This document shows, one piece after another, positions 1-64,000 of a stretch of DNA of 64,000 bases. Position 1 is the first letter of the stretch. Every line of letters begins with the position of its first letter. The notes below the pieces were generated by a model. That model made no database searches. It saw only the letters and a program-made list of their open reading frames with translations, and was not told where the DNA came from. Made by a program: the position numbers and the translations under genes. The stretch is from Pseudomonas tohonis (lineage in GTDB: Bacteria; Pseudomonadota; Gammaproteobacteria; Pseudomonadales; Pseudomonadaceae), in NCBI RefSeq assembly GCF_012767755.2, contig NZ_AP023189.1, positions 3,598,001-3,662,000 on the forward strand, read 5' to 3'.

Positions 1-1370
1 TCCCGCACCCAGCGCTCGCCGTCCTCGCGCATGCTGGCCATGCCGGCGGCGCGGGCGGCCTCGCGCAGGCATTGCTCGGCCTCGCCCTGGTGGATCAGGC
101 GGCGGATGTCGTCGTCGATCACGAAGAGTTCGTGGATGCCGGTACGGCCGCTGTAGCCGGTGTGGTTGCAGGCGGCGCAGCCCACCGCGCGCCACTGCCC
201 GGGAACGCCCGGGTCGGGTTCGCGGCATTGCATGCAGAGGCGGCGCACCAGGCGCTGGGCGAGCACGCCGAGCATGCTGGAGGCCAGCAGGAAGGGCTCC
301 ACGCCCATGTCGGTGAGGCGGGTGACGGCGGAGACGGCGTCGTTGGTGTGCAGCGTGGCCAGCACCAGGTGGCCGGTGAGGGAGGCCTGCACGGCGATCT
401 GCGCCGTCTCCAGGTCGCGGATCTCGCCGATCATGATGATGTCCGGGTCCTGGCGCAGGATCGCGCGCAGGGCCAGGGCGAAGCTCATGTCGATGCGCGC
501 GTTGACCTGGATCTGGCTGATGCCCGGAAGGTCGTATTCCACCGGGTCCTCCACCGTGAGGATGTTGCTGGTGGCGGCGTCCAGCCGCGCCAGGGCGGCG
601 TAGAGGGTGGTGGTCTTGCCGCTGCCGGTGGGCCCGGTGACCAGCACGATGCCGTGGGGCTGGTGGATCAGCCGGTCGAGCCGCTCCAGCAGCGTCGGCG
701 CCATGCCCAGGGTCTCCAGGCGCAGGCGCCCGGCCTGCTTGTCCAGCAGGCGCATCACCACCCGCTCGCCGTGGCCGGTGGGCACGGTTGAGACGCGCAC
801 GTCGATGGGCCGCCCGGCCACCCGCAGGGCGATGCGGCCGTCCTGCGGCAGGCGTTTCTCGGCGATGTCCAGCTGCGCCATGATCTTGATCCGCGACACC
901 AGCGCCGCGTGCAACGCCTTGCGCGGGGCGACCACGTCGCGCAGCGCGCCATCCACCCGGTAGCGCACCACCGAATGGGTCTCGAAGGGCTCGATGTGGA
1001 TGTCGCTGGCCTCGTCCCGCGCGGCCTGGGTCAGCAGGGCATTGATCATGCGGATCACCGGTGCGCCGTCCTCGGTATCCAGCAGGTCGGTGACCTCGGG
1101 CATGTCCTGCAGCAGGCGGTCCAGGTCCACCTCGCTCTCGGCGGCGCCGACCACTGCCGCGGCGCTGCCGGTATCGGCGTAGGCGCTGGCCAGCAGGGTT
1201 TCCAGCTCGGCCTCGGTGACCCGCTGGATGGCCGTCGCGCCATGGCGGCGGCGCACCTCGCCAATGGCCCAGCCGGGGGTGCTGGGGCTCACCAGCAGCA
1301 CCGCGCCCTCCCCCTCGCCCTGCAGCAGCAGGCGCTGGGCGCGGGCCCAGGCGTAGGGCAGCGCGCTCAT
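1..1370 (-). CDS. hxcR: Type II secretion ATPase GspE/HxcR (partial, C-terminus beyond window)
   Basis: Cytoplasmic hexameric ATPase that powers pseudopilus assembly in type II secretion. About 456 codons are present and the frame is still open at the window edge; the family is near 500 residues, so little is missing. Visible in order: an N-terminal domain, the Walker A motif GPTGSGKT near residue 246, the Walker B region DPDIIMIGEIRD near residue 300, and a tetracysteine zinc motif (CMQC then CAAC) near the end. The start ATG overlaps the hxcQ stop in an ATGA, so the two are translationally coupled. The gene order W-U-P-V-T-X-Y-Z-Q-R matches the P. aeruginosa hxc cluster from memory, which is why the hxc name is used rather than xcp. 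hxcS (gspF) is expected just outside the window. Confidence 0.93.
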   Translation of the reverse strand, partial: MSALPYAWARAQRLLLQGEGEGAVLLVSPSTPGWAIGEVRRRHGATAIQRVTEAELETLLASAYADTGSAAAVVGAAESEVDLDRLLQDMPEVTDLLDTEDGAPVIRMINALLTQAARDEASDIHIEPFETHSVVRYRVDGALRDVVAPRKALHAALVSRIKIMAQLDIAEKRLPQDGRIALRVAGRPIDVRVSTVPTGHGERVVMRLLDKQAGRLRLETLGMAPTLLERLDRLIHQPHGIVLVTGPTGSGKTTTLYAALARLDAATSNILTVEDPVEYDLPGISQIQVNARIDMSFALALRAILRQDPDIIMIGEIRDLETAQIAVQASLTGHLVLATLHTNDAVSAVTRLTDMGVEPFLLASSMLGVLAQRLVRRLCMQCREPDPGVPGQWRAVGCAACNHTGYSGRTGIHELFVIDDDIRRLIHQGEAEQCLREAARAAGMASMREDGERWVR

Positions 1371-3763
1371 GGCTGCTCGCCCGGGCGCAGCGGCACGGCG
1401 CGCATGGGCCGGGGTTGCGGGGCCGGCAGCGGCGCGGCCGGCTCCAGCGGCATGGCTTGTTCGGCCGGCGGCAGCTGCGGCGCCTGCATGTCGCTGAGGG
1501 ACCACTTGCGCTCGGGCTGCAACGCGCCCTGGGCACGGCGGATGAAGTCGTAGCGGTTGAGGGTGATGCTGCGCCCCACGCCGTCGTCGCGAATGATGTA
1601 GGGCCGCAGGAACACCATCAGGTTGGTCTTGGTCCGGGCGCGGCGGTCGCTGCGGAACAGCGCGCCGATGCCGGGCAGGCTGCCGAGCCCGGGCACGGCG
1701 TCGCTGCTCTGCACGAAGCTGTCCTGCAGCAGCCCGCCGAGCACCATGATCTGCCCGTCGTCGAGGAGGATGCTGGTGTCGATGGCGCGCTTGTTGGTCA
1801 CGGTGCCGGCGTCGTTGTCGGCGCGCTCGTCGACGCTGCTGACCTCCTGGTAGATGTCCAGCTTCACCGTGCCGCCCTCGGAGATCTGCGGCCGCACGTT
1901 GAGGCGCAGGCCCACCTCCTCGCGCTCGATGGTCTGGAACGGGTTGTTGCTGGTGCCGCCGCCATTGGTGACGTAGTTGCCGCTGACGAAGGGAATGGTC
2001 TGGCCGACGAAGATGCTCGCCGCCTCGTTGTCCAGGGTGAGCAGGTTGGGCGTGGACAGCACGTTGGTGCCGCCCTTGCTCTTCAGCGCGCGGGCCAGGA
2101 CCTTGAGGTCGAGCACGCGGCCGATGCCGGGGATGTCCACACCACCGGAGACCTTGCCGATGCTGAGGCCGCCCGGCAGCACGTCGATGCTGTTCTTGGC
2201 GGCGGTGTTGAGGCCCGCGCCGCCGAGGTTGGCGCCGCCGATCCAGCCGTTGCCGGCCAGGTTGCCGGCCTGCCACTGGATGCCGAATTCGCTGGTGTCG
2301 TCCTCGCTGACCTCGACGATCAGGCTCTCGATCACCACCTGCGCGCGGCGCTGGTCGAGCAGGTCGATGACCTCGCGCAGGTTGCGGTACAGCGGGTCCG
2401 GCGCGGAGATCAGCAGGGTGTTGGTGGTGGTATCGGCCTGCACGGTGACGCCATTGGCGGAGAAGGCCACCGCGCCCTCCTGGCCGCCCGGCCCCTTGGC
2501 CGCCGACAGCAGGCCGCCGCCCGACTGCCCGTAGCCACCGGAGCTGCCGGCCTGCCCGTTGCCGCCGGTGGAGGTGCCGGAGCTGGTGCCGCTGCCCGTG
2601 GTGTTCTGCATGCTGCCGCCGAGGTTGCCGCCGTTGAGCTGGGCACGGCTGCCGTCGCCCTGGCCGGCGCCCTCGCCCTCGCCGGTGAGCAGGCCGCGCA
2701 GGGCCTGGGCCAGCTTGTTGGCCTGGGCGTTGCGCAGGTACACCACGTGCAGGTTGCTGGGGTTGCCCTGGGCGCTGTCGAGCTTGGCGATCAGCTGGCG
2801 GGCCAGCTCGCTGCGTTCGGGGCTGCCGGTACGCAGGATGATGCTGTTGGAGCGCGGGTCGCCGATCACCGCGACCTTCTGCGTGGCATCGTTGCCCGGG
2901 CTCTCCATCAGCTCGGCGACCATCGCGGCGATGTCGGTGGCGATGCCGTTCTGCACCGGCACCACGTCGGTGTCGATGGAGCCGGGCACGTCGATGTTGG
3001 CGATGATCGCCGCGACCCGCTCGAGGTTCTCCGCGTAGTCGGTGACCACCACCGTGTTGTTGCCCGGGTAGGCGTTGATCGGGTTGTTCGGCGAGACGAT
3101 GGGGCGCAGCACCGGGATCAGGTTCACCGCGTTCTCGTACTGCAGGCGGTAGGTGCGGGTGACCATGCCATTGCCCGCCGGACGGTCGGCGGCGCTGACC
3201 GGGCCGCCGAGCAGCTTGGCGTCCGCCTCCGGCACCACCTGGCTGACGCCGCCCACCTCCACCACCGAGAAGCCCTGCATGCGCAGCGCCGCCAGGAGCA
3301 TGTCGTAGGCGGTACGGGCCGGCACCTCGCCCTCGGAGACCAGGGTCAGCTGGCCCTTGACCCGGGGGTCGGCGAGGAACTGCCGGCCGGTGGCGCGCGA
3401 CAGCGCACGCAGCACGGCGGGGATGTCGGCCTCGACGAAGTTCAGCTGCACCGGCTGCTCGCCCAGCCCGGTGGCGCGGGTGTCCCGGGGCGGCGTGCCG
3501 GGGTGCCGGGCGGCCTGTTGTGCGCGCTGCGCCCGCGCCACCTGCTGCTGGCGCTCGGCCTGGGCCTGGGTGCGCTCGCGTTCCACCAGGGCGTCACCCT
3601 GCCCCACCCGCGCCATGGGCCGGCCCAGCTCGCTGGCGGCAGGGATCGGCAGCGGCGGCGGCGTGCCGCCGGACTGGCTGCAGGCGGCGAGCACCGCCGC
3701 GAGGGAAATCGCCGCCCCATGCCGCAGCGGTCGCCGCAGCCCTTGTCCATCGAACCGCTTCAT
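1367..3763 (-). CDS. hxcQ: Type II secretion secretin GspD/HxcQ (lipoprotein secretin)
   Basis: Outer-membrane secretin of 798 residues that forms the exit channel for folded periplasmic proteins. The N-terminus is a lipoprotein signal with lipobox LAAC and Cys28 as acylation site; a self-targeted lipo-secretin is a known hallmark of HxcQ as opposed to XcpQ. N-domains follow (residues about 90-400), then a Gly/Ser-rich linker near residues 370-425 and the C-terminal secretin domain with the VPGLG-type sequence and STPNLLTLDN. The Gly/Ser-rich stretch is low complexity and may vary in length between strains. The start overlaps the hxcZ stop as ATGA and the stop overlaps the hxcR start the same way. 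Confidence 0.95.
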   Translation of the reverse strand: MKRFDGQGLRRPLRHGAAISLAAVLAACSQSGGTPPPLPIPAASELGRPMARVGQGDALVERERTQAQAERQQQVARAQRAQQAARHPGTPPRDTRATGLGEQPVQLNFVEADIPAVLRALSRATGRQFLADPRVKGQLTLVSEGEVPARTAYDMLLAALRMQGFSVVEVGGVSQVVPEADAKLLGGPVSAADRPAGNGMVTRTYRLQYENAVNLIPVLRPIVSPNNPINAYPGNNTVVVTDYAENLERVAAIIANIDVPGSIDTDVVPVQNGIATDIAAMVAELMESPGNDATQKVAVIGDPRSNSIILRTGSPERSELARQLIAKLDSAQGNPSNLHVVYLRNAQANKLAQALRGLLTGEGEGAGQGDGSRAQLNGGNLGGSMQNTTGSGTSSGTSTGGNGQAGSSGGYGQSGGGLLSAAKGPGGQEGAVAFSANGVTVQADTTTNTLLISAPDPLYRNLREVIDLLDQRRAQVVIESLIVEVSEDDTSEFGIQWQAGNLAGNGWIGGANLGGAGLNTAAKNSIDVLPGGLSIGKVSGGVDIPGIGRVLDLKVLARALKSKGGTNVLSTPNLLTLDNEAASIFVGQTIPFVSGNYVTNGGGTSNNPFQTIEREEVGLRLNVRPQISEGGTVKLDIYQEVSSVDERADNDAGTVTNKRAIDTSILLDDGQIMVLGGLLQDSFVQSSDAVPGLGSLPGIGALFRSDRRARTKTNLMVFLRPYIIRDDGVGRSITLNRYDFIRRAQGALQPERKWSLSDMQAPQLPPAEQAMPLEPAAPLPAPQPRPMRAVPLRPGEQP

Positions 3764-4311
3764 GAGGATTCCTTAGCGCCTGGCGCCTGTTCCATGCCGA
3801 CGACGCCGGAAAGCCGGGCGTCCGTCCGTTCGCTTTCTGTCCCGCCGTCGCGCCGCAGCCGCACCTGGCGCAGCTCCAGCGGCAGGCTCGGGGTCACGCC
3901 CAGCAGCCAGTCCATCACCCCTTGCGCCGGGGCGCCTTGCAGTTCCAGCTGCCAGCGCGGACCGTCCACGTGCAGTTGGTAGTGGCCGGCCAGGCCGTTG
4001 CCATCCAGCCCCTGGCGCAACAGCGATTCCAGCGATGCGCCCGGCGCCAGGGCCGCCGGCCCCTGCACCTCGGCCAGCACCGCTTCCAGGGTCTGTGCCT
4101 GGGCACGCAGGCGCGGCAGCTCGGCCTGCCAGTGCTCGATGCGCGCCAGGGGCGGTTCGATCAGGGCGAACCACAGCAGCATCGGCGGCAGCGCGATGGC
4201 CGCCAGGCGCAGGATGCGCCGGTCGCGCGGGCCCAGCCGCTGCCAGCGCTGGCGGGCCTGGGCCCTCTGCGGGTACCAGGCGCTGCGCAGGCGTTGCAGG
4301 CGCTCATTCAT
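3760..4311 (-). CDS. hxcZ: Type II secretion inner-membrane protein GspM/HxcZ
   Basis: Bitopic inner-membrane platform protein of 183 residues. A basic cytoplasmic N-terminus is followed by one hydrophobic segment (RILRLAAIALPPMLLWFALI) and a periplasmic domain. GspM partners GspL and links the ATPase to the platform. I chose the ATG at 4311 (MNERLQRL) because it overlaps the end of hxcY by only 8 bases; an upstream in-frame ATG at 4329 would add six residues and enlarge the overlap. Sequence conservation in this family is low, so the call rests on size, topology and position between gspL and gspD. Confidence 0.85.
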   Translation of the reverse strand: MNERLQRLRSAWYPQRAQARQRWQRLGPRDRRILRLAAIALPPMLLWFALIEPPLARIEHWQAELPRLRAQAQTLEAVLAEVQGPAALAPGASLESLLRQGLDGNGLAGHYQLHVDGPRWQLELQGAPAQGVMDWLLGVTPSLPLELRQVRLRRDGGTESERTDARLSGVVGMEQAPGAKESS

Positions 4312-5473
4312 CGCGGCCGGCCTCGCCACTGGGGGCGTCGCCCGGTGGCAGCGGCTTCAGGCTCCAGCCATCCGCGCCGATGGCCGCCTGCAACCCGGCC
4401 TGGGCCAGGCTCGCCTGCCAGGCCGGGTCCACCGGAGGCTTGCGGGCCCCGGCACGGGGCACCAGGCGCAGGGTCTCGCCGTCGTAGTCGAGGGATTCGA
4501 GGGTGCCCAGGGCGAACGGCATGGCGACCACGGCCTGCTGCACCAGGGCGGCGAAGCGACCGGGCCCATCCTGGCTGCCGCCGGCCAGGCGCGCGTCGCG
4601 TTGCTGGCGGGCTTGCTGCAGCGGATTGAGCACCACGGGCAGCTGCGGGAAGACCTGTTTCACCCGCTGCGACATCTGCTGCTTGAGCGCCTGCCCCTGC
4701 TGGGCCATCTGGGTGGCGTGCAGGTTGAGGCCGAGGGTCCAGACGCCAACGGCCAGGGCGCAACAGGCCAGTGCCCGGCCCCAGCGCCGTGGCCCGCGGA
4801 CGGGGCCCGCCAACCCCTGCAGCAGGTTGCAGGCGGGCACCGGGCCGGTCCAGCGACGGCTGGCATCGACCGCCTCGCCCGGCAGGCCCTCGGGGACATC
4901 GCCAGGCCAGCGCGGTGCCTCGCCGCTCTCCAGCAGGCGCGGCGCGCAGTCCTCGGGCAGGGGGTGCACCCAGGCGCCCTGAACGCTCTCACGCACCAGC
5001 AACTGGCCGTCACGCAGCTGCACGCAGGCGGCTCCGGCGTCGACGCCCAGGAAGAACGGCGCGCCATACAGGCCACGGGGCTCCAGCGCGCACTGGCGCA
5101 GGCACTGCAGCAGGCGCTGCAGGCGCTCGCGCTCCAGCCAGGCCAGTTGCACCCGGCCGTCCGCCTGGCGCGGGCCGTGCACCAGGTGCAGCGCGTCGCC
5201 GCCCCCGAGCACGAGGCCATCGGCCGCACAGCGCACCGCATCGCCCAGGCGCGCGGCGGGCAGCGGCGGCAGTTCGAGGCTGGCCAGCAGGCTGTCGTCC
5301 GGGTGCAGGGTCAGCTCCACGGCCTTGCCACGGGCCTGGCGGCCGAGTTCGGCGAGGCTGGCCCGCCCCTCGCTGGCGAGGTGTCCCTGGCGATCCAGCC
5401 AGGCATGTTCCACCTGGCTGTCGGGCCCCAGGCCGGCCAGGGGCGGCAGGGCGATCCGCAGCGACGCGTTCAT
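4304..5473 (-). CDS. hxcY: Type II secretion protein GspL/HxcY
   Basis: Inner-membrane platform protein of 389 residues. The cytoplasmic actin-like domain of GspL recruits the ATPase; here it fills roughly residues 1-245. One membrane segment follows (LACCALAVGVWTLGLNL), then a periplasmic ferredoxin-like domain. The ATG at 5473 is preferred over a longer open frame because it forms an ATGA overlap with the hxcX stop, like the other junctions of this operon. The identification rests on length, single-pass layout and synteny with hxcY of P. aeruginosa more than on catalytic motifs. Confidence 0.87.
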   Translation of the reverse strand: MNASLRIALPPLAGLGPDSQVEHAWLDRQGHLASEGRASLAELGRQARGKAVELTLHPDDSLLASLELPPLPAARLGDAVRCAADGLVLGGGDALHLVHGPRQADGRVQLAWLERERLQRLLQCLRQCALEPRGLYGAPFFLGVDAGAACVQLRDGQLLVRESVQGAWVHPLPEDCAPRLLESGEAPRWPGDVPEGLPGEAVDASRRWTGPVPACNLLQGLAGPVRGPRRWGRALACCALAVGVWTLGLNLHATQMAQQGQALKQQMSQRVKQVFPQLPVVLNPLQQARQQRDARLAGGSQDGPGRFAALVQQAVVAMPFALGTLESLDYDGETLRLVPRAGARKPPVDPAWQASLAQAGLQAAIGADGWSLKPLPPGDAPSGEAGRDE

Positions 5474-6438
5474 GCGCCCACCCGCGACCAGACGATGCGC
5501 GGCTGGCTCTCCTCGGCACGCAGCAGCAGGGCCTCCACCGGGCTGCGACGCTCGCCGGCGCGGGCCAGCCCGCGCACCAGGAACCACTCGCTGGTGATGC
5601 CGATGCGCACCCGCTCGGTGGTCAGGTCGGGCATGCGCAGGCGGTTGAGCACGTCACCGCTGTTGATGAACCACTGCCCGCGGTCGCGCTCGGCGACCAG
5701 GGCGCGGGCGCGCTCCAGGCCGAGGCCGGGCACCCGCGCGGCGATCACCTCGGCGGAGGTGGTGTTGCCATTGACCCAGGTGGGCATGGGCAGCAGCGTG
5801 ACGAAGGGCGCCAGGCGCTGCAGCACGTCGGCGGGTACGCCGGGCAACCCGGCGAGGTCCTCCAGGCGGCGCAGCATGGGGCGTCTGGCTTCGATGGCGC
5901 GATCCTCTGCCTCGGGCGAGGTCAGCCGGCCGCTGTCGAAACCGCTGCCGCCGGCCGGCTCGCTGCGGGGCGGCTGTAGGCGATAGGCATAGCCGTCGAT
6001 CACCCGGCGGGCGATGCGCGAGGCCACTTCCGGCGGCACGCCGAGCAGCGCGCAGAGGCGTTCGAAGGTGGCCATCTCCAGCGGGTCGAGCTGGTCGTCC
6101 TGCACCAGGTTGCGCAGGTTGAAGCGGCCCTGTTCGTCGATGATCGCGCCCTCGAAGGCGATGCCCTCGCCCAGGTTCAGGTTGCGCAGCGGCTGTGCCC
6201 AGGCCTGGTCGAGACGGGTGGCCGCCTCGCGCAGGCGCGCCTCCCAGAGCCGCTGGCGGCTCCACTCCAGGGCACCTCGCGCGGCCCAGGCGCCCTGCAG
6301 GCGCTGCTGCTCGCTCTCCACGGCGCGGGTGATGCGCGCCTGGCGGGCGATCATGCCGGCGGCGATGACCGCCACGACGGTCGCGATCAGCAAGGCGCTG
6401 ATCACCGCCATGCCGCGCTGGCTGGCCAGGGGATGCAC
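5470..6438 (-). CDS. hxcX: Type II secretion minor pseudopilin GspK/HxcX
   Basis: Large minor pseudopilin of 322 residues that caps the pseudopilus tip with GspI and GspJ. A GTG start at 6438 gives a short leader (VHPLASQRG) ending in Gly, followed by a hydrophobic helix MAVISALLIATVVAVIAAG, the expected prepilin-peptidase cleavage site for GspK. Starting at the internal ATG would remove the leader, so the GTG is the better choice. As in other GspK proteins the residue at +5 is not the Glu found in the other pseudopilins. The C-terminal half has the helix-hairpin-helix-like stretch IAARVPGLGLERARAL typical of the family. It sits 8 bases behind hxcT. Confidence 0.9.
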   Translation of the reverse strand: MHPLASQRGMAVISALLIATVVAVIAAGMIARQARITRAVESEQQRLQGAWAARGALEWSRQRLWEARLREAATRLDQAWAQPLRNLNLGEGIAFEGAIIDEQGRFNLRNLVQDDQLDPLEMATFERLCALLGVPPEVASRIARRVIDGYAYRLQPPRSEPAGGSGFDSGRLTSPEAEDRAIEARRPMLRRLEDLAGLPGVPADVLQRLAPFVTLLPMPTWVNGNTTSAEVIAARVPGLGLERARALVAERDRGQWFINSGDVLNRLRMPDLTTERVRIGITSEWFLVRGLARAGERRSPVEALLLRAEESQPRIVWSRVGA

Positions 6439-6446
6439 GGCGCGGC

Positions 6447-6896
6447 CTACAGCTGCCAGGAGCCGATGTCGGCATTGACGCCCTCGCCCTCGGGCTGGCC
6501 GTCGGCCCCCAGGGAGAAGATGTCCACCTCGCCGTTGGCGCCGGGGTTGAGGTAGTTGTAGGGGCGGCCCCAGGGGTCGTTGGGCAGGCGCTCGAGGTAG
6601 GAGCGCCAGTTGCTCGAGGTGGCGTTCGCCGGGCGTTCCACCAGCACCTTCAGGCCTTCGTTCTGGCTCGGGTAGCGGCCCTGGTCGAGGCGGTAGAGCT
6701 TGAGCGCCTGCATCAGCCCGGCGATGTCCTGGCGCGCGGCGGTGGCACGGGCCTGGTCGGGGCGGTCGAGCACCTTGGGCACCACCATGGCGGCGAGGAT
6801 GCCGAGGATCACCACCACCACCATGATCTCGATGAGGGTGAAGCCCTGCTGGCCATTCCGGCCGCGAACCGGGGAGCTGAACCGCGCGATATCCAT
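6447..6896 (-). CDS. hxcT: Type II secretion major pseudopilin GspG/HxcT
   Basis: Major pseudopilin of 149 residues. The prepilin signature QQG|FTLIEIMVVVVILGILAAM is complete, with Glu at +5 of the mature protein. The C-terminal part contains the conserved NDPWGRPY motif and acidic residues near the end that bind calcium in GspG proteins. The start at 6896 has a strong Shine-Dalgarno AAGGAG about 8 bases upstream; longer open sequence upstream has no sign of coding. It is the first gene of the minus-strand run hxcT-X-Y-Z-Q-R. Confidence 0.95.
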   Translation of the reverse strand: MDIARFSSPVRGRNGQQGFTLIEIMVVVVILGILAAMVVPKVLDRPDQARATAARQDIAGLMQALKLYRLDQGRYPSQNEGLKVLVERPANATSSNWRSYLERLPNDPWGRPYNYLNPGANGEVDIFSLGADGQPEGEGVNADIGSWQL

Positions 6897-7093
6897 CTCG
6901 ACACTCCTTGGGTCTGCCTCGGCCCGCTCCGTGGAGGCGGGCCCGTCCTGTCGACCCGGATTGTTCCAAGCGCATATGTCACTGGTATTGAAAATCCTCG
7001 GGAGGATTTCCCCCGCGCCCCGCCACGACGCCCGTGGCATGGGGGGCTGCGCGCCGGCGGGCCCGCGTTTGCGGGCGCCGTCCTCCGGTGTTT

Positions 7094-7127
7094 CCGTCAG
7101 CGTTTCGTCAGACGCCGGCGCTAGGCT
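7094..7127 (+). promoter_or_regulatory. PhoB-box-like promoter of hxcV
   Basis: Two 7-base direct repeats, CCGTCAG and TCGTCAG, are separated by four bases (CGTT), giving the 11-base period of a Pho box (consensus CTGTCAT-N4-CTGTCAT). A TAGGCT hexamer starts 10 bases after the second repeat, at the spacing expected for the -10 of a PhoB-activated promoter. The box lies about 50 bases before hxcV. The P. aeruginosa hxc genes are known to respond to phosphate limitation, which fits. Assignment is by pattern only. Confidence 0.55.
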
Positions 7128-7158
7128 GGAGCCTTCTTCCCCGCCCCGTGACCCGCCC

Positions 7159-7554
7159 ATGCGCAAGGCCCACGCAACGCCGCGGCAAGCGGCCGGTTTC
7201 ACCCTGATCGAAGTGCTGGTGGCGCTGGCCATCGTCGCCGTGGCCATGTCGGCGGCGGTGCGTGCCGCCGGGCAGATGACCCAGGCCGACAGCTTGCTGC
7301 GCGACCGCTCCATCGCCCTGCTGGCGGCCCAGTCGCGCCTCGCCGAGCTACGCCTGGAGGGGCTGCCGGGTGTCGGCCGCAAGGTGCTGGACTGTGATCA
7401 GGGGCGCCTGCGGTTGAGCTGCGAGCAGCGCGTCACCCCGCTGGGCGACCTGCTGCAGCTGAGCCTGCGCGTGCACGACCGCGAACGTGGCGGCCCGCCC
7501 CTGGCGCGCCTGGAAACCCTGGTGGCGCGCGACCTACCGCAGGTGACGCCGTGA
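7159..7554 (+). CDS. hxcV: Type II secretion minor pseudopilin GspI/HxcV
   Basis: Minor pseudopilin of 131 residues. The leader MRKAHATPRQAAG precedes FTLIEVLVALAIVAVAM, giving a canonical prepilin-peptidase site with Glu+5. GspI nucleates the pseudopilus tip together with GspJ and GspK. The gene is divergent from hxcT and convergent with hxcP; only two bases separate the hxcV and hxcP stop codons. The PhoB-like promoter at 7094-7127 is positioned to drive it alone. Confidence 0.9.
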   Translation: MRKAHATPRQAAGFTLIEVLVALAIVAVAMSAAVRAAGQMTQADSLLRDRSIALLAAQSRLAELRLEGLPGVGRKVLDCDQGRLRLSCEQRVTPLGDLLQLSLRVHDRERGGPPLARLETLVARDLPQVTP

Positions 7555-7556
7555 AC

Positions 7557-7985
7557 TCAGCGCAACGAGGGCAGCGGCGGCGCGTCGGGCAGGCGGGCGA
7601 TGGACAGGCGCTGGGTTTCGCCACCCCGGGCGATGATCACCGCGTCCCGTTCGATGGCGTCCAGGCGTACGCCCTCCCCCAGGCTCTCGCCAGCGAGGAA
7701 GGCGCGGGGCGGCGCGTCGTCCACCGCGAGGATGGCCACGGCGCCACGCTCCCCGGCGAACAGCCCGGTGAGGCGCACGTCCAGCTGGCTGGCGCGGCTG
7801 GCGAACCATTGCGCCGCATCCCGGGCGGCGGCAGGCGCCGGCTGCGGGGCCTGGCCGAGCGCCTGGGCCTGCTGGGGCCCGGGGTCGCCCAGCAGCAACC
7901 CCCAGGTGACCAGGCCCGCCAGGGTCGCCGCCAGTGCGGTGCCCTGGACCCATGCGGCGGGGTTGAAGCGGCTGACAAGGCGCAT
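7557..7985 (-). CDS. hxcP: Type II secretion inner-membrane protein GspC/HxcP (short form)
   Basis: Predicted GspC-type protein of 142 residues: short cytoplasmic tail, one transmembrane helix (about residues 13-32), an Ala/Pro-rich linker, then a single periplasmic homology-region domain that would contact the secretin. It lacks the C-terminal PDZ or coiled-coil domain of classical GspC proteins of 250-300 residues. The short form and its place between hxcV and hxcU match HxcP. Sequence evidence is modest; position carries much of the call. Confidence 0.75.
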   Translation of the reverse strand: MRLVSRFNPAAWVQGTALAATLAGLVTWGLLLGDPGPQQAQALGQAPQPAPAAARDAAQWFASRASQLDVRLTGLFAGERGAVAILAVDDAPPRAFLAGESLGEGVRLDAIERDAVIIARGGETQRLSIARLPDAPPLPSLR

Positions 7986-8042
7986 GCGACGGTTCTCCGG
8001 AATGTCCTGGCGCCGACGCTAACAGCCGATCTTCACGGTTTT

Positions 8043-8513
8043 ATGTCATCTCCTCCCGAGTGTGCCGGGCACGCGCAACGGGGGTTCACCCTGATCGAGC
8101 TGATGGTGGTGCTGGTGATCGTCGGCATCGCCACGGCGGCGGTGAGCCTGAGCATCCGCCCCGACCCGGCGCGCCTGCTGCGCGAGGACGCCAAGCGCCT
8201 GGCGCTGCTGTTGCAGAGTGCCCAGGACGAGGCCCGCGCCGACGGCCGCGCCATCGCCTGGCAGCCGGACGCACGCGGCTACCGCTTCCTGCGCCTGGAA
8301 GATGGCGGCGCCGATGCGCGGGTGTTCGCCGGCGACCCGCAGCTGCGCCCGCGTACCTGGCAGGTGAGCCCGCTGGACGTGCGCCTGAGCAGCGGGCGCT
8401 GGCTGCTGATCGACGCCGAGTGGATCGGCGAGCCGGCGCGCATCGAGCTGTCGGATGGGCACAATAGCGTCAGGGTCGTGCGCGAGCCGTCCGGCCGCAT
8501 CGAGGTGCAGTGA
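8043..8513 (+). CDS. hxcU: Type II secretion minor pseudopilin GspH/HxcU
   Basis: Minor pseudopilin of 156 residues with leader MSSPPECAGHAQRG followed by FTLIELMVVLVIVGIAT, a standard class III signal with Glu+5. GspH joins the pseudopilus tip to the GspG shaft. The ATG at 8043 is the only start that leaves a leader of usual length. It is divergent from hxcP across 57 bases, and its stop overlaps the hxcW start (TGATG), so hxcU and hxcW are co-translated. Confidence 0.9.
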   Translation: MSSPPECAGHAQRGFTLIELMVVLVIVGIATAAVSLSIRPDPARLLREDAKRLALLLQSAQDEARADGRAIAWQPDARGYRFLRLEDGGADARVFAGDPQLRPRTWQVSPLDVRLSSGRWLLIDAEWIGEPARIELSDGHNSVRVVREPSGRIEVQ

Positions 8514-9130
8514 TGAGGGGCCAGCACGGTTTCACCCTGATCGAGGTGATGGTGGCGATCCTGCTGATGGCCCTGGTTTCGCTGGTGGCCTGGCGCGGCC
8601 TGGACAGCGTGAGCCGCAGCGACGCGCACCTGCAGGCAACAGCCGAACGCAACGATGAGCTGCTGCGCGCGCTCAACCAGTTGCAGCGCGACCTGGCCCA
8701 ACGCGCCACCACCGAGTTGCTGGAGCCCCTGCGCCCGGATGCCGATGCCGACGCGCTGCCGGTCCGTTCCGGGCCGCCGGCCCTGGTGCTGCGCGGTGGC
8801 GGCAACGGGCCGCCGCGCCTGGAGCTGGTCCGCGTCGCTCCGTCCCGCCCCGGCCTGCTGCTGCGGGTGCGCTGGTGGGTGGAGGGCGACACCCTTTACC
8901 GCGCCGCCTCCAGCGCCGGCTCGCGCTACCCGCTGCCGGCACCCGGCCAGGGCGTGGCGGTGATGAGTGGCGTGAGCGATTTCGACCTGCGCACCTGGCG
9001 CCCCGGCAAGGGCTGGACCGCACTCACCGGCACCCCGGTGGAGAACCCCCAGGGCCTGGAACTCACCCTCACCCGCCAGACAGCGCAAGGCACCGAGCAT
9101 TACCGCCAGGTGATGGGGCCGTTCCCGTAG
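8513..9130 (+). CDS. hxcW: Type II secretion minor pseudopilin GspJ/HxcW
   Basis: Minor pseudopilin of 205 residues. The leader is very short (MRGQHG) and is followed by FTLIEVMVAILLMALVSLVAW with Glu+5. The remaining length and the C-terminal globular domain fit GspJ, which sits beside GspI and GspK at the tip. The ATG at 8513 overlaps the hxcU stop. An in-frame GTG one codon upstream would add a single residue and is unlikely. The TAG stop coincides with the beginning of the tandem repeat array that follows. Confidence 0.9.
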   Translation: MRGQHGFTLIEVMVAILLMALVSLVAWRGLDSVSRSDAHLQATAERNDELLRALNQLQRDLAQRATTELLEPLRPDADADALPVRSGPPALVLRGGGNGPPRLELVRVAPSRPGLLLRVRWWVEGDTLYRAASSAGSRYPLPAPGQGVAVMSGVSDFDLRTWRPGKGWTALTGTPVENPQGLELTLTRQTAQGTEHYRQVMGPFP

Positions 9131-9720
9131 GAGCGAATTCATTGGCGATGGAATGACCGGCCGCTCGCAGCCTTGTGCTGGCTGCGGGTCTTTCGCGGCT
9201 GAAGCCGCTCCCACAACTTGGAGCCGTACTGGCGCGGATGCAGGTTGGGTTGAGGCACGAAGCCCAACGCAGCAGAGCCGAGCCCCGCACCGTTGGGCCT
9301 CGCTGCGCTCGGCGCCAACCTTCGGCCTGCAGCCCGGGCTACCGCCCCTTGTGGGAGCGAATTCATTCGCGATGGAATGTCCGGCCGCGCGAAACCTTGT
9401 GCCGGCTGCGGGTCTTTCGCGGCTGAAGCCGCTCCCACGAATTGGAGCCGTCCTGGCGCGGATGTAGGTTGGGTTGAGGCACGAAGCCCACCGCAGCAGA
9501 GTCGGCCCCACATCGTTGGGCCTCGCTGCGCTCGGCGCCAACCTACGGCCTGCAGCCCGGGCTACCGCCCCTTGTGGGAGCGAATTCATTCGCGATGGGA
9601 TGTCCGCCCGCGCGAAACCTTGTGCCGGCTGTGGACCTTTCGCGGCTGAAGCCGCTCCCACAAATTGGAGCCGTACTGGCGCGGATGCAGGTTGGGTTGA
9701 GGCACGAAGCCCAACGCAGT
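9130..9720. repeat. Tandem array of 223-224 bp intergenic repeats (two full copies and a truncated third)
   Basis: Units begin with GGAGCGAATTCATT at 9130, 9354 and 9577, a period of 224 and 223 bases. Each unit holds the palindrome GGAGCGAATTCATTCGC, a TTTCGCGGCTGAAGCCGCTC hairpin, and a GTTGGG...CCAACC segment containing TTGGGCCTCGCTGCGCTC. The third copy breaks off near 9720 and runs into a different hairpin. No protein-coding signal is visible between hxcW and glgB. Single elements of the same kinds recur elsewhere in the window, so this is an amplified cluster of REP-like elements. Confidence 0.9.
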
Positions 9721-9722
9721 GT

Positions 9723-9807
9723 GTAGGGTGGATGGCGCTTCACCCATCCACCATCGAGGCCCGGTGAAACACCGCTGGTGGAGGTGAAAAGCGACCTCCA
9801 CCCTACG
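9723..9807. repeat. Inverted repeat ending GTAGGGTGGA / TCCACCCTAC
   Basis: An 85-base segment starts with GTAGGGTGGA and ends with its complement TCCACCCTAC, with internal smaller palindromes. The same GTAGGGTGG arms recur near 42603 and 54626. It could fold into a long hairpin and may stop transcripts from hxcW or glgB, but it has no T-run. A further TTGGGCCTCGC-type fragment follows at 9843-9871. Confidence 0.7.
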
Positions 9808-9871
9808 CAAACCTCGCCCTTGCGCCCGGCCCGACCTCTCACCGTTGGGCCTCGCCGTGCTCGGCGCCAAC

Positions 9872-12069
9872 CTAGGTCGAGGTGGGCTTGAGGATCAGCG
9901 CGCCCAGCGGCGGGAGGTCGAGCACCAGGGAGTGGGGCTGGCCGTGGCTGGTATCGTCCTCGGCGTGCGCTTCGGCGAGGGTGCCGGCGTTGCTGCCGGC
10001 GTACCCTTCGGCGTCGCTGTTGAGCAGCACCTGCCAGGTGCCGGGCAGCGGTACGCCGATGCGGTAGCCCGAGCGCGGCACGGGGGTGAAGTTGTGCACC
10101 ACCAGCAGCGGCGCGCCGTCCTGGCCCTTGCGCAGCCAGGCGTAGACGCTATTGCCCTTGTCGTCGCCGATCAGCCACTGGAAGCCTTCGGCGACGCCGT
10201 CCAGCTGGTGCAGCGCGGGCTCGGCGCGGTACAGGGCGTTGAGGTCGCGCAGCAGGGTCTGCACGCCCTGGTGCTCGCCGTAGCGCAGCAGGTACCAGTC
10301 CAGTTCGCTGTCATGGCTCCACTCGCGCCATTGGCCGAACTCGCAGCCCATGAACAGCAGCTTCTTGCCCGGATGGCTCCACATGAAGCTGAAGTAGAGG
10401 CGCAGGTTGGCGAACTTCTGCCAGCGGTCGCCGGGCATCTTGTCCAGCAGCGAGCGCTTGCCGTGCACCACCTCGTCATGGGAGATGGGCAGGATGAAGT
10501 GCTCGGAGAAGGCGTAGAGCAGGCCGAAGGTCAGCTGGTGGTGGTGATGGCTGCGGTTGACCGGGTCTTCGCTGGCGTACTTCAGGCTGTCGTGCATCCA
10601 GCCCATGTTCCATTTGTAGGCGAAGCCCAGCCCGCCCTCGCGGGTGGGCCGGCTGACGCCGGGCCAGGCGGTGGATTCTTCGGCTATCACCAGCGCGCCC
10701 GGCGCCTCGGTGGCGACCACGTCGTTGAGGTGGCGCAGGAAGTCGATGGCCTCCAGGTTCTCGCGGCCGCCGTGGCGGTTGGGGATCCACTCCCCGTCCT
10801 TGCGCGAGTAGTCGCGGTAGAGCATCGAGGCCACGGCGTCCACGCGCAGCCCGTCGATGTGGTAGGCGCGCAGCCAGTGCAGCGCGGAGGCCAGCATGAA
10901 GCCGTGCACCTCGGTGCGGCCGAGGTTGTAGATGTAGGTGTCCCAGTCCTGGTGGAAGCCCTCGAAGGGGTGCGCGTACTCGTACAGCGCGGTGCCGTCG
11001 AAGCGGCCCAGGCCGTGGGCGTCGGTGGGGAAATGCGCCGGCACCCAGTCGAGGATGACGCCGATGCCGGCGCGGTGGCAGGCGTCGATGAAGGCGGCGA
11101 AGTCGCGCGGGCTGCCGTAGCGCGAGGTGGGCGCGAACTGCGACAGCGGCTGGTAGCCCCAGGAACCGCCGAAGGGGTGCTCCATGATCGGCAGCAGCTC
11201 GATATGGCTGAAGCCCAGCTCCTGCACGTAGGGAATCAGCTGTTCGGCCAGCTCGTGCCAGTTGAGCACGCGGCCGTCGTTGCCGCCCTCCTTGCGCCAG
11301 GAGCCGACGTGCACCTCGTAGATCGACAGCGGGCGGTCGTGGGCCTGGCCGCGCTGGCGGCCGTCCATCCAGTCCTGGTCCTGCCAGTGGAAGTCCAGCG
11401 GCGCGCTGACCACCGAGCCGGTGGCCGGCGGCAGCTCGGTGGCCAGGGCCACGGGGTCGGCCTTGAGCGGCAGCAGGCCGTGCTGGCCGAGCAGCTCGTA
11501 CTTGTACACCTCGCCCGCCTGCAGGCGGGGCACGAACAGCTCCCAGACCCCCGCCGGGTGACGCAGGCGCATGGGGTGGCGGCGCCCGTCCCAGCCGTTG
11601 AACGCGCCCACCACGGAGACGCGCCGGGCATTGGGCGCCCACAGGGCGAAACGCACGCCGGGCACGCCTTCGTGCTCGGTGAGCTGGGCGCCGAAGACCT
11701 TGCCCAGCTCGCGATGGTTGCCCTCGGCGAACAGGTAGAGGTCGGTCTCGCCCAGCAGCGGGCCGAAGGCGTAGGGGTCCTCGGTTTCCTGCACGCCTTC
11801 GCTCCAGTGGATGCGCAGGCGATAGCGCTGCAGCTGCGCGGGCCGGGCGATGAACAGGCCCGGCGTGGCGGCCTGTTCGAAGGGGCACAGGGTCTGGCCG
11901 CTGTCGCCATCCAGCAGCTCGACGCCCAGGGCGCCCGGCAGGTAGGCGCGGACCACCGGGCCCTGGTCGTCGTGGTGCGGGCCGAGGAAGGCGAAGGGGT
12001 CGCCGTGCTCGGCACGCACCAGTGCCTCGATCTGGGCGCGGTCGGCGCCCTGCTCCATCGTCACATCAT

Positions 12070-12073
<4 letters not shown>
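9872..12073 (-). CDS. glgB: 1,4-alpha-glucan branching enzyme GlgB
   Basis: GH13 branching enzyme of 733 residues that introduces alpha-1,6 branches into linear alpha-glucan. An N-terminal CBM48-like domain ([20 protein letters not shown]) precedes the catalytic barrel. The nucleophile region [17 protein letters not shown] lies near residue 409, the acid/base VIAEES near 464, and the third acidic residue in [13 protein letters not shown] chose the ATG at 12073 (MNDVTMEQ) because it overlaps the treS stop as ATGA; the longer open frame upstream lies inside treS. It is the last gene of the glgE-treS-glgB operon and would branch the polymer made by GlgE. Confidence 0.96.
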
Positions 12074-15390
<3,317 letters not shown>

Positions 15391-15400
15391 GGCTCTGCCC

Positions 15401-17410
15401 TCAGGTCGCGGCGCGGATGCGCCAGATGCCGAAGGGCTGGTGCCAGGGCTCGATGCGCATCCACTGGGTCTTGCCGTGCCAGGTCCAGGTGTGGCCGTTC
15501 ATCAGGTCCTCGCCGTGGGTGGCGGCGTCCTCGGGCAGGCCCAGTTCCCACAGCGGCAGCTCGAAGTGCGCCTCCTGGGCGTTGTGCGGGTCGAGGCTGA
15601 TGGCGATGAGGATGAAGTTGGAGCGGTCGGCGGTGCGCTTGCCGAAGTACAGGATGTTGTCGTTCCAGGCGTTGTAGACCTGCAGCCCCAGGTGGGTCTG
15701 CAACGCCGGGTTGGCGCGGCGGATGCGGTTGAGCTGGGCGATCTCGCTGACGATGTTGCCGGGCGCCCGGTAGTCGCGCTGGCGCAGCTGGTACTTCTCC
15801 GAATCCAGGTACTCCTCCTTGCCCGGCACCGGTGCCGACTCGCAGATCTCGAAGCCCGAGTACATGCCCCAGAGGCCGGAGCCCATGGTCGCCAGGGCGG
15901 CGCGGATGAGGAAGGCGGCGCGGCCCTGGCCGTGCAGCGGGAAGGGGTTGATGTCCGGCGTGTTGACGAAGAAGTTCGGCCGATAGCAGTCGCACAGGGG
16001 CGGCTGGTTGAGCTCGGTGAAGTACTGGGCGAGCTCCTCCTTGGTGTTGCGCCAGGTGAAGTAGGTGTAGCTCTGGGTGAAGCCGACCTTGCCCAGGCGC
16101 GCCATCACCGCCGGCCGGGTGAAGGCCTCGGCGAGGAAGATCACCTCGGGATGGGCCGCGCGGATGTCGGCGATCAGCCATTCCCAGAACGGCAGCGGCT
16201 TGGTGTGCGGGTTGTCGACGCGGAACAGGGTCACGCCCTGCTCCACCCAGCCCTTGACCACGTCGCGCAGGGCCAGCCACAGGTCGGGCTGGGCATCCCG
16301 GGCGTAGAAGTCGACGTTGACGATGTCCTCGTACTTCTTCGGCGGGTTCTCGGCGTGGCGGATGCTGCCGTCGGGGCGCCAGCTGAACCAGCCGGGGTGC
16401 TGGGCCAGCCAGGGGTGGTCCGGGGAGCACTGGATGGCGAAGTCGAGGGCGATCTCCAGGCCGTGCTCGCGGGCGGCCTGGACCAGGGCCTGGAAGTCCT
16501 CGCGGCTGCCCAGTTGCGGGTGGATGGCCTCGTGGCCGCCCTCGGCACTGCCGATGGCGTAGGGGCTGCCGGGGTCGTCCGGGCCGGCCTTGAGGGAGTT
16601 GTTCGGCCCCTTGCGGTGGGTACGGCCGATGGGGTGGATGGGCGGGAAGTAGAGCACGTCGAAGCCCATGGCCTGGATGTCCGGCAGACGCGCGATGACG
16701 TCGCGGAAGGTGCCGTGGCGCTTGCCGTCGTTGGCCGCCGAGCGCGGGAACAGCTCGTACCAGCTGGCGAACTCAGCCAACTTGCGTTCCACGTCCAGCG
16801 GGTACAGCGGGCTGCGCACACGGTGGGGATGGGCCTCGACCCGGGTCACGGCGGCCACGGTCTCGGGCGCCAGCAGCAGGGCCACGCGCTCGTCGATGGA
16901 CTGCGTTTCCTCCAGGCGCGTGAGCAACGCCTGCAGCTCGTCCACCAGGGCCGCCGGGGCCTGTTCCAGGGCCTGGCGCAGCAGCAGCTCGCCTTCCTGC
17001 AGCTCCAGCTTGATCGGCACGCCGGCGCCGTGCTTCTTCGACAGCTCGTAGCAGTAGCTGCCGTAGAGGTCCCACCAGGCTTCCACGGCGAACACCACGC
17101 GGCCCACGCGCGGCGGCACGAAGCTGGCCTGCCAGTGGTCGTTGCCGAGGAACTCCAGGGGCACGCGCTGCCACTCGGGGTCCTCGACCAGGCGCCAGAG
17201 CACCTGGCCGGCGAGCTTGTCGTGGCCGTCGGCGAAGATCACCGCCGTGACGGTGCGAGCCTCGCCCTCGATGGCCTTGGCGGCGAAGCGGCCGCCCTCC
17301 AGCTGGGGCTCGACGGACTCGATGGCGATACGCGGGAAGGCCAGGGCCTCATCCAGTTGCAGCGCCCCGGAAAGGCGCGCGGCGGACTCGGCTGGGGTGT
17401 TCAGGGACAT
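15401..17410 (-). CDS. glgE: Alpha-1,4-glucan:maltose-1-phosphate maltosyltransferase GlgE
   Basis: GH13_3 enzyme of 669 residues that adds maltosyl units from maltose-1-phosphate to the non-reducing end of alpha-1,4-glucan. The nucleophile motif LFRVDNPHTKPLPFWEW lies near residue 396 and the general acid in VIFLAEAFTRP near residue 426. The start ATG at 17410 (MSLNTPAES) has a good Shine-Dalgarno AGAAGGAG; sequence further upstream in the same frame has no coding character. It heads the operon glgE-treS-glgB and is divergent from gcsR across 212 bases, where no confident promoter could be read. Confidence 0.95.
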   Translation of the reverse strand: MSLNTPAESAARLSGALQLDEALAFPRIAIESVEPQLEGGRFAAKAIEGEARTVTAVIFADGHDKLAGQVLWRLVEDPEWQRVPLEFLGNDHWQASFVPPRVGRVVFAVEAWWDLYGSYCYELSKKHGAGVPIKLELQEGELLLRQALEQAPAALVDELQALLTRLEETQSIDERVALLLAPETVAAVTRVEAHPHRVRSPLYPLDVERKLAEFASWYELFPRSAANDGKRHGTFRDVIARLPDIQAMGFDVLYFPPIHPIGRTHRKGPNNSLKAGPDDPGSPYAIGSAEGGHEAIHPQLGSREDFQALVQAAREHGLEIALDFAIQCSPDHPWLAQHPGWFSWRPDGSIRHAENPPKKYEDIVNVDFYARDAQPDLWLALRDVVKGWVEQGVTLFRVDNPHTKPLPFWEWLIADIRAAHPEVIFLAEAFTRPAVMARLGKVGFTQSYTYFTWRNTKEELAQYFTELNQPPLCDCYRPNFFVNTPDINPFPLHGQGRAAFLIRAALATMGSGLWGMYSGFEICESAPVPGKEEYLDSEKYQLRQRDYRAPGNIVSEIAQLNRIRRANPALQTHLGLQVYNAWNDNILYFGKRTADRSNFILIAISLDPHNAQEAHFELPLWELGLPEDAATHGEDLMNGHTWTWHGKTQWMRIEPWHQPFGIWRIRAAT

Positions 17411-17622
17411 CGGTCTGGCTCCTTCTGACCGGCGCATGGAGGCCGGCTGGGGCCGCGCCGGGTTGCGGATGTGGTGTGCTAGTTCCGAACCCCCTCGCGG
17501 GGCAAAGTTCGAACTTTCTCCGGGGCCACCGGCGGCCGGTTCCGCTGCACGGCACAAGCCATGGCCCCGCACCGCCCCGAGCGGGCATAATCTGCGGCTT
17601 TCATCCAGCGGCTCCGCCTTCC

Positions 17623-19143
<1,521 letters not shown>

Positions 19144-19208
19144 CTTTCAGCTTCATAAAACATCCATATCCATATGTTTTTATTGATAATTTAGTTGGTA
19201 AATCATCA

Positions 19209-19293
19209 CGTAGGATGGGTAGAGCGAAGCGAAACCCATGCTGTGTTCCAGCACCTTCTCGATGGGTTTCGCTTCGCTCTACACCATCCTACG
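19209..19293. repeat. Long imperfect inverted repeat downstream of gcsR
   Basis: An 85-base hairpin with arms CGTAGGATGGGTAGAGCGAA and its near-complement ending CCATCCTACG. It lies 65 bases after gcsR within AT-rich sequence. It could act as a terminator-like structure between gcsR and the gcv operon, though no T-run follows. It belongs to the intergenic hairpin families seen at other gene borders here. Confidence 0.75.
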
Positions 19294-19373
19294 GCTTAAA
19301 ACCTCATATATTTTCTATAAAAAATTTCTAATTTATTGATTTATATAGATTTAAATTCAGGACAATCTTGACC

Positions 19374-19391
19374 CGTAGCGAATTCGCTACA
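19374..19391. promoter_or_regulatory. GcsR-type operator site A
   Basis: The 18-base dyad CGTAGCG-N4-CGCTACA matches the architecture recalled for P. aeruginosa GcsR sites (TGTAACG-N4-CGTTCCG). It lies about 180 bases upstream of the -24 element, a normal enhancer distance. Confidence 0.75.
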
Positions 19392-19392
19392 G

Positions 19393-19410
19393 CGTAACGA
19401 CTCCGTAACA
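19393..19410. promoter_or_regulatory. GcsR-type operator site B
   Basis: CGTAACG-N4-CGTAACA starts 19 bases after site A, so the two are arranged in tandem on nearly the same helix face. The left half matches the consensus in six of seven positions and the right half is weaker. Confidence 0.7.
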
Positions 19411-19473
19411 TCCGGCCCCGCACCCCGCCATTCCTGACATGCCCCCTGCGCCCCATGGAAAACTCCCATTTTC

Positions 19474-19491
19474 TGTAGCGTTTTCGCTACA
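19474..19491. promoter_or_regulatory. GcsR-type operator site C
   Basis: TGTAGCG-TTTT-CGCTACA is a perfect 7+7 palindrome around four T bases, exactly 100 bases downstream of site A and about 65 bases before the -24 element. It is the closest of the three to a symmetric site. Confidence 0.75.
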
Positions 19492-19556
19492 CCCATCTTC
19501 ACGCAAGACCTCTCGAATCACCGCCAACCCCTTGTTTTATCTGGCCAAGACCATCC

Positions 19557-19572
19557 TGGCACCACCCTTGCT
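19557..19572 (+). promoter_or_regulatory. Sigma-54 promoter of the gcv operon
   Basis: TGGCAC-N5-TTGCT is an essentially perfect -24/-12 element with GG and GC correctly spaced. It lies 94 bases before gcvH and downstream of three GcsR-type sites. Together with the GAFTGA loop in GcsR this makes sigma-54 control of the operon very likely. Confidence 0.92.
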
Positions 19573-19665
19573 AACTAGCCGACCAGACAGCACGGGACGT
19601 CGTTCCGTGCGGGGGTCCATAGAGCGCCCGGCAAAGAACCGGGCCAAAGCATCGAGGAGTTCCGA

Positions 19666-20040
19666 ATGAGCGAGTTGCGTTTCACCGCCGAACACGAATG
19701 GCTGCGCCTGGAGGCCGATGGCCAGGTGACCGTGGGCATCACCGAGTACGCCCAGGAGGCGCTGGGTGACGTGGTCTTCGTGCAGCTGCCGGAGCTCCAG
19801 GCCTATGCGCAGGGCGCGGAAGTCGCGGTGCTGGAGTCGGTCAAGGCCGCCAGCAACATCGTCATGCCGCTGGACGGCGACGTGCTCGAAATCAACGAAA
19901 CCCTCAACGACAGCCCCGAACTGGTCAACGAAGACCCGCTCGGCAAGGGCTGGTTCTTCCGCATGCGCCTGGCCGACAACGCCGTGCTGGCCGACCTGAT
20001 GGACCGCGCCGCGTACGAAGCCCTGATCAAGAACGCCTGA
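19666..20040 (+). CDS. gcvH: Glycine cleavage system H protein
   Basis: Lipoyl carrier protein of 124 residues that shuttles the aminomethyl group between P, T and L proteins. The lipoylated lysine is Lys60 in ESVKAAS. The start has a clear GAGGAG ribosome site. It is the first gene downstream of the sigma-54 promoter, 11 bases before gcvP. By synteny it is the catabolic GcvH2 type, expected to be glycine-inducible. Confidence 0.97.
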
Positions 20041-20051
20041 GGAGCCCGACC

Positions 20052-22916
<2,865 letters not shown>

Positions 22917-23097
22917 CCGGTCCGGTGGGTTCCCGCCCGCGCGGGAATGACGATGCACGGGGCGCCTTGCGGGTGCCCTGTCACCCCCGCGAACGCGGGG
23001 GCCCACCGAACAACCGTCGGGCCGCGAGGCCCGATATCCCCCAATGTCTACGCTGACCCAATAACAACGAGCACGATCCAGGCTCAGGAGCGACACC
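22917..23097. repeat. REP-like palindromes in the gcvP-sdaA gap
   Basis: Two palindromic elements lie back to back: GGGTTCCCGCCCGCGCGGGA near 22925-22944 and CACCCCCGCGAACGCGGGGG near 22982-23001. They resemble the elements at 50610-50820. No trace of a glyA reading frame remains in the gap. Confidence 0.75.
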
Positions 23098-24474
<1,377 letters not shown>

Positions 24475-24483
24475 GAGCAGCGG

Positions 24484-24566
24484 CAAGCTTCAAGCCGCAA
24501 GCTTCAAGTGAAAACACCGTTTTGCTGCCACCTGCTTGCGGCTTGCCGCTTGTGGCTTGCAGCTTC
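24484..24566. repeat. Heptamer-like inverted repeat between sdaA and gcvT
   Basis: CAAGCTTCAAGCCGCAAGCT on the left and its approximate complement (CTTGCGGCTTGCCGCTTG) on the right can pair into a hairpin. The AGCTTCA and CTTGCCG words are the same as those amplified upstream of paaA at 38647-38711. It lies inside the gcv operon just ahead of the gcvT ribosome site and may tune gcvT expression. Confidence 0.65.
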
Positions 24567-24580
24567 CGAAGGAGATTTAC

Positions 24581-25696
24581 ATGACCCTCGCCAAGACCCC
24601 GCTGCACAGCCTCCACCTCGAACTCGGAGCGAAAATGGTTCCCTTCGCCGGCTACGACATGCCGGTGCAGTACCCGCTGGGCGTGATGAAGGAGCACCTG
24701 CACACCCGTGAGCAAGCCGGGCTGTTCGATGTGTCCCACATGGGGCAGATCCGCCTGCGTGGCAGCGACGCCGCCAAGGCCCTGGAGACCCTGGTGCCGG
24801 TGGACATCATCGACCTGCCGGTGGGCCTGCAGCGCTACGCCGTGTTCACCGATGCCAACGGCGGCATCCTCGATGACCTGATGGTGGCGCGCCTGGGGGC
24901 GGACGAGCTGTTCCTGGTGGTCAACGCCGCCTGCAAGGACCAGGACCTGGCCCACCTGCGCGCGCACATCGGCGACCGTTGCGAGATCGAGCCGCTGTTC
25001 GAGGCGCGCGCCCTGCTCGCCCTGCAGGGCCCGGCGGCAGTCACCGTGCTGGCACGCCTGGCGCCCGAGGTGGCGAAGATGACCTTCATGCAGTTCGGCA
25101 GCGCCCGCCTGCTGGGCGTCGAGTGCTACGTCAGCCGCTCCGGCTACACCGGCGAGGATGGCTACGAAATCTCCGTGCCCGCCGACAAGGCCGAGGCCCT
25201 GGCCCGCGCCCTGCTGGCCGAGCCGGAAGTCCAGGCCATCGGCCTCGGCGCCCGCGACTCGCTGCGCCTGGAGGCCGGCCTGTGCCTCTACGGCCACGAC
25301 ATGGACACCGCCACCACCCCCATCGACGCCAGCCTGGCCTGGGCCATCTCCAAGGTGCGCCGCGCCGATGGCGAGCGCGCCGGCGGCTTCCCCGGTGCCG
25401 AGCGCATCTTCGCCCAGCAGCGCGAGGGCGTCGCCGCCAAGCGTGTCGGCCTGCTGCCCCAGGAACGCGTACCGGTGCGTGAAGGCGCCGAGATCGTCGA
25501 CGCCGACGGCACCGTCATCGGCCGTGTCTCCAGCGGCGGCTTCGGCCCCACCCTGGGCGGCCCGGTGGCCATGGGCTACGTCAACGCCGCCCATGCCGCG
25601 CTCGACAGCGAGATCTGGGCCGTGGTGCGCGGCAAGCGCGTGGCGATGAAGGTCGCCAAGACCCCCTTCGTGCCGCAGCGCTACTACCGCGGCTGA
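24581..25696 (+). CDS. gcvT: Glycine cleavage system aminomethyltransferase (T protein)
   Basis: T protein of 371 residues that releases ammonia from the aminomethyl-lipoyl intermediate and forms 5,10-methylene-tetrahydrofolate. Family landmarks include MVPFAGYDMPVQYP near the start, GLFDVSHMGQ and SRSGYTGEDGYEI. The ATG at 24581 has a strong AAGGAG six bases away; 15 extra in-frame residues upstream lie in the repeat and are not expected in the protein. It is the last gene of the operon and is closed by a strong terminator. Confidence 0.96.
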   Translation: MTLAKTPLHSLHLELGAKMVPFAGYDMPVQYPLGVMKEHLHTREQAGLFDVSHMGQIRLRGSDAAKALETLVPVDIIDLPVGLQRYAVFTDANGGILDDLMVARLGADELFLVVNAACKDQDLAHLRAHIGDRCEIEPLFEARALLALQGPAAVTVLARLAPEVAKMTFMQFGSARLLGVECYVSRSGYTGEDGYEISVPADKAEALARALLAEPEVQAIGLGARDSLRLEAGLCLYGHDMDTATTPIDASLAWAISKVRRADGERAGGFPGAERIFAQQREGVAAKRVGLLPQERVPVREGAEIVDADGTVIGRVSSGGFGPTLGGPVAMGYVNAAHAALDSEIWAVVRGKRVAMKVAKTPFVPQRYYRG

Positions 25697-25744
25697 CCCT
25701 TTACCCTCGATGCCCCGCAGGCTCCCCCAGCCGAACGGGCCCTC

Positions 25745-25780
25745 AAGGCGACGGTGCGAACCGTCGCCTTTTCTTTTTCT
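25745..25780 (+). terminator. Rho-independent terminator of the gcv operon
   Basis: An 11-bp stem AAGGCGACGGT / ACCGTCGCCTT with a GCGA tetraloop is followed by TTCTTTTTCT. It lies about 50 bases after gcvT. Confidence 0.92.
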
Positions 25781-26228
25781 CAGAACAGGACCTGCCCCGA
25801 AATGCAGGATGGAGGTCGCTCCTTACCTCCACCGGCGATGCCTGGTGTCACAACCCAATCCCCGGCCGTGCCACACCGTCGTAGGTTGGCGCCGAGCGTA
25901 GCGAGGCCCAACGGTGGTCAATGGGAGGGTGCCAGGGCCATTCGCGAGCAGAGCTCGCTCCTGCGGGTCTCGCTCCGAAGGACGATTCATGGCACGAATC
26001 CGCGTCGCTCGTGTGCTTCTTCGCGAATGAATTCGCTCCCACAAAAGCGGACACAGGCGGGCCTACGCAGGTCGCTCACTTCATCACACTCAAGATTACA
26101 AATCGCTCGTAACTCATTGATTCATATAGAATTGAAAAATCTAGAATTTACGTTAACTTTTGCCTGCATGCGTTTGAAAGCAGGCGTTTCCGGCGCCGAA
26201 ACCTTGCCGTAATATTTCTGGCATATCG
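25781..26228. repeat. Gene-free stretch with interspersed repeats and AT-rich upstream region
   Basis: The left part holds an inverted copy of the TTGGGCCTCGC-type element (25881-25914) and a palindrome copy CGCGAATGAATTCGCTCC at 26022-26039. From about 26090 to 26220 the composition becomes AT-rich, as expected for the upstream region of the lipoprotein gene. No convincing coding region is visible. Confidence 0.7.
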
Positions 26229-26262
26229 CCGTCATCTCGCCGTCACACGACTCGGGCAGATT
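26229..26262 (+). promoter_or_regulatory. PhoB-box-like promoter of the lipoprotein gene
   Basis: CCGTCAT-CTCG-CCGTCAC forms two 7-base repeats with four bases between them; each matches the Pho half-site in at least six of seven positions. A CAGATT hexamer begins 10 bases downstream at the usual -10 position. The lipoprotein start follows 32 bases later. Predicted by pattern only. Confidence 0.55.
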
Positions 26263-26294
26263 CGCGTCTCACCAATCCTGGGGAGGACCATGAA

Positions 26295-26849
26295 ATGCCC
26301 TACAAGAAAACCCTGATCCAATCGCTGACCCTGGCCGCGCTGGCCATCGCCGTTTCCGCCTGCAGCACCCAGCCGGCCGCCCCGGCCAAGGTCGAGGCGC
26401 TGAACAACGAGGACTGGTATCAGATCCGGACCGAGAAGGAGCTGTTCGTCTTCGACGACTACGCCACCTATCGCGGCTTCATGCAGAACGGCACCGCCCC
26501 GCTGAAGAAAGCCACCGGCAAGAAGGACGGCTTCGACCGCGACATCACCCTGATCCTCAAGGCCGACGACCAGGGCAAGGAAGCCAAGACCAGCGCCCAG
26601 CGCTTCCTGGACGTCAGCCTGCCGCCGGCCCAGCCGTTCTACGGCGAGCTGCGTGACGAAGAAGGCATCATCTACGTGTTCAGCCGCTACGGCGACATGA
26701 TGGACATGTACAAGATCGGCGAGCCCACCTTCAGCTACGTCGACATCGGCGGCGGCCCCGACGGCCAGCGCGTGGTCTACGTCCTGACCAAGGAAGAGCC
26801 CAAGCCGGAGAAGCTGATCGCCCAGTTCCGCCGCAACTACGGCATGTGA
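26295..26849 (+). CDS. Predicted lipoprotein of unknown function
   Basis: A 184-residue protein with a basic N-terminus, hydrophobic helix and lipobox VSAC (Cys23), so a secreted lipoprotein. The mature part is charged and rich in aromatic residues, without a domain I recognise. The first ATG (26290) gives only a very short frame; the second (26295) behind GGGGAGGA opens the gene. It is a single-gene unit, with a PhoB-like box upstream and a terminator downstream. Function unknown; phosphate-starvation induction is an inference from the promoter. Confidence 0.85.
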   Translation: MPYKKTLIQSLTLAALAIAVSACSTQPAAPAKVEALNNEDWYQIRTEKELFVFDDYATYRGFMQNGTAPLKKATGKKDGFDRDITLILKADDQGKEAKTSAQRFLDVSLPPAQPFYGELRDEEGIIYVFSRYGDMMDMYKIGEPTFSYVDIGGGPDGQRVVYVLTKEEPKPEKLIAQFRRNYGM

Positions 26850-26870
26850 TCCGCTAAGCACGGTCACCCG

Positions 26871-26900
26871 ACGGCAGCGCCCAGGCGCTGCCGTTTTCAT
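26871..26900 (+). terminator. Rho-independent terminator after the lipoprotein gene
   Basis: An 11-bp stem ACGGCAGCGCC / GGCGCTGCCGT closes a 2-base loop and is followed by TTTCATTT. It lies about 20 bases after the stop codon. Confidence 0.85.
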
Positions 26901-26924
26901 TTGTGCGGAAAATGCGCCGCTCTT

Positions 26925-27168
26925 GTGGGAGCGAATTCATTCGCGAAGAAACCCGGCACCCACCCGCCCATGAACGCCCGTAGGGGCGAATTCATTCGCC
27001 CAAGGGCAACGCAGTTGCCCGCCACGCCCGCGCCCGCACCACCCTCTTGGCCGCACCTGCACCCGCATCCAAGCCCGTATCACCGCCCGCAATCCAAACA
27101 GGAAACCGAGCGGATTGGGACCCTGCGGCAGCGCTGCGCGCTGCCTGGGCGAATGAATTCGCCCCTAC
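26925..27168. repeat. Palindromic repeat copies, including a 189-bp inverted-repeat element
   Basis: A copy of GGAGCGAATTCATTCGC lies at 26928-26945. From 26980 to 27168 a second element is bounded by perfect 22-base inverted repeats (left arm begins GTAGGGGCGAATTCATTCGC). The interior contains further small hairpins and no gene. It fills the space between the lipoprotein gene and the 3' end of feaR. Confidence 0.75.
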
Positions 27169-27187
27169 AGTCGCGCCCCAGGACCAC

Positions 27188-28108
27188 CTAGTGCTGGTAG
27201 CGCTTGCGGTACTCGCCGGGAGAAACGCCGAAGCGCGCCTTGAAGGCGGTGGAGAAATAGCTGGAATCCGAGAAGCCCCAGGAATAGCCGAGGGCGGAAA
27301 GCTTCTGCTCGGCGCCACCCAGGCGCAGGGACTCGGCGCAGAAGTCCAGGCGGCGGTTCTTGATGTACTGCGCCACCACCAGCCCCTTGCGCGAGAACAT
27401 GCGGTACAGGCCACGCACCGAAACCCCCACCTCGCGTGCCAGCAGCTCCGGGCAGAGCTCCTCGGAACGGATGTGCGCATCGATGAAGTCCAGGGTCTTG
27501 CGGAACACCCGCTCATGCACGTCGCCCTCGGCATCGACGGCGCTGATGGCCGGGCGCAGCAGGCTGACCACCGCGTCCAGGGTCGCCTCGCTCTCGTGCT
27601 GGCTGAGGCACTCGTGCTGGCTGGCCTCCAGCACCAGGCGATGTGTGAGCAGCGCGATCGGCGAGGTGGCGGCGATCTTCTGCGCGCAACGCACGCTGCC
27701 GTAGCGCAGGTTCTGCTCCACCAGGTGGCGCGGCAGGATCAACGACAGCTGCCGGGAATTGGCGCCGTAGGTGAAGTCGCTGGGCAGCGAGGAGTCGATC
27801 AGAGTGATGTCGCCGGGCGCCAGGCGCACGCGGTTGCCGCCCTGTTCCATGTTCGCCTCGCCCTGCAGCTGGAAGGCGGCGAAGAAATGCCGGCTGTCGC
27901 TCTGCGCCACCTCGTGCTCGGTGCGATAGAGCCGGGCCTGGGCGACATCGACGAAGCTCAGCTTGATGGCGCCGGACTTGTATTCGCGGACCGCCCCGGA
28001 GAATTCATCCCCGAGGGTCTTGGCGCAGAAGCGTCCGCATACCTGGTTGATCCGCTGCAGCCATTCGTCGAAGCGGTCGGTTCTCAGTGCACGTGCAGTC
28101 ATGGCCAT
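27188..28108 (-). CDS. feaR: AraC-family regulator of aromatic amine catabolism FeaR
   Basis: Regulator of 306 residues closely resembling E. coli FeaR over its whole length; shared stretches include WLxxINQVCG, APGDITLIDSS in the cupin-like N-terminal domain and LYRMFSRKGLVVAQYIKNRR in the helix-turn-helix region. E. coli FeaR activates the tynA and feaB genes for 2-phenylethylamine oxidation. Here it sits next to the paa cluster and about 23 kb from aauBEDA, the likely amine oxidation genes. The start at 28108 has AGAGG upstream. FeaR-like sites are proposed upstream of the porin and aauB. No feaB-type aldehyde dehydrogenase is adjacent. Confidence 0.9.
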   Translation of the reverse strand: MAMTARALRTDRFDEWLQRINQVCGRFCAKTLGDEFSGAVREYKSGAIKLSFVDVAQARLYRTEHEVAQSDSRHFFAAFQLQGEANMEQGGNRVRLAPGDITLIDSSLPSDFTYGANSRQLSLILPRHLVEQNLRYGSVRCAQKIAATSPIALLTHRLVLEASQHECLSQHESEATLDAVVSLLRPAISAVDAEGDVHERVFRKTLDFIDAHIRSEELCPELLAREVGVSVRGLYRMFSRKGLVVAQYIKNRRLDFCAESLRLGGAEQKLSALGYSWGFSDSSYFSTAFKARFGVSPGEYRKRYQH

Positions 28109-28140
28109 GGAGCCTCTGGCTAGCTTTCTTATTGTTATTC

Positions 28141-28162
28141 AAGGCCGCATCGAGGCGGCCTT
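28141..28162. terminator. Hairpin between paaX and feaR
   Basis: AAGGCCGC / GCGGCCTT with a six-base loop lies in the 151-base gap. T-rich sequence flanks it on the plus strand only weakly, so it may be a terminator for paaYX or an unrelated hairpin. Confidence 0.4.
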
Positions 28163-28259
28163 CGTTCATTCTTCCTCCGTGCCATCCCGCAACCTGCGGT
28201 GCGGCCCGGCGGGACACGCCAAGCACTTCGCCCTCCAGGGCATTTCGAGACAGGGAGCC

Positions 28260-29183
28260 CTATTTAAGCCCGCCGAATCGCCGATAGAAACTTTCGCCGA
28301 CATCCGGCAGGGGTCCGTCTGCGGTTTCCAGTGCGCCATTGAGCCATTCCTCGGCCTTGGCTTGCACCAGGCGATAGATATTGCGGCACAACTGGCGCGC
28401 CGCACGCCCTTCCCAGTCGCCCGGCAACAGCTCGTCGGGCAGCTGCGGGTCGCGCAGCAGCAATTTGCGGTACTCGTGTATCAGCAGGGTTCGTGCCAGG
28501 AAGCAGTCCTGCGGCTGCAGCGCCTCCTGTTCGCGCAGCGCCTGCCACAGCGGGCGGAACAGCTGGATGAATTCGCTGTAGTGCGCCGCCAGCTCGTCGA
28601 TGTTCCAGCTCTCGCGAACCTGCATGCGCAGGGCCCTGGAGGCGAGCACATCCTGGGCGGTGGTCTCGAAGACGATGGTTTCCTCCAGGGCCTCGAGGTC
28701 CTGCAGGGTGGCGTTCACATCCACGCGGTCGCAGCGCGGGCAGGCCAGCACGATGGGGGAAATCGCACCAAAACCTTGCCATTCCAGTTCCTCGCGCACC
28801 TGTTTGCGCTTCTCCTGGGGCAGCTGCGAGAGCATCACCAGGCACCAAGAACCGTCCCAGGCCGGCAGGCTGGAGCTGTACACCCGCTTGAAGGCCTTCT
28901 CGAAACGCCGCCGCCCGGTGCCGGTGAGGCTGTAGTAGCTGCGCCGGCCGACCTTCTCGGCGGTGAGCCAGCCTTCCTTGGTCAGGCGGAAGATCGAGGT
29001 GCGGATCAGGCGCTCGTTGACGCCGATCGGCTCCAGCAGCTGGATCAGGCTGCCCAGCCACACGGTGCCGCCATGGGGCTCGATGGCATCGCCGTAGAGG
29101 GTGATGATCAGGGAGCTGGCGCGCAGCGGCGTCTGCTCCTGGAAACGGGTGATGAGGTGCTGCAGGGGAGCGAGGGACGTCAT
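28260..29183 (-). CDS. paaX: Phenylacetic acid degradation operon repressor PaaX
   Basis: GntR-like repressor of 307 residues, the usual PaaX length. It releases DNA on binding phenylacetyl-CoA. The N-terminal winged helix includes SLIITLYGDAIEPHGGTVWLG and RTSIFRLTKEGWL; a middle stretch contains the CPRC motif. I chose the ATG at 29183 (MTSLAPLQHL), matching PaaX N-termini; a longer in-frame start would overlap paaY. It lies 67 bases downstream of paaY on the same strand. Candidate operators are the TTGTATC sites at 29951, 30148 and 38753. Confidence 0.94.
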   Translation of the reverse strand: MTSLAPLQHLITRFQEQTPLRASSLIITLYGDAIEPHGGTVWLGSLIQLLEPIGVNERLIRTSIFRLTKEGWLTAEKVGRRSYYSLTGTGRRRFEKAFKRVYSSSLPAWDGSWCLVMLSQLPQEKRKQVREELEWQGFGAISPIVLACPRCDRVDVNATLQDLEALEETIVFETTAQDVLASRALRMQVRESWNIDELAAHYSEFIQLFRPLWQALREQEALQPQDCFLARTLLIHEYRKLLLRDPQLPDELLPGDWEGRAARQLCRNIYRLVQAKAEEWLNGALETADGPLPDVGESFYRRFGGLK

Positions 29184-29250
29184 GGGCGAACCGGGCGCTG
29201 GAAAGTTGCCGAATATACCCGTCGCATCGGCGCGCTGACCACAGCCGCAC

Positions 29251-29847
29251 TCACGCCGACTCCCCCTTCGGACGCAGTCCATCGACACGGTTGCGCGGGC
29301 GACCGGCCTCCACCGCCGCCAGCGGCTCGCAGGCCACCAGGCTGGCCATGCAGCGCCGCGCCAGCACCTGGTACTCCCGGGTGCCGCGCTGCTTCCAGGC
29401 CACCTCCTCGTCGCCGAGGCGGCGCTTCACCTCGGCCGGGGCACCCATGACCAGGGACTGCTCCGGGCACTCGAAGCGCGCCTTGACGAAGGCCGCGGCG
29501 GAGACGAAGGAGCGCGCACCGATATGCGCGCCATCCATCACCACCGCATTCATGCCCACCAGGGCGTCCTCGCCGATGCGGCAGCCGTGCAGCACCGCGC
29601 CGTGGCCGATATGGCCGTTGCGCTCCACCACCGTGTCGCTTTCCGGGAAGCCGTGCATCACGCAGGTGTCCTGGAGGTTGGCGCCCTCCTCCAGGACGAT
29701 CCGCCCGAAGTCGCCGCGCAGGCTGGCCAGCGGGCCCACATAGCAGTTGGGGCCGATGATCACGTCGCCGATCAGCACCGCCGATGGGTGCACGTAGGCG
29801 CTCGGGTCCACCACCGGAACCAGGCCGTCGAGGCTGTAGCAGGTCAT
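29251..29847 (-). CDS. paaY: Phenylacetic acid degradation thioesterase PaaY
   Basis: Left-handed beta-helix protein of 198 residues of the gamma-carbonic-anhydrase fold. PaaY is a thioesterase that hydrolyses dead-end CoA esters such as 2-hydroxycyclohepta-1,4,6-triene-1-formyl-CoA and helps relieve PaaX-type repression. The hexapeptide repeats and the motif [13 protein letters not shown] are clear. The ATG at 29847 ([14 protein letters not shown]) matches the E. coli PaaY N-terminus; the ribosome site in front is weak. It is divergent from paaF and shares the regulatory region with it. Confidence 0.93.
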
Positions 29848-29950
29848 GGCGCAACACCCCGCGCGATGGGTTGAAGCAGGAAAAGGCGGCTCATGGTCGA
29901 TCCTCGCAAGCGGATACCGCGACAAAAAGCGATGCGGCAGGCGAGGCAAC

Positions 29951-29964
29951 TTGTATCACATCAT
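29951..29964. promoter_or_regulatory. Candidate PaaX site in front of paaY
   Basis: TTGTATCACATCAT on the plus strand reads TGTGATACAAGTT across the other, matching about ten of thirteen positions of the E. coli PaaX core as I recall it (TRTGATTCGYGWT). It lies about 100 bases upstream of paaY and is related to the sites at 30148 and 38753. Confidence 0.5.
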
Positions 29965-30125
29965 TTTTATCGGATAAAGCCAGCGATCGCGTATCGGTTG
30001 ACGCAACGCCACCGACTGCCGCCTGCAACCCGCATGAATACTGGAAAGCAACCGCACACCCAGACAAAAGGACAGCGCCGACCACGCCGGGAAACGCAAG
30101 GAGACGCCCCATTAAAGACACACAA

Positions 30126-30170
30126 ATACAATTCAATACTTATTGTTTTGTATCGCTTCATGCGTATACT
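30126..30170 (+). promoter_or_regulatory. paaF promoter with overlapping 28-bp palindromic operator
   Basis: A 28-base imperfect palindrome (30126-30153) has ends ATACAA and TTGTAT and inner arms CAATA / TATTG, symmetric at 22 of 28 positions. It overlaps a likely -35 ATTGTT (30142-30147), followed after 17 bases by a -10 TATACT (30165-30170). The arrangement is that of a repressor operator covering the promoter, most simply for PaaX. paaF starts about 97 bases downstream. Confidence 0.6.
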
Positions 30171-30266
30171 CCGGCAAACGCCAGCCCGCCCCTCGGACGG
30201 ATGCCTGGCCATCCAACAACAAATGCCGGCCCAGATGCCGTGCGTGCGCCGTGAGGGCCCCTTCCA

Positions 30267-31040
30267 ATGCCCCAGACTCTCGTCGTCCTGCCACCGGATA
30301 GAGGCGTGCGCCTCATCACCCTGCAACGCCCGGAGGCGCTCAACGCCCTGAACACCCAGCTGCTGGGCGAACTGGCACTGGAACTGGACGACGCCGAGCG
30401 CGACCCACAGACCCGCGTGGTGGTGCTCACCGGCAGCCGCAAGGCCTTCGCCGCCGGCGCCGACATCAACGAGATGGCCGAGCGCGACCTGGTCGGCATC
30501 CTCGACGACCCGCGCCAGGCCCACTGGCAACGCATCGCCCGCTTCCCCAAACCCCTGATAGCCGCAGTCAACGGTTTCGCCCTGGGCGGCGGCTGCGAGC
30601 TGGCCATGCACGCCGACATCCTCATCGCCGGCGAGGACGCCCGCTTCGGCCAGCCGGAAATCAACCTCGGCATCATGCCGGGCGCCGGCGGCACCCAGCG
30701 CCTGCTGCGCGCCGTGGGCAAGTCCCTGGCCATGCAGATGGTGCTCAGCGGCGAGGCCATCGACGCCCGCCACGCCCAGCGCGCCGGCCTGGTGAGCGAA
30801 GTGACCCAGCCGGAATTCACCGTCGAGCGCGCCCTGGCCATCGCCCGCGTCATCGCCAGCAAGGCACCTCTCGCCTTGCGACTGGCCAAGGAGGCGCTGC
30901 TCAAGGCCGAAGACACCGACCTCGCCAGCGGCCTGCGCTTCGAGCGCCACGCCTTCACCTTGCTGGCCGGCACCGCCGACCGCGCGGAAGGCCTCGCCGC
31001 CTTCCGCGAGAAACGCACCCCCGAATTCACCGGCCGCTGA
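30267..31040 (+). CDS. paaF: 2,3-dehydroadipyl-CoA hydratase PaaF
   Basis: Enoyl-CoA hydratase of the crotonase family, 257 residues. It hydrates 2,3-didehydroadipyl-CoA to 3-hydroxyadipyl-CoA in the lower phenylacetate pathway. Both catalytic glutamates are in place: Glu111 (GGGCELAM) and Glu131 (GQPEINLGIMPGAGGTQR). First gene of paaFGHIJK. The distinction from PaaG rests on these two Glu residues and on gene order. Confidence 0.93.
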   Translation: MPQTLVVLPPDRGVRLITLQRPEALNALNTQLLGELALELDDAERDPQTRVVVLTGSRKAFAAGADINEMAERDLVGILDDPRQAHWQRIARFPKPLIAAVNGFALGGGCELAMHADILIAGEDARFGQPEINLGIMPGAGGTQRLLRAVGKSLAMQMVLSGEAIDARHAQRAGLVSEVTQPEFTVERALAIARVIASKAPLALRLAKEALLKAEDTDLASGLRFERHAFTLLAGTADRAEGLAAFREKRTPEFTGR

Positions 31041-31078
31041 CCCGGCCGCCCACCACTCGACTCCATAGAGCGCACGCC

Positions 31079-31870
31079 ATGAATTTCGAGCACATCCTGT
31101 TTTCCATCGAGGCAGGGGTCGCCACCCTCAGCCTCAACCGCCCCGAACAGCTGAACAGCTTCAACGCCGCCATGCACGGCGAGGTCCGCGAGGCCCTCAA
31201 GCGCGTGCGCCAGGACCCGGAGGTGCGCGTATTGCTGCTCACCGGCGAAGGCCGTGGCTTCTGTGCCGGGCAGGACCTGGCCGACCGCAATGTCGCGCCG
31301 GGCGCCGAGATGCCCGACCTGGGGCTGTCCATCGAGCGCTTCTACAACCCGCTGATCCGCGCCCTGCGCGACCTGCCGCTGCCGGTGATCTGCGCGGTCA
31401 ACGGCGTGGCCGCCGGCGCCGGCGCCAACATCCCGCTGGCCTGCGACCTGGTGCTGGCGGCGCGTTCGGCCAGCTTCATCCAGGCCTTCTGCAAGATCGG
31501 CCTGGTCCCCGATTCCGGCGGCACCTGGAGCCTGCCGCGCCTGGTCGGCATGGCCCGCGCCAAGGCCCTGGCCCTGCTGGGCGACCGGCTGAGCGCCGAG
31601 CAGGCCGAGCAATGGGGGCTGATCCACCGCGTGGTGGACGACGCCGCGCTGCGCGACGAGGCCCTCAAGCTGGCACGCCACCTGGCCACCCAGCCCACCT
31701 ACGGGCTGGCCCTGATCAAGCGCGCCCTCAACGCCAGCCTGGACAACGGTTTCGACCAGCAGCTCGAGCTGGAGCGCGACCTGCAGCGCCTGGCCGGGCG
31801 CAGCGAGGACTACCGCGAGGGCGTGGGCGCCTTCATGGAGAAACGCACCCCGAGCTTCAAAGGACGCTGA
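31079..31870 (+). CDS. paaG: 1,2-epoxyphenylacetyl-CoA isomerase PaaG
   Basis: Crotonase-fold isomerase of 263 residues. It converts the ring epoxide of phenylacetyl-CoA to the oxepin and later shifts a double bond during beta-oxidation. Unlike PaaF it lacks the hydratase glutamate pair; instead Asp145 in KIGLVPDSGGTW occupies the catalytic place, as in other PaaG proteins. FCAGQDL marks the oxyanion region. It follows paaF by 38 bases and precedes paaH by 4. Confidence 0.93.
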   Translation: MNFEHILFSIEAGVATLSLNRPEQLNSFNAAMHGEVREALKRVRQDPEVRVLLLTGEGRGFCAGQDLADRNVAPGAEMPDLGLSIERFYNPLIRALRDLPLPVICAVNGVAAGAGANIPLACDLVLAARSASFIQAFCKIGLVPDSGGTWSLPRLVGMARAKALALLGDRLSAEQAEQWGLIHRVVDDAALRDEALKLARHLATQPTYGLALIKRALNASLDNGFDQQLELERDLQRLAGRSEDYREGVGAFMEKRTPSFKGR

Positions 31871-31874
31871 GCCC

Positions 31875-33398
31875 ATGCACGCCCTGAACAAGGAAACCCC
31901 GGTGGCCGTGATCGGCGCTGGCGCCATGGGCGCCGGCATCGCCCAGGTCGCCGCCCAGGCCGGGCACCCGGTGCGCCTGTACGACACCCGCACCGGCGCC
32001 GCCGCCCAGGCCATCGCCGGCATCGACCGGCAGCTCGCGCGCCTGGTGGAGAAAGGCAAGCTGGACGCCGCCACCCATGTCGCCACCCTCGCCCGCCTGC
32101 GCCCGGCCGATGAGCTGGAGGCGCTGGCCGACGCCGGCCTGGTGATCGAGGCGATCGTCGAGAAGCTGGAGATCAAGCGCGAGCTGCTGCAGCGGCTGGA
32201 AGCGCTGTGCGCGCCGGGCTGCATCCTCGCCAGCAACACCTCGTCGCTGTCCATCACCAGCCTCGCCGCCGGCCTGCGGCACCCGGGCCGCGTGCTCGGC
32301 ATGCACTTCTTCAACCCGGCGCCACTGATGGCGCTGGTGGAGATCGTCTCCGGCCTCGACAGCGAGCCGGCGCTGGCCGGCTGCCTGTTCGAAACCGCCC
32401 GCGCCTGGGGCAAGCAGCCGGTGCACGCGCGCTCCACCCCCGGCTTCATCGTCAACCGCGTGGCGCGCCCCTTCTATGCCGAAAGCCTGCGCCTGCTGCA
32501 GGAAGGCGCGGCCGACTGCGCCACCCTGGACGCCCTCATGCGCGAGGCCGGCGGCTTCCGCATGGGCGCCTTCGAGCTCACCGACCTGATCGGCCACGAC
32601 GTCAACTACGCCGTCACCTGCTCGGTGTTCGACGCCTACTACGGCGACGCCCGCTTCCAGCCCTCACTGATCCAGAAGGAGCTGGTGGAAGCCGGCCGCC
32701 TGGGACGCAAGAGCGGCCGGGGCTTCTATGACTACAGCGAAGGCGCCGAACGTCCGCAGCCCTCCACACTCGCCAGCACGGCGACGGTGGAGGCCTGCGC
32801 CCTGGAGGGCGACCTCGGTACCGCCCAGCCCCTGGCACAGCGCCTGGAACGGGCCGGCGTGCAGGTCACCCGCCGTGACGGTGCCGGGCTGCTGCGGGTC
32901 GGCGACGCCACCCTGGCCCTGAGCGACGGCCGCCTGGCCACCCAGCGCGCCCGCGAGGACGGCCTCGACAACCTGGTGCTGCTGGACCTCGCCCTCGACT
33001 ACGGCCGCACCGAGCGCCTCGGCATCAGCTGGGCGGCCGGCACCCGCCAGGGCGCCATCGACGCGGCCGTCGCCCTGCTCGCCCGCGCCGGCATCGGTGC
33101 CAGCCCGCTGGCGGACGTCCCCGGCCTCGCCGTGCTGCGCACCGTGGCCATGCTCGCCAACGAAGGCGCCGACGCCCTGCTCCACGGGGTCGCCAGCGCC
33201 GCCGACATCGACCTGGCCATGTGCGCCGGGGTCAATTACCCGCGCGGCCCGCTGGCCTGGGCCGACACCATCGGCCTTCCCCAGGTGCTGCGGACCCTGG
33301 ACAACCTGCAGGCCGCCTATGGCGAGCCGCGCTACCGCCCCTCGCTGGCCCTGCGCCGCCGGGTGGCCGAAGGGAGGACCCTGCATGACCAACCGTGA
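31875..33398 (+). CDS. paaH: 3-hydroxyadipyl-CoA dehydrogenase PaaH
   Basis: NAD-dependent 3-hydroxyacyl-CoA dehydrogenase of 507 residues with a duplicated C-terminal helical domain, as usual for PaaH. The Rossmann motif GAGAMGAGIAQ is at residues 14-24, and the catalytic-type segment GMHFFNPAPLM follows. It oxidises (S)-3-hydroxyadipyl-CoA to 3-oxoadipyl-CoA. The stop lies 14 bases inside paaI. Confidence 0.95.
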   Translation: MHALNKETPVAVIGAGAMGAGIAQVAAQAGHPVRLYDTRTGAAAQAIAGIDRQLARLVEKGKLDAATHVATLARLRPADELEALADAGLVIEAIVEKLEIKRELLQRLEALCAPGCILASNTSSLSITSLAAGLRHPGRVLGMHFFNPAPLMALVEIVSGLDSEPALAGCLFETARAWGKQPVHARSTPGFIVNRVARPFYAESLRLLQEGAADCATLDALMREAGGFRMGAFELTDLIGHDVNYAVTCSVFDAYYGDARFQPSLIQKELVEAGRLGRKSGRGFYDYSEGAERPQPSTLASTATVEACALEGDLGTAQPLAQRLERAGVQVTRRDGAGLLRVGDATLALSDGRLATQRAREDGLDNLVLLDLALDYGRTERLGISWAAGTRQGAIDAAVALLARAGIGASPLADVPGLAVLRTVAMLANEGADALLHGVASAADIDLAMCAGVNYPRGPLAWADTIGLPQVLRTLDNLQAAYGEPRYRPSLALRRRVAEGRTLHDQP

Positions 33399-33834
33399 AG
33401 CCCTGTCGCTGGCCGAGGCCTGCGCCAGCACCCTGTACGAACGCGACGCCGCCAGCCAGGCCATGGGCATGCGCCTGCTCTCGGTGGCCCCCGGTGCCGC
33501 GCGCGTGGGCATGAGCGTGCGCGCCGACATGCTGCAAGGCGTGGGCACCTGCCATGGCGGCCACCTGTTCGCCCTGGCCGACTCGGCCTTCGCCTTCGCC
33601 TGCAACACCTACAACGAAGTCACCGTGGCCATCGGCTGCAGCATCGACTACGTGGCCCCGGCGCACCTGGGCGACACCCTCACCGCCCAGGCCACCGAAC
33701 AGAGCCGCAGCGGCCGCACCGGCAACTACCACGTGCGCATCGAGAACCAGAACGGGCAGCTGATCGCCCTGTTCCACGGCAAGTCCTACAAGGTGCGCGG
33801 CACCCTGCTCGACGAGGAATCCCTGCATGAATGA
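33385..33834 (+). CDS. paaI: Hydroxyphenylacetyl-CoA thioesterase PaaI
   Basis: Hotdog-fold thioesterase of 149 residues that hydrolyses ring-hydroxylated phenylacetyl-CoA by-products and rescues trapped CoA. The signature [17 protein letters not shown] includes the catalytic Asp66. The ATG at 33385 has the ribosome site GGGAGGA; longer open sequence upstream belongs to paaH. Its end overlaps the paaJ start by 8 bases. Confidence 0.94.
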
Positions 33835-35032
33835 CGCCCTGATCATCGACGCCGTGCGCACGCCCATCGGGCGCTATGCCGGCGCCCTGTCCTCCGTTCG
33901 CGCCGACGACCTCGGCGCGGTGCCGATCCGCGCCCTGATGCAGCGCCACCCCGAGCTGGACTGGAGCGCCGTCGACGACGTGATCTACGGCTGCGCCAAC
34001 CAGGCCGGCGAAGACAACCGCAACGTCGCGCGCATGGCCGCCCTGCTCGCCGGCCTGCCGGTCACGGTGCCCGGCACCACCCTCAACCGCCTGTGCGGCT
34101 CGGGGCTGGACGCCATCGGCAGCGCCGCCCGCGCCCTGCGCTGCGGCGAGGCCGGGCTGATGCTGGCCGGCGGCGTGGAATCCATGTCCCGCGCGCCCTT
34201 CGTGATGGGCAAGTCCGAGCAGGCCTTCGGCCGCAGCGCGGAGCTGTTCGACACCACCATCGGCTGGCGCTTCGTCAACCGCTTGATGAAGCACCAGTAC
34301 GGCATCGACTCCATGCCCGAGACGGCGGAGAACGTCGCCGAGCAGTTCGGCATCAGCCGCGCCGACCAGGACGCCTTCGCCCTGCGCAGCCAGCTCAAGG
34401 CCGCCGCCGCCCAGGCCAGCGGTCGACTGGCGAAGGAGATCGTCCCGGTGGAGATCCCCCAGCGCAAAGGCCCGTCGAAGTGGGTGGAGCACGACGAACA
34501 CCCGCGCGGCGACACCACCCTTGAGCAGCTCTCGCGCCTCGGCACGCCCTTCCGCGAAGGCGGCAGCGTCACCGCCGGCAACGCCTCCGGCGTCAACGAC
34601 GGCGCCTGCGCCCTGCTGCTGGCCAGTGCCGATGCCGCCCGGCGCTTCGGCCTCAGGCCACGCGCCCGGGTGGTGGCCATGGCCTGCGCCGGGGTCGAGC
34701 CGCGCATCATGGGCATCGGCCCGGTGCCGGCCACGCGCAAGGTGCTGGCCCTCGCCGGCCTGTCGCTCGCCGACATGGACGTGATCGAACTCAACGAAGC
34801 CTTCGCCGCCCAGGGCCTGGCCGTGCTGCGCGAGCTGAAACCGGCCGACGACGATCCACGGGTCAACCCCAACGGCGGCGCCATCGCCCTGGGCCACCCG
34901 CTGGGCATGAGCGGCGCGCGCCTGGTCACCACCGCGCTGCACGAACTGGAAGCCCGCTCCGGCCGCTACGCCCTCTGCACCATGTGCATCGGCGTCGGCC
35001 AGGGGATCGCCCTGGTCATCGAAAAACTGTAA
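33827..35032 (+). CDS. paaJ: 3-oxoadipyl-CoA/3-oxo-5,6-dehydrosuberyl-CoA thiolase PaaJ
   Basis: Thiolase of 401 residues that cleaves 3-oxoadipyl-CoA to succinyl-CoA and acetyl-CoA, and also the 3-oxo-5,6-dehydrosuberyl-CoA intermediate. The acylated cysteine is Cys90 ([11 protein letters not shown]); His in [16 protein letters not shown] and Cys in [10 protein letters not shown] complete the active site. Synteny with paaI and paaK supports PaaJ rather than the near-identical PcaF of the beta-ketoadipate pathway. Confidence 0.93.
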
Positions 35033-35122
35033 CCGCCACACCGGGCCGGGAAGGCCGGGAGTATCCTGCCTTCCTGCACTCAGGCGCCCAGCGCCACGCA
35101 CAAGAACAATACGAGTGATGAA

Positions 35123-36436
35123 ATGAACATGATCGCCAATGCCGCCTTGCTCGACCCGATGGAAACCGCCAGCGTCGACCAGCTCCGCCAGCATCAGCTG
35201 GAGCGCCTGCGCTGGAGCCTCGACCACGCCTACCGCAACGTGCCCCTGTACCGCCAGCGCTTCGACGAACTGGGCGTGCACCCGGACGACCTGAAGAGCC
35301 ACGACGACCTCGCCCGCTTCCCCTTCACCGGCAAGTCCGACCTGCGCGACAACTACCCCTACGGCATGTTCGCCGTGCCCCAGGAAGAGGTGGTGCGCAT
35401 CCACGCCTCCAGCGGCACCACCGGCAAGCCCACCGTGGTCGGCTACACCCAGAACGACATCGACACCTGGGCCAACGTGGTGGCGCGCTCGATCCGCGCC
35501 GCCGGCGGCCGCAAGGGCGACAAGGTGCACGTCTCCTACGGCTACGGCCTGTTCACCGGCGGCCTGGGGGCCCACTACGGCGCCGAGCGCCTGGGCTGCA
35601 CCGTGATCCCCATGTCCGGCGGCCAGACCGAGAAGCAGGTCCAGCTGATCCGCGACTTCCAGCCGGACATCATCATGGTCACGCCCTCCTACATGCTCAA
35701 CCTGGCCGACGAGATCGAGCGCCAGGGCCTGGACCCGCACAAGCTGGCCCTGCGCCTGGGCATCTTCGGCGCCGAACCCTGGACCGCCGAACTGCGCCGC
35801 GCCATCGAGGAGCGCCTGGGCATCACCGCCCTGGACATCTACGGCCTCTCGGAAATCATGGGCCCGGGCGTGGCCATGGAATGCGCCGAGACCAAGGACG
35901 GCCCGACCATCTGGGAGGACCACTTCTACCCCGAGATCATCGACCCGGTGACCGGCCAGGTGCTGCCGGACGGGCAGATGGGCGAGCTGGTGTTCACCTC
36001 CCTGTCCAAGGAGGCGCTGCCGATGATCCGCTACCGCACCCGCGACCTCACCCGCCTGCTGCCGGGCACCGCGCGCCCCATGCGGCGCATCGACAAGATC
36101 ACCGGGCGCAGCGACGACATGCTGATCATCCGCGGCGTCAACGTCTTCCCCACGCAGATCGAGGAGCAGGTGCTCAAGGTCCGCCAACTGGCCGAGACCT
36201 ACGAGATCCACCTCTCGCGCACCGGCAACCTCGACAGCATGGAAGTCCATGTCGAACCCCGTCATGGCCTGGAGCCGCTGGACCAGGCGCAGGAACTGGC
36301 GCTGTGCAGCGAGCTGGGCCGCCACATCAAGACCTACATCGGCATCACCTCGCGCGTCGTGCTGCGCCCGGCCTATTCGCTGAAGCGCTCCGAAGGCAAG
36401 GCCTGCCACGTCTACGACAACCGCGCCAAGGCGTAA
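35123..36436 (+). CDS. paaK: Phenylacetate-CoA ligase PaaK
   Basis: AMP-forming ligase of 437 residues that activates phenylacetate to phenylacetyl-CoA, the first committed step and the source of the PaaX inducer. The adenylate-forming P-loop SSGTTGKPTVVGY begins at residue 96, and IYGLSEIMGPGV and the C-terminal hinge RSDDMLIIRGVNVFPTQIE are typical. Two ATGs (35123, 35129) are possible; neither has a strong ribosome site. Last gene of paaFGHIJK, closed by a terminator. Confidence 0.96.
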   Translation: MNMIANAALLDPMETASVDQLRQHQLERLRWSLDHAYRNVPLYRQRFDELGVHPDDLKSHDDLARFPFTGKSDLRDNYPYGMFAVPQEEVVRIHASSGTTGKPTVVGYTQNDIDTWANVVARSIRAAGGRKGDKVHVSYGYGLFTGGLGAHYGAERLGCTVIPMSGGQTEKQVQLIRDFQPDIIMVTPSYMLNLADEIERQGLDPHKLALRLGIFGAEPWTAELRRAIEERLGITALDIYGLSEIMGPGVAMECAETKDGPTIWEDHFYPEIIDPVTGQVLPDGQMGELVFTSLSKEALPMIRYRTRDLTRLLPGTARPMRRIDKITGRSDDMLIIRGVNVFPTQIEEQVLKVRQLAETYEIHLSRTGNLDSMEVHVEPRHGLEPLDQAQELALCSELGRHIKTYIGITSRVVLRPAYSLKRSEGKACHVYDNRAKA

Positions 36437-36448
36437 GCCGCCGCAAAT

Positions 36449-36477
36449 GAAAAGCCCCGCACAGGCGGGGCTTTTTC
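36449..36477. terminator. Bidirectional terminator between paaK and higA
   Basis: GCCCCGC / GCGGGGC with an ACAG loop is flanked by AAAA on the left and TTTTT on the right, so it can serve both paaK and the convergent higBA operon, whose higA stop is 14 bases away. Confidence 0.92.
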
Positions 36478-36490
36478 ATGCTGCTATCGG

Positions 36491-36862
36491 TCAGGCGTGG
36501 GTCGGTGGCTTGATCAGGCTCTCCGCAGGGATGCCGAACATCTCGTGCAGCTTCCAGATCATCGGCAAGGTGAGGGAGCGCTTGCCATTGAGCACCTCGT
36601 AGACCCGATTGGGGCGCCCAATGGCCGGCACCAGATCGGCCACGGTCAGCCCGGATTGTTCCATGCGGAACTTGATGGCCTCCACCGGCCCCGGCAAGTC
36701 GACCGGGAAGTGACGCGCCTCATAGGCCTCGATCAGGGTGAGCATCACCTCGAAGAAATCGCCCTCGGGCGTGTTCGGCTCCGGCTCATTCTCAAAGAGC
36801 GGCGCCACCAGCTCGAGCGCTGCGCGGTAATCCGCATCGGTGCGAATCGGGCGAATATTCAT
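36491..36862 (-). CDS. higA: HigA-type antitoxin with helix-turn-helix
   Basis: A 123-residue protein. The C-terminal half contains a Cro/C1-like helix-turn-helix (GLTVADLVPAIGRPNRVYEVLNGKRSLT), the N-terminal half is acidic and predicted to bind the toxin. It is second in the operon, overlapping higB by 4 bases; toxin-first order is typical of hig loci. It should neutralise HigB and repress the operon. The family call is firm, the exact HigA subgroup less so. Confidence 0.88.
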   Translation of the reverse strand: MNIRPIRTDADYRAALELVAPLFENEPEPNTPEGDFFEVMLTLIEAYEARHFPVDLPGPVEAIKFRMEQSGLTVADLVPAIGRPNRVYEVLNGKRSLTLPMIWKLHEMFGIPAESLIKPPTHA

Positions 36863-37170
36863 GGTCTCTGATCCATTTCCACGGTGTTGGCGTCGATAGC
36901 GTCGTACTCCCGGTGAGTGCCGACGAACTTGATATAGAGCGCACCGAAGCGGCAGGCGACCGCAACCACCAGCCGATAGTCGTTGCCCTTGATATTGAAG
37001 ACGACCCGGCGGCTTTTGAGGATGCTCGCGTTGCGGTACTGGTCCTTGATATCGGCTGGGCTTTCCCACTGCGCCCGCCTTGCCTCATCGATCCAGGCCA
37101 GCAGGGGCTGCTCCGCCTCGGGATGACGCTCCCAGAAAGCCTTCAACTGGCTGATCGCGACGATTCTCAT
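36859..37170 (-). CDS. higB: HigB-type mRNA interferase toxin
   Basis: A 103-residue protein with the conserved core VVFNIKGNDYRLVVAV and FVGTHREYDAID of the HigB toxin family, which cleaves mRNA in a ribosome-dependent way. The ATG at 37170 is preferred because an upstream in-frame alternative has no ribosome site. With higA it lies between the paaFGHIJK and paaABCDE operons, a position where it is not part of any pathway, so it may have arrived separately. Confidence 0.88.
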   Translation of the reverse strand: MRIVAISQLKAFWERHPEAEQPLLAWIDEARRAQWESPADIKDQYRNASILKSRRVVFNIKGNDYRLVVAVACRFGALYIKFVGTHREYDAIDANTVEMDQRP

Positions 37171-37342
37171 GGAGGGCGATGCTAGTCCCAGGATGGGATC
37201 ATACACAACCTGGAACCGCCACGCCGCCTGTCGGAACAACACGGGTATCCGCCCATGAATTGTCTCAATCGCCAATCCTGAAACGACTACCGAACGAGAG
37301 CGGCACGCGGATCGCCGCGCGCCACGAACCAGGAGATCGCTC

Positions 37343-37696
37343 ATGAGCTATGTAGATGGATTCGTCGTCCCCGTGCCCACCGCCAAGCGCGAGGCCTATA
37401 TCGCCCTCGCCCGCACCGCCGCCCAGGTGTTCAAGGACCACGGCGCCCTCAGCGTCGTCGAGTGCTGGGGTGATGACGTGCCGGAGGGCAAAGTGACCTC
37501 CTTCCCCATGGCGGTGAAACGCAAGGACGACGAGACGGTGGTGTTCTCGTGGATCACCTGGCCCTCCCGCCAGGCGCGCGACGAGGGCATGAAGAAATCC
37601 ATGGACGACCCGCGCCTGCACCCCGATCCCGAGAAGATGCCCTTCGACGGGCAACGCATGATCTATGGCGGCTTCGAGGTGATAGTCGACGCCTGA
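37343..37696 (+). CDS. DUF1428 family protein
   Basis: A 117-residue protein of the DUF1428 family, a dimeric alpha/beta-barrel fold of unknown function. Family features are the start YVDGFVVPVP, VECWGDDVP and the end FDGQRMIYGGFE. The ribosome site AGGAGATCGCTC precedes the ATG. It stands alone between the divergent higB gene and repeat sequence. No function is assigned. Confidence 0.88.
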   Translation: MSYVDGFVVPVPTAKREAYIALARTAAQVFKDHGALSVVECWGDDVPEGKVTSFPMAVKRKDDETVVFSWITWPSRQARDEGMKKSMDDPRLHPDPEKMPFDGQRMIYGGFEVIVDA

Positions 37697-37705
37697 TGGG
37701 CATGG

Positions 37706-37863
37706 GTAGCCCGGCTTCAGCCCGGGACTTCTTCGCGAATGAATTCGCTCCCACAAGGGCGGCGCGATGCGCCGCTTGGCGACTGAAGTCGCCCCTACAG
37801 AAAGCGGTCAGCTCCGGCGTTGGGGTGTGCTGAGCGGTGGGCTGAAGCCCACCCTACGCACAC
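37706..37863. repeat. Cluster of four intergenic palindromes
   Basis: In order: GTAGCCCGGCTTCAGCCCGG (37706), the CGCGAATGAATTCGCTCC palindrome (37734), CGACTGAAGTCGCCCC (37780) and GTGGGCTGAAGCCCACCC (37839). Each belongs to a family with other copies in the window. Confidence 0.8.
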
Positions 37864-37867
37864 CCGA

Positions 37868-38050
37868 TCAGGGCTCCAGCATTGGGGATTGCAGGGCCAC
37901 CAGCACCCCGTCCGCCCAGCGCAGGCGTGAGGCGACGCGGCCCGAATCCTCGCGCGCGGGTGCGGCCAGTTCGGTGGCGCCCTCCGCCAGGGCCTGGGCA
38001 TGCAGCTCGGCCACATGCGGGGTGACCAGCAGTACTTCGATCGCTTCCAT
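37868..38050 (-). CDS. Short VOC/glyoxalase-like protein, possibly a truncated remnant
   Basis: A 60-residue frame (MEAIEVLLVTPHVAELHAQA...) resembling the C-terminal half of a VOC-superfamily domain, which is normally about 120 residues: the VAELHAQALAEGATELAAP stretch and the end DGVLVALQSP are typical. GAGGGG lies just before the ATG and the gene is 12 bases downstream of the small membrane protein, so it could be translated. It may be a half-domain protein or a decayed gene. Confidence 0.5.
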   Translation of the reverse strand: MEAIEVLLVTPHVAELHAQALAEGATELAAPAREDSGRVASRLRWADGVLVALQSPMLEP

Positions 38051-38062
38051 CAGCCCCTCGCC

Positions 38063-38392
38063 TCATCGGTTGCCGTGGACGAGCCCGCGCAGCGAGCGCA
38101 CCAGCCAGGCGACGGCCATCAGCTCCAGCGCCACCAGCACGCCCAGCAGCTCACCGAGCTCGGCCGAGAACAGCGGCAGGCACAACCCGCCATCGGCGCA
38201 GGCGAAGAACGGACGCAGCACCGCCACCAGCACCACCATCCCCAACCCACAGGCCAGCAGCGCGAGTGCCAGGCGCCCGAGCGCCACCGAAGAAGGCACC
38301 GCGAACGGCCACGCCCCCTGCCCCCGCCAAGCCACCAACGCCGTGCCGGAACCCGGATGGAAACAGAAGGAAGAACACCCGCGCCTGAACAT
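38063..38392 (-). CDS. Small predicted membrane protein, unknown function
   Basis: A 109-residue frame with a Cys-containing N-terminus and two hydrophobic segments (LALALLACGLGMVVLVAVL and LLGVLVALELMAVAWLV). GGAGG sits five bases before the ATG at 38392, which decides the start. No family recognised. It precedes the VOC-like frame by 12 bases on the same strand. Coding is likely but not proven. Confidence 0.55.
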   Translation of the reverse strand: MFRRGCSSFCFHPGSGTALVAWRGQGAWPFAVPSSVALGRLALALLACGLGMVVLVAVLRPFFACADGGLCLPLFSAELGELLGVLVALELMAVAWLVRSLRGLVHGNR

Positions 38393-38540
38393 GAAAGCCT
38401 CCAATGCCGATGGCAGGCCGGCAGTATGCAAAGGCGCGCGACGCCGGTCTTTTAAGCTTTGGAAGGCAATTGTAAAAAATAGTAAAGGGAACGGAAACTG
38501 ACGGCTTCTCCTGAAATATTGAATCTCTTTTCATTAGCCG

Positions 38541-38716
<176 letters not shown>

Positions 38717-38739
38717 AATTCCGACACCCGTTTTTTAAT

Positions 38740-38761
38740 TTGATATTTATTTTTGTATCAT
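38740..38761 (+). promoter_or_regulatory. Candidate PaaX site and promoter of paaABCDE
   Basis: TTGATA-N7-TTGTATCAT forms a TGATA/TATCA dyad. The TTGTATC word (38753-38759) is shared with the paaY and paaF regulatory sites. TTGATA could serve as a -35 with TAAAAC at 38763 as a poor -10. The site is AT-rich and directly upstream of paaA. Confidence 0.45.
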
Positions 38762-38817
38762 TTAAAACTAGCGCCATGGCCAAGCCACCCCACGAACCCG
38801 CATGGCTGGAGAACGGC

Positions 38818-39810
38818 ATGTACGCACAATTGGTAGAGACCGGCGTGAAGCGCGTGAAGGCGCTGGAGGAGATGTCCCCGGAAGAGCGCGCCTTCCAGGA
38901 AAAGATCGATGCGGAAATCAAGATCGAGCCGAAGAACTGGATGCCGGACGCCTACCGGCAGACGCTGATCCGGCAGATTTCCCAGCATGCGCATTCCGAG
39001 ATCGTCGGCATGCTGCCGGAGGGCAACTGGGTGACCCGCGCGCCCACCCTCAAGCGCAAGCTGCAGCTGATGGCGAAGATTCAGGACGAGGCCGGCCACG
39101 GCCTCTACCTCTACAGCGCCATGGAGACCCTGGGCGCCTGCCGTGACGAGGAAGTGGCCAAGCTGCACAGCGGCCGCGCCAAGTATTCGAGCATCTTCAA
39201 CTACCCGACCCTGAGCTGGGCCGACATGGGCGCGGTGGGCTGGCTGGTGGATGGCGCCGCCATCGTCAACCAGGTGGTGCTGCAGCGCACCTCCTACGGC
39301 CCCTACTCCCGCGCCATGATCCGCATCTGCAAGGAAGAGTCCTTCCACCAGCGCCAGGGCTACGAAATCCTCCTGCACATGATGCGCAACGGCACCCGGG
39401 CGCAGAAGGACATGGTCCAGGACGCCATCAACCGCCTCTGGTGGCCCTCGCTGATGATGTTCGGCCCCAGCGACGAACACTCCCCCAACAGCGCCCAGTC
39501 CATGGCCTGGAAGATCAAGCGCCAGGGCAACGACGAGCTGCGCCAGCGCTTCATCGACCAGACCGTGCCGCAACTGGAGCTGCTCGGCTGCACCGCGCCG
39601 GACCCGCACCTGAAGTGGAACGAGGAACGCGGCCACTACGACTTCGGCGAGATCCAGTGGGACGAGTTCTACGAAGTGCTCAAGGGCAACGGCCCCTGCA
39701 ACCACGAGCGCATCGCCACCCGCCGCAAGGCCATCGAAGACGGCGCCTGGGTCCGCGAAGCCGCGGTGGCCCATGCCCGTAAACAACAACAGAAGCGCGA
39801 CGCCGCCTGA
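38818..39810 (+). CDS. paaA: Phenylacetyl-CoA epoxidase oxygenase subunit PaaA
   Basis: Catalytic di-iron subunit of the ring-1,2-phenylacetyl-CoA epoxidase, 330 residues from the start chosen here. Iron ligands lie in the motifs [11 protein letters not shown] and [12 protein letters not shown]. The ATG at 38818 (MYAQLVETG) has GGAG six bases upstream and equals the N-terminus I recall for P. putida; a further in-frame ATG at 38776 (MAKPP) has no ribosome site and lies next to the predicted promoter. It forms the PaaAC complex with PaaC and heads paaABCDE. Confidence 0.95.
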
Positions 39811-39860
39811 CCAACAAGAAGCGGCCTGACACGAGCAGGCCCACGCGAGGAGATAAAACC

Positions 39861-40142
39861 ATGTCTGAATGGACCCTTTTCGAGGTCTTCGTGCGCAGCA
39901 AGCACGGCCTCAACCACAAGCATGTCGGCAGCGTGCACGCCGCCGACGCCGCCATGGCCATCGAGAACGCCCGCGAGCTGTACACCCGCCGCAACGAGGG
40001 CGTGAGCCTCTGGGTGGTGCCCTCCGCGCTGATCACCGCCTCCTCCCCCGACGAGAAGGAGCCGCTGTTCGACCCGGCCGAGGACAAGGTCTACCGGCAC
40101 GCCAGCTTCTACGAGCTGCCGGCCGAAGTCGGCCACATGTGA
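39861..40142 (+). CDS. paaB: Phenylacetyl-CoA epoxidase subunit PaaB
   Basis: Small subunit of 93 residues that bridges PaaAC heterodimers in the epoxidase complex. The family sequence WTLFEVFVRSKHGLNHKHVGSVHAAD is intact. AGGAG lies ahead of the ATG. It is 50 bases behind paaA and 10 before paaC. Confidence 0.96.
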   Translation: MSEWTLFEVFVRSKHGLNHKHVGSVHAADAAMAIENARELYTRRNEGVSLWVVPSALITASSPDEKEPLFDPAEDKVYRHASFYELPAEVGHM

Positions 40143-40152
40143 GGCGCCTGCC

Positions 40153-40914
40153 ATGACTGCCAAGCACGACCTGATCGAATACCTGCTGCGCCTCGGCGAC
40201 AGCGCCCTGGTGCAGGGCCAGCGCCTTTGCGAGTGGTGCGGCAAGGCCCCGGCCCTGGAAGAGGAACTGGCGTTGATGAACGTCGGCCTCGACCTGGTGG
40301 GCCAGGCCCGCAACTGGCTGGAATACGCCGCCGAGCTGCAGGGCGAGGGCCGCGACGCCGACCACCTGGCCTACCGCCGTGACGAGCGCGCCTACCGCAA
40401 CCTGCTGCTGGTGGAACAGCCCAACGGCGACTACGCGGTGACCATCACCAAGCAGTTCCTCTACGACGCCTGGCATTTCCAGGTGCTCCACGGCCTCAGC
40501 AACTCCAGTGACGAACGCATCGCCGGCATCGCCGCCAAGGCCCTCAAGGAAGTCACCTACCACCTGCGCCGCTCCAGCGAATGGGTGCAGCGCCTGGGCG
40601 ACGGCACCGAGGAAAGCCACCGGCGCATGCTCGCAGCGACCCGCGAGGTGTGGCGTTTCACCGTCGAGCTGGTGAACGGCGACGAGGTGGAGCAACGCCT
40701 GGCCGCTGCCGGCATCGCAGCGGAGCCTGCGGACATCGCCGCCGCCTGGCGGGCCAGGGTCGCCGATACCTTCGCCAGCGCCACCCTGCCGCTGCCGGAG
40801 CCGGCCAGCCACTTCTACCTCTCCGGTCGACGCGGCCTGCACACCGAGCACCTGGGCCTGCTGCTGGCCGAGATGCAGTTCCTGCAGAGGGCCCATCCCG
40901 ATGCGTCCTGGTGA
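40153..40914 (+). CDS. paaC: Phenylacetyl-CoA epoxidase structural subunit PaaC
   Basis: Ferritin-like subunit of 253 residues that pairs with PaaA but does not bind the catalytic iron. Recognisable by LRLGDSALVQGQRLCEWCGKAPALEEELAL and HFQVLHGLSNSSDERI. Its end overlaps paaD by 14 bases, consistent with coupled translation. Confidence 0.95.
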   Translation: MTAKHDLIEYLLRLGDSALVQGQRLCEWCGKAPALEEELALMNVGLDLVGQARNWLEYAAELQGEGRDADHLAYRRDERAYRNLLLVEQPNGDYAVTITKQFLYDAWHFQVLHGLSNSSDERIAGIAAKALKEVTYHLRRSSEWVQRLGDGTEESHRRMLAATREVWRFTVELVNGDEVEQRLAAAGIAAEPADIAAAWRARVADTFASATLPLPEPASHFYLSGRRGLHTEHLGLLLAEMQFLQRAHPDASW

Positions 40915-41434
40915 GCTGATCGCCAGCGACCGTGGCGCCCGCCCCGGCGTGCCCGCCGACCTGGCGCGCGCCTGGTCGGTGCTCGGCGCGGTGATGGACC
41001 CGGAAGTGCCGGTGGTCAGCGTGGTCGACCTCGGCATCGTCCGCGCCCTCGACTGGCAGGGCGGCCACCTGCACGTGGTGGTCACCCCCACCTACTCGGG
41101 CTGCCCGGCCACCGAGGTGATCGAGCGCGACATCGAACGGGCACTGGAAGGCGCCGGTTTCGCCGCGCCGAACCTGGAACGCCGCCTGGCACCGGCCTGG
41201 ACCACCGACTGGATCAGCGACGAGGGCCGCGAGCGCCTGCGCGCCTACGGTATCGCCCCGCCCAGCGGCAGCACCAGCAAGCGCGCCCTGTTGGGGGACG
41301 CCCCGGAAATCCGCTGCCCGCAGTGCGGCAGCGTGCATACCGAACAGTTGAGCGAATTCGGCTCCACGGCCTGCAAGGCCTTGCACCGTTGCAAGGACTG
41401 CCGGGAGCCGTTCGATTACTTCAAGTGCATATAG
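40901..41434 (+). CDS. paaD: Phenylacetate degradation protein PaaD (MIP18/DUF59 type)
   Basis: A 177-residue protein with an N-terminal MIP18/DUF59 domain (VMDPEVPVVSVVDLGIVR, YSGCPATEVIE) and a C-terminal four-cysteine zinc ribbon (CPQC ... CKDC). It is required for epoxidase activity and is thought to mature iron-sulfur or di-iron centres of the complex. It overlaps paaC and precedes paaE by 76 bases. Confidence 0.94.
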   Translation: MRPGELIASDRGARPGVPADLARAWSVLGAVMDPEVPVVSVVDLGIVRALDWQGGHLHVVVTPTYSGCPATEVIERDIERALEGAGFAAPNLERRLAPAWTTDWISDEGRERLRAYGIAPPSGSTSKRALLGDAPEIRCPQCGSVHTEQLSEFGSTACKALHRCKDCREPFDYFKCI

Positions 41435-41510
41435 GAGAGCGAACACAGTCCGTTGCCACTGGCACCGGTTGTATTCGTCCTCCATGCGGTAAAGCCGCGG
41501 GAGAACAACA

Positions 41511-42587
41511 ATGAGCAAGTTCCACAGCCTGACCATCAAGGACGTGCGCCCGGAAACCCGCGACGCCGTATCCATCGCCTTCGACATTCCCGCCGCGCTG
41601 CGCGAGAGCTTCCGCTTCACCCAGGGCCAGCACCTGGTGGTGCGCACCCAACTGGACGGCGAGGAAGTGCGCCGCTCCTACTCCATCTGCACCGGCGTCA
41701 ACGACGGCGAGCTGCGCGTCGCGGTCAAGCGCGTGGCGGGTGGGCGCTTCTCCAGCTGGGCCAACGAGCAGCTCAAGGCCGGCCACAGCCTGGAGGTGAT
41801 GCCCCCGTCCGGCCACTTCAACGTGCCGCTGGACCCGGTGCGCCGCGGCCACTACCTCGCGGTCGCCGCCGGCAGCGGCATCACGCCGATCCTTTCCATC
41901 GTCAAGACCACCCTGGAAACCGAGCCCCACAGCCGCGTCACCCTGCTCTACGGCAACCGTTCCAGTGCCTCCGCACTGTTCCGCGAGCAGCTGGAGGACC
42001 TGAAGAACCGCTACCTGCAGCGCCTCAACCTGATCTTCCTGTTCAGCCGCGAGCAGCAGGACGTGGACCTCTACAACGGCCGCATCGACGCCGACAAGTG
42101 CGGCCAGCTGTTCCAGCGCTGGATCGACGTGCGCGCCCTGGACGCCGCGTTCATCTGCGGCCCGCAGGCGATGACCGAGACCGTGCGCGACCAGCTCCGC
42201 GCCAACGGCATGCCGGCCGAGCGCATCCACTTCGAGCTGTTCGCCGCCGCCGGCAGCGAGCACAGGCGCGAAGCCCGCGAGGCCGCCCAAGAGGCAGGCA
42301 GCGCGCAAAGCCGGGTGACGGTGATCAGCGACGGTCGCGAAGTGAGCTTCGCGCTGGCGCGCAACAGCCAGAGCCTGCTCGACGCCGCCAACGCCCAGGG
42401 CCTGGAACTCCCCTACTCCTGCAAGGCCGGCGTCTGCTCCACCTGCAAGTGCCGGGTGGTCGAGGGCGAGGTGGAGATGGACAGCAACTTCGCCCTGGAG
42501 GACTACGAGGTGGCCGCCGGCTACGTGCTGTCGTGCCAGTCCTATCCCGTCAGCGAGAACGTGACCCTGGACTTCGACCAGCTCTGA
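41511..42587 (+). CDS. paaE: Phenylacetyl-CoA epoxidase reductase PaaE
   Basis: NADPH-dependent reductase of 358 residues that feeds electrons to PaaA. The order is FAD-binding domain (RRSYSIC), NAD(P) domain (GSGITPILS) and a C-terminal plant-type 2Fe-2S domain with cysteines in SCKAGVCSTCKC and a fourth in LSCQSYP. This is the last gene of paaABCDE. Confidence 0.96.
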   Translation: MSKFHSLTIKDVRPETRDAVSIAFDIPAALRESFRFTQGQHLVVRTQLDGEEVRRSYSICTGVNDGELRVAVKRVAGGRFSSWANEQLKAGHSLEVMPPSGHFNVPLDPVRRGHYLAVAAGSGITPILSIVKTTLETEPHSRVTLLYGNRSSASALFREQLEDLKNRYLQRLNLIFLFSREQQDVDLYNGRIDADKCGQLFQRWIDVRALDAAFICGPQAMTETVRDQLRANGMPAERIHFELFAAAGSEHRREAREAAQEAGSAQSRVTVISDGREVSFALARNSQSLLDAANAQGLELPYSCKAGVCSTCKCRVVEGEVEMDSNFALEDYEVAAGYVLSCQSYPVSENVTLDFDQL

Positions 42588-42602
42588 CCCCAACCCCGAA
42601 CC

Positions 42603-42681
42603 GTAGGGTGGGCCGGGCGGCGCTCCGTTTCAGCCCACCAGCACGCCACGCGCGCCCATCGGTGGGCTGAAGCCCACCCTC
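42603..42681. repeat. GTAGGGTGGGC-type inverted repeat
   Basis: A 79-base segment opens with GTAGGGTGGGC and closes with GCCCACCCT, with an internal GGTGGGCTGAAGCCCACC palindrome. It lies between paaE and the DUF485 gene and shares its arms with elements near 9723 and 37839. Confidence 0.75.
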
Positions 42682-42754
42682 CGAGAAGCACCAGCTCCGC
42701 CCGTTTCACTTGCGCTGCACCGCCTCGACAACCACAAGAAAAGAGAGAGCAACC

Positions 42755-43063
42755 ATGACCCCGCACGACCTCGATCGCATCCGGCAACACCCGGATTTCA
42801 TCCAGCTGGTCCGGCGCAAGCAGCGCCTGACCTGGTCCCTCACCGCCGCCATGCTGGCGATCTACTACGGCTTCGTGCTGCTGGTGGCCTTCGCCCCGGA
42901 GCTGCTCGGTCGTTCCCTCAGCGGTGGGGTCACCAGCGTCGGCATGCTGGTGGGCGTGGTCATCATCCTGCTGGCCTTCGGCCTCACCGGCATCTACGTG
43001 GCGCGCACCAACCGCGTGCTCGACCCGCTGAACGACAAGCTCAAGCAGGAGTGCGCGCCATGA
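42755..43063 (+). CDS. DUF485 membrane protein paired with the PaaL permease
   Basis: A 102-residue inner-membrane protein with two hydrophobic segments and the DUF485 signature [22 protein letters not shown]485 proteins almost always precede an ActP-type sodium:solute symporter gene, as E. coli YjcH precedes ActP. Here the stop overlaps the permease start as ATGA. AAGAGAGAG precedes the ATG. Probably an accessory subunit of the transporter; its exact role is not known. Confidence 0.9.
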
Positions 43064-44706
43064 AGCCCCTCCTCGCCCTCTGTGCATCCTCCGCCCTGCT
43101 GGCCTCGGGCACTGCCCTGGCAGCCGATGCCGGCGCGCGGCCGTTGAACTGGAACGCCATCTACATGTTCCTGGCGTTCGTCCTCTTCACCCTCGGCATC
43201 ACCCGCTGGGCCGCCCTGCGCACCCGCTCCACCGCCGACTTCTACACCGCCGGGGGCGGCCTCAGCGGCTTCCAGAACGGCCTGGCGATCGCGGGGGACA
43301 TGATCAGCGCGGCGTCCTTCCTCGGCATCTCCGCGATGATGTTCATGAACGGCTACGACGGCCTGCTCTACGCCCTGGGCGTGCTCGCCGGCTGGCCGAT
43401 CATCCTCTTCCTGATCGCCGAGCGCCTGCGCAACCTGGGCCGCTTCACCTTCGCCGACGTGGTCTCCTACCGCCTCGACCAGAGCCCGATCCGCATCACC
43501 GCCGCCTTCGGCACCCTCACCGTGGCCCTGCTCTACCTGGTGGCGCAGATGGTCGGCGCCGGCAAGCTGATCGAGCTGCTGTTCGGCCTCAGCTACCTGC
43601 AGGCCGTGCTGCTGGTGGGCGTGCTGATGGTCTGCTACGTCACCTTCGGCGGCATGCTCGCCACCACCTGGGTGCAGATCATCAAGGCGGTGCTGCTGCT
43701 CTCGGGCACCAGCTTCATGGCCTTCATGGTGCTCCGGCACTTCGGCTTCAGCACCGAGGCGATGTTCGCCGCCGCCACCTCGGTGCACGCCAAGGGCGCC
43801 GCGATCATGGCCCCGGGCGGGCTGCTGTCGAACCCCGTCGACGCCATTTCCCTGGGGCTCGGCATGATGTTCGGCACCGCCGGCCTGCCGCACATCCTCA
43901 TGCGCTTCTTCACCGTCAGCGACGCCAAGGAGGCGCGCAAATCGGTGTTCTACGCCACCGGCTTCATCGGCTACTTCTACCTGCTGCTGATCGTGGTCGG
44001 CTTCGGTTCCATCGTCATGGTCGGCACCAACCCCGAATTCCGCGACGCCGCCGGCGCCATCATCGGGGGCGGCAACATGGTCGCCGTGCACCTGTCCCAC
44101 GCCGTGGGCGGCAGCCTGTTCCTCGGCTTCATCTCCGCCGTGGCCTTCGCCACCATCCTCGCGGTGGTCGCCGGCCTGGCGCTGTCCGGTGCCTCGGCGG
44201 TGTCCCACGACCTCTACGCCTGCGTGGTGCGCAAGGGCCAGGCCAGCGAGCGCGAGGAGATGCGCGTATCGCGTATCGCCACCCTGGGCATCGGCGTGCT
44301 GGCGGTGATCCTCGGCATCCTCTTCGAGTCGCAGAACATCGCCTTCCTCTCCGGCCTGGTGCTGGCCATCGCCGCCTCGGTCAACTTCCCGGTGCTGTTC
44401 CTCTCCATGTTCTGGAAGGGCCTGACCACCCGGGGCGCCGTCGCCGGCAGCCTGGCCGGCCTGGCCTCGGCCATCGCCCTGCTGGTGGCGAGCCCGGCGG
44501 TCTGGGTCAACGTGCTGCACCACGAGCAGGCGCTGTTCCCCTACGCCAACCCGGCGCTGTTCTCCATGACCCTGGCCTTCTCCAGCGCCTGGCTGTTCTC
44601 GGTCACCGACCGCTCCGAACGCGCCACCCGGGAACGCGGCCGCTACCTGGCCCAGTTCATCCGCTCCATGACCGGCATCGGCGCTGCCGCCGCCAGCCGT
44701 CACTGA
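43060..44706 (+). CDS. paaL: Sodium:solute symporter, probable phenylacetate permease PaaL
   Basis: ActP-like member of the SSS family, 548 residues with an N-terminal hydrophobic signal-like helix and about 13 transmembrane segments. Landmarks are [21 protein letters not shown] and [17 protein letters not shown]. By sequence alone it could be an acetate permease; the place between paaE and paaZ with a DUF485 partner matches P. putida PaaL, the phenylacetate permease. The ATG at 43060 has AGGAG; a GTG nine bases upstream is in frame. Confidence 0.88.
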
Positions 44707-44781
44707 CTCCTCGGCCGCCCCATGCTCCTGCCGGAGCCGGGCGGCCCCTACACCTCGGACACCGCCTCAAGGAGAACCACC

Positions 44782-46836
44782 ATGAGCAACCTCACCACCC
44801 TGCAGAGCCTCATCGCCGGCCGCTGGATCGGCCAGCACGGCGCCCAGACCCTGCGCAGCGCCATCGACGGCAGCGCGCTGTGCCGCACCCATGAAGAGCG
44901 CCCGGATTTCGCCGAGGCCGTCGAGTTCGGCCGCCGCCGGGGCATCCCCGCGCTGATGGCGCTGGACTTCCAGCAACGCGCCGCGCGGCTCAAGGCCCTG
45001 GGCCTGTACCTCAACGAGCGCAAGGAGCAGCTCTACGCCCTGTCGCGCCACAGCGGCGCCACCCGCGCCGACAGCTGGATCGACATCGAAGGCGGCAGCG
45101 GCACCCTCTTCGCCTATGCCGGCATCGGCACCCGCGAGCTGCCCTCGGGCAACGTGGTGCACGAAGGCCCGGCCATGCCGCTGGGCAAGCAGGGCCTGTT
45201 CGCCGGCACCCACATCCTGGTGCCGCGCGGCGGCCTCGCCGTGCACATCAACGCCTTCAACTTCCCCATCTGGGGGATGCTGGAGAAGTTCGCGCCGAGC
45301 TTCCTCGCCGGCATGCCCTGCATCGTCAAGCCGGCCACCGCCACCAGCTACCTGACCGAGGCCGCCGTGCGCCTGATGCACGAATCCGGCCTGCTGCCCG
45401 AAGGCAGCCTGCAACTGGTGATCGGCGGCACGGGCGACCTGCTCGACCGCCTCCAGGGCCAGGACGTGGTGACCTTCACCGGCTCCGCCGACACCGCCGC
45501 CAAGTTGCGGGTGAACGCCAACCTGGTGCGCCACTCGGTTCCCTTCAATGCCGAGGCGGACTCGCTCAACTGCGCCATCCTCGCCCCGGAAATCACCCCG
45601 GACGACCCGGAGTTCGACCTCTTCGTCAAGGAAGTGGCCCGCGAGATGACGATCAAGGCCGGGCAGAAATGCACCGCCATCCGCCGCGCCATCGTGCCGG
45701 CGAAACACATCGACGCCGTGGCCGAGCGCCTGCGCGAGCGCCTGGCCAAGGTGGTGATCGGCGACCCGGCCATCGACGGCGTGAAGATGGGTGCCCTGGC
45801 CTCCCACGCCCAGCAGGCCGACGTCGCCGCGCGGGTGGAAACACTGCTGGCCGGCAGCGAGCTGCTGTTCGGCGCCCGCGACGGCTTCGCCCCGCAGGGT
45901 GAAGGCGTCGCCGAAGGTGCCTTCTTCGCCCCGACCCTGCTGCGCGCCCGCGACCCGCATGCCGAAGGCGGCGCCCACGACATCGAGGCCTTCGGCCCGG
46001 TGAGCACGCTGATGGCCTATGACGACATCGACGAAGCCATCGCCCTCGCCGCCCGTGGCAAGGGCAGCCTGGTGGCCAGCCTGGTGACCCGCGACCCCGC
46101 CGTCGCCGCTTACGTGGTGCCGCGCGCCGCCGCCCTGCACGGGCGCCTGCACATTCTCGATCGCGAATCCGCCGCCGAATCCACCGGCCACGGCTCGCCG
46201 CTGCCGATGCTCAAGCACGGTGGCCCCGGCCGCGCCGGCGGTGGCGAGGAACTGGGCGGCCTACGCGCGGTGAAACACTACCTGCAACGCACCGCCGTGC
46301 AGGGCTCGCCGACCATGCTCGCCGCCGTCACCGGCGAATACGTGCGTGGCGCCAAGCTGATCGAGACCGAGGTGCACCCGTTCCGCCGCTGGTTCGACGA
46401 GCTGCAGGTCGGCGAGTCGCTGCTCACCCACCGCCGCACCGTCACCGAGGCCGACATCGTCAACTTCGGCTGCCTCTCGGGCGACCACTTCTACATGCAC
46501 TTCGATGAGCTGGCGGCCAAGGAATCCCAGTTCGGCAAGCGCATCGCCCACGGCTACTTCGTGCTCTCCGCCGCCGCCGGACTGTTCGTCTCCCCGGCCC
46601 CGGGCCCGGTGCTGGCCAACTACGGCCTGGATACCCTGCGCTTCATCAACCCGGTGGGCATCGGCGACACCATTCAGGCGCGCCTGACCTGCAAGCGCAA
46701 GATCGACCAGGGCAAGAAGAGCGCCAAGGGCGAACCCCAGGGCGTGGTGGCCTGGGACGTGGAAGTCACCAACCAGAACGGCGAGCTGGTCGCCAGCTAC
46801 GACATCCTCACCCTGGTGCTCAAGCGCCCTGCCTGA
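44782..46836 (+). CDS. paaZ: Bifunctional oxepin-CoA hydrolase / aldehyde dehydrogenase PaaZ
   Basis: Ring-opening enzyme of 684 residues. The N-terminal aldehyde dehydrogenase domain has Glu258 (FNAEAD) and nucleophile Cys297 (AGQKCTAI); the C-terminal MaoC-like hydratase has [15 protein letters not shown]. It hydrolyses oxepin-CoA and oxidises the semialdehyde to 3-oxo-5,6-dehydrosuberyl-CoA. AAGGAG precedes the ATG at 44782. Its aldehyde dehydrogenase domain is not expected to oxidise free phenylacetaldehyde, so that step remains unassigned in the window. Confidence 0.96.
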
Positions 46837-46934
46837 GCCAGGTATCGCGCAGCACCTCCCCGCAACTCCAGGTAGCCCGGGCTTCAGCCCGGGTTCACCC
46901 CTCTGCCCTACACCCGAACGATTCCCACGCAATC

Positions 46935-46971
46935 TGGCATGCACAGCCAAGCGGTTGGCAAGCAGGCACAA
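46935..46971 (+). promoter_or_regulatory. Two FeaR-like direct repeats upstream of the porin gene
   Basis: TGGCA-N8-CAA occurs at 46935-46950 and again at 46956-46971, a spacing of 21 bases or two helical turns. The same motif and spacing occur upstream of aauB. E. coli FeaR is recalled to use TGNCA-N8-AAA direct repeats. The porin starts 92 bases downstream. Confidence 0.6.
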
Positions 46972-47063
46972 GGCTCGCGCGAGGGCGATACGTACCATCG
47001 CCGCATGGGCCGATCCGCGTAGAGCCCCCCACGCCAACACCAACAACAACGGGAATCCCACGC

Positions 47064-48401
47064 ATGCAAACTCTCACCCGCGTCACGCCGCTGTTCCGCC
47101 TTTCGACCCTGGCCCTGCTGGTGGCCTGCGCCACCCAGGCCGGGGCCTACGAGCTCTACGCCGACGAGGACACCCACCTCAACGCCGACCTGGAAGCCGT
47201 GTTCGGCGTCTTCCACAGCCAGAAGAACTACGCCACCACCGGCACCAAGGACAAAGGCTCGTCCAGCTGGCGCGAGGGCTACATCAAGTACGGCATCAGC
47301 GGCGACCAGGGCCTGGGCGGCGCCGGCACCGGCTACGGCGCGTTCAACCTGCTCAGCTCCGCCACCTGGGGCGATGGCGACGCGGCGGGCTTCACCGACG
47401 GCGACGAGCGCACCACCAAGATCGAGGACGCCTACCTCGGCTGGCGCTCCGGCAGCCTGTTCGAGGCCCTGGGCGAGGACGGCATCGACGTCTCCTTCGG
47501 CCGCCAGAACATCTCGGTGGGCGACGGCTTCCTGATCAACGGCGACGCGCTGAACCTGGGCAACGGCCCGGCCGATGGCGAGTTCGACCGTGGCGGCGCC
47601 TACTGGCTGGCGGCGCGCAAGGCCTTCGACCAGACCGCCGTGCTGCGCATCGGCGGCAAGGACGGCTGGCGCGGCGACCTGATGTGGCTGAAGTCCGACA
47701 ACCGCTCCCAGGCCAGGCCCGAGCTGTTCGTCGGCACCCTGGAGCACGTGGCCGAGCAAGGCACCGTCGGCCTGACCTGGATCGACATCCGCGACATCGA
47801 TGAAGAGTACGCCTCCCCCATCCAGCTCGACCGCGACGGCATGAAGACCTACAGCCTGCGCGCCCAGGGCAACGCCGGCGTGGAGAACCTGTTCCTCTCC
47901 GGCGAATACGCCTGGCAGGACAAGAAGACCGCCGACAACGAGGACGCCTGGTACCTGGAAGCCGGCTGGACCTTCGCCGACCTGCCCTGGAGCCCCAGCG
48001 TCAGCTACCGCTACAGCCGCTTCTCCGAAGCCTTCGACCCGCTGTTCTTCGGCTTCAACCGGGGCTACGGCACCTGGTTCCAGGGCGAGGTCGCGGCCAA
48101 CTACGCCGGCCCCTTCAACAGCAACACCCGCGTCCAGCACGTGGCGCTGAAGGCCACCCCGCTGGAGAACCTGAGCATCGGCGCGCTGTATTTCGACTTC
48201 GACACCATCGACCGCAACCTGGGCAACTTCGACGGCCGCGAGCTGGACCTCTACGCCGAGTGGGCGGTCAACGACAACCTGGTGATCATGCCGGTGGTGG
48301 GCCTGTTCGAGCCCAGCCGCAGCGCCGACAACGGCGGCACCCAGATCGGCAGCAACGACCGCAACCTCTACACCCAGCTGGTCTTCGCCAGCCACTTCTG
48401 A
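47064..48401 (+). CDS. Outer-membrane beta-barrel porin, substrate unknown
   Basis: A 445-residue protein with a signal peptide ending near AQAGA, alternating aromatic/polar strands through its length and a C-terminal Phe, all typical of an outer-membrane barrel. It does not resemble OprD-type PaaM/PhaK channels; similarity in style to alginate-export-type barrels is possible but weak. FeaR-like repeats upstream and the chemoreceptor 45 bases downstream suggest a channel for aromatic amines or related substrates. Function inferred from context only. Confidence 0.8.
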   Translation: MQTLTRVTPLFRLSTLALLVACATQAGAYELYADEDTHLNADLEAVFGVFHSQKNYATTGTKDKGSSSWREGYIKYGISGDQGLGGAGTGYGAFNLLSSATWGDGDAAGFTDGDERTTKIEDAYLGWRSGSLFEALGEDGIDVSFGRQNISVGDGFLINGDALNLGNGPADGEFDRGGAYWLAARKAFDQTAVLRIGGKDGWRGDLMWLKSDNRSQARPELFVGTLEHVAEQGTVGLTWIDIRDIDEEYASPIQLDRDGMKTYSLRAQGNAGVENLFLSGEYAWQDKKTADNEDAWYLEAGWTFADLPWSPSVSYRYSRFSEAFDPLFFGFNRGYGTWFQGEVAANYAGPFNSNTRVQHVALKATPLENLSIGALYFDFDTIDRNLGNFDGRELDLYAEWAVNDNLVIMPVVGLFEPSRSADNGGTQIGSNDRNLYTQLVFASHF

Positions 48402-48446
48402 GCCCCTGGCGGCGGGCCTCCCGCCGCCCTTCCCCCCGAGCACGCC

Positions 48447-50591
48447 ATGCGTACACCTTCCCTGAGCATCCAGAGCCGCATCACCCTGCTCGCCAGCGCC
48501 TGCCTGATCCTCGTGGTGGCGCTGCTGGTGGGGCTTTCGCTGTACCAGACCCGGCTCAGCACCGAACGCGTCAAGGCCTCCAGCAGCCGCATGCTGGCCA
48601 ACGCTGCCGAAGCCCACATGCAGGCCCAGGCCCGCGTGCAGGCGCTGCAGATCCAGCGCACCTTCCTGCAGACCTACGAATACGGCCAGGGCCTGTCGCG
48701 CTTTGTCCTCTACCTGCGGGCGCGGGCGACGGCCGGCGAGCTGACCGCCGCCGAACTGCGCCAGCGCGTGGCCGAACAGATGCGCAGCGCCGTCCTCGCC
48801 AAGCCCGACCTGCTCGGGCTTTTCGTCATCTTCGAGCGCGACGCGCTGGACGGCGCCGACAGCCAGTTCGTCGGCCAGGACCAGGCCTTCGGCAACGACG
48901 CCGGGCGCTTCTCGCTGTACTGGGTGCAAGGCAAGCCCGGCGAGCTGCAACCGGTGGTCGGCCCGGAGCAGATCCTCACCGACACCTCGCCCGGCCCCAG
49001 CGGCAGCCCCTACAACGCTTTCTACACCTGCCCCCGGGACAGCCGCCGCGCCTGCCTGCTGGAACCTTATTTCGACGACGCCTCCGGTACCCGTCGGCTG
49101 GTCACCAGCGTCGCCTTCCCGCTGATCGAGAACGGCAAGGTGATCGCCGTGGTCGGCCTCGACATCAGCCTCGACGCCCTGCAGCGCAGCGCCCTGGACG
49201 GCAGCGCCCAGCTGTTCGACGGCGCCGGCCAGCTGGGCATCCTCAGCACCGGTGGCGTGGTCGCCGGCTACAGCGCCGATGCCAACGCCCTGGGCAAGCG
49301 CCTCGACCAGGCCCTGCCCGAGGGCGCCGACGCCGTGCTCGGCAGCCTGCGCGAGGCCAAGGCGCGCAGCCTGGTGGACGAGCAGCGCATCCGTGTCCTG
49401 GAGCCGCTGGAGCCCATCCCCGGCGCCGCGCCCTGGGGTGTGCTGGCGACGGTGCCGCAACGCGTGCTGCTGGCCCCGGCCGAAACCCTGCAGAAGGAGC
49501 TGGACGCCGAGCGCCTGGCCAGCTCCGCCCTGGAGTTCGGCCTGGGCAGCGGCGCCGCCCTGCTCGGCGTGCTGCTGATCTGGTTCGCCGCCTTCCGCAT
49601 CACCCGCCCGCTGCAAGGCCTGACGCGCATGCTCGAAGCCATCGCCCAGGGCGAAGGCGACCTCACCGGTCGCCTGGCCGTGCACTCCCGCGACGAGTTG
49701 GGCAAGCTGGCCGCCGCCTTCAACCGATTCGTCGAACGCATCCACGCCTCCATGGGCGAGGTGGCCTCGGCCACGGGGCGGGTCAACGAGGTCGCCCAAC
49801 GGGTGCTGGCCGCCTCCAACGCCTCGCTGCGCAACTCCGACGAGCAGGCCCAGCGCACCAACAGCGTGGCTGCCGCGATCAACGAGCTGGGTGCCGCTGC
49901 CCAGGAGATCGCCCGCAACGCCGCCGACGCCTCGCACCAGGCCTCCGATGCCCGCGAACTGGCCGAGGAAGGCAAGCAGGTGGTCGGCAAGACCCTCACC
50001 GCCATGCATGAGCTGTCCAGCAAGATCAGCGCCTCCAGCGCACAGATCGAGACCCTCGCCGGCAAGACGGTCAACATCGGCCAGATCCTCGACGTGATCA
50101 AAGGCATCTCCGAGCAGACCAACCTGCTCGCGCTCAACGCCGCCATCGAAGCGGCCCGCGCCGGTGAGGCCGGCCGTGGCTTCGCCGTGGTCGCTGACGA
50201 GGTGCGCAACCTCGCCCACCGCACCCAGGTGTCGGCCCAGGAGATCCACCAGATGATCGAGGAACTGCAGGTCGGCTCCCGCGAGGCGGTCGGCACCATG
50301 AGCGAGAGCCAGCGCTACAGCCAGCAAAGCGTCGAGATCGCCAACCTGGCCGGCGAACGCCTCTCCAGCGTCACCCAGCGCATCGGCGAGATCGACGGCA
50401 TGAACCAGTCCGTCGCCACCGCCACCGAGGAACAGACCTCCGTGGTCGAAGCGCTGAACATGGACATCACCGAGATCAACACCCTCAACCAGGAAGGCGT
50501 GGAAAACCTCCAGGCCACCCTGCGCGCCTGCGCCGACCTGGAGCAACAGGCCGAACGGCTCAAGCACCTGGTGGGCAGCTTCCGCATCTGA
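48447..50591 (+). CDS. Methyl-accepting chemotaxis protein with dCache-like sensor domain
   Basis: Chemoreceptor of 714 residues: transmembrane helix (about 13-32), a periplasmic double-Cache-like ligand domain (33-355), second helix ([11 protein letters not shown]), HAMP domain and the cytoplasmic signalling tip with the conserved [19 protein letters not shown] hairpin. The ligand domain has the unusual Cys pair [17 protein letters not shown]. It follows the porin by 45 bases with only a T-less hairpin between, so both may be cotranscribed and FeaR-controlled; an aromatic amine ligand is then a reasonable guess. Its signalling module is almost identical in DNA to the receptor at the right edge. 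Confidence 0.92.
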
Positions 50592-50609
50592 CCGGCAGCC
50601 CCGTGCCCC

Positions 50610-50825
50610 CTGGGTTGAGTGGATCCCCGCGTTCGCGAGGATGACGAGGGGCGGAAAGGTTCGCGTTACCCCGTCACCCCGTGGGAGCGAATTCATTCGC
50701 GATGCGGCGCCCCAGGCAACGCCGTGCCCGCCGGCTTGAGTGGATCCCCGCGTTCGCGAGGATGACGAGGGGAGCACAACCATCCCCACACACCGTCACC
50801 CCCGCGCACGCGGGGGCCCACTGGA
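50610..50825. repeat. REP-like repeats between the chemoreceptor and aauB
   Basis: Two copies of GAGTGGATCCCCGCGTTCGC with the continuation GAGGATGACGAGGG lie at about 50618 and 50739, the palindrome GGAGCGAATTCATTCGC at 50684, and CACCCCCGCGCACGCGGGGG near 50798. No gene is visible in the 419-base gap. Confidence 0.8.
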
Positions 50826-50861
50826 CAACCGGCACTACACTTTCACCTGTACGCAACCCCC

Positions 50862-50937
50862 TGGCACGCCGGCACAACGGCTGGCACAGGCAGACAACGG
50901 GTTGGCAGACAGAGCAATTTCCCTGGCACAGCCACAA
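50862..50937 (+). promoter_or_regulatory. Array of four FeaR-like direct repeats upstream of aauB
   Basis: TGGCA begins at 50862, 50882, 50903 and 50924, spaced 20, 21 and 21 bases. The first two units are exact TGGCA-N8-CAA; the third is TGGCA-N8-AAT, and the fourth has CAA two bases early. The helical phasing suggests one protein array on a single DNA face. aauB starts 74 bases after the last unit. Confidence 0.65.
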
Positions 50938-51010
50938 GGCAGACTGGTACTGCAGAAATCTGCCAACGTACCCGCGATCCGCCAGACCAATAATTCAGGG
51001 AGCCCCCCTA

Positions 51011-52156
51011 ATGCGAATAAACAGGATCCTCGTCCATTCAGCGCTGAGCCTCGGCCTTGCGCTGGCGGGGCTGAACGCCCATGCGGACCTTCCCGCCGAC
51101 ACCATCGGCCAGGTGACCTTGCCCTTCCCGCCCGAACCGCACCGCGCCTACATCGTCGACGTGGAGTTCGAGAACTTCGTCGCCGGCCGCGTGACGGTGG
51201 TGGACCCGGAGAAGAAGAAGATGCTCGGCATGGTCAGCACCGGCTTCGCCGCGCCCTCGACCCTGAGCCGCGACGGCAAGCGCCTGTACACCGCCGACCT
51301 GTTCTATTCGCGCGGCACCCGGGGCACCCGTACCGACGTGCTGACCGCCTGGGACACCTCGACCCTGTCGCCGTCCTGGGAGGTGCTGATCCCCACCAAG
51401 CGCGCCGAGATGCTGACCCAGCGCTACTCACTGGGCACCAGCAGCGACGACCGTTTCGTCTACGTCTACAACTTCACCCCGTCCACCTCGGTGACCGTGG
51501 TCGACACCCAGGCCAAGGCGGTGACCGCCGAGATCGCCATCCCCGGCTGCGTGCTCAACTACCCGGTGGGCAAGCGCGCCTTCGCCTCGCTGTGCGGCGA
51601 CGGCAAGCTGCAGGTGATCACGCTGGACGAGAGCGGCAAGGAAGCCTCGCGCACGCAGACGCCGTTCTTCGACCCCAACGCCGAGAAGCTGGTGGAGCGC
51701 GGCATCGCCGTGGGCGAGCGCTACTACTTCACCACCACCGAGGGCGAGGTGCGCGGGGTGGACTTCTCCGGCGACACGCCGAAGATGCTCGAACCCTGGT
51801 CGCTGACCACCGACGCCGAGCGCAAGGCCGGCTGGGCACCGGGTGGCTGGCAGCTGCTGGCCGTGGCACCGAAGCTCAACCGCCTGTACGTGCTGATGCA
51901 CGACGCCCACGAGCCGATGAAATGGGAAGACCCGAGTCCCTTCGTCTGGGTCTACGACCTGAAGACCGGCAAGAAGGTCGCCACCCTGGAAGCGCCCAAC
52001 CCGATCTGGAGCCTGGCCGCCACCAACGACGACAAGCCATTGCTGCTGGGTACCAACATCACCGGCGGGCTGGAGGTCTTCGACCTGGCCAGCGGCAAGC
52101 ACACCGGCACCATGGAAAAGATCGCCAAAACCCCGATCCAGATCCTCAGCCACTAG
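51011..52156 (+). CDS. aauB: Aromatic amine dehydrogenase large subunit AauB
   Basis: Periplasmic seven-bladed propeller subunit of 381 residues of the MauB/AauB family, with a Sec signal ending near LNAHA. It pairs with the TTQ-bearing small subunit AauA to oxidise primary aromatic amines (2-phenylethylamine, tyramine, tryptamine) to aldehydes and ammonia. The aauB-E-D-A-cytochrome order equals the Alcaligenes faecalis aau cluster as I recall it, which favours AADH over methylamine dehydrogenase. The ATG at 51011 is the one giving a proper signal peptide. Confidence 0.92.
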   Translation: MRINRILVHSALSLGLALAGLNAHADLPADTIGQVTLPFPPEPHRAYIVDVEFENFVAGRVTVVDPEKKKMLGMVSTGFAAPSTLSRDGKRLYTADLFYSRGTRGTRTDVLTAWDTSTLSPSWEVLIPTKRAEMLTQRYSLGTSSDDRFVYVYNFTPSTSVTVVDTQAKAVTAEIAIPGCVLNYPVGKRAFASLCGDGKLQVITLDESGKEASRTQTPFFDPNAEKLVERGIAVGERYYFTTTEGEVRGVDFSGDTPKMLEPWSLTTDAERKAGWAPGGWQLLAVAPKLNRLYVLMHDAHEPMKWEDPSPFVWVYDLKTGKKVATLEAPNPIWSLAATNDDKPLLLGTNITGGLEVFDLASGKHTGTMEKIAKTPIQILSH

Positions 52157-52165
52157 GAGGTCCGC

Positions 52166-52705
52166 ATGTACAGCGACCCGATCTTCATCATCGCCAGCGC
52201 CCTCGCCGTCGCGGTGATCCTGGCCAGCGCCGCGACCCACAAGTTGCGCGCCCCGGCCCGGTTCCGCGACCAGGTGGAGGCCTATCAGCTGCTGCCCAAG
52301 GCGCTGCTCAAGCCCTTCGCCCGGCTGCTGCCGCTGCTGGAGGTGGCCCTGGCCTTCGCCCTGCTGGTGCCCGCCAGCCGCAGCGTCGCCGCGCTCGGTG
52401 CGGCCCTGCTGCTGGCCGCCTACGCCGGCGCCATCGGCCTGAACCTGTGGCGCGGCCGTCGCGACATCGATTGCGGCTGCTCCGGCCCGGACCAGTCCCA
52501 GCCCATCCGCCCGCAGCTGCTGCTGCGCAACGCGGTGCTGGTGGCCCTGGCGCTGGTCGCCACCCTCACCCCCGGCGCCCGCGAACTGGGCGTCTTCGAC
52601 GGCTTCGTGGTGATCGCCGCGGCCGCCGTCGCCCTGCTCATCTATGCCGCGGCCGATGGCCTGCTGGCCAACAGCCCCCGTCTGCTCAAACTCATTGGAA
52701 GGTGA
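52166..52705 (+). CDS. aauE: AADH maturation membrane protein AauE (MauE family)
   Basis: A 179-residue integral membrane protein of the MauE/DoxX-like family with four to five hydrophobic segments and the conserved stretch RRDIDCGCSGP containing a Cys pair. MauE and MauD are needed for transport and disulfide formation of the small subunit. Ribosome site AGGAGG nine bases after the aauB stop; 3 bases before aauD. Confidence 0.9.
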   Translation: MYSDPIFIIASALAVAVILASAATHKLRAPARFRDQVEAYQLLPKALLKPFARLLPLLEVALAFALLVPASRSVAALGAALLLAAYAGAIGLNLWRGRRDIDCGCSGPDQSQPIRPQLLLRNAVLVALALVATLTPGARELGVFDGFVVIAAAAVALLIYAAADGLLANSPRLLKLIGR

Positions 52706-52708
52706 AAT

Positions 52709-53326
52709 ATGGAAGGCCTGATCGTTTCCAACATCCTGCTCTGGTGCCTGCTGCTCGCCCTGGCCTTCGCCGTGATGGGCCTGGTGCGCCAGATCGGCGT
52801 CCTCCACGCACGCCTGGCCCCGGCCGGCGCGCTGATGATGGACAAGGGCGTCGCCGTCGGTGATGCCGCACCCAAGGTGACCGCCGCCGACCGCAACGGC
52901 CGCCCGGTGAACTTCGGCTACGCCGGCGAAAAGGCACAGCTGCTGTTCTTCCTCTCGCCCACCTGCCCCATCTGCAAATCCCTGCTGCCGGCCATCCGTT
53001 CCATCGCCAGGGAACAGGCCGACCGCCTGGAGGTGGTCTACGTCAGCGACGGCGACATGGACGCCCAGGCCGCGCTGATCCGCGAGCACAAGCTCGAAGA
53101 CGTCACCTACGTGGTCGGCCCGGAAGTGGGCATGACCTACCAGATCGGCAAGCTCCCCTACGCCGCGCTGATCGACAAGGCCGGCACCCTGCGTGCCAAG
53201 GGCCTGGTCAACTCCCGCGAGCACCTGGACAGCCTGTTCGAGACCGAACACCTGGGCAGCGCGACCCTGCAGCAGTACCTGCACGGCGGCCATTCCCATG
53301 GCCACTCGCACTCCGCACAACAATAA
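52709..53326 (+). CDS. aauD: Thioredoxin-like AADH maturation protein AauD
   Basis: A membrane-anchored periplasmic thioredoxin-fold protein of 205 residues. One N-terminal helix is followed by the redox motif CPIC (Cys86, Cys89). It is expected to handle the six disulfides of the small subunit. The C-terminus ends in a His-rich tail (HGGHSHGHSHSAQQ) that could bind a metal ion; I do not know this to be a general family feature. Confidence 0.92.
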   Translation: MEGLIVSNILLWCLLLALAFAVMGLVRQIGVLHARLAPAGALMMDKGVAVGDAAPKVTAADRNGRPVNFGYAGEKAQLLFFLSPTCPICKSLLPAIRSIAREQADRLEVVYVSDGDMDAQAALIREHKLEDVTYVVGPEVGMTYQIGKLPYAALIDKAGTLRAKGLVNSREHLDSLFETEHLGSATLQQYLHGGHSHGHSHSAQQ

Positions 53327-53341
53327 GGAAGGGAGACTTCC

Positions 53342-53863
53342 ATGAAACTGCTCGATCTCCTGTTCGAACGCTCCGCCCGGCACGTCGCCGACACCACCTC
53401 CCGGCGCAAGCTGCTGGCCCGCTTCGGCTCGCTGATGGTGGCCGGCGCCGCGCTGCCGGTGCTGCTGCCCATCGACCGCACCGCCAAGGCCCTGGCCGCC
53501 GAGGCGCCCCAGGCCGGCGACCCGGGCGACCCGACCAGCTGCGACTACTGGCGCTACTGCTCCATCGACGGTTTCCTCTGCAGCTGCTGCGGCGGCACCG
53601 TCACCTCCTGCCCGCCGGGCACCGAGGTGTCCCAGGTGACCTGGATCGGTACCTGCCGCAACCCGGCGGACGGCAAGGACTACATCATTTCCTACAACGA
53701 CTGCTGCGGTAAGCACAGCTGCGCCCAGTGCGCCTGTACCCGCAACGACAGCGAGGAGCCGGCCTACCGCCCCTTCAACAACAACGACGTGAACTGGTGC
53801 CTGGCCGCCAAGTCGCACATCTACCACTGCACCATCTCGGTGATCCGCGGCGTGGCGATATGA
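53342..53863 (+). CDS. aauA: Aromatic amine dehydrogenase small subunit AauA (TTQ cofactor)
   Basis: Catalytic small subunit of 173 residues. A twin-arginine signal (TSRRKLLARFGSLMVAGAA) leads to a Cys-rich mature domain. The tryptophan pair that forms tryptophan tryptophylquinone is Trp101 (VTWIGTC) and Trp152 (NWCLAAK); the catalytic Asp is Asp120 (YNDCCG). All three are offset by eight from the A. faecalis AADH numbering as I recall it (109, 160, 128), which supports AADH identity. No mauG-type gene for TTQ maturation is in the window, as in the A. faecalis cluster. Confidence 0.94.
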   Translation: MKLLDLLFERSARHVADTTSRRKLLARFGSLMVAGAALPVLLPIDRTAKALAAEAPQAGDPGDPTSCDYWRYCSIDGFLCSCCGGTVTSCPPGTEVSQVTWIGTCRNPADGKDYIISYNDCCGKHSCAQCACTRNDSEEPAYRPFNNNDVNWCLAAKSHIYHCTISVIRGVAI

Positions 53864-53877
53864 ACGGAGGGGTTGTC

Positions 53878-54399
53878 ATGCGAGCACTGCTGATCGCCGC
53901 GCTGGCCTGCGCCATGGCAGCCCCGCCGGCGTTCGCCCGGGCCATCCCCGACCCGCACCAGCGGGCCGCGCCCGGCAACGAGGCGCAGCAGAAGCCGATC
54001 TCCCAGGCGGGCTACAGCACGCCGGTGAACTACCAGCTGCAATGCGCCGGCTGCCACCTGGGCGACGGCACCGGCTCGAAAGCCAACGACACGCCACGGA
54101 TGAAGGATTTCGTCGGCAACTTCCTCAAGGTCGAGGGCGGCCGCGAGTTCCTCGTGCGCGTGCCGGGCATGTCCCAGTCCGCGCTCAACGACGCGCAGCT
54201 GGCCGACCTGCTCAACTGGCTGATGCGCGAGGACGGCATGGCCGGCAAGAGCATGCCCGCGCGCTACGTGCCCTACAGCGCCGAGGAAGTCACCCGCCTG
54301 CGCAAGGTGAACATGCTCAACCTGCCCGGCACCCGCGCCGAACTGATCGCGCGGATGCGCGAACAGGGCATCCCCATCGAGGACGGCATGGACTATTGA
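53878..54399 (+). CDS. Periplasmic monohaem c-type cytochrome of the aau operon
   Basis: A 173-residue secreted protein with one haem site CAGCH (56-60). It matches the small cytochrome (orf-2) that follows aauA in A. faecalis and may accept electrons from AADH. The ATG at 53878 has GGAGGGG six bases upstream; an earlier ATG at 53860 overlaps the aauA stop but lacks a ribosome site. One haem motif only, so it is not a MauG-type dihaem enzyme. Last gene before a terminator. Confidence 0.88.
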   Translation: MRALLIAALACAMAAPPAFARAIPDPHQRAAPGNEAQQKPISQAGYSTPVNYQLQCAGCHLGDGTGSKANDTPRMKDFVGNFLKVEGGREFLVRVPGMSQSALNDAQLADLLNWLMREDGMAGKSMPARYVPYSAEEVTRLRKVNMLNLPGTRAELIARMREQGIPIEDGMDY

Positions 54400-54418
54400 G
54401 TGCCCCGCTCCACCTTCG

Positions 54419-54444
54419 AGCCCGCCTTCATGGCGGGCTTTTTA
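54419..54444 (+). terminator. Terminator of the aau operon
   Basis: AGCCCGCC / GGCGGGCT with a five-base loop, followed by TTTTA, about 20 bases after the cytochrome stop. Confidence 0.88.
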
Positions 54445-54462
54445 TTGGGCTGCGGTGGCCCA

Positions 54463-54712
54463 TTGTGGGAGCCGATGGAGTGCCTGCTCACTCGCAGCAA
54501 GGTGCCGGCGGGGGGGCTTTCGCGGCTGAAGCCGCTCCCACAGGGAAAGCCCGCAGCGAGGCCGGGCGTCGCGGCGTTGGGCCTCGCTGCGCTCGGCGCC
54601 AACCTACGGCACCGTGCCCGATCGTAGGGTGGATGACGCTCTTTTCATCCACCAGCGGTGTCCCAGGAGACTCCGAGTCGGGGCAGCGGGCGAATGAATT
54701 CGCCCCTACACG
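54463..54712. repeat. Cluster of intergenic palindromes between aau and lysE-type gene
   Basis: Contains a TGTGGGAGC ... GCTCCCACA hairpin (54465-54542), a TTGGGCCTCGCTGCGCTC element (about 54576), a GTAGGGTGGATG ... CATCCACC hairpin (54626-54657) and the GGGCGAATGAATTCGCCCC palindrome (54688-54709). This 315-base gap holds no gene. The combination resembles one unit of the 223-bp array at 9130. Confidence 0.8.
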
Positions 54713-54714
54713 CT

Positions 54715-55314
54715 TCACACCACCAGGCTGAGCCAGGCCGAGGCCAGGAGCAGCAGCGCCATGGCCTGGTTGAAGCGCTTCTGCGCGGTGGCGCTGCGCC
54801 ACAGGCGGGCGCTGCCGAAGCCGAGCAGCGCCCAGGCGCCCATGCAGGGGATGGACACCAGCAGGAACACCAGGGACAGCGTCACCACCCGCGCGGCCTT
54901 GTCGGCGCCCTCCCCGGCGAATACACCGACCACCGCCAGGGCCATCATCCACACCTTGGGGTTGACCAGCTGCAGGCCGATGGCGCCGCCCAGGCCGAGG
55001 CGCGCACCGGGGTCGGCCGGGTCGTCCAGCGAACGCGCCTCGCTGCGGAAGATCTGCCAGGCCAGCCAGCTCAGCCAGGCGATGCCCGCCCAGGCCATGG
55101 CGCGTTGCAACAGCGGGTGGCTGGCCAGCGCCTCGCCCAGGCCCAGCCCCACCAGCAGGACGATGGCCGCAGCGGCGCAGCAGGCGCCGAGGACGATGGG
55201 CAGCGCCGCACCCAGGCCGAAGCGCGAGGCGTTGCTGAGCACCAGGATGTTGGTGGGCCCCGGGGTGATGGAGGCGACGAAGGCGAACAGCAGGAAAGGC
55301 AGCAGCTGTTCCAT
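54715..55314 (-). CDS. LysE/RhtB family exporter
   Basis: A 199-residue inner-membrane protein of the LysE/RhtB superfamily with about six hydrophobic helices and the family sequence SITPGPTNILVLSNASRFG near the start and NPKVWMMALAV in the middle. Such proteins export amino acids or related metabolites. The ATG at 55314 (MEQLLPF) is preferred to one 15 bases upstream. The AraC-type regulator gene lies 93 bases upstream on the same strand and probably controls it. Substrate unknown. Confidence 0.9.
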   Translation of the reverse strand: MEQLLPFLLFAFVASITPGPTNILVLSNASRFGLGAALPIVLGACCAAAAIVLLVGLGLGEALASHPLLQRAMAWAGIAWLSWLAWQIFRSEARSLDDPADPGARLGLGGAIGLQLVNPKVWMMALAVVGVFAGEGADKAARVVTLSLVFLLVSIPCMGAWALLGFGSARLWRSATAQKRFNQAMALLLLASAWLSLVV

Positions 55315-55407
55315 GGTCAGCCCCCGCAATGAGGGTGAAGCGAGAGGGAACGGGACATCGGCGAGGCTCCTGTGAAGACGAGCCCCATGTTCACCGCCGC
55401 GCGCGGC

Positions 55408-56244
55408 TCAGTCTGGAAGCTTTGAGCAGCGCTTGCGGTAGTCCGCCGGGGTCAGCCGGTAGGCGCGGCGGAACCAGCGCCCGAGGTGGCTCTGGTCGGC
55501 GAAGCCGAGGGCGCTGGCGACCTGCGCCGGCGTGTCGCCCCGGGCCAGCAGGGTGCGGGCGCGAGCCAGGCGCAGCTGGATCAGGTAGGCGTGCGGGGCC
55601 AGGCCGAAGGCGGCCTTGAAGGCACGGGTGAGGCGGAAGCGGTCGACGCCGGTGATGCGGGCCAGGTCGTCCAGGCCGATCTCCTCGTCCAGGTGCGCGT
55701 GCAGGTAGTCCCGCGCGCGCAGCGCCACCCGGGGCAGGCGCGGGTCCTGTGGCTGGCACAGGCGCCAGTGCAGGTGCCCGGTCATCTTCGCCAGCAGGTT
55801 GTCGATGGCGGCCTGGCGCAGCATGCGCACCTCCTTGCCGTGCAGGGCGTTGAAGGCCTGCAGGGTGGCATGCGCCAGGGTCGGGTCGTGGGCCAGGGTG
55901 TCGGCGAAGCTCGGCTGGCAGCCGGCCGGGGCGTCCTCGAACAGCGCGTGCATCTCGCGCTCGATCCAGTGCGGGTCGAGGTAGAGCGTGGAATAGGTGA
56001 AGCCTTCCTCGGTGGGCGCGTGGCCGTCATGGATCTCGCCCGGCTCCAGCAGGAACACCTGCCCCGGCGTGCTGACGTTGCGCCGGCGCCGGCAGTTGAA
56101 CTGCTGCACACCCTGTTCGGTGACGCCGACCAGGTAGCTGTCGTGCCAGTGCGGGTCGTAGGCGTGGCCCTGGAAATGGGCGCGGATGGTCTCGATGCCC
56201 GTGTCACCGTCCTGCGCGAGATCGATCCAGTTGCGATGTTCCAA
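55408..56244 (-). CDS. AraC-family transcriptional regulator
   Basis: A 278-residue regulator with an N-terminal cupin domain (HAYDPHWHDSYLVGVTEQGVQQF; EPGEIHDGHAP) and a C-terminal double helix-turn-helix (LARITGVDRFRLTRAFK and VASALGFADQSHLGRWFR). The layout, with a LysE-type gene next to it, is very common in Pseudomonas and suggests control of the exporter. It is an alternative, less likely candidate for binding the repeats upstream of aauB. Confidence 0.9.
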   Translation of the reverse strand: MEHRNWIDLAQDGDTGIETIRAHFQGHAYDPHWHDSYLVGVTEQGVQQFNCRRRRNVSTPGQVFLLEPGEIHDGHAPTEEGFTYSTLYLDPHWIEREMHALFEDAPAGCQPSFADTLAHDPTLAHATLQAFNALHGKEVRMLRQAAIDNLLAKMTGHLHWRLCQPQDPRLPRVALRARDYLHAHLDEEIGLDDLARITGVDRFRLTRAFKAAFGLAPHAYLIQLRLARARTLLARGDTPAQVASALGFADQSHLGRWFRRAYRLTPADYRKRCSKLPD

Positions 56245-56340
56245 GGGGCTCTCCAGGGGCCAGGGTGCAAGCCTGCACCGGGCGCGGTCGGAAGGCCATT
56301 ATCGGTCGTCGGAAAAAACGCGTCTGGAAGATTCGTGCAG

Positions 56341-56364
56341 CAAACGGCCCCTTGCGGGGCCGTC
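56341..56364 (-). terminator. Terminator of the ycaC-type gene
   Basis: On the minus strand ACGGCCCC / GGGGCCGT with a four-base loop is followed by a short T-run. It lies just after the stop codon at 56371. Confidence 0.75.
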
Positions 56365-56370
56365 GGCGGA

Positions 56371-56988
56371 TCAGGGCTTCTGGCTGTAGCTCTGGATCAG
56401 GTTGGCGTAGGCCGGCAGGTGGCCTCCGAGGATGCCGCCGAAGCCCTCGATGTCGTTGCGCCAGTCACGGTGCAGCTCGCAGCCGACGCTGAACCAGTTC
56501 ATCAGCTGGGCACCGGCCTGGCTCATGCGATCGAGGGCGGCGTCGCGCACCACCGGGTTGAAGGTGCCGGAGGCGTCGGTGACGACGAAGACCTCGAAGC
56601 CCTCCTCCAGCGCCGACAGGGTCGGGAACGCCACGCAGACGTCGGTCACCACGCCGGCGATGATCAGTTGCTTGCGGCCGGTGGCCTTCACCGCGTTGAC
56701 GAAGTCGGCGTTGTCCCAGGCGTTGATCTGGCCCGGGCGCGGGATGTAGGGCGCATCCGGGAACAGGGCCTTGAGCTCCGGCACGATGGGGCCGTTGGGG
56801 CCGTTCTCGAAGCTGGTGGTGAGGATGGTCGGCAGGTTGAAGAACTTGGCGATGTCGGCCAGGGCCAGCACGTTGTTCTTGAACTCGTCGGGGGTGAAGT
56901 CGCGCACCAGCGACAGCAGGCCGGCCTGGTGGTCGACCAGCAGCACGGCGGCGTTGTCCTTGTCGAGGCGGTTATAGCGGTAAGCCAT
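56371..56988 (-). CDS. YcaC-type isochorismatase-family hydrolase
   Basis: Cysteine hydrolase of 205 residues close to E. coli YcaC. The catalytic set is Asp19 (LLVDHQAG), Arg84 (YIPRPGQINAWDN) and Cys118 (VVTDVCVAF). Members of this family hydrolyse amides or related bonds, but the YcaC substrate is unknown. AAGGAG precedes the ATG. It is the last gene of a minus-strand run after the amidohydrolase, separated by 98 bases that include a GGGGCGACTTCAGTCGCCC repeat. Confidence 0.9.
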   Translation of the reverse strand: MAYRYNRLDKDNAAVLLVDHQAGLLSLVRDFTPDEFKNNVLALADIAKFFNLPTILTTSFENGPNGPIVPELKALFPDAPYIPRPGQINAWDNADFVNAVKATGRKQLIIAGVVTDVCVAFPTLSALEEGFEVFVVTDASGTFNPVVRDAALDRMSQAGAQLMNWFSVGCELHRDWRNDIEGFGGILGGHLPAYANLIQSYSQKP

Positions 56989-57086
56989 GGCATTTCTCCT
57001 TGCTTCGGTTGGACGCCGGCCGCGTGGGGCCGGCGGAAGGTTGTAGGGGCGACTTCAGTCGCCCGGGGCGGGGCAGCCGTCCTGAA

Positions 57087-59066
57087 TCAGAAGGCGAAGC
57101 ACGAGCAGCCGAAGGCGCCCCAGAAACCCTGGAAGTCGCTCACCGGCACGCTGGAGAGGCGCGCCCGCTCGTGGCTGTGGGCGTGCACGCCGCACGGGCC
57201 GACGCACTGGTGCACCTGCGCCACCAGCGGCGCACTCGGGCGCCAGTGCCCGGGCACCTTGGCCACCGGCGACCAGTCCGGCATCACCGGCACGGTCGGC
57301 GGCGCGAGGTCGTCGAACTCGGCGGCGGCGTGCACCACCTTGCCGTCCACCACCGTGAGCACGGATTCGATCCACTTGATGGCTTCCTCGTCGACGCTGA
57401 AGTAGTCCGCCGAGAGCGCCACCAGGTCGGCCAGTTGGCCCACCTTGATCTGGCCCTTCTTGCCCTGCTCCGAGGAGAACCAGGCGCTGCCGTGGGTGAA
57501 CAACTCCAGCGCGGTGGCGCGGCTCAGGCCCTGCGGGTACAACTCCAGGCCGCCGACGGTGCGGCCGCTGACCAGCCAGTAGAGCGAGGTCCAGGGGTTG
57601 TAGCTGGAGACGCGGGTGGCGTCGGTACCGGCGCCCACGGGCACGCCCTCGGCGAGCATGCGCTGGATCGGCGGGGTCTTCTCGGCGGCCTTGGAGCCGT
57701 AGCGCTCGACGAAGTACTCGCCCTGGAAGGCCATGCGGTCCTGGATGGCGATGCCGCCGCCCAGGGCGCGCACGCGCTCGATGTTCCTGGGCGTGATGGT
57801 CTCGGCGTGGTCGAAGAACCAGGGCAGGCCGTTGAAGGGGATGTCGCGGTTGACCTTCTCGAACACGTCGAGCATGCGCGAGATGGATTCGTCATAGGTG
57901 GCGTGCAGGCGGAAGGGCCAGCGCTGCTCCACCAGGTGGCGCACCACCGGTTCCAGCTCCTGCTCCATGGTCTGCGGCAGGTCCGGGCGCGGTTCGAGGA
58001 AGTCCTCGAAGTCGGCGGCGGAGAACACCAGCATCTCGCCGGCGCCGTTGTGGCGGAGGAAGTCGTTGCCCTGGCCGTACTTCACCGAACCGGTCCAGCG
58101 CTTGAAGTCCTCGAGCTCTTCCTTGGGCTTCTGGGTGAACAGGTTGTAGGCGATGCGCACGGTGAGCTGGTCCTCCTTGGCCAGCTGCTCGATCACCTGG
58201 TAGTCCTCCGGGTAGTTCTGGTAGCCGCCGCCGGCGTCGATGGCGCTGGTGACGCCCAGGCGGTTCAGCTCGCGCATGAACTGGCGGGTGGAGTTGACCT
58301 GGTATTCGAGCGGCAGCTTCGGGCCCTTGCTCAGGGTCGAGTAGAGGATCATCGCGTTGGGCCGCGCCACCAGCATGCCGGTGGGCTCGCCACGGCTGTC
58401 GCGGACGATCTCGCCGCCCGGCGGGTTGGGCGTGTCCCTGGTGTAGCCGACCACCTTGAGCGCGGCGCGGTTGAGCAGCGCGCGGTCGTAGAGGTGGAGC
58501 ACGAACACCGGGGTGTCCGGTGCGGCCTTGTTCAGCTCCTCGATGGTCGGCATGCGCTTCTCGGCGAACTGGAACTCGTTCCAGCCACCCACCACGCGCA
58601 CCCACTGCGGCGTCGGCGTGCGGTCGGCCTGCTCCTTGAGCATGCGCAGGGCATCGGCCAGGGACGGCACGCCTTCCCAGCGCAGCTCCAGGTTGTAGTT
58701 GAGGCCGCCGCGGATCAGGTGCAGGTGCGAGTCGTTGAGGCCGGGGATGACGCTGCGCTTCTTCAGGTCGACGACGCGGGTGGCGTCGCCGCGCAGGGCC
58801 ATGGCCTCGGCGTCGCTGCCGACGGCGATGAAGCGGCCGTCCCTGATGGCCACTGCCGTGGCGCTGGGGTTGTCGCGATCCACCGTGTGCAGGCGGCCAT
58901 TGAAGAGGATGAGATCTGCTTTCATGTCGGTTCCCGAAGTGGCGGCGAAAGAGGCGCCGGGCATGCCGGCGAAAGGCAGGGCGGACCAGAGCGCACCCGC
59001 CGCGCCCAGCACGGAGCTGTTGGCGAGGAAGCGGCGGCGGCCCCGGTTGGTGTCGTCGTTGTCCAT
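57087..59066 (-). CDS. YtcJ-like metal-dependent amidohydrolase with Tat signal
   Basis: A 659-residue amidohydrolase of the YtcJ type. The twin-arginine signal RGRRRFLANSS sends it to the periplasm. The metal-binding NDSHLHL motif follows near residue 115, then FDHAETITPRNIERVRALGG and GTDATRVSSYNPW. The C-terminus beyond about residue 590 carries an extension rich in Cys and His (HQCVGPCGVHAHSH; end FGCSCFAF) that I do not recognise from this family. It is 12 bases downstream of the ABM-domain gene. Substrate unknown. Confidence 0.88.
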   Translation of the reverse strand: MDNDDTNRGRRRFLANSSVLGAAGALWSALPFAGMPGASFAATSGTDMKADLILFNGRLHTVDRDNPSATAVAIRDGRFIAVGSDAEAMALRGDATRVVDLKKRSVIPGLNDSHLHLIRGGLNYNLELRWEGVPSLADALRMLKEQADRTPTPQWVRVVGGWNEFQFAEKRMPTIEELNKAAPDTPVFVLHLYDRALLNRAALKVVGYTRDTPNPPGGEIVRDSRGEPTGMLVARPNAMILYSTLSKGPKLPLEYQVNSTRQFMRELNRLGVTSAIDAGGGYQNYPEDYQVIEQLAKEDQLTVRIAYNLFTQKPKEELEDFKRWTGSVKYGQGNDFLRHNGAGEMLVFSAADFEDFLEPRPDLPQTMEQELEPVVRHLVEQRWPFRLHATYDESISRMLDVFEKVNRDIPFNGLPWFFDHAETITPRNIERVRALGGGIAIQDRMAFQGEYFVERYGSKAAEKTPPIQRMLAEGVPVGAGTDATRVSSYNPWTSLYWLVSGRTVGGLELYPQGLSRATALELFTHGSAWFSSEQGKKGQIKVGQLADLVALSADYFSVDEEAIKWIESVLTVVDGKVVHAAAEFDDLAPPTVPVMPDWSPVAKVPGHWRPSAPLVAQVHQCVGPCGVHAHSHERARLSSVPVSDFQGFWGAFGCSCFAF

Positions 59067-59078
59067 GGTGTTCTCCGA

Positions 59079-59645
59079 TCAGCGGGCGTTGAGCCAGCCG
59101 GCGAACAGCCGGGTGGCACGGGGCATGAAGAGGTAGACGACCAGCAGCACGATGCTCGCGGTGATCACCAGGTTGCTGCCCAGGTAGCTGCCCAGCCAGG
59201 GCAGCCGCGCGAAGGCCGGTTGCCACAGCAGCGGCACCACCAGGCTCAGCGGCAGGATCACCAGGAAGGTCACGCAGGCCTGCTTCCAGCGCGGCGGCTG
59301 GGGGGCGTCCGGCGCCTGCGGGGTGAACCAGAACTCGCGTTCGTCCTGCACCTCGATGCGGTCGCCATCGGCCAGCAGCGGCTCGGCTTCGGCGATCAGG
59401 GCGCGGCGTTCGCTGGAGTCCAGCCAGTCCTGCAGCTGCCCGGTGCTGGCGAAGCGCAGCACGCAGGTGAACAGCGCGAGGCCGGCCTCGTGGCCGCGCA
59501 TCACGTCGATGCCCAGGTGCCCGGGGTAGCCCCGTGCGGTGGTGATGGTGCGGCGCAGCCAGGCTTCGTAGTCGGCCTCGCTACCCGCGCGGATACGGTG
59601 GCGTACCAGCAGGGTGACGACTTCCCGCGTGAGTTCATCGGGCAT
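59079..59645 (-). CDS. Antibiotic-biosynthesis-monooxygenase (ABM) domain membrane protein
   Basis: A 188-residue protein. The N-terminal part (about 1-95) is an ABM ferredoxin-like domain (VTLLVRHRIRAGSEADYEAW; GYPGHLGIDVMR). The C-terminal part has two membrane helices (FLVILPLSLVVPLL and VITASIVLLVVYLFM). The start at 59645 has AGGAG. The DoxX gene lies 49 bases upstream and the amidohydrolase 12 bases downstream, so the three form an operon. Function unknown. Confidence 0.88.
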   Translation of the reverse strand: MPDELTREVVTLLVRHRIRAGSEADYEAWLRRTITTARGYPGHLGIDVMRGHEAGLALFTCVLRFASTGQLQDWLDSSERRALIAEAEPLLADGDRIEVQDEREFWFTPQAPDAPQPPRWKQACVTFLVILPLSLVVPLLWQPAFARLPWLGSYLGSNLVITASIVLLVVYLFMPRATRLFAGWLNAR

Positions 59646-59694
59646 GTCCAGCTCCTGTCGAGGGGTTGAGCGCCGGCAGCCGGCGCCGGAAAAA

Positions 59695-60132
59695 TCAGCG
59701 TAGCAGTGCCGTTGCGCCCCGCCCGGCAAGGCGCGGCAGGGGCCAGGCGAGCGCCCCCGGGCCACTGATCAGCAGAGTGGTGAAGACGATCAGCAGCAGC
59801 CAGGCGAACTGGCCTTCGGCGATGGTCCAGCCCGGGTGCACGACGACGAGCGAGACCAGCAGCACGACCAGGATCGGCACGCAGGCCAGGCGGGTCAGGG
59901 TGCCGCAGAGGATCGCCAGCGGGCAGGCCACCTCGGCGAGGATCGCCAGCAGCAGCGTCGGCAGCGCGCCCAGGTGCAGCGGGTCTTCGATCACCTTCAG
60001 CTCCTGGCTGAAGCCCAGCAGCTTGGGCAGGCCGTGCACCCAGAGCAGCAGCAGCGCGCCGCCGGCACGCAGGAACAGCAGGCCCCAGTCACTCGGCCCA
60101 GCCGGCGGCAGTGTCGTGGCGGCGTTCGCCAT
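59695..60132 (-). CDS. DoxX family membrane protein
   Basis: A 145-residue inner-membrane protein of the DoxX family with about four helices; LLFLRAGGALLLLWVHGLPKLLGF at the start is typical. DoxX-type proteins are linked to redox or thiol stress, but the role here is unknown. The ATG at 60132 has GGAG eight bases upstream; an ATG eleven codons further up is possible. First gene of the doxX-ABM-amidohydrolase run. Confidence 0.87.
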   Translation of the reverse strand: MANAATTLPPAGPSDWGLLFLRAGGALLLLWVHGLPKLLGFSQELKVIEDPLHLGALPTLLLAILAEVACPLAILCGTLTRLACVPILVVLLVSLVVVHPGWTIAEGQFAWLLLIVFTTLLISGPGALAWPLPRLAGRGATALLR

Positions 60133-60387
60133 GGTGTCGCTCCGGTCGGTTGGATTGGAGGCCATGGTGCCGCGCCAGGCCGGGGACGACTTGTATGGAT
60201 GTGCTGCCTTGGCCCCGATGTGCGCTCGCGATGGCCATCCTGGCGTTCGGGGGCTGGCGAATGCTGTGCGCTGGGCCAGAATGGCATCGCCCCCTTGCGC
60301 CACGAGCGAGCCGGCGAGATGCTGCGCGCCCCCGGCCCTATGCGCCTGCCCGACCCCGTCATCGCCACCACCCGAGGCCCGTTCCGA

Positions 60388-61809
60388 ATGCCCGACATGC
60401 TGCAGAACTACCCGCTGATCTTCGGCATCGCCCTGGTGCTGGCCGACCTGATCGCCTGGCGCCTGCTGCCGGCCAACCCGGCGGCGTGGCGGGTGCTGGC
60501 GCGGCTCGGGCTGTTCCTCGCCTACAGCGCGCTGATCATCAACGCCGGGCTCAGCCCGCTGCTGCCGCCGCCCGGCGCCGACACGGCCCAGGCACTGACC
60601 GGCACGCTGCTGGAGATCGTCTGGTGGCTGTACTGCGCGCGCACCCTGACCGTGGTGCTGGGCCTGCTGCTGATCTCCCGCAGCGGCCACACCGGGCGCC
60701 TGCTGCAGGACGTGATGGGCGCGGTGATCTTCCTCGTCGCCATCGTCGCGGCAGCCGGCTACGTGATGCAGCTGCCGGTCAAGGGCCTGCTGGCCACCTC
60801 CGGCGCCATGGCGATCATCGTCGGCCTGGCGTTGCAGAGCACCCTGGCGGATGTGTTCTCCGGGATCATCCTCAACACCACCAAGCCCTATCAGCTGGAT
60901 GACTGGATCTCCATCGACGGCACCGAGGGCAAGGTCATCGAGATCGACTGGCGCGCCACCCACCTGCTCACCAGCCAGGGCAGCACGGCGGTGATCCCCA
61001 ACTCGGTGGCGGCCAAGGCGAAGATCCTCAACAGCAGCCGCCCCAACGACGCCCACGGGGTTTCCATCAGCCTGGAGGTGCCCGCCAGCGTGCGCCCGCG
61101 CCGGGTGCTGGACGCCCTGGAGAAGACCCTGCAGGGCTGCAGCGCCCTGCTCGCCGCCCCCGCGCCCAAGGTGGCGATCAAGAGCGCCGGCGCCTCGGTC
61201 AATGTCTACGAGGCGAGTGGCTTCGTCGGCCCGAAGACCAGCAAGGTGGAGGTGCGCAACCTGATGTTCGACCTCGCCCATCGCCACCTGGAAGCCAGCG
61301 GCGTGGTGTGGAAGGCCGATGCCCTGCCCCAGGCGCGCCAGCGCCTGTTGCTGGACGAGGTGAAGATCTTCCGCGCCCTCGGCAACGAGGAGAAGGACCT
61401 GATCGCCCAGGCCATGGACGCCCGCGACTACCTGGCCGGCCAGGTGGTGCTGGATGTCGGCGAGGTGGCCGGGCACCTGCTGGTGATCGGCACCGGGGTG
61501 ATCTCGGCGGCGGTGCCCGACGGCGATGCCTGGATCGAGGCCGGGCGCATGGGCCCCGGGGAGATCATGGGCGAGGAAGGCATCATCGACGACGCCCCGT
61601 CCAGCGCCCGCTTCACCGCCCTCACCTCCTGCCGCCTGTACCGCATCGACCGCGACAACATCCGCACCTGCCTGGAGCAGCGCAGCGAAATCCGCACCGC
61701 CCTCAACCGCCTGCATGCCTTCCGCGAACAGGCCAGCCACTCCCTGCTGCTGCAAAAGCCCACCGCCATCCGCAAGGGTGGCTTCCTGCAGTGGCTGCAG
61801 AAGCGCTGA
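60388..61809 (+). CDS. MscS-type channel with C-terminal cyclic-nucleotide-binding domain
   Basis: A 473-residue protein with about four N-terminal membrane helices, an MscS pore and beta domain (TSGAMAIIVGLALQSTLADVFSGIILN; DDWISIDGTEGKVIEIDWRATHL) and, from about residue 330, a cNMP-binding-like domain (DARDYLAGQVVLDVGE; GPGEIMGEEGIIDDAP). Such fusions are known as cyclic-nucleotide-gated MscS-like channels. The start is uncertain: ATG 60388 gives a compact protein, while 60340 and 60319 are also in frame. Divergent from doxX. Confidence 0.88.
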   Translation: MPDMLQNYPLIFGIALVLADLIAWRLLPANPAAWRVLARLGLFLAYSALIINAGLSPLLPPPGADTAQALTGTLLEIVWWLYCARTLTVVLGLLLISRSGHTGRLLQDVMGAVIFLVAIVAAAGYVMQLPVKGLLATSGAMAIIVGLALQSTLADVFSGIILNTTKPYQLDDWISIDGTEGKVIEIDWRATHLLTSQGSTAVIPNSVAAKAKILNSSRPNDAHGVSISLEVPASVRPRRVLDALEKTLQGCSALLAAPAPKVAIKSAGASVNVYEASGFVGPKTSKVEVRNLMFDLAHRHLEASGVVWKADALPQARQRLLLDEVKIFRALGNEEKDLIAQAMDARDYLAGQVVLDVGEVAGHLLVIGTGVISAAVPDGDAWIEAGRMGPGEIMGEEGIIDDAPSSARFTALTSCRLYRIDRDNIRTCLEQRSEIRTALNRLHAFREQASHSLLLQKPTAIRKGGFLQWLQKR

Positions 61810-62244
61810 CGCGGGCCCATCCCACGGACTGCGCCCACGGGAGCCAGGGAGCGGGTAGCACCCGGTTGCACCCGCTCGTCCGGCTCATGCTGCAAAAGTG
61901 ACCGAGGGGGATTCACCAGTCAAATCCAAAATGCCATCATGCGCGCCGCCCGGCGCCAGGCTTCCCGCGCCGGCACGTTCGGCGATGGAATGCCCGCAGT
62001 TACAAAGGCCCGCAACCCGGCCTCATGCCCCACGGCGCCAACGCGCCCGGGCTCTTCTCCGCGTCCTGCGGAACCCCCACAGCGTCCAGCCAAGGCCCGC
62101 CTCGTGCGCCGGCCAGGCCCTGGCTGTGTTCGCGGCCAGACGGCGACCCCGTACTCCGCGCTGTAACGACTATCCCGCAGCCTGGCAAAACCCGGCTGAC
62201 GAATAACAGGCACACCCGCTGCCAGAACACGTGGATACCTTGCG
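61810..62244. other. Gene-free gap before the second chemoreceptor
   Basis: 435 bases with only short overlapping frames and no family match or ribosome site that I can support. No terminator or known repeat stands out. The promoter of the chemoreceptor presumably lies at its right end. Confidence 0.5.
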
Positions 62245-64000
62245 ATGCCCAACAACCTGAAATTCAGCCACAAGATCCTCCTGGCAGCGTCCCTGGTGAT
62301 GATCACCGCCTTCGCCTGCTTCGTCCTGTTCAACGACTACCGCCAGCGCCAGACCCTGCGCACCGACGTGCACAACTCGCTGCAGGACCTCGGCGCGCTG
62401 ACCACCAGCAACATCAAGAACTGGCTCGAAGGCCGCATCCAGCTGCTCGAATCCCTCGGCCAGCAGGTCGCCGCCAACGGCACCGAGAAGGAGCAACTGG
62501 CCCGCTCCATCGGCCTGCCGGTCTATGGCCAGCGCTTCCAGCTCAGCTATTTCGGCGGTGAAGACGGCCTGATGTTCTCGGTGCCGGCCGGCAACCGCCC
62601 CGCCGACTACGACCCGCGCCAGCGCGGCTGGTACAAGGCCGCCAGCGCCGCCCAGGGCACCATCCTCACCGAGCCGTACATCGCCGCCTCGTCGGGCAAG
62701 CTGGTGATCACCATCGCCACCCCGGTGCGCGTCGATGGCCGCTTCGTCGGCGTCGCCGGTGCCGACATGGACCTGGACAGCATCACCCGGCTGATCAACT
62801 CGCTGAACTTCAAGGGCAACGGCCACGCCTTCCTGGTCAGCGCCCAGGGCAAGGTGCTGCTGCACCCGCAGAACCAGTACATCCTCAAGAACCTCGGCGA
62901 CCTCTACCCCGGCGCCACCCCGGCCATCCGCCCGGGCGTCTCCGAGATCGACGTGGACGGCCGCACCCAGTTCATCTCCTTCACCCCCATCGAGGGCGTG
63001 CCGTCGACCGACTGGTACATCGCCCTGGTGCTGGACCAGGACGCCGCCTTCTCCATGCTCGGCGAGTTCCGTACCTCGGCCATCATCGCCACCGTCATCG
63101 CCGTGGTGCTGACCTTCATCCTGCTGGGCATGCTGATCCGCGTGCTGATGCAGCCGCTGCTGGTGATGGGCCGCGCCATGGGCGACATCGCCGAGGGCGA
63201 AGGCGACCTGACCCGCCGTCTGGAGGTGCATTCCCAGGACGAATTCGGCGAGCTGGCGCAGGCCTTCAACCGCTTCGTCTCGCGCATCCACGCGTCGATC
63301 CGCGAGGTGTCCTCGGCCACCATCCAGGTCAACGAAGTGGCCAAGCTGGTGGTCAACGCCTCCAACTCCTCGATGCACAACTCCGACGAACAGGCCCAGC
63401 GCACCAACAGCGTGGCCGCCGCCATCAACGAGCTGGGCGCCGCCGCCCAGGAGATCGCCCGCAACGCCGCCGACGCCTCGCACCAGGCCTCCGACGCCCG
63501 CGAACTGGCCGAGGAAGGCAAGCAGGTGGTCGGCAGGACCCTCACCGCCATGCACGAGCTGTCCAGCAAGATCAGCGCCTCCAGCGCACAGATCGAGACC
63601 CTCGCCGGCAAGACGGTCAACATCGGCCAGATCCTCGACGTGATCAAAGGCATCTCCGAGCAGACCAACCTGCTCGCGCTCAATGCCGCCATCGAAGCGG
63701 CCCGCGCAGGCGAACAGGGTCGCGGCTTTGCCGTGGTCGCCGACGAGGTGCGCAGCCTCGCCCACCGCACCCAGGTGTCGGCCCAGGAGATCCACCAGAT
63801 GATCGAGGAACTGCAGGTCGGCTCCCGCGAGGCGGTCGGCACCATGACCGAGAGCCAGCGCTACAGCCAGCAGAGCGTCGAGATCGCCAACCTGGCCGGC
63901 GAACGCCTCTCCAGCGTCACCCAGCGCATCGGCGAGATCGACGGCATGAACCAGTCCGTCGCCACCGCCACCGAGGAACAGACCTCCGTGGTCGAAGCGC
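62245..64000 (+). CDS. Methyl-accepting chemotaxis protein, dCache amino-acid-type sensor (partial, C-terminus beyond window)
   Basis: About 585 codons are present. An N-terminal membrane helix, a periplasmic dCache_1 domain (about 35-275), a second helix, HAMP and most of the signalling module are visible. The sensor has [12 protein letters not shown] followed by TEPY and GADMD, close to the amino-acid-binding motif of PctA-type receptors, but the position usually held by an Asp two residues after the Tyr of TEPY is Ala. It may sense amino acids or amines. From 63379 onward the DNA is nearly identical to the receptor gene at 48447-50591. Confidence 0.92.

What the first reader, a model, noticed from the sequence alone, without database searches (positions are those of the whole stretch)
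46935..50937. Shared phased operator (TGGCA-N8-CAA every 20-21 bp) upstream of the porin/chemoreceptor pair and aauBEDA
Two exact copies 21 bases apart precede the porin gene and four copies with 20/21/21-base spacing precede aauB. Two promoters 4 kb apart with the same word, the same N8-CAA tail and the same helical phase are unlikely by chance. The word fits the site I recall for E. coli FeaR, and a clear FeaR is encoded at 27188-28108. This would join uptake, taxis and oxidation of aromatic amines in one regulon, and it is the best candidate here for an undescribed system.
Basis: partly seen in the sequence, partly recalled or inferred. Interest (0 to 1): 0.78.

Follow-up and report, generated by a model that had tools for sequence, protein, structure and literature searches.

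The report
FeaR aromatic-amine regulon operator
Paired copies of one short DNA word sit at a fixed distance before genes for taking up, sensing and oxidising aromatic amines, and comparison of related genomes indicates that they are landing sites of the known regulator FeaR, which here seems to switch on the whole pathway including a dedicated smell receptor.

Summary
The repeats are real and not chance. A TGGCA pair 21 bp apart precedes the porin gene; four TGGCA at 20/21/21 precede aauB, of which three are conserved. A profile trained only on other genera finds three places in the 6.8-Mb genome at E<=1: aauB, the porin, and a cytochrome c-feaB operon 391 kb from the porin. Of 398 family genomes, 59 have the operator at E<=0.001 and all 59 encode FeaR; none of the 335 without FeaR has it. 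aauB and FeaR occur in 63 genomes each, 59 shared. A -10-like hexamer usually starts 37 bp after the proximal half-site, as at E. coli feaB. The receptor behind the porin is TlpQ/McpU-like, with primary-amine contacts kept but E170 replaced by V or I in the 19 distinct receptors read. Best explanation: amine-bound FeaR binds tandem TGGCA-N8-(C/A)AA half-sites and activates porin, receptor, aromatic amine dehydrogenase, cytochromes and FeaB together. The neighbouring AraC gene is rejected as regulator. Protein-DNA binding is untested. Known regulator, enlarged regulon: a new variant of a known kind.

The parts
46935..46950 (+). distal half-site of the porin operator (TGGCA-N8-CAA)
   Evidence: pair present in 16 of 16 genus porin loci of >=78% identity
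46956..46971 (+). proximal half-site of the porin operator
   Evidence: models R1 and R2 both find 46935-46971
46993..46998 (+). putative -10 hexamer TACCAT of the porin promoter, starting 37 bp after the start of the proximal half-site
   Evidence: inference from position, no transcript mapped
47064..48401 (+). outer-membrane porin gene (445 aa; weak Alginate_exp match just under the Pfam cut-off)
   Evidence: no PDB match at E<=1
48447..50591 (+). chemoreceptor gene (714 aa) with TlpQ/McpU-like amine-binding domain, residues 33-357; V170 in place of Glu
50862..50877 (+). outermost conserved half-site of the aauB operator
   Evidence: three TGGCA at spacing 20/21 in all 17 genus genomes with aauB
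50882..50897 (+). distal half-site of the core aauB pair
50903..50918 (+). proximal half-site of the core aauB pair
50924..50939 (+). fourth TGGCA: not conserved (TGGCG in the two closest relatives), probably not a working site
50940..50945 (+). putative -10 hexamer CAGACT of the aauB promoter, starting 37 bp after the start of the proximal half-site
   Evidence: inference from position
51011..52156 (+). aauB, aromatic amine dehydrogenase large subunit
   Evidence: TTQ_MADH_Hv 187.6 bits, below the methylamine dehydrogenase equivalog cut-off of 454.45
52166..52705 (+). aauE (MauE)
52709..53326 (+). aauD (MauD)
53342..53863 (+). aauA, TTQ small subunit
53878..54399 (+). small c-type cytochrome gene directly behind aauA (CAGCH motif)
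   Evidence: PF00034 20.9 bits, just under the cut-off of 21.3
27188..28108 (-). feaR, AraC-family activator proposed to read the operator
   Evidence: NF007243, 368.9 bits, cut-off 199; 46% identical to E. coli FeaR
28260..29288 (-). paaX, repressor gene directly upstream of feaR on the same strand (start as in the ORF list)
55408..56244 (-). second AraC-family gene, 1 kb behind the aau operon; tested as rival regulator and rejected

Best explanation
The repeats are the operator of FeaR. A pair of half-sites TGGCA-N8-(C/A)AA, 21 bp (two helical turns) apart, lies with its proximal half next to or over the -35 position, so that an amine-activated FeaR dimer contacts RNA polymerase and switches the promoter on (class II activation, as in other AraC/XylS activators). 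In this genome three promoters carry it: porin-chemoreceptor, aauBEDA-cytochrome, and a distant cytochrome c-feaB operon. One signal would then induce entry through the outer membrane, taxis to the amine, periplasmic oxidation by the quinone enzyme, electron transfer, and conversion of phenylacetaldehyde to phenylacetate, which the neighbouring paa genes degrade. Shown here: the sites, their conservation, spacing, gene targets and co-occurrence with FeaR. Inferred: binding by FeaR, activation, the inducer, the ligand of the receptor and the substrate of the porin.
For: A profile (R2) trained on 29 sites from other genera finds three places at E<=1 in the own genome: aauB 2.5e-5, cytochrome c-feaB 1.3e-4, porin 3.8e-4. 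Of 398 family genomes 59 have a hit at E<=0.001 and all 59 encode FeaR; 0 of 335 FeaR-lacking genomes do. Of FeaR genomes that gave no training site, 42 of 44 have it, and 25 of 27 outside the own genus. FeaR and aauB: 63 genomes each, 59 shared, Fisher p 1.8e-60. They lie 3-10 kb apart, start to start, in at least 18 genomes; yet in 14 of the 17 genus genomes with both, aauB is on another contig than feaR or at least 75 kb from it, likewise from the porin where there is one, and keeps the sites. In 80 named FeaR loci, 49 of 49 hits at E<=0.03 precede cytochrome c (22), feaB (11), aauB (10) or porin (6). -10-like hexamer (A2, T6) at +37: aauB 54 of 57 rows, porin 26 of 27, cytochrome-feaB 7 of 10, tynA 42 of 42. 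E. coli K-12: tynA has TGGCA twice at 21 bp, feaB TGTCA at 19 and 21 bp with TACACT at exactly +37. E. coli FeaR is 46% identical, DNA-reading helices nearly the same. A paper's introduction says that FeaR regulates the amine oxidase of E. coli and activates feaB (PMC4640556, passage).
Against: No binding or expression data. The genomes are related, so counts are not independent events; R2 was trained on sites from 19 of the FeaR genomes, and held-out genomes can carry the same site letters. Four FeaR genomes (G072, G278, G293, G318) have no hit at E<=0.001, though G278 and G318 gave training sites. The profile misses some porin pairs that are there by pattern: none at E<=1 with R2 in G002 and G015. 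In the 80 named FeaR loci 46 have no hit at E<=0.03; 36 of these carry tynA, whose distal half is mostly [AC]GGCA and which needed a looser pattern that also fits 91 of 8000 random windows. E. coli tynA scores only E 0.2 with R2 and feaB is not found; tynA's -10 sits at +35. Four aauB genomes lack FeaR; the regulator read beside three of these clusters (G235, G056, G275) is only 29% identical to FeaR, and the aauB operator there is a TGGCA/TTGCA variant, so the operator type is not exclusive to FeaR proper. The receptor gene does not always follow the porin gene: none found behind it in L056 and L167. The exact pattern also recurs at 22-bp spacing at one unread place in 7 genus relatives. The -10 of aauB (CAGACT) is weak.
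Confidence: 0.88

Rival explanations
1. The AraC-family gene behind the aau operon (55408-56244) is the regulator of the repeats.
For: It is an AraC-type protein with ligand-binding and DNA-binding domains close to aau.
Against: At E<=1e-50 only 6 of 18 genus genomes have it, although 17 have aauB and the operator, and beyond the own genome only in G009 does it lie beside aauB (in G008 the contigs end); it had no match in the first 20 larger aau regions fetched; BLAST finds only 29% identity over 133 residues with E. coli FeaR.
Confidence: 0.03
2. A different AraC/XylS-type activator that merely travels with aau reads the same kind of site; FeaR is a bystander that regulates only feaB.
For: Genomes hold many AraC-like proteins (50-75 first-look candidates per genus genome).
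Against: The operator tracks FeaR over 398 genomes (59 of 63 with, 0 of 335 without); the same site precedes feaB beside feaR and aauB; E. coli FeaR targets have a like layout.
Confidence: 0.06
3. Chance or a repeated mobile element: the words are fragments of intergenic repeats or composition noise.
For: The 16-mer alone is only mildly enriched in the window, and a 58-bp duplicated intergenic element lies upstream of the aauB sites.
Against: The duplicated element (50594-50651, 50715-50772) does not contain the sites; the sites are kept while the surroundings differ; exact pattern 3 against 0 in the control.
Confidence: 0.01
4. The sites are FeaR operators but act by repression, or only tune another promoter system.
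For: aauB has three conserved half-sites in the own genus, more than one dimer needs, and a GGCAGA...TCTGCC inverted repeat overlaps the aauB -10 in 14 of 17 genus genomes.
Against: The proximal half lies upstream of the proposed -10 at the usual place of an activator in the four promoter classes read; FeaR is described as an activator in E. coli (annotation; PMC4640556 passage).
Confidence: 0.03

Closest known systems
E. coli FeaR regulon (tynA, feaB)
   Same: FeaR orthologue (46% identity, reading helices nearly identical), tandem TGKCA half-sites with 21-bp spacing, -10 at about the same distance (feaB +37, tynA +35), a FeaB homologue (54%) under the operator.
   Different: Here the amine-oxidising enzyme is a quinone dehydrogenase (AauAB) rather than copper oxidase TynA, and the operator also precedes a porin-chemoreceptor pair and cytochrome genes; three conserved half-sites at aauB.
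P. aeruginosa TlpQ / P. putida McpU chemoreceptors
   Same: Sensor domain matches PDB 6fu4 and 6f9g over residues 34/38-356; contacts to the primary amine Y208, D210, D239 (and Y158) kept (residues from passages of PMC6234866).
   Different: E170, which in TlpQ contacts the ring of histamine, is V or I in the 19 distinct receptors read; the gene lies behind a porin gene in an amine-catabolic regulon.
AraC/XylS class II activator sites (for example XylS, RhaS)
   Same: Direct repeats about 21 bp apart with the proximal copy at the -35 (recalled, from no call).
   Different: Different half-site word.

Membership tests
FeaR (NF007243) | Full-length match above the curated cut-off | tested here: met
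   368.9 bits against 199, residues 5-304
FeaR (NF007243) | DNA-reading helices as in E. coli FeaR | tested here: met
   SVRxLYRMF identical and the second helix nearly unchanged in the alignment; helix limits recalled
FeaR regulon | Tandem TGNCA-N8-AAA-type sites (consensus recalled from Zeng and Spiro 2013; paper not held) | tested here: met
   TGGCA-N8-(C/A)AA pairs at 21 bp; A at columns 15 and 36 invariant in 34 aligned sites
FeaR regulon | Phenylacetaldehyde dehydrogenase FeaB among the targets | tested here: met
   In the own genome the operator starts 140 bp before a cytochrome c gene followed by a FeaB homologue, 54% identical to E. coli FeaB
FeaR regulon | FeaR protein binds the sites | not testable with these tools
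   needs protein and DNA
FeaR regulon | Induction by tyramine or phenylethylamine needs FeaR | not testable with these tools
   needs expression data
Aromatic amine dehydrogenase (AauAB) | TTQ large and small subunits with MauE and MauD between them | tested here: met
   substrate not testable here
Methylamine dehydrogenase (MauAB) | Scores above the NCBIfam cut-offs for both subunits | tested here: not met
   187.6 of 454.45 and 173.1 of 196.85 bits
TlpQ/McpU amine chemoreceptors | Y208, D210, D239 contacts to the primary amine | tested here: met
   all three in the window protein
TlpQ/McpU amine chemoreceptors | Acid at 170 for the ligand's far end | tested here: not met
   V170; E at this column in 6fu4 and 6f9g, counted by hand in the alignment

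The most novel reading that the evidence does not exclude
FeaR runs a sense-and-eat regulon: the same aromatic-amine signal that induces oxidation also induces a dedicated porin and a chemoreceptor whose binding pocket has been retuned (E170 to V/I) from polyamines and histamine to aromatic monoamines such as phenylethylamine and tyramine, and the operator has been kept while the oxidising enzyme was swapped between copper oxidase and quinone dehydrogenase.
Probability: 0.55. Interest if true: 0.65.

Novelty: new variant of a known kind. Interest (0 to 1): 0.55.

Why it matters
It turns a regulator known for two E. coli promoters into a pathway-wide regulon in pseudomonads, predicts targets genome by genome from sequence alone, suggests a ligand class for an unstudied group of chemoreceptors and a substrate class for an unstudied porin family, and shows an operator type standing before two unrelated amine-oxidising enzymes. 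All of this is testable with reporters, one deletion and one ligand-binding assay.

Tried and rejected
Local AraC gene (55408-56244) as regulator: rejected on distribution. The fourth aauB copy and the TGGTA at 50945 as further sites: rejected, the first not conserved, the second overlapping the proposed -10. Autoregulation of feaR: no TG[GT]CA pair other than the four at porin and aauB anywhere in the window. ORFs 54042-54731 and 54761-55375, which I first took for the last genes of the aau operon: the first overlaps the cytochrome gene in another frame; over the second the opposite strand encodes a LysE-type transporter (54715-55329). Porin structure by sequence: nothing in PDB at E<=1. A plasmid search with the chemoreceptor gave only matches under 60% identity. 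Literature: nine of ten searches used. FeaR is a homonym of 'fear', so most listings were noise; in the rows shown I saw no title on FeaR in Pseudomonas, which is weak evidence. Zeng and Spiro 2013 is not held.

The 7 of 65 aauB rows without an exact TG[GT]CA pair: L090, L094, L099, L100 (from the four FeaR-lacking genomes) and L147 (second copy of G278) have a TGGCA/[TG]TGCA variant at 21 bp, with a FeaR-like regulator read nearby at 4 of these 5; L154 has TGACA in the middle; L150, a 59% aauB, has none. L180 stands twice in the 65 rows, giving 57 of 64 distinct promoters; rows with the same last 120 bases had been merged.

Rows dropped or repeated elsewhere: porin set has 27 rows, L064 and L190 being the same promoter and L058 not picked up by that script; receptor read-out gave 20 matches from 23 stretches (none in L056, L058, L184), L064/L190 again the same gene, so 19 distinct.
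Full report
What is there. Two promoters in the window carry phased TGGCA repeats: 46935/46956 before a porin gene (47064), and 50862/50882/50903/50924 before aauB (51011). TG[GT]CA pairs at 20-22 bp occur nowhere else in the 64-kb window. In the 6.83-Mb genome the exact form TGGCA-N8-CAA-N4-6-TGGCA occurs three times, all at these two promoters, with none for the reversed control pattern. The single word is only mildly enriched, so it is the phasing that carries the information. The N8-CAA tail is exact in 4 of the 6 copies.

Conservation. In the genus as held (18 genomes) 17 have aauB, and all 17 have TGGCA three times at spacing 20/21, starting 144-149 bases before the start codon. The fourth copy of the window is TGGCG in the two closest relatives and absent at that place elsewhere. 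All 16 porin loci of >=78% identity have the pair 21 bp apart; four paralogues of 58-63% do not. G011 has no such porin. In 14 of 17 genomes aauB is on another contig than feaR or at least 75 kb from it, and where the porin is present, on another contig or at least 89 kb from that; the exceptions are the own genome and its two closest relatives. So the shared word is not a by-product of a local duplication. In the wider family 58 of 65 aauB rows (57 of 64 distinct promoters) have a pair, each of them including one at exactly 21 bp, and 12 of 14 further porin loci do (L141 and L176 do not).

Genome-wide targets. Sequence-only profiles were built from tandem sites: R1 from 34 sites including the window, R2 from 29 sites without any of the own genus. 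The search scores the best 150 first-look candidates per genome. With R2 the own genome gives three matches at E<=1: aauB, porin, and G000:C1:3253810-3253846. The third starts 140 bp before a small cytochrome c gene followed by an aldehyde dehydrogenase 54% identical to E. coli FeaB. In 13 other genus genomes a match lies directly downstream of feaR on its strand; of the three read, two precede a cytochrome c gene (L227, L228; in L227 an aldehyde dehydrogenase follows) and one a FeaB-like gene directly (L229). G004, without FeaR and aauB, has no match better than 0.265 (R1) or 0.567 (R2). R2 finds no porin match at E<=1 in G002 and G015 although the pair is there by pattern. E-values from these models are rough by the tool's own statement.

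Link to FeaR. The window encodes FeaR at 27188-28108. Over 398 family genomes, aauB (E<=1e-80) and FeaR (E<=1e-60) occur in 63 each and together in 59. The operator (R2, E<=0.001) occurs in 59 genomes, all with FeaR; the FeaR genomes without it are G072, G278, G293, G318; none of 335 FeaR-lacking genomes has it. Sites from 19 FeaR genomes had gone into R2; of the 44 others 42 have the operator, and of the 27 of these outside the own genus 25. Related genomes can share the same site letters, so these are not independent trials. The family-wide scan used stricter filters that lose weak matches. By hand from the lists, FeaR is encoded 3-10 kb from an aauB gene, start to start, in at least 18 genomes, and next to the same porin family in two genomes where no aauB was found (G318, G342; L185, L186).

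Named loci. The 80 best FeaR loci of the species collection (80 kept of 289) were searched with R2 together with the E. coli stretch: 56 matches at E<=1, of which the 49 at E<=0.03 were mapped to the nearest downstream match among 17 query proteins. All 49 got one: cytochrome c (22), feaB (11), aauB (10), porin (6), in 34 of 80 loci. The seven weaker matches (E 0.058-0.36) were not mapped by script; by coordinates two lie before aauB (L303, L311) and two before tynA (L274 and E. coli), three are unassigned. Of the 46 loci without a match at E<=0.03, 36 carry a TynA-type copper amine oxidase gene. The exact TG[GT]CA pair occurs in only 3 of 42 tynA upstream stretches; all 42 fit a looser form, NGGC(A/G)-N9-A-N6-TGGC(A/G)-N9-A, against 91 of 8000 random windows of the same loci. 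Thus the same operator type appears to stand before either kind of amine-oxidising enzyme. Eighteen further matches of the family scan, picked by eye because their coordinates did not explain them, were read (not all such matches): eight precede porin, seven of these with the chemoreceptor gene found behind it; seven precede cytochrome c-feaB; three others precede an amino-acid-permease-like gene (L316, by its letters only), an unidentified 236-aa ORF (L322) and nothing recognisable (L327).

Promoter layout. Aligned on the proximal half-site, a hexamer with A2 and T6 starts exactly 37 bp downstream in 54 of 57 aauB rows, 26 of 27 porin rows, 7 of 10 cytochrome-feaB rows and 42 of 42 tynA promoters; of offsets 15-59 this was the best in each of the three sets. 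In E. coli K-12 feaB has TGTCA at 19 and 21 bp with TACACT at +37, and tynA has TGGCA twice at 21 bp with GATAAT at +35. With the hexamer at -12 to -7 the proximal half starts at about -49, the usual place of a class II activator. That is an inference from position. Several genus porins of the family scan have the hexamer one base earlier or later (hexamers such as TTAGCA at +37).

Chemoreceptor. The sensor domain of the gene behind the porin aligns over its whole length with PDB chains of TlpQ (6fu4) and McpU (6f9g) (that 6fu4 is TlpQ is from knowledge, the table says probable chemotaxis transducer). By passages of PMC6234866, TlpQ holds the primary amine of histamine with Y208, D210 and D239, and D210 and E170 contact the ring nitrogens. 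The window protein keeps the first three and has V170. Of 20 matches from 23 stretches (19 distinct receptors, the window's included) residue 170 is V in 18 and I in 2, and the amine contacts are kept wherever covered (one stretch ends before 239). By passages of PMC10653921, TlpQ itself binds phenylethylamine (KD 410 uM) and tyramine (100 uM). One set of amine contacts and a greasy far end suggest aromatic monoamines; this is inference. No receptor gene was found behind the porin in L056 and L167.

Rivals. The AraC gene behind aau is in only 6 of 18 genus genomes and has no match in 20 other aau regions. Four aauB-bearing genomes lack FeaR; in three of them, and at a second aau copy in G278, a 29%-identical FeaR-like regulator lies near, and the aauB operator is a TGGCA/[TG]TGCA variant. 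This shows that a sister regulator can take over, and it is the main reason not to call FeaR proven.

Novelty. FeaR and its E. coli targets are known (PMC4640556 passage; consensus recalled). The extension to a quinone amine dehydrogenase, a porin, a retuned chemoreceptor and cytochromes was not seen in the titles and abstracts listed; only PMC4640556, PMC10653921, PMC10104139 and PMC6234866 were looked at, in passages. The library lacks most subscription journals. I rate it a new variant of a known kind.

Noticed in passing
L224 5340, also L225, L226, L230, L231: A fourth operator group: CGGCA/TGGCA pair with a TCTAAT-like -10 about 37 bp on, before a PotF/PotD-like periplasmic binding protein gene; matches in eight genus relatives, read in five; no such match in the own genome.
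   Followed up: partly
L140, L142, L143, L147: aauB clusters with a divergent porin gene and a FeaR-like regulator (29% identical to FeaR), with slightly different tandem sites before both genes.
   Followed up: partly
G002, G005, G006, G011, G012, G013, G016 (for example G011:C1:2985426-2985452): A recurrent TGGCA-N8-CAA...TGGCA match at 22-bp spacing (TGGCAGGAAAAGGCAAACCCGCTGGCA-like) in seven genus relatives; gene not looked up; R2 gives it E 0.21 in G011.
   Followed up: no
window 50594-50651 and 50715-50772: Two copies (91% alike) of a 58-bp intergenic element between the chemoreceptor gene and the aauB operator.
   Followed up: no
window 50938-50964: Inverted repeat GGCAGA...TCTGCC overlapping the proposed aauB -10, kept in 14 of 17 genus genomes; could be a hairpin at the transcript start or a second operator.
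   Followed up: no
L316 1238; L322 1491: Operator matches before an amino-acid-permease-like gene (behind a chemoreceptor gene) and before an unidentified 236-aa ORF near a relative (75%) of the window's second AraC gene.
   Followed up: no
L068, L069, L070: Paralogous porins (60-63%) have a single TGGCA-N8-(A/C)AA-like word upstream instead of a pair; the genome of L068 (G004) lacks FeaR.
   Followed up: no
window 54715-55329 (-): LysE-type transporter gene beside the second AraC gene, opposite to a spurious ORF; a relative of the pair is seen in L322.
   Followed up: no
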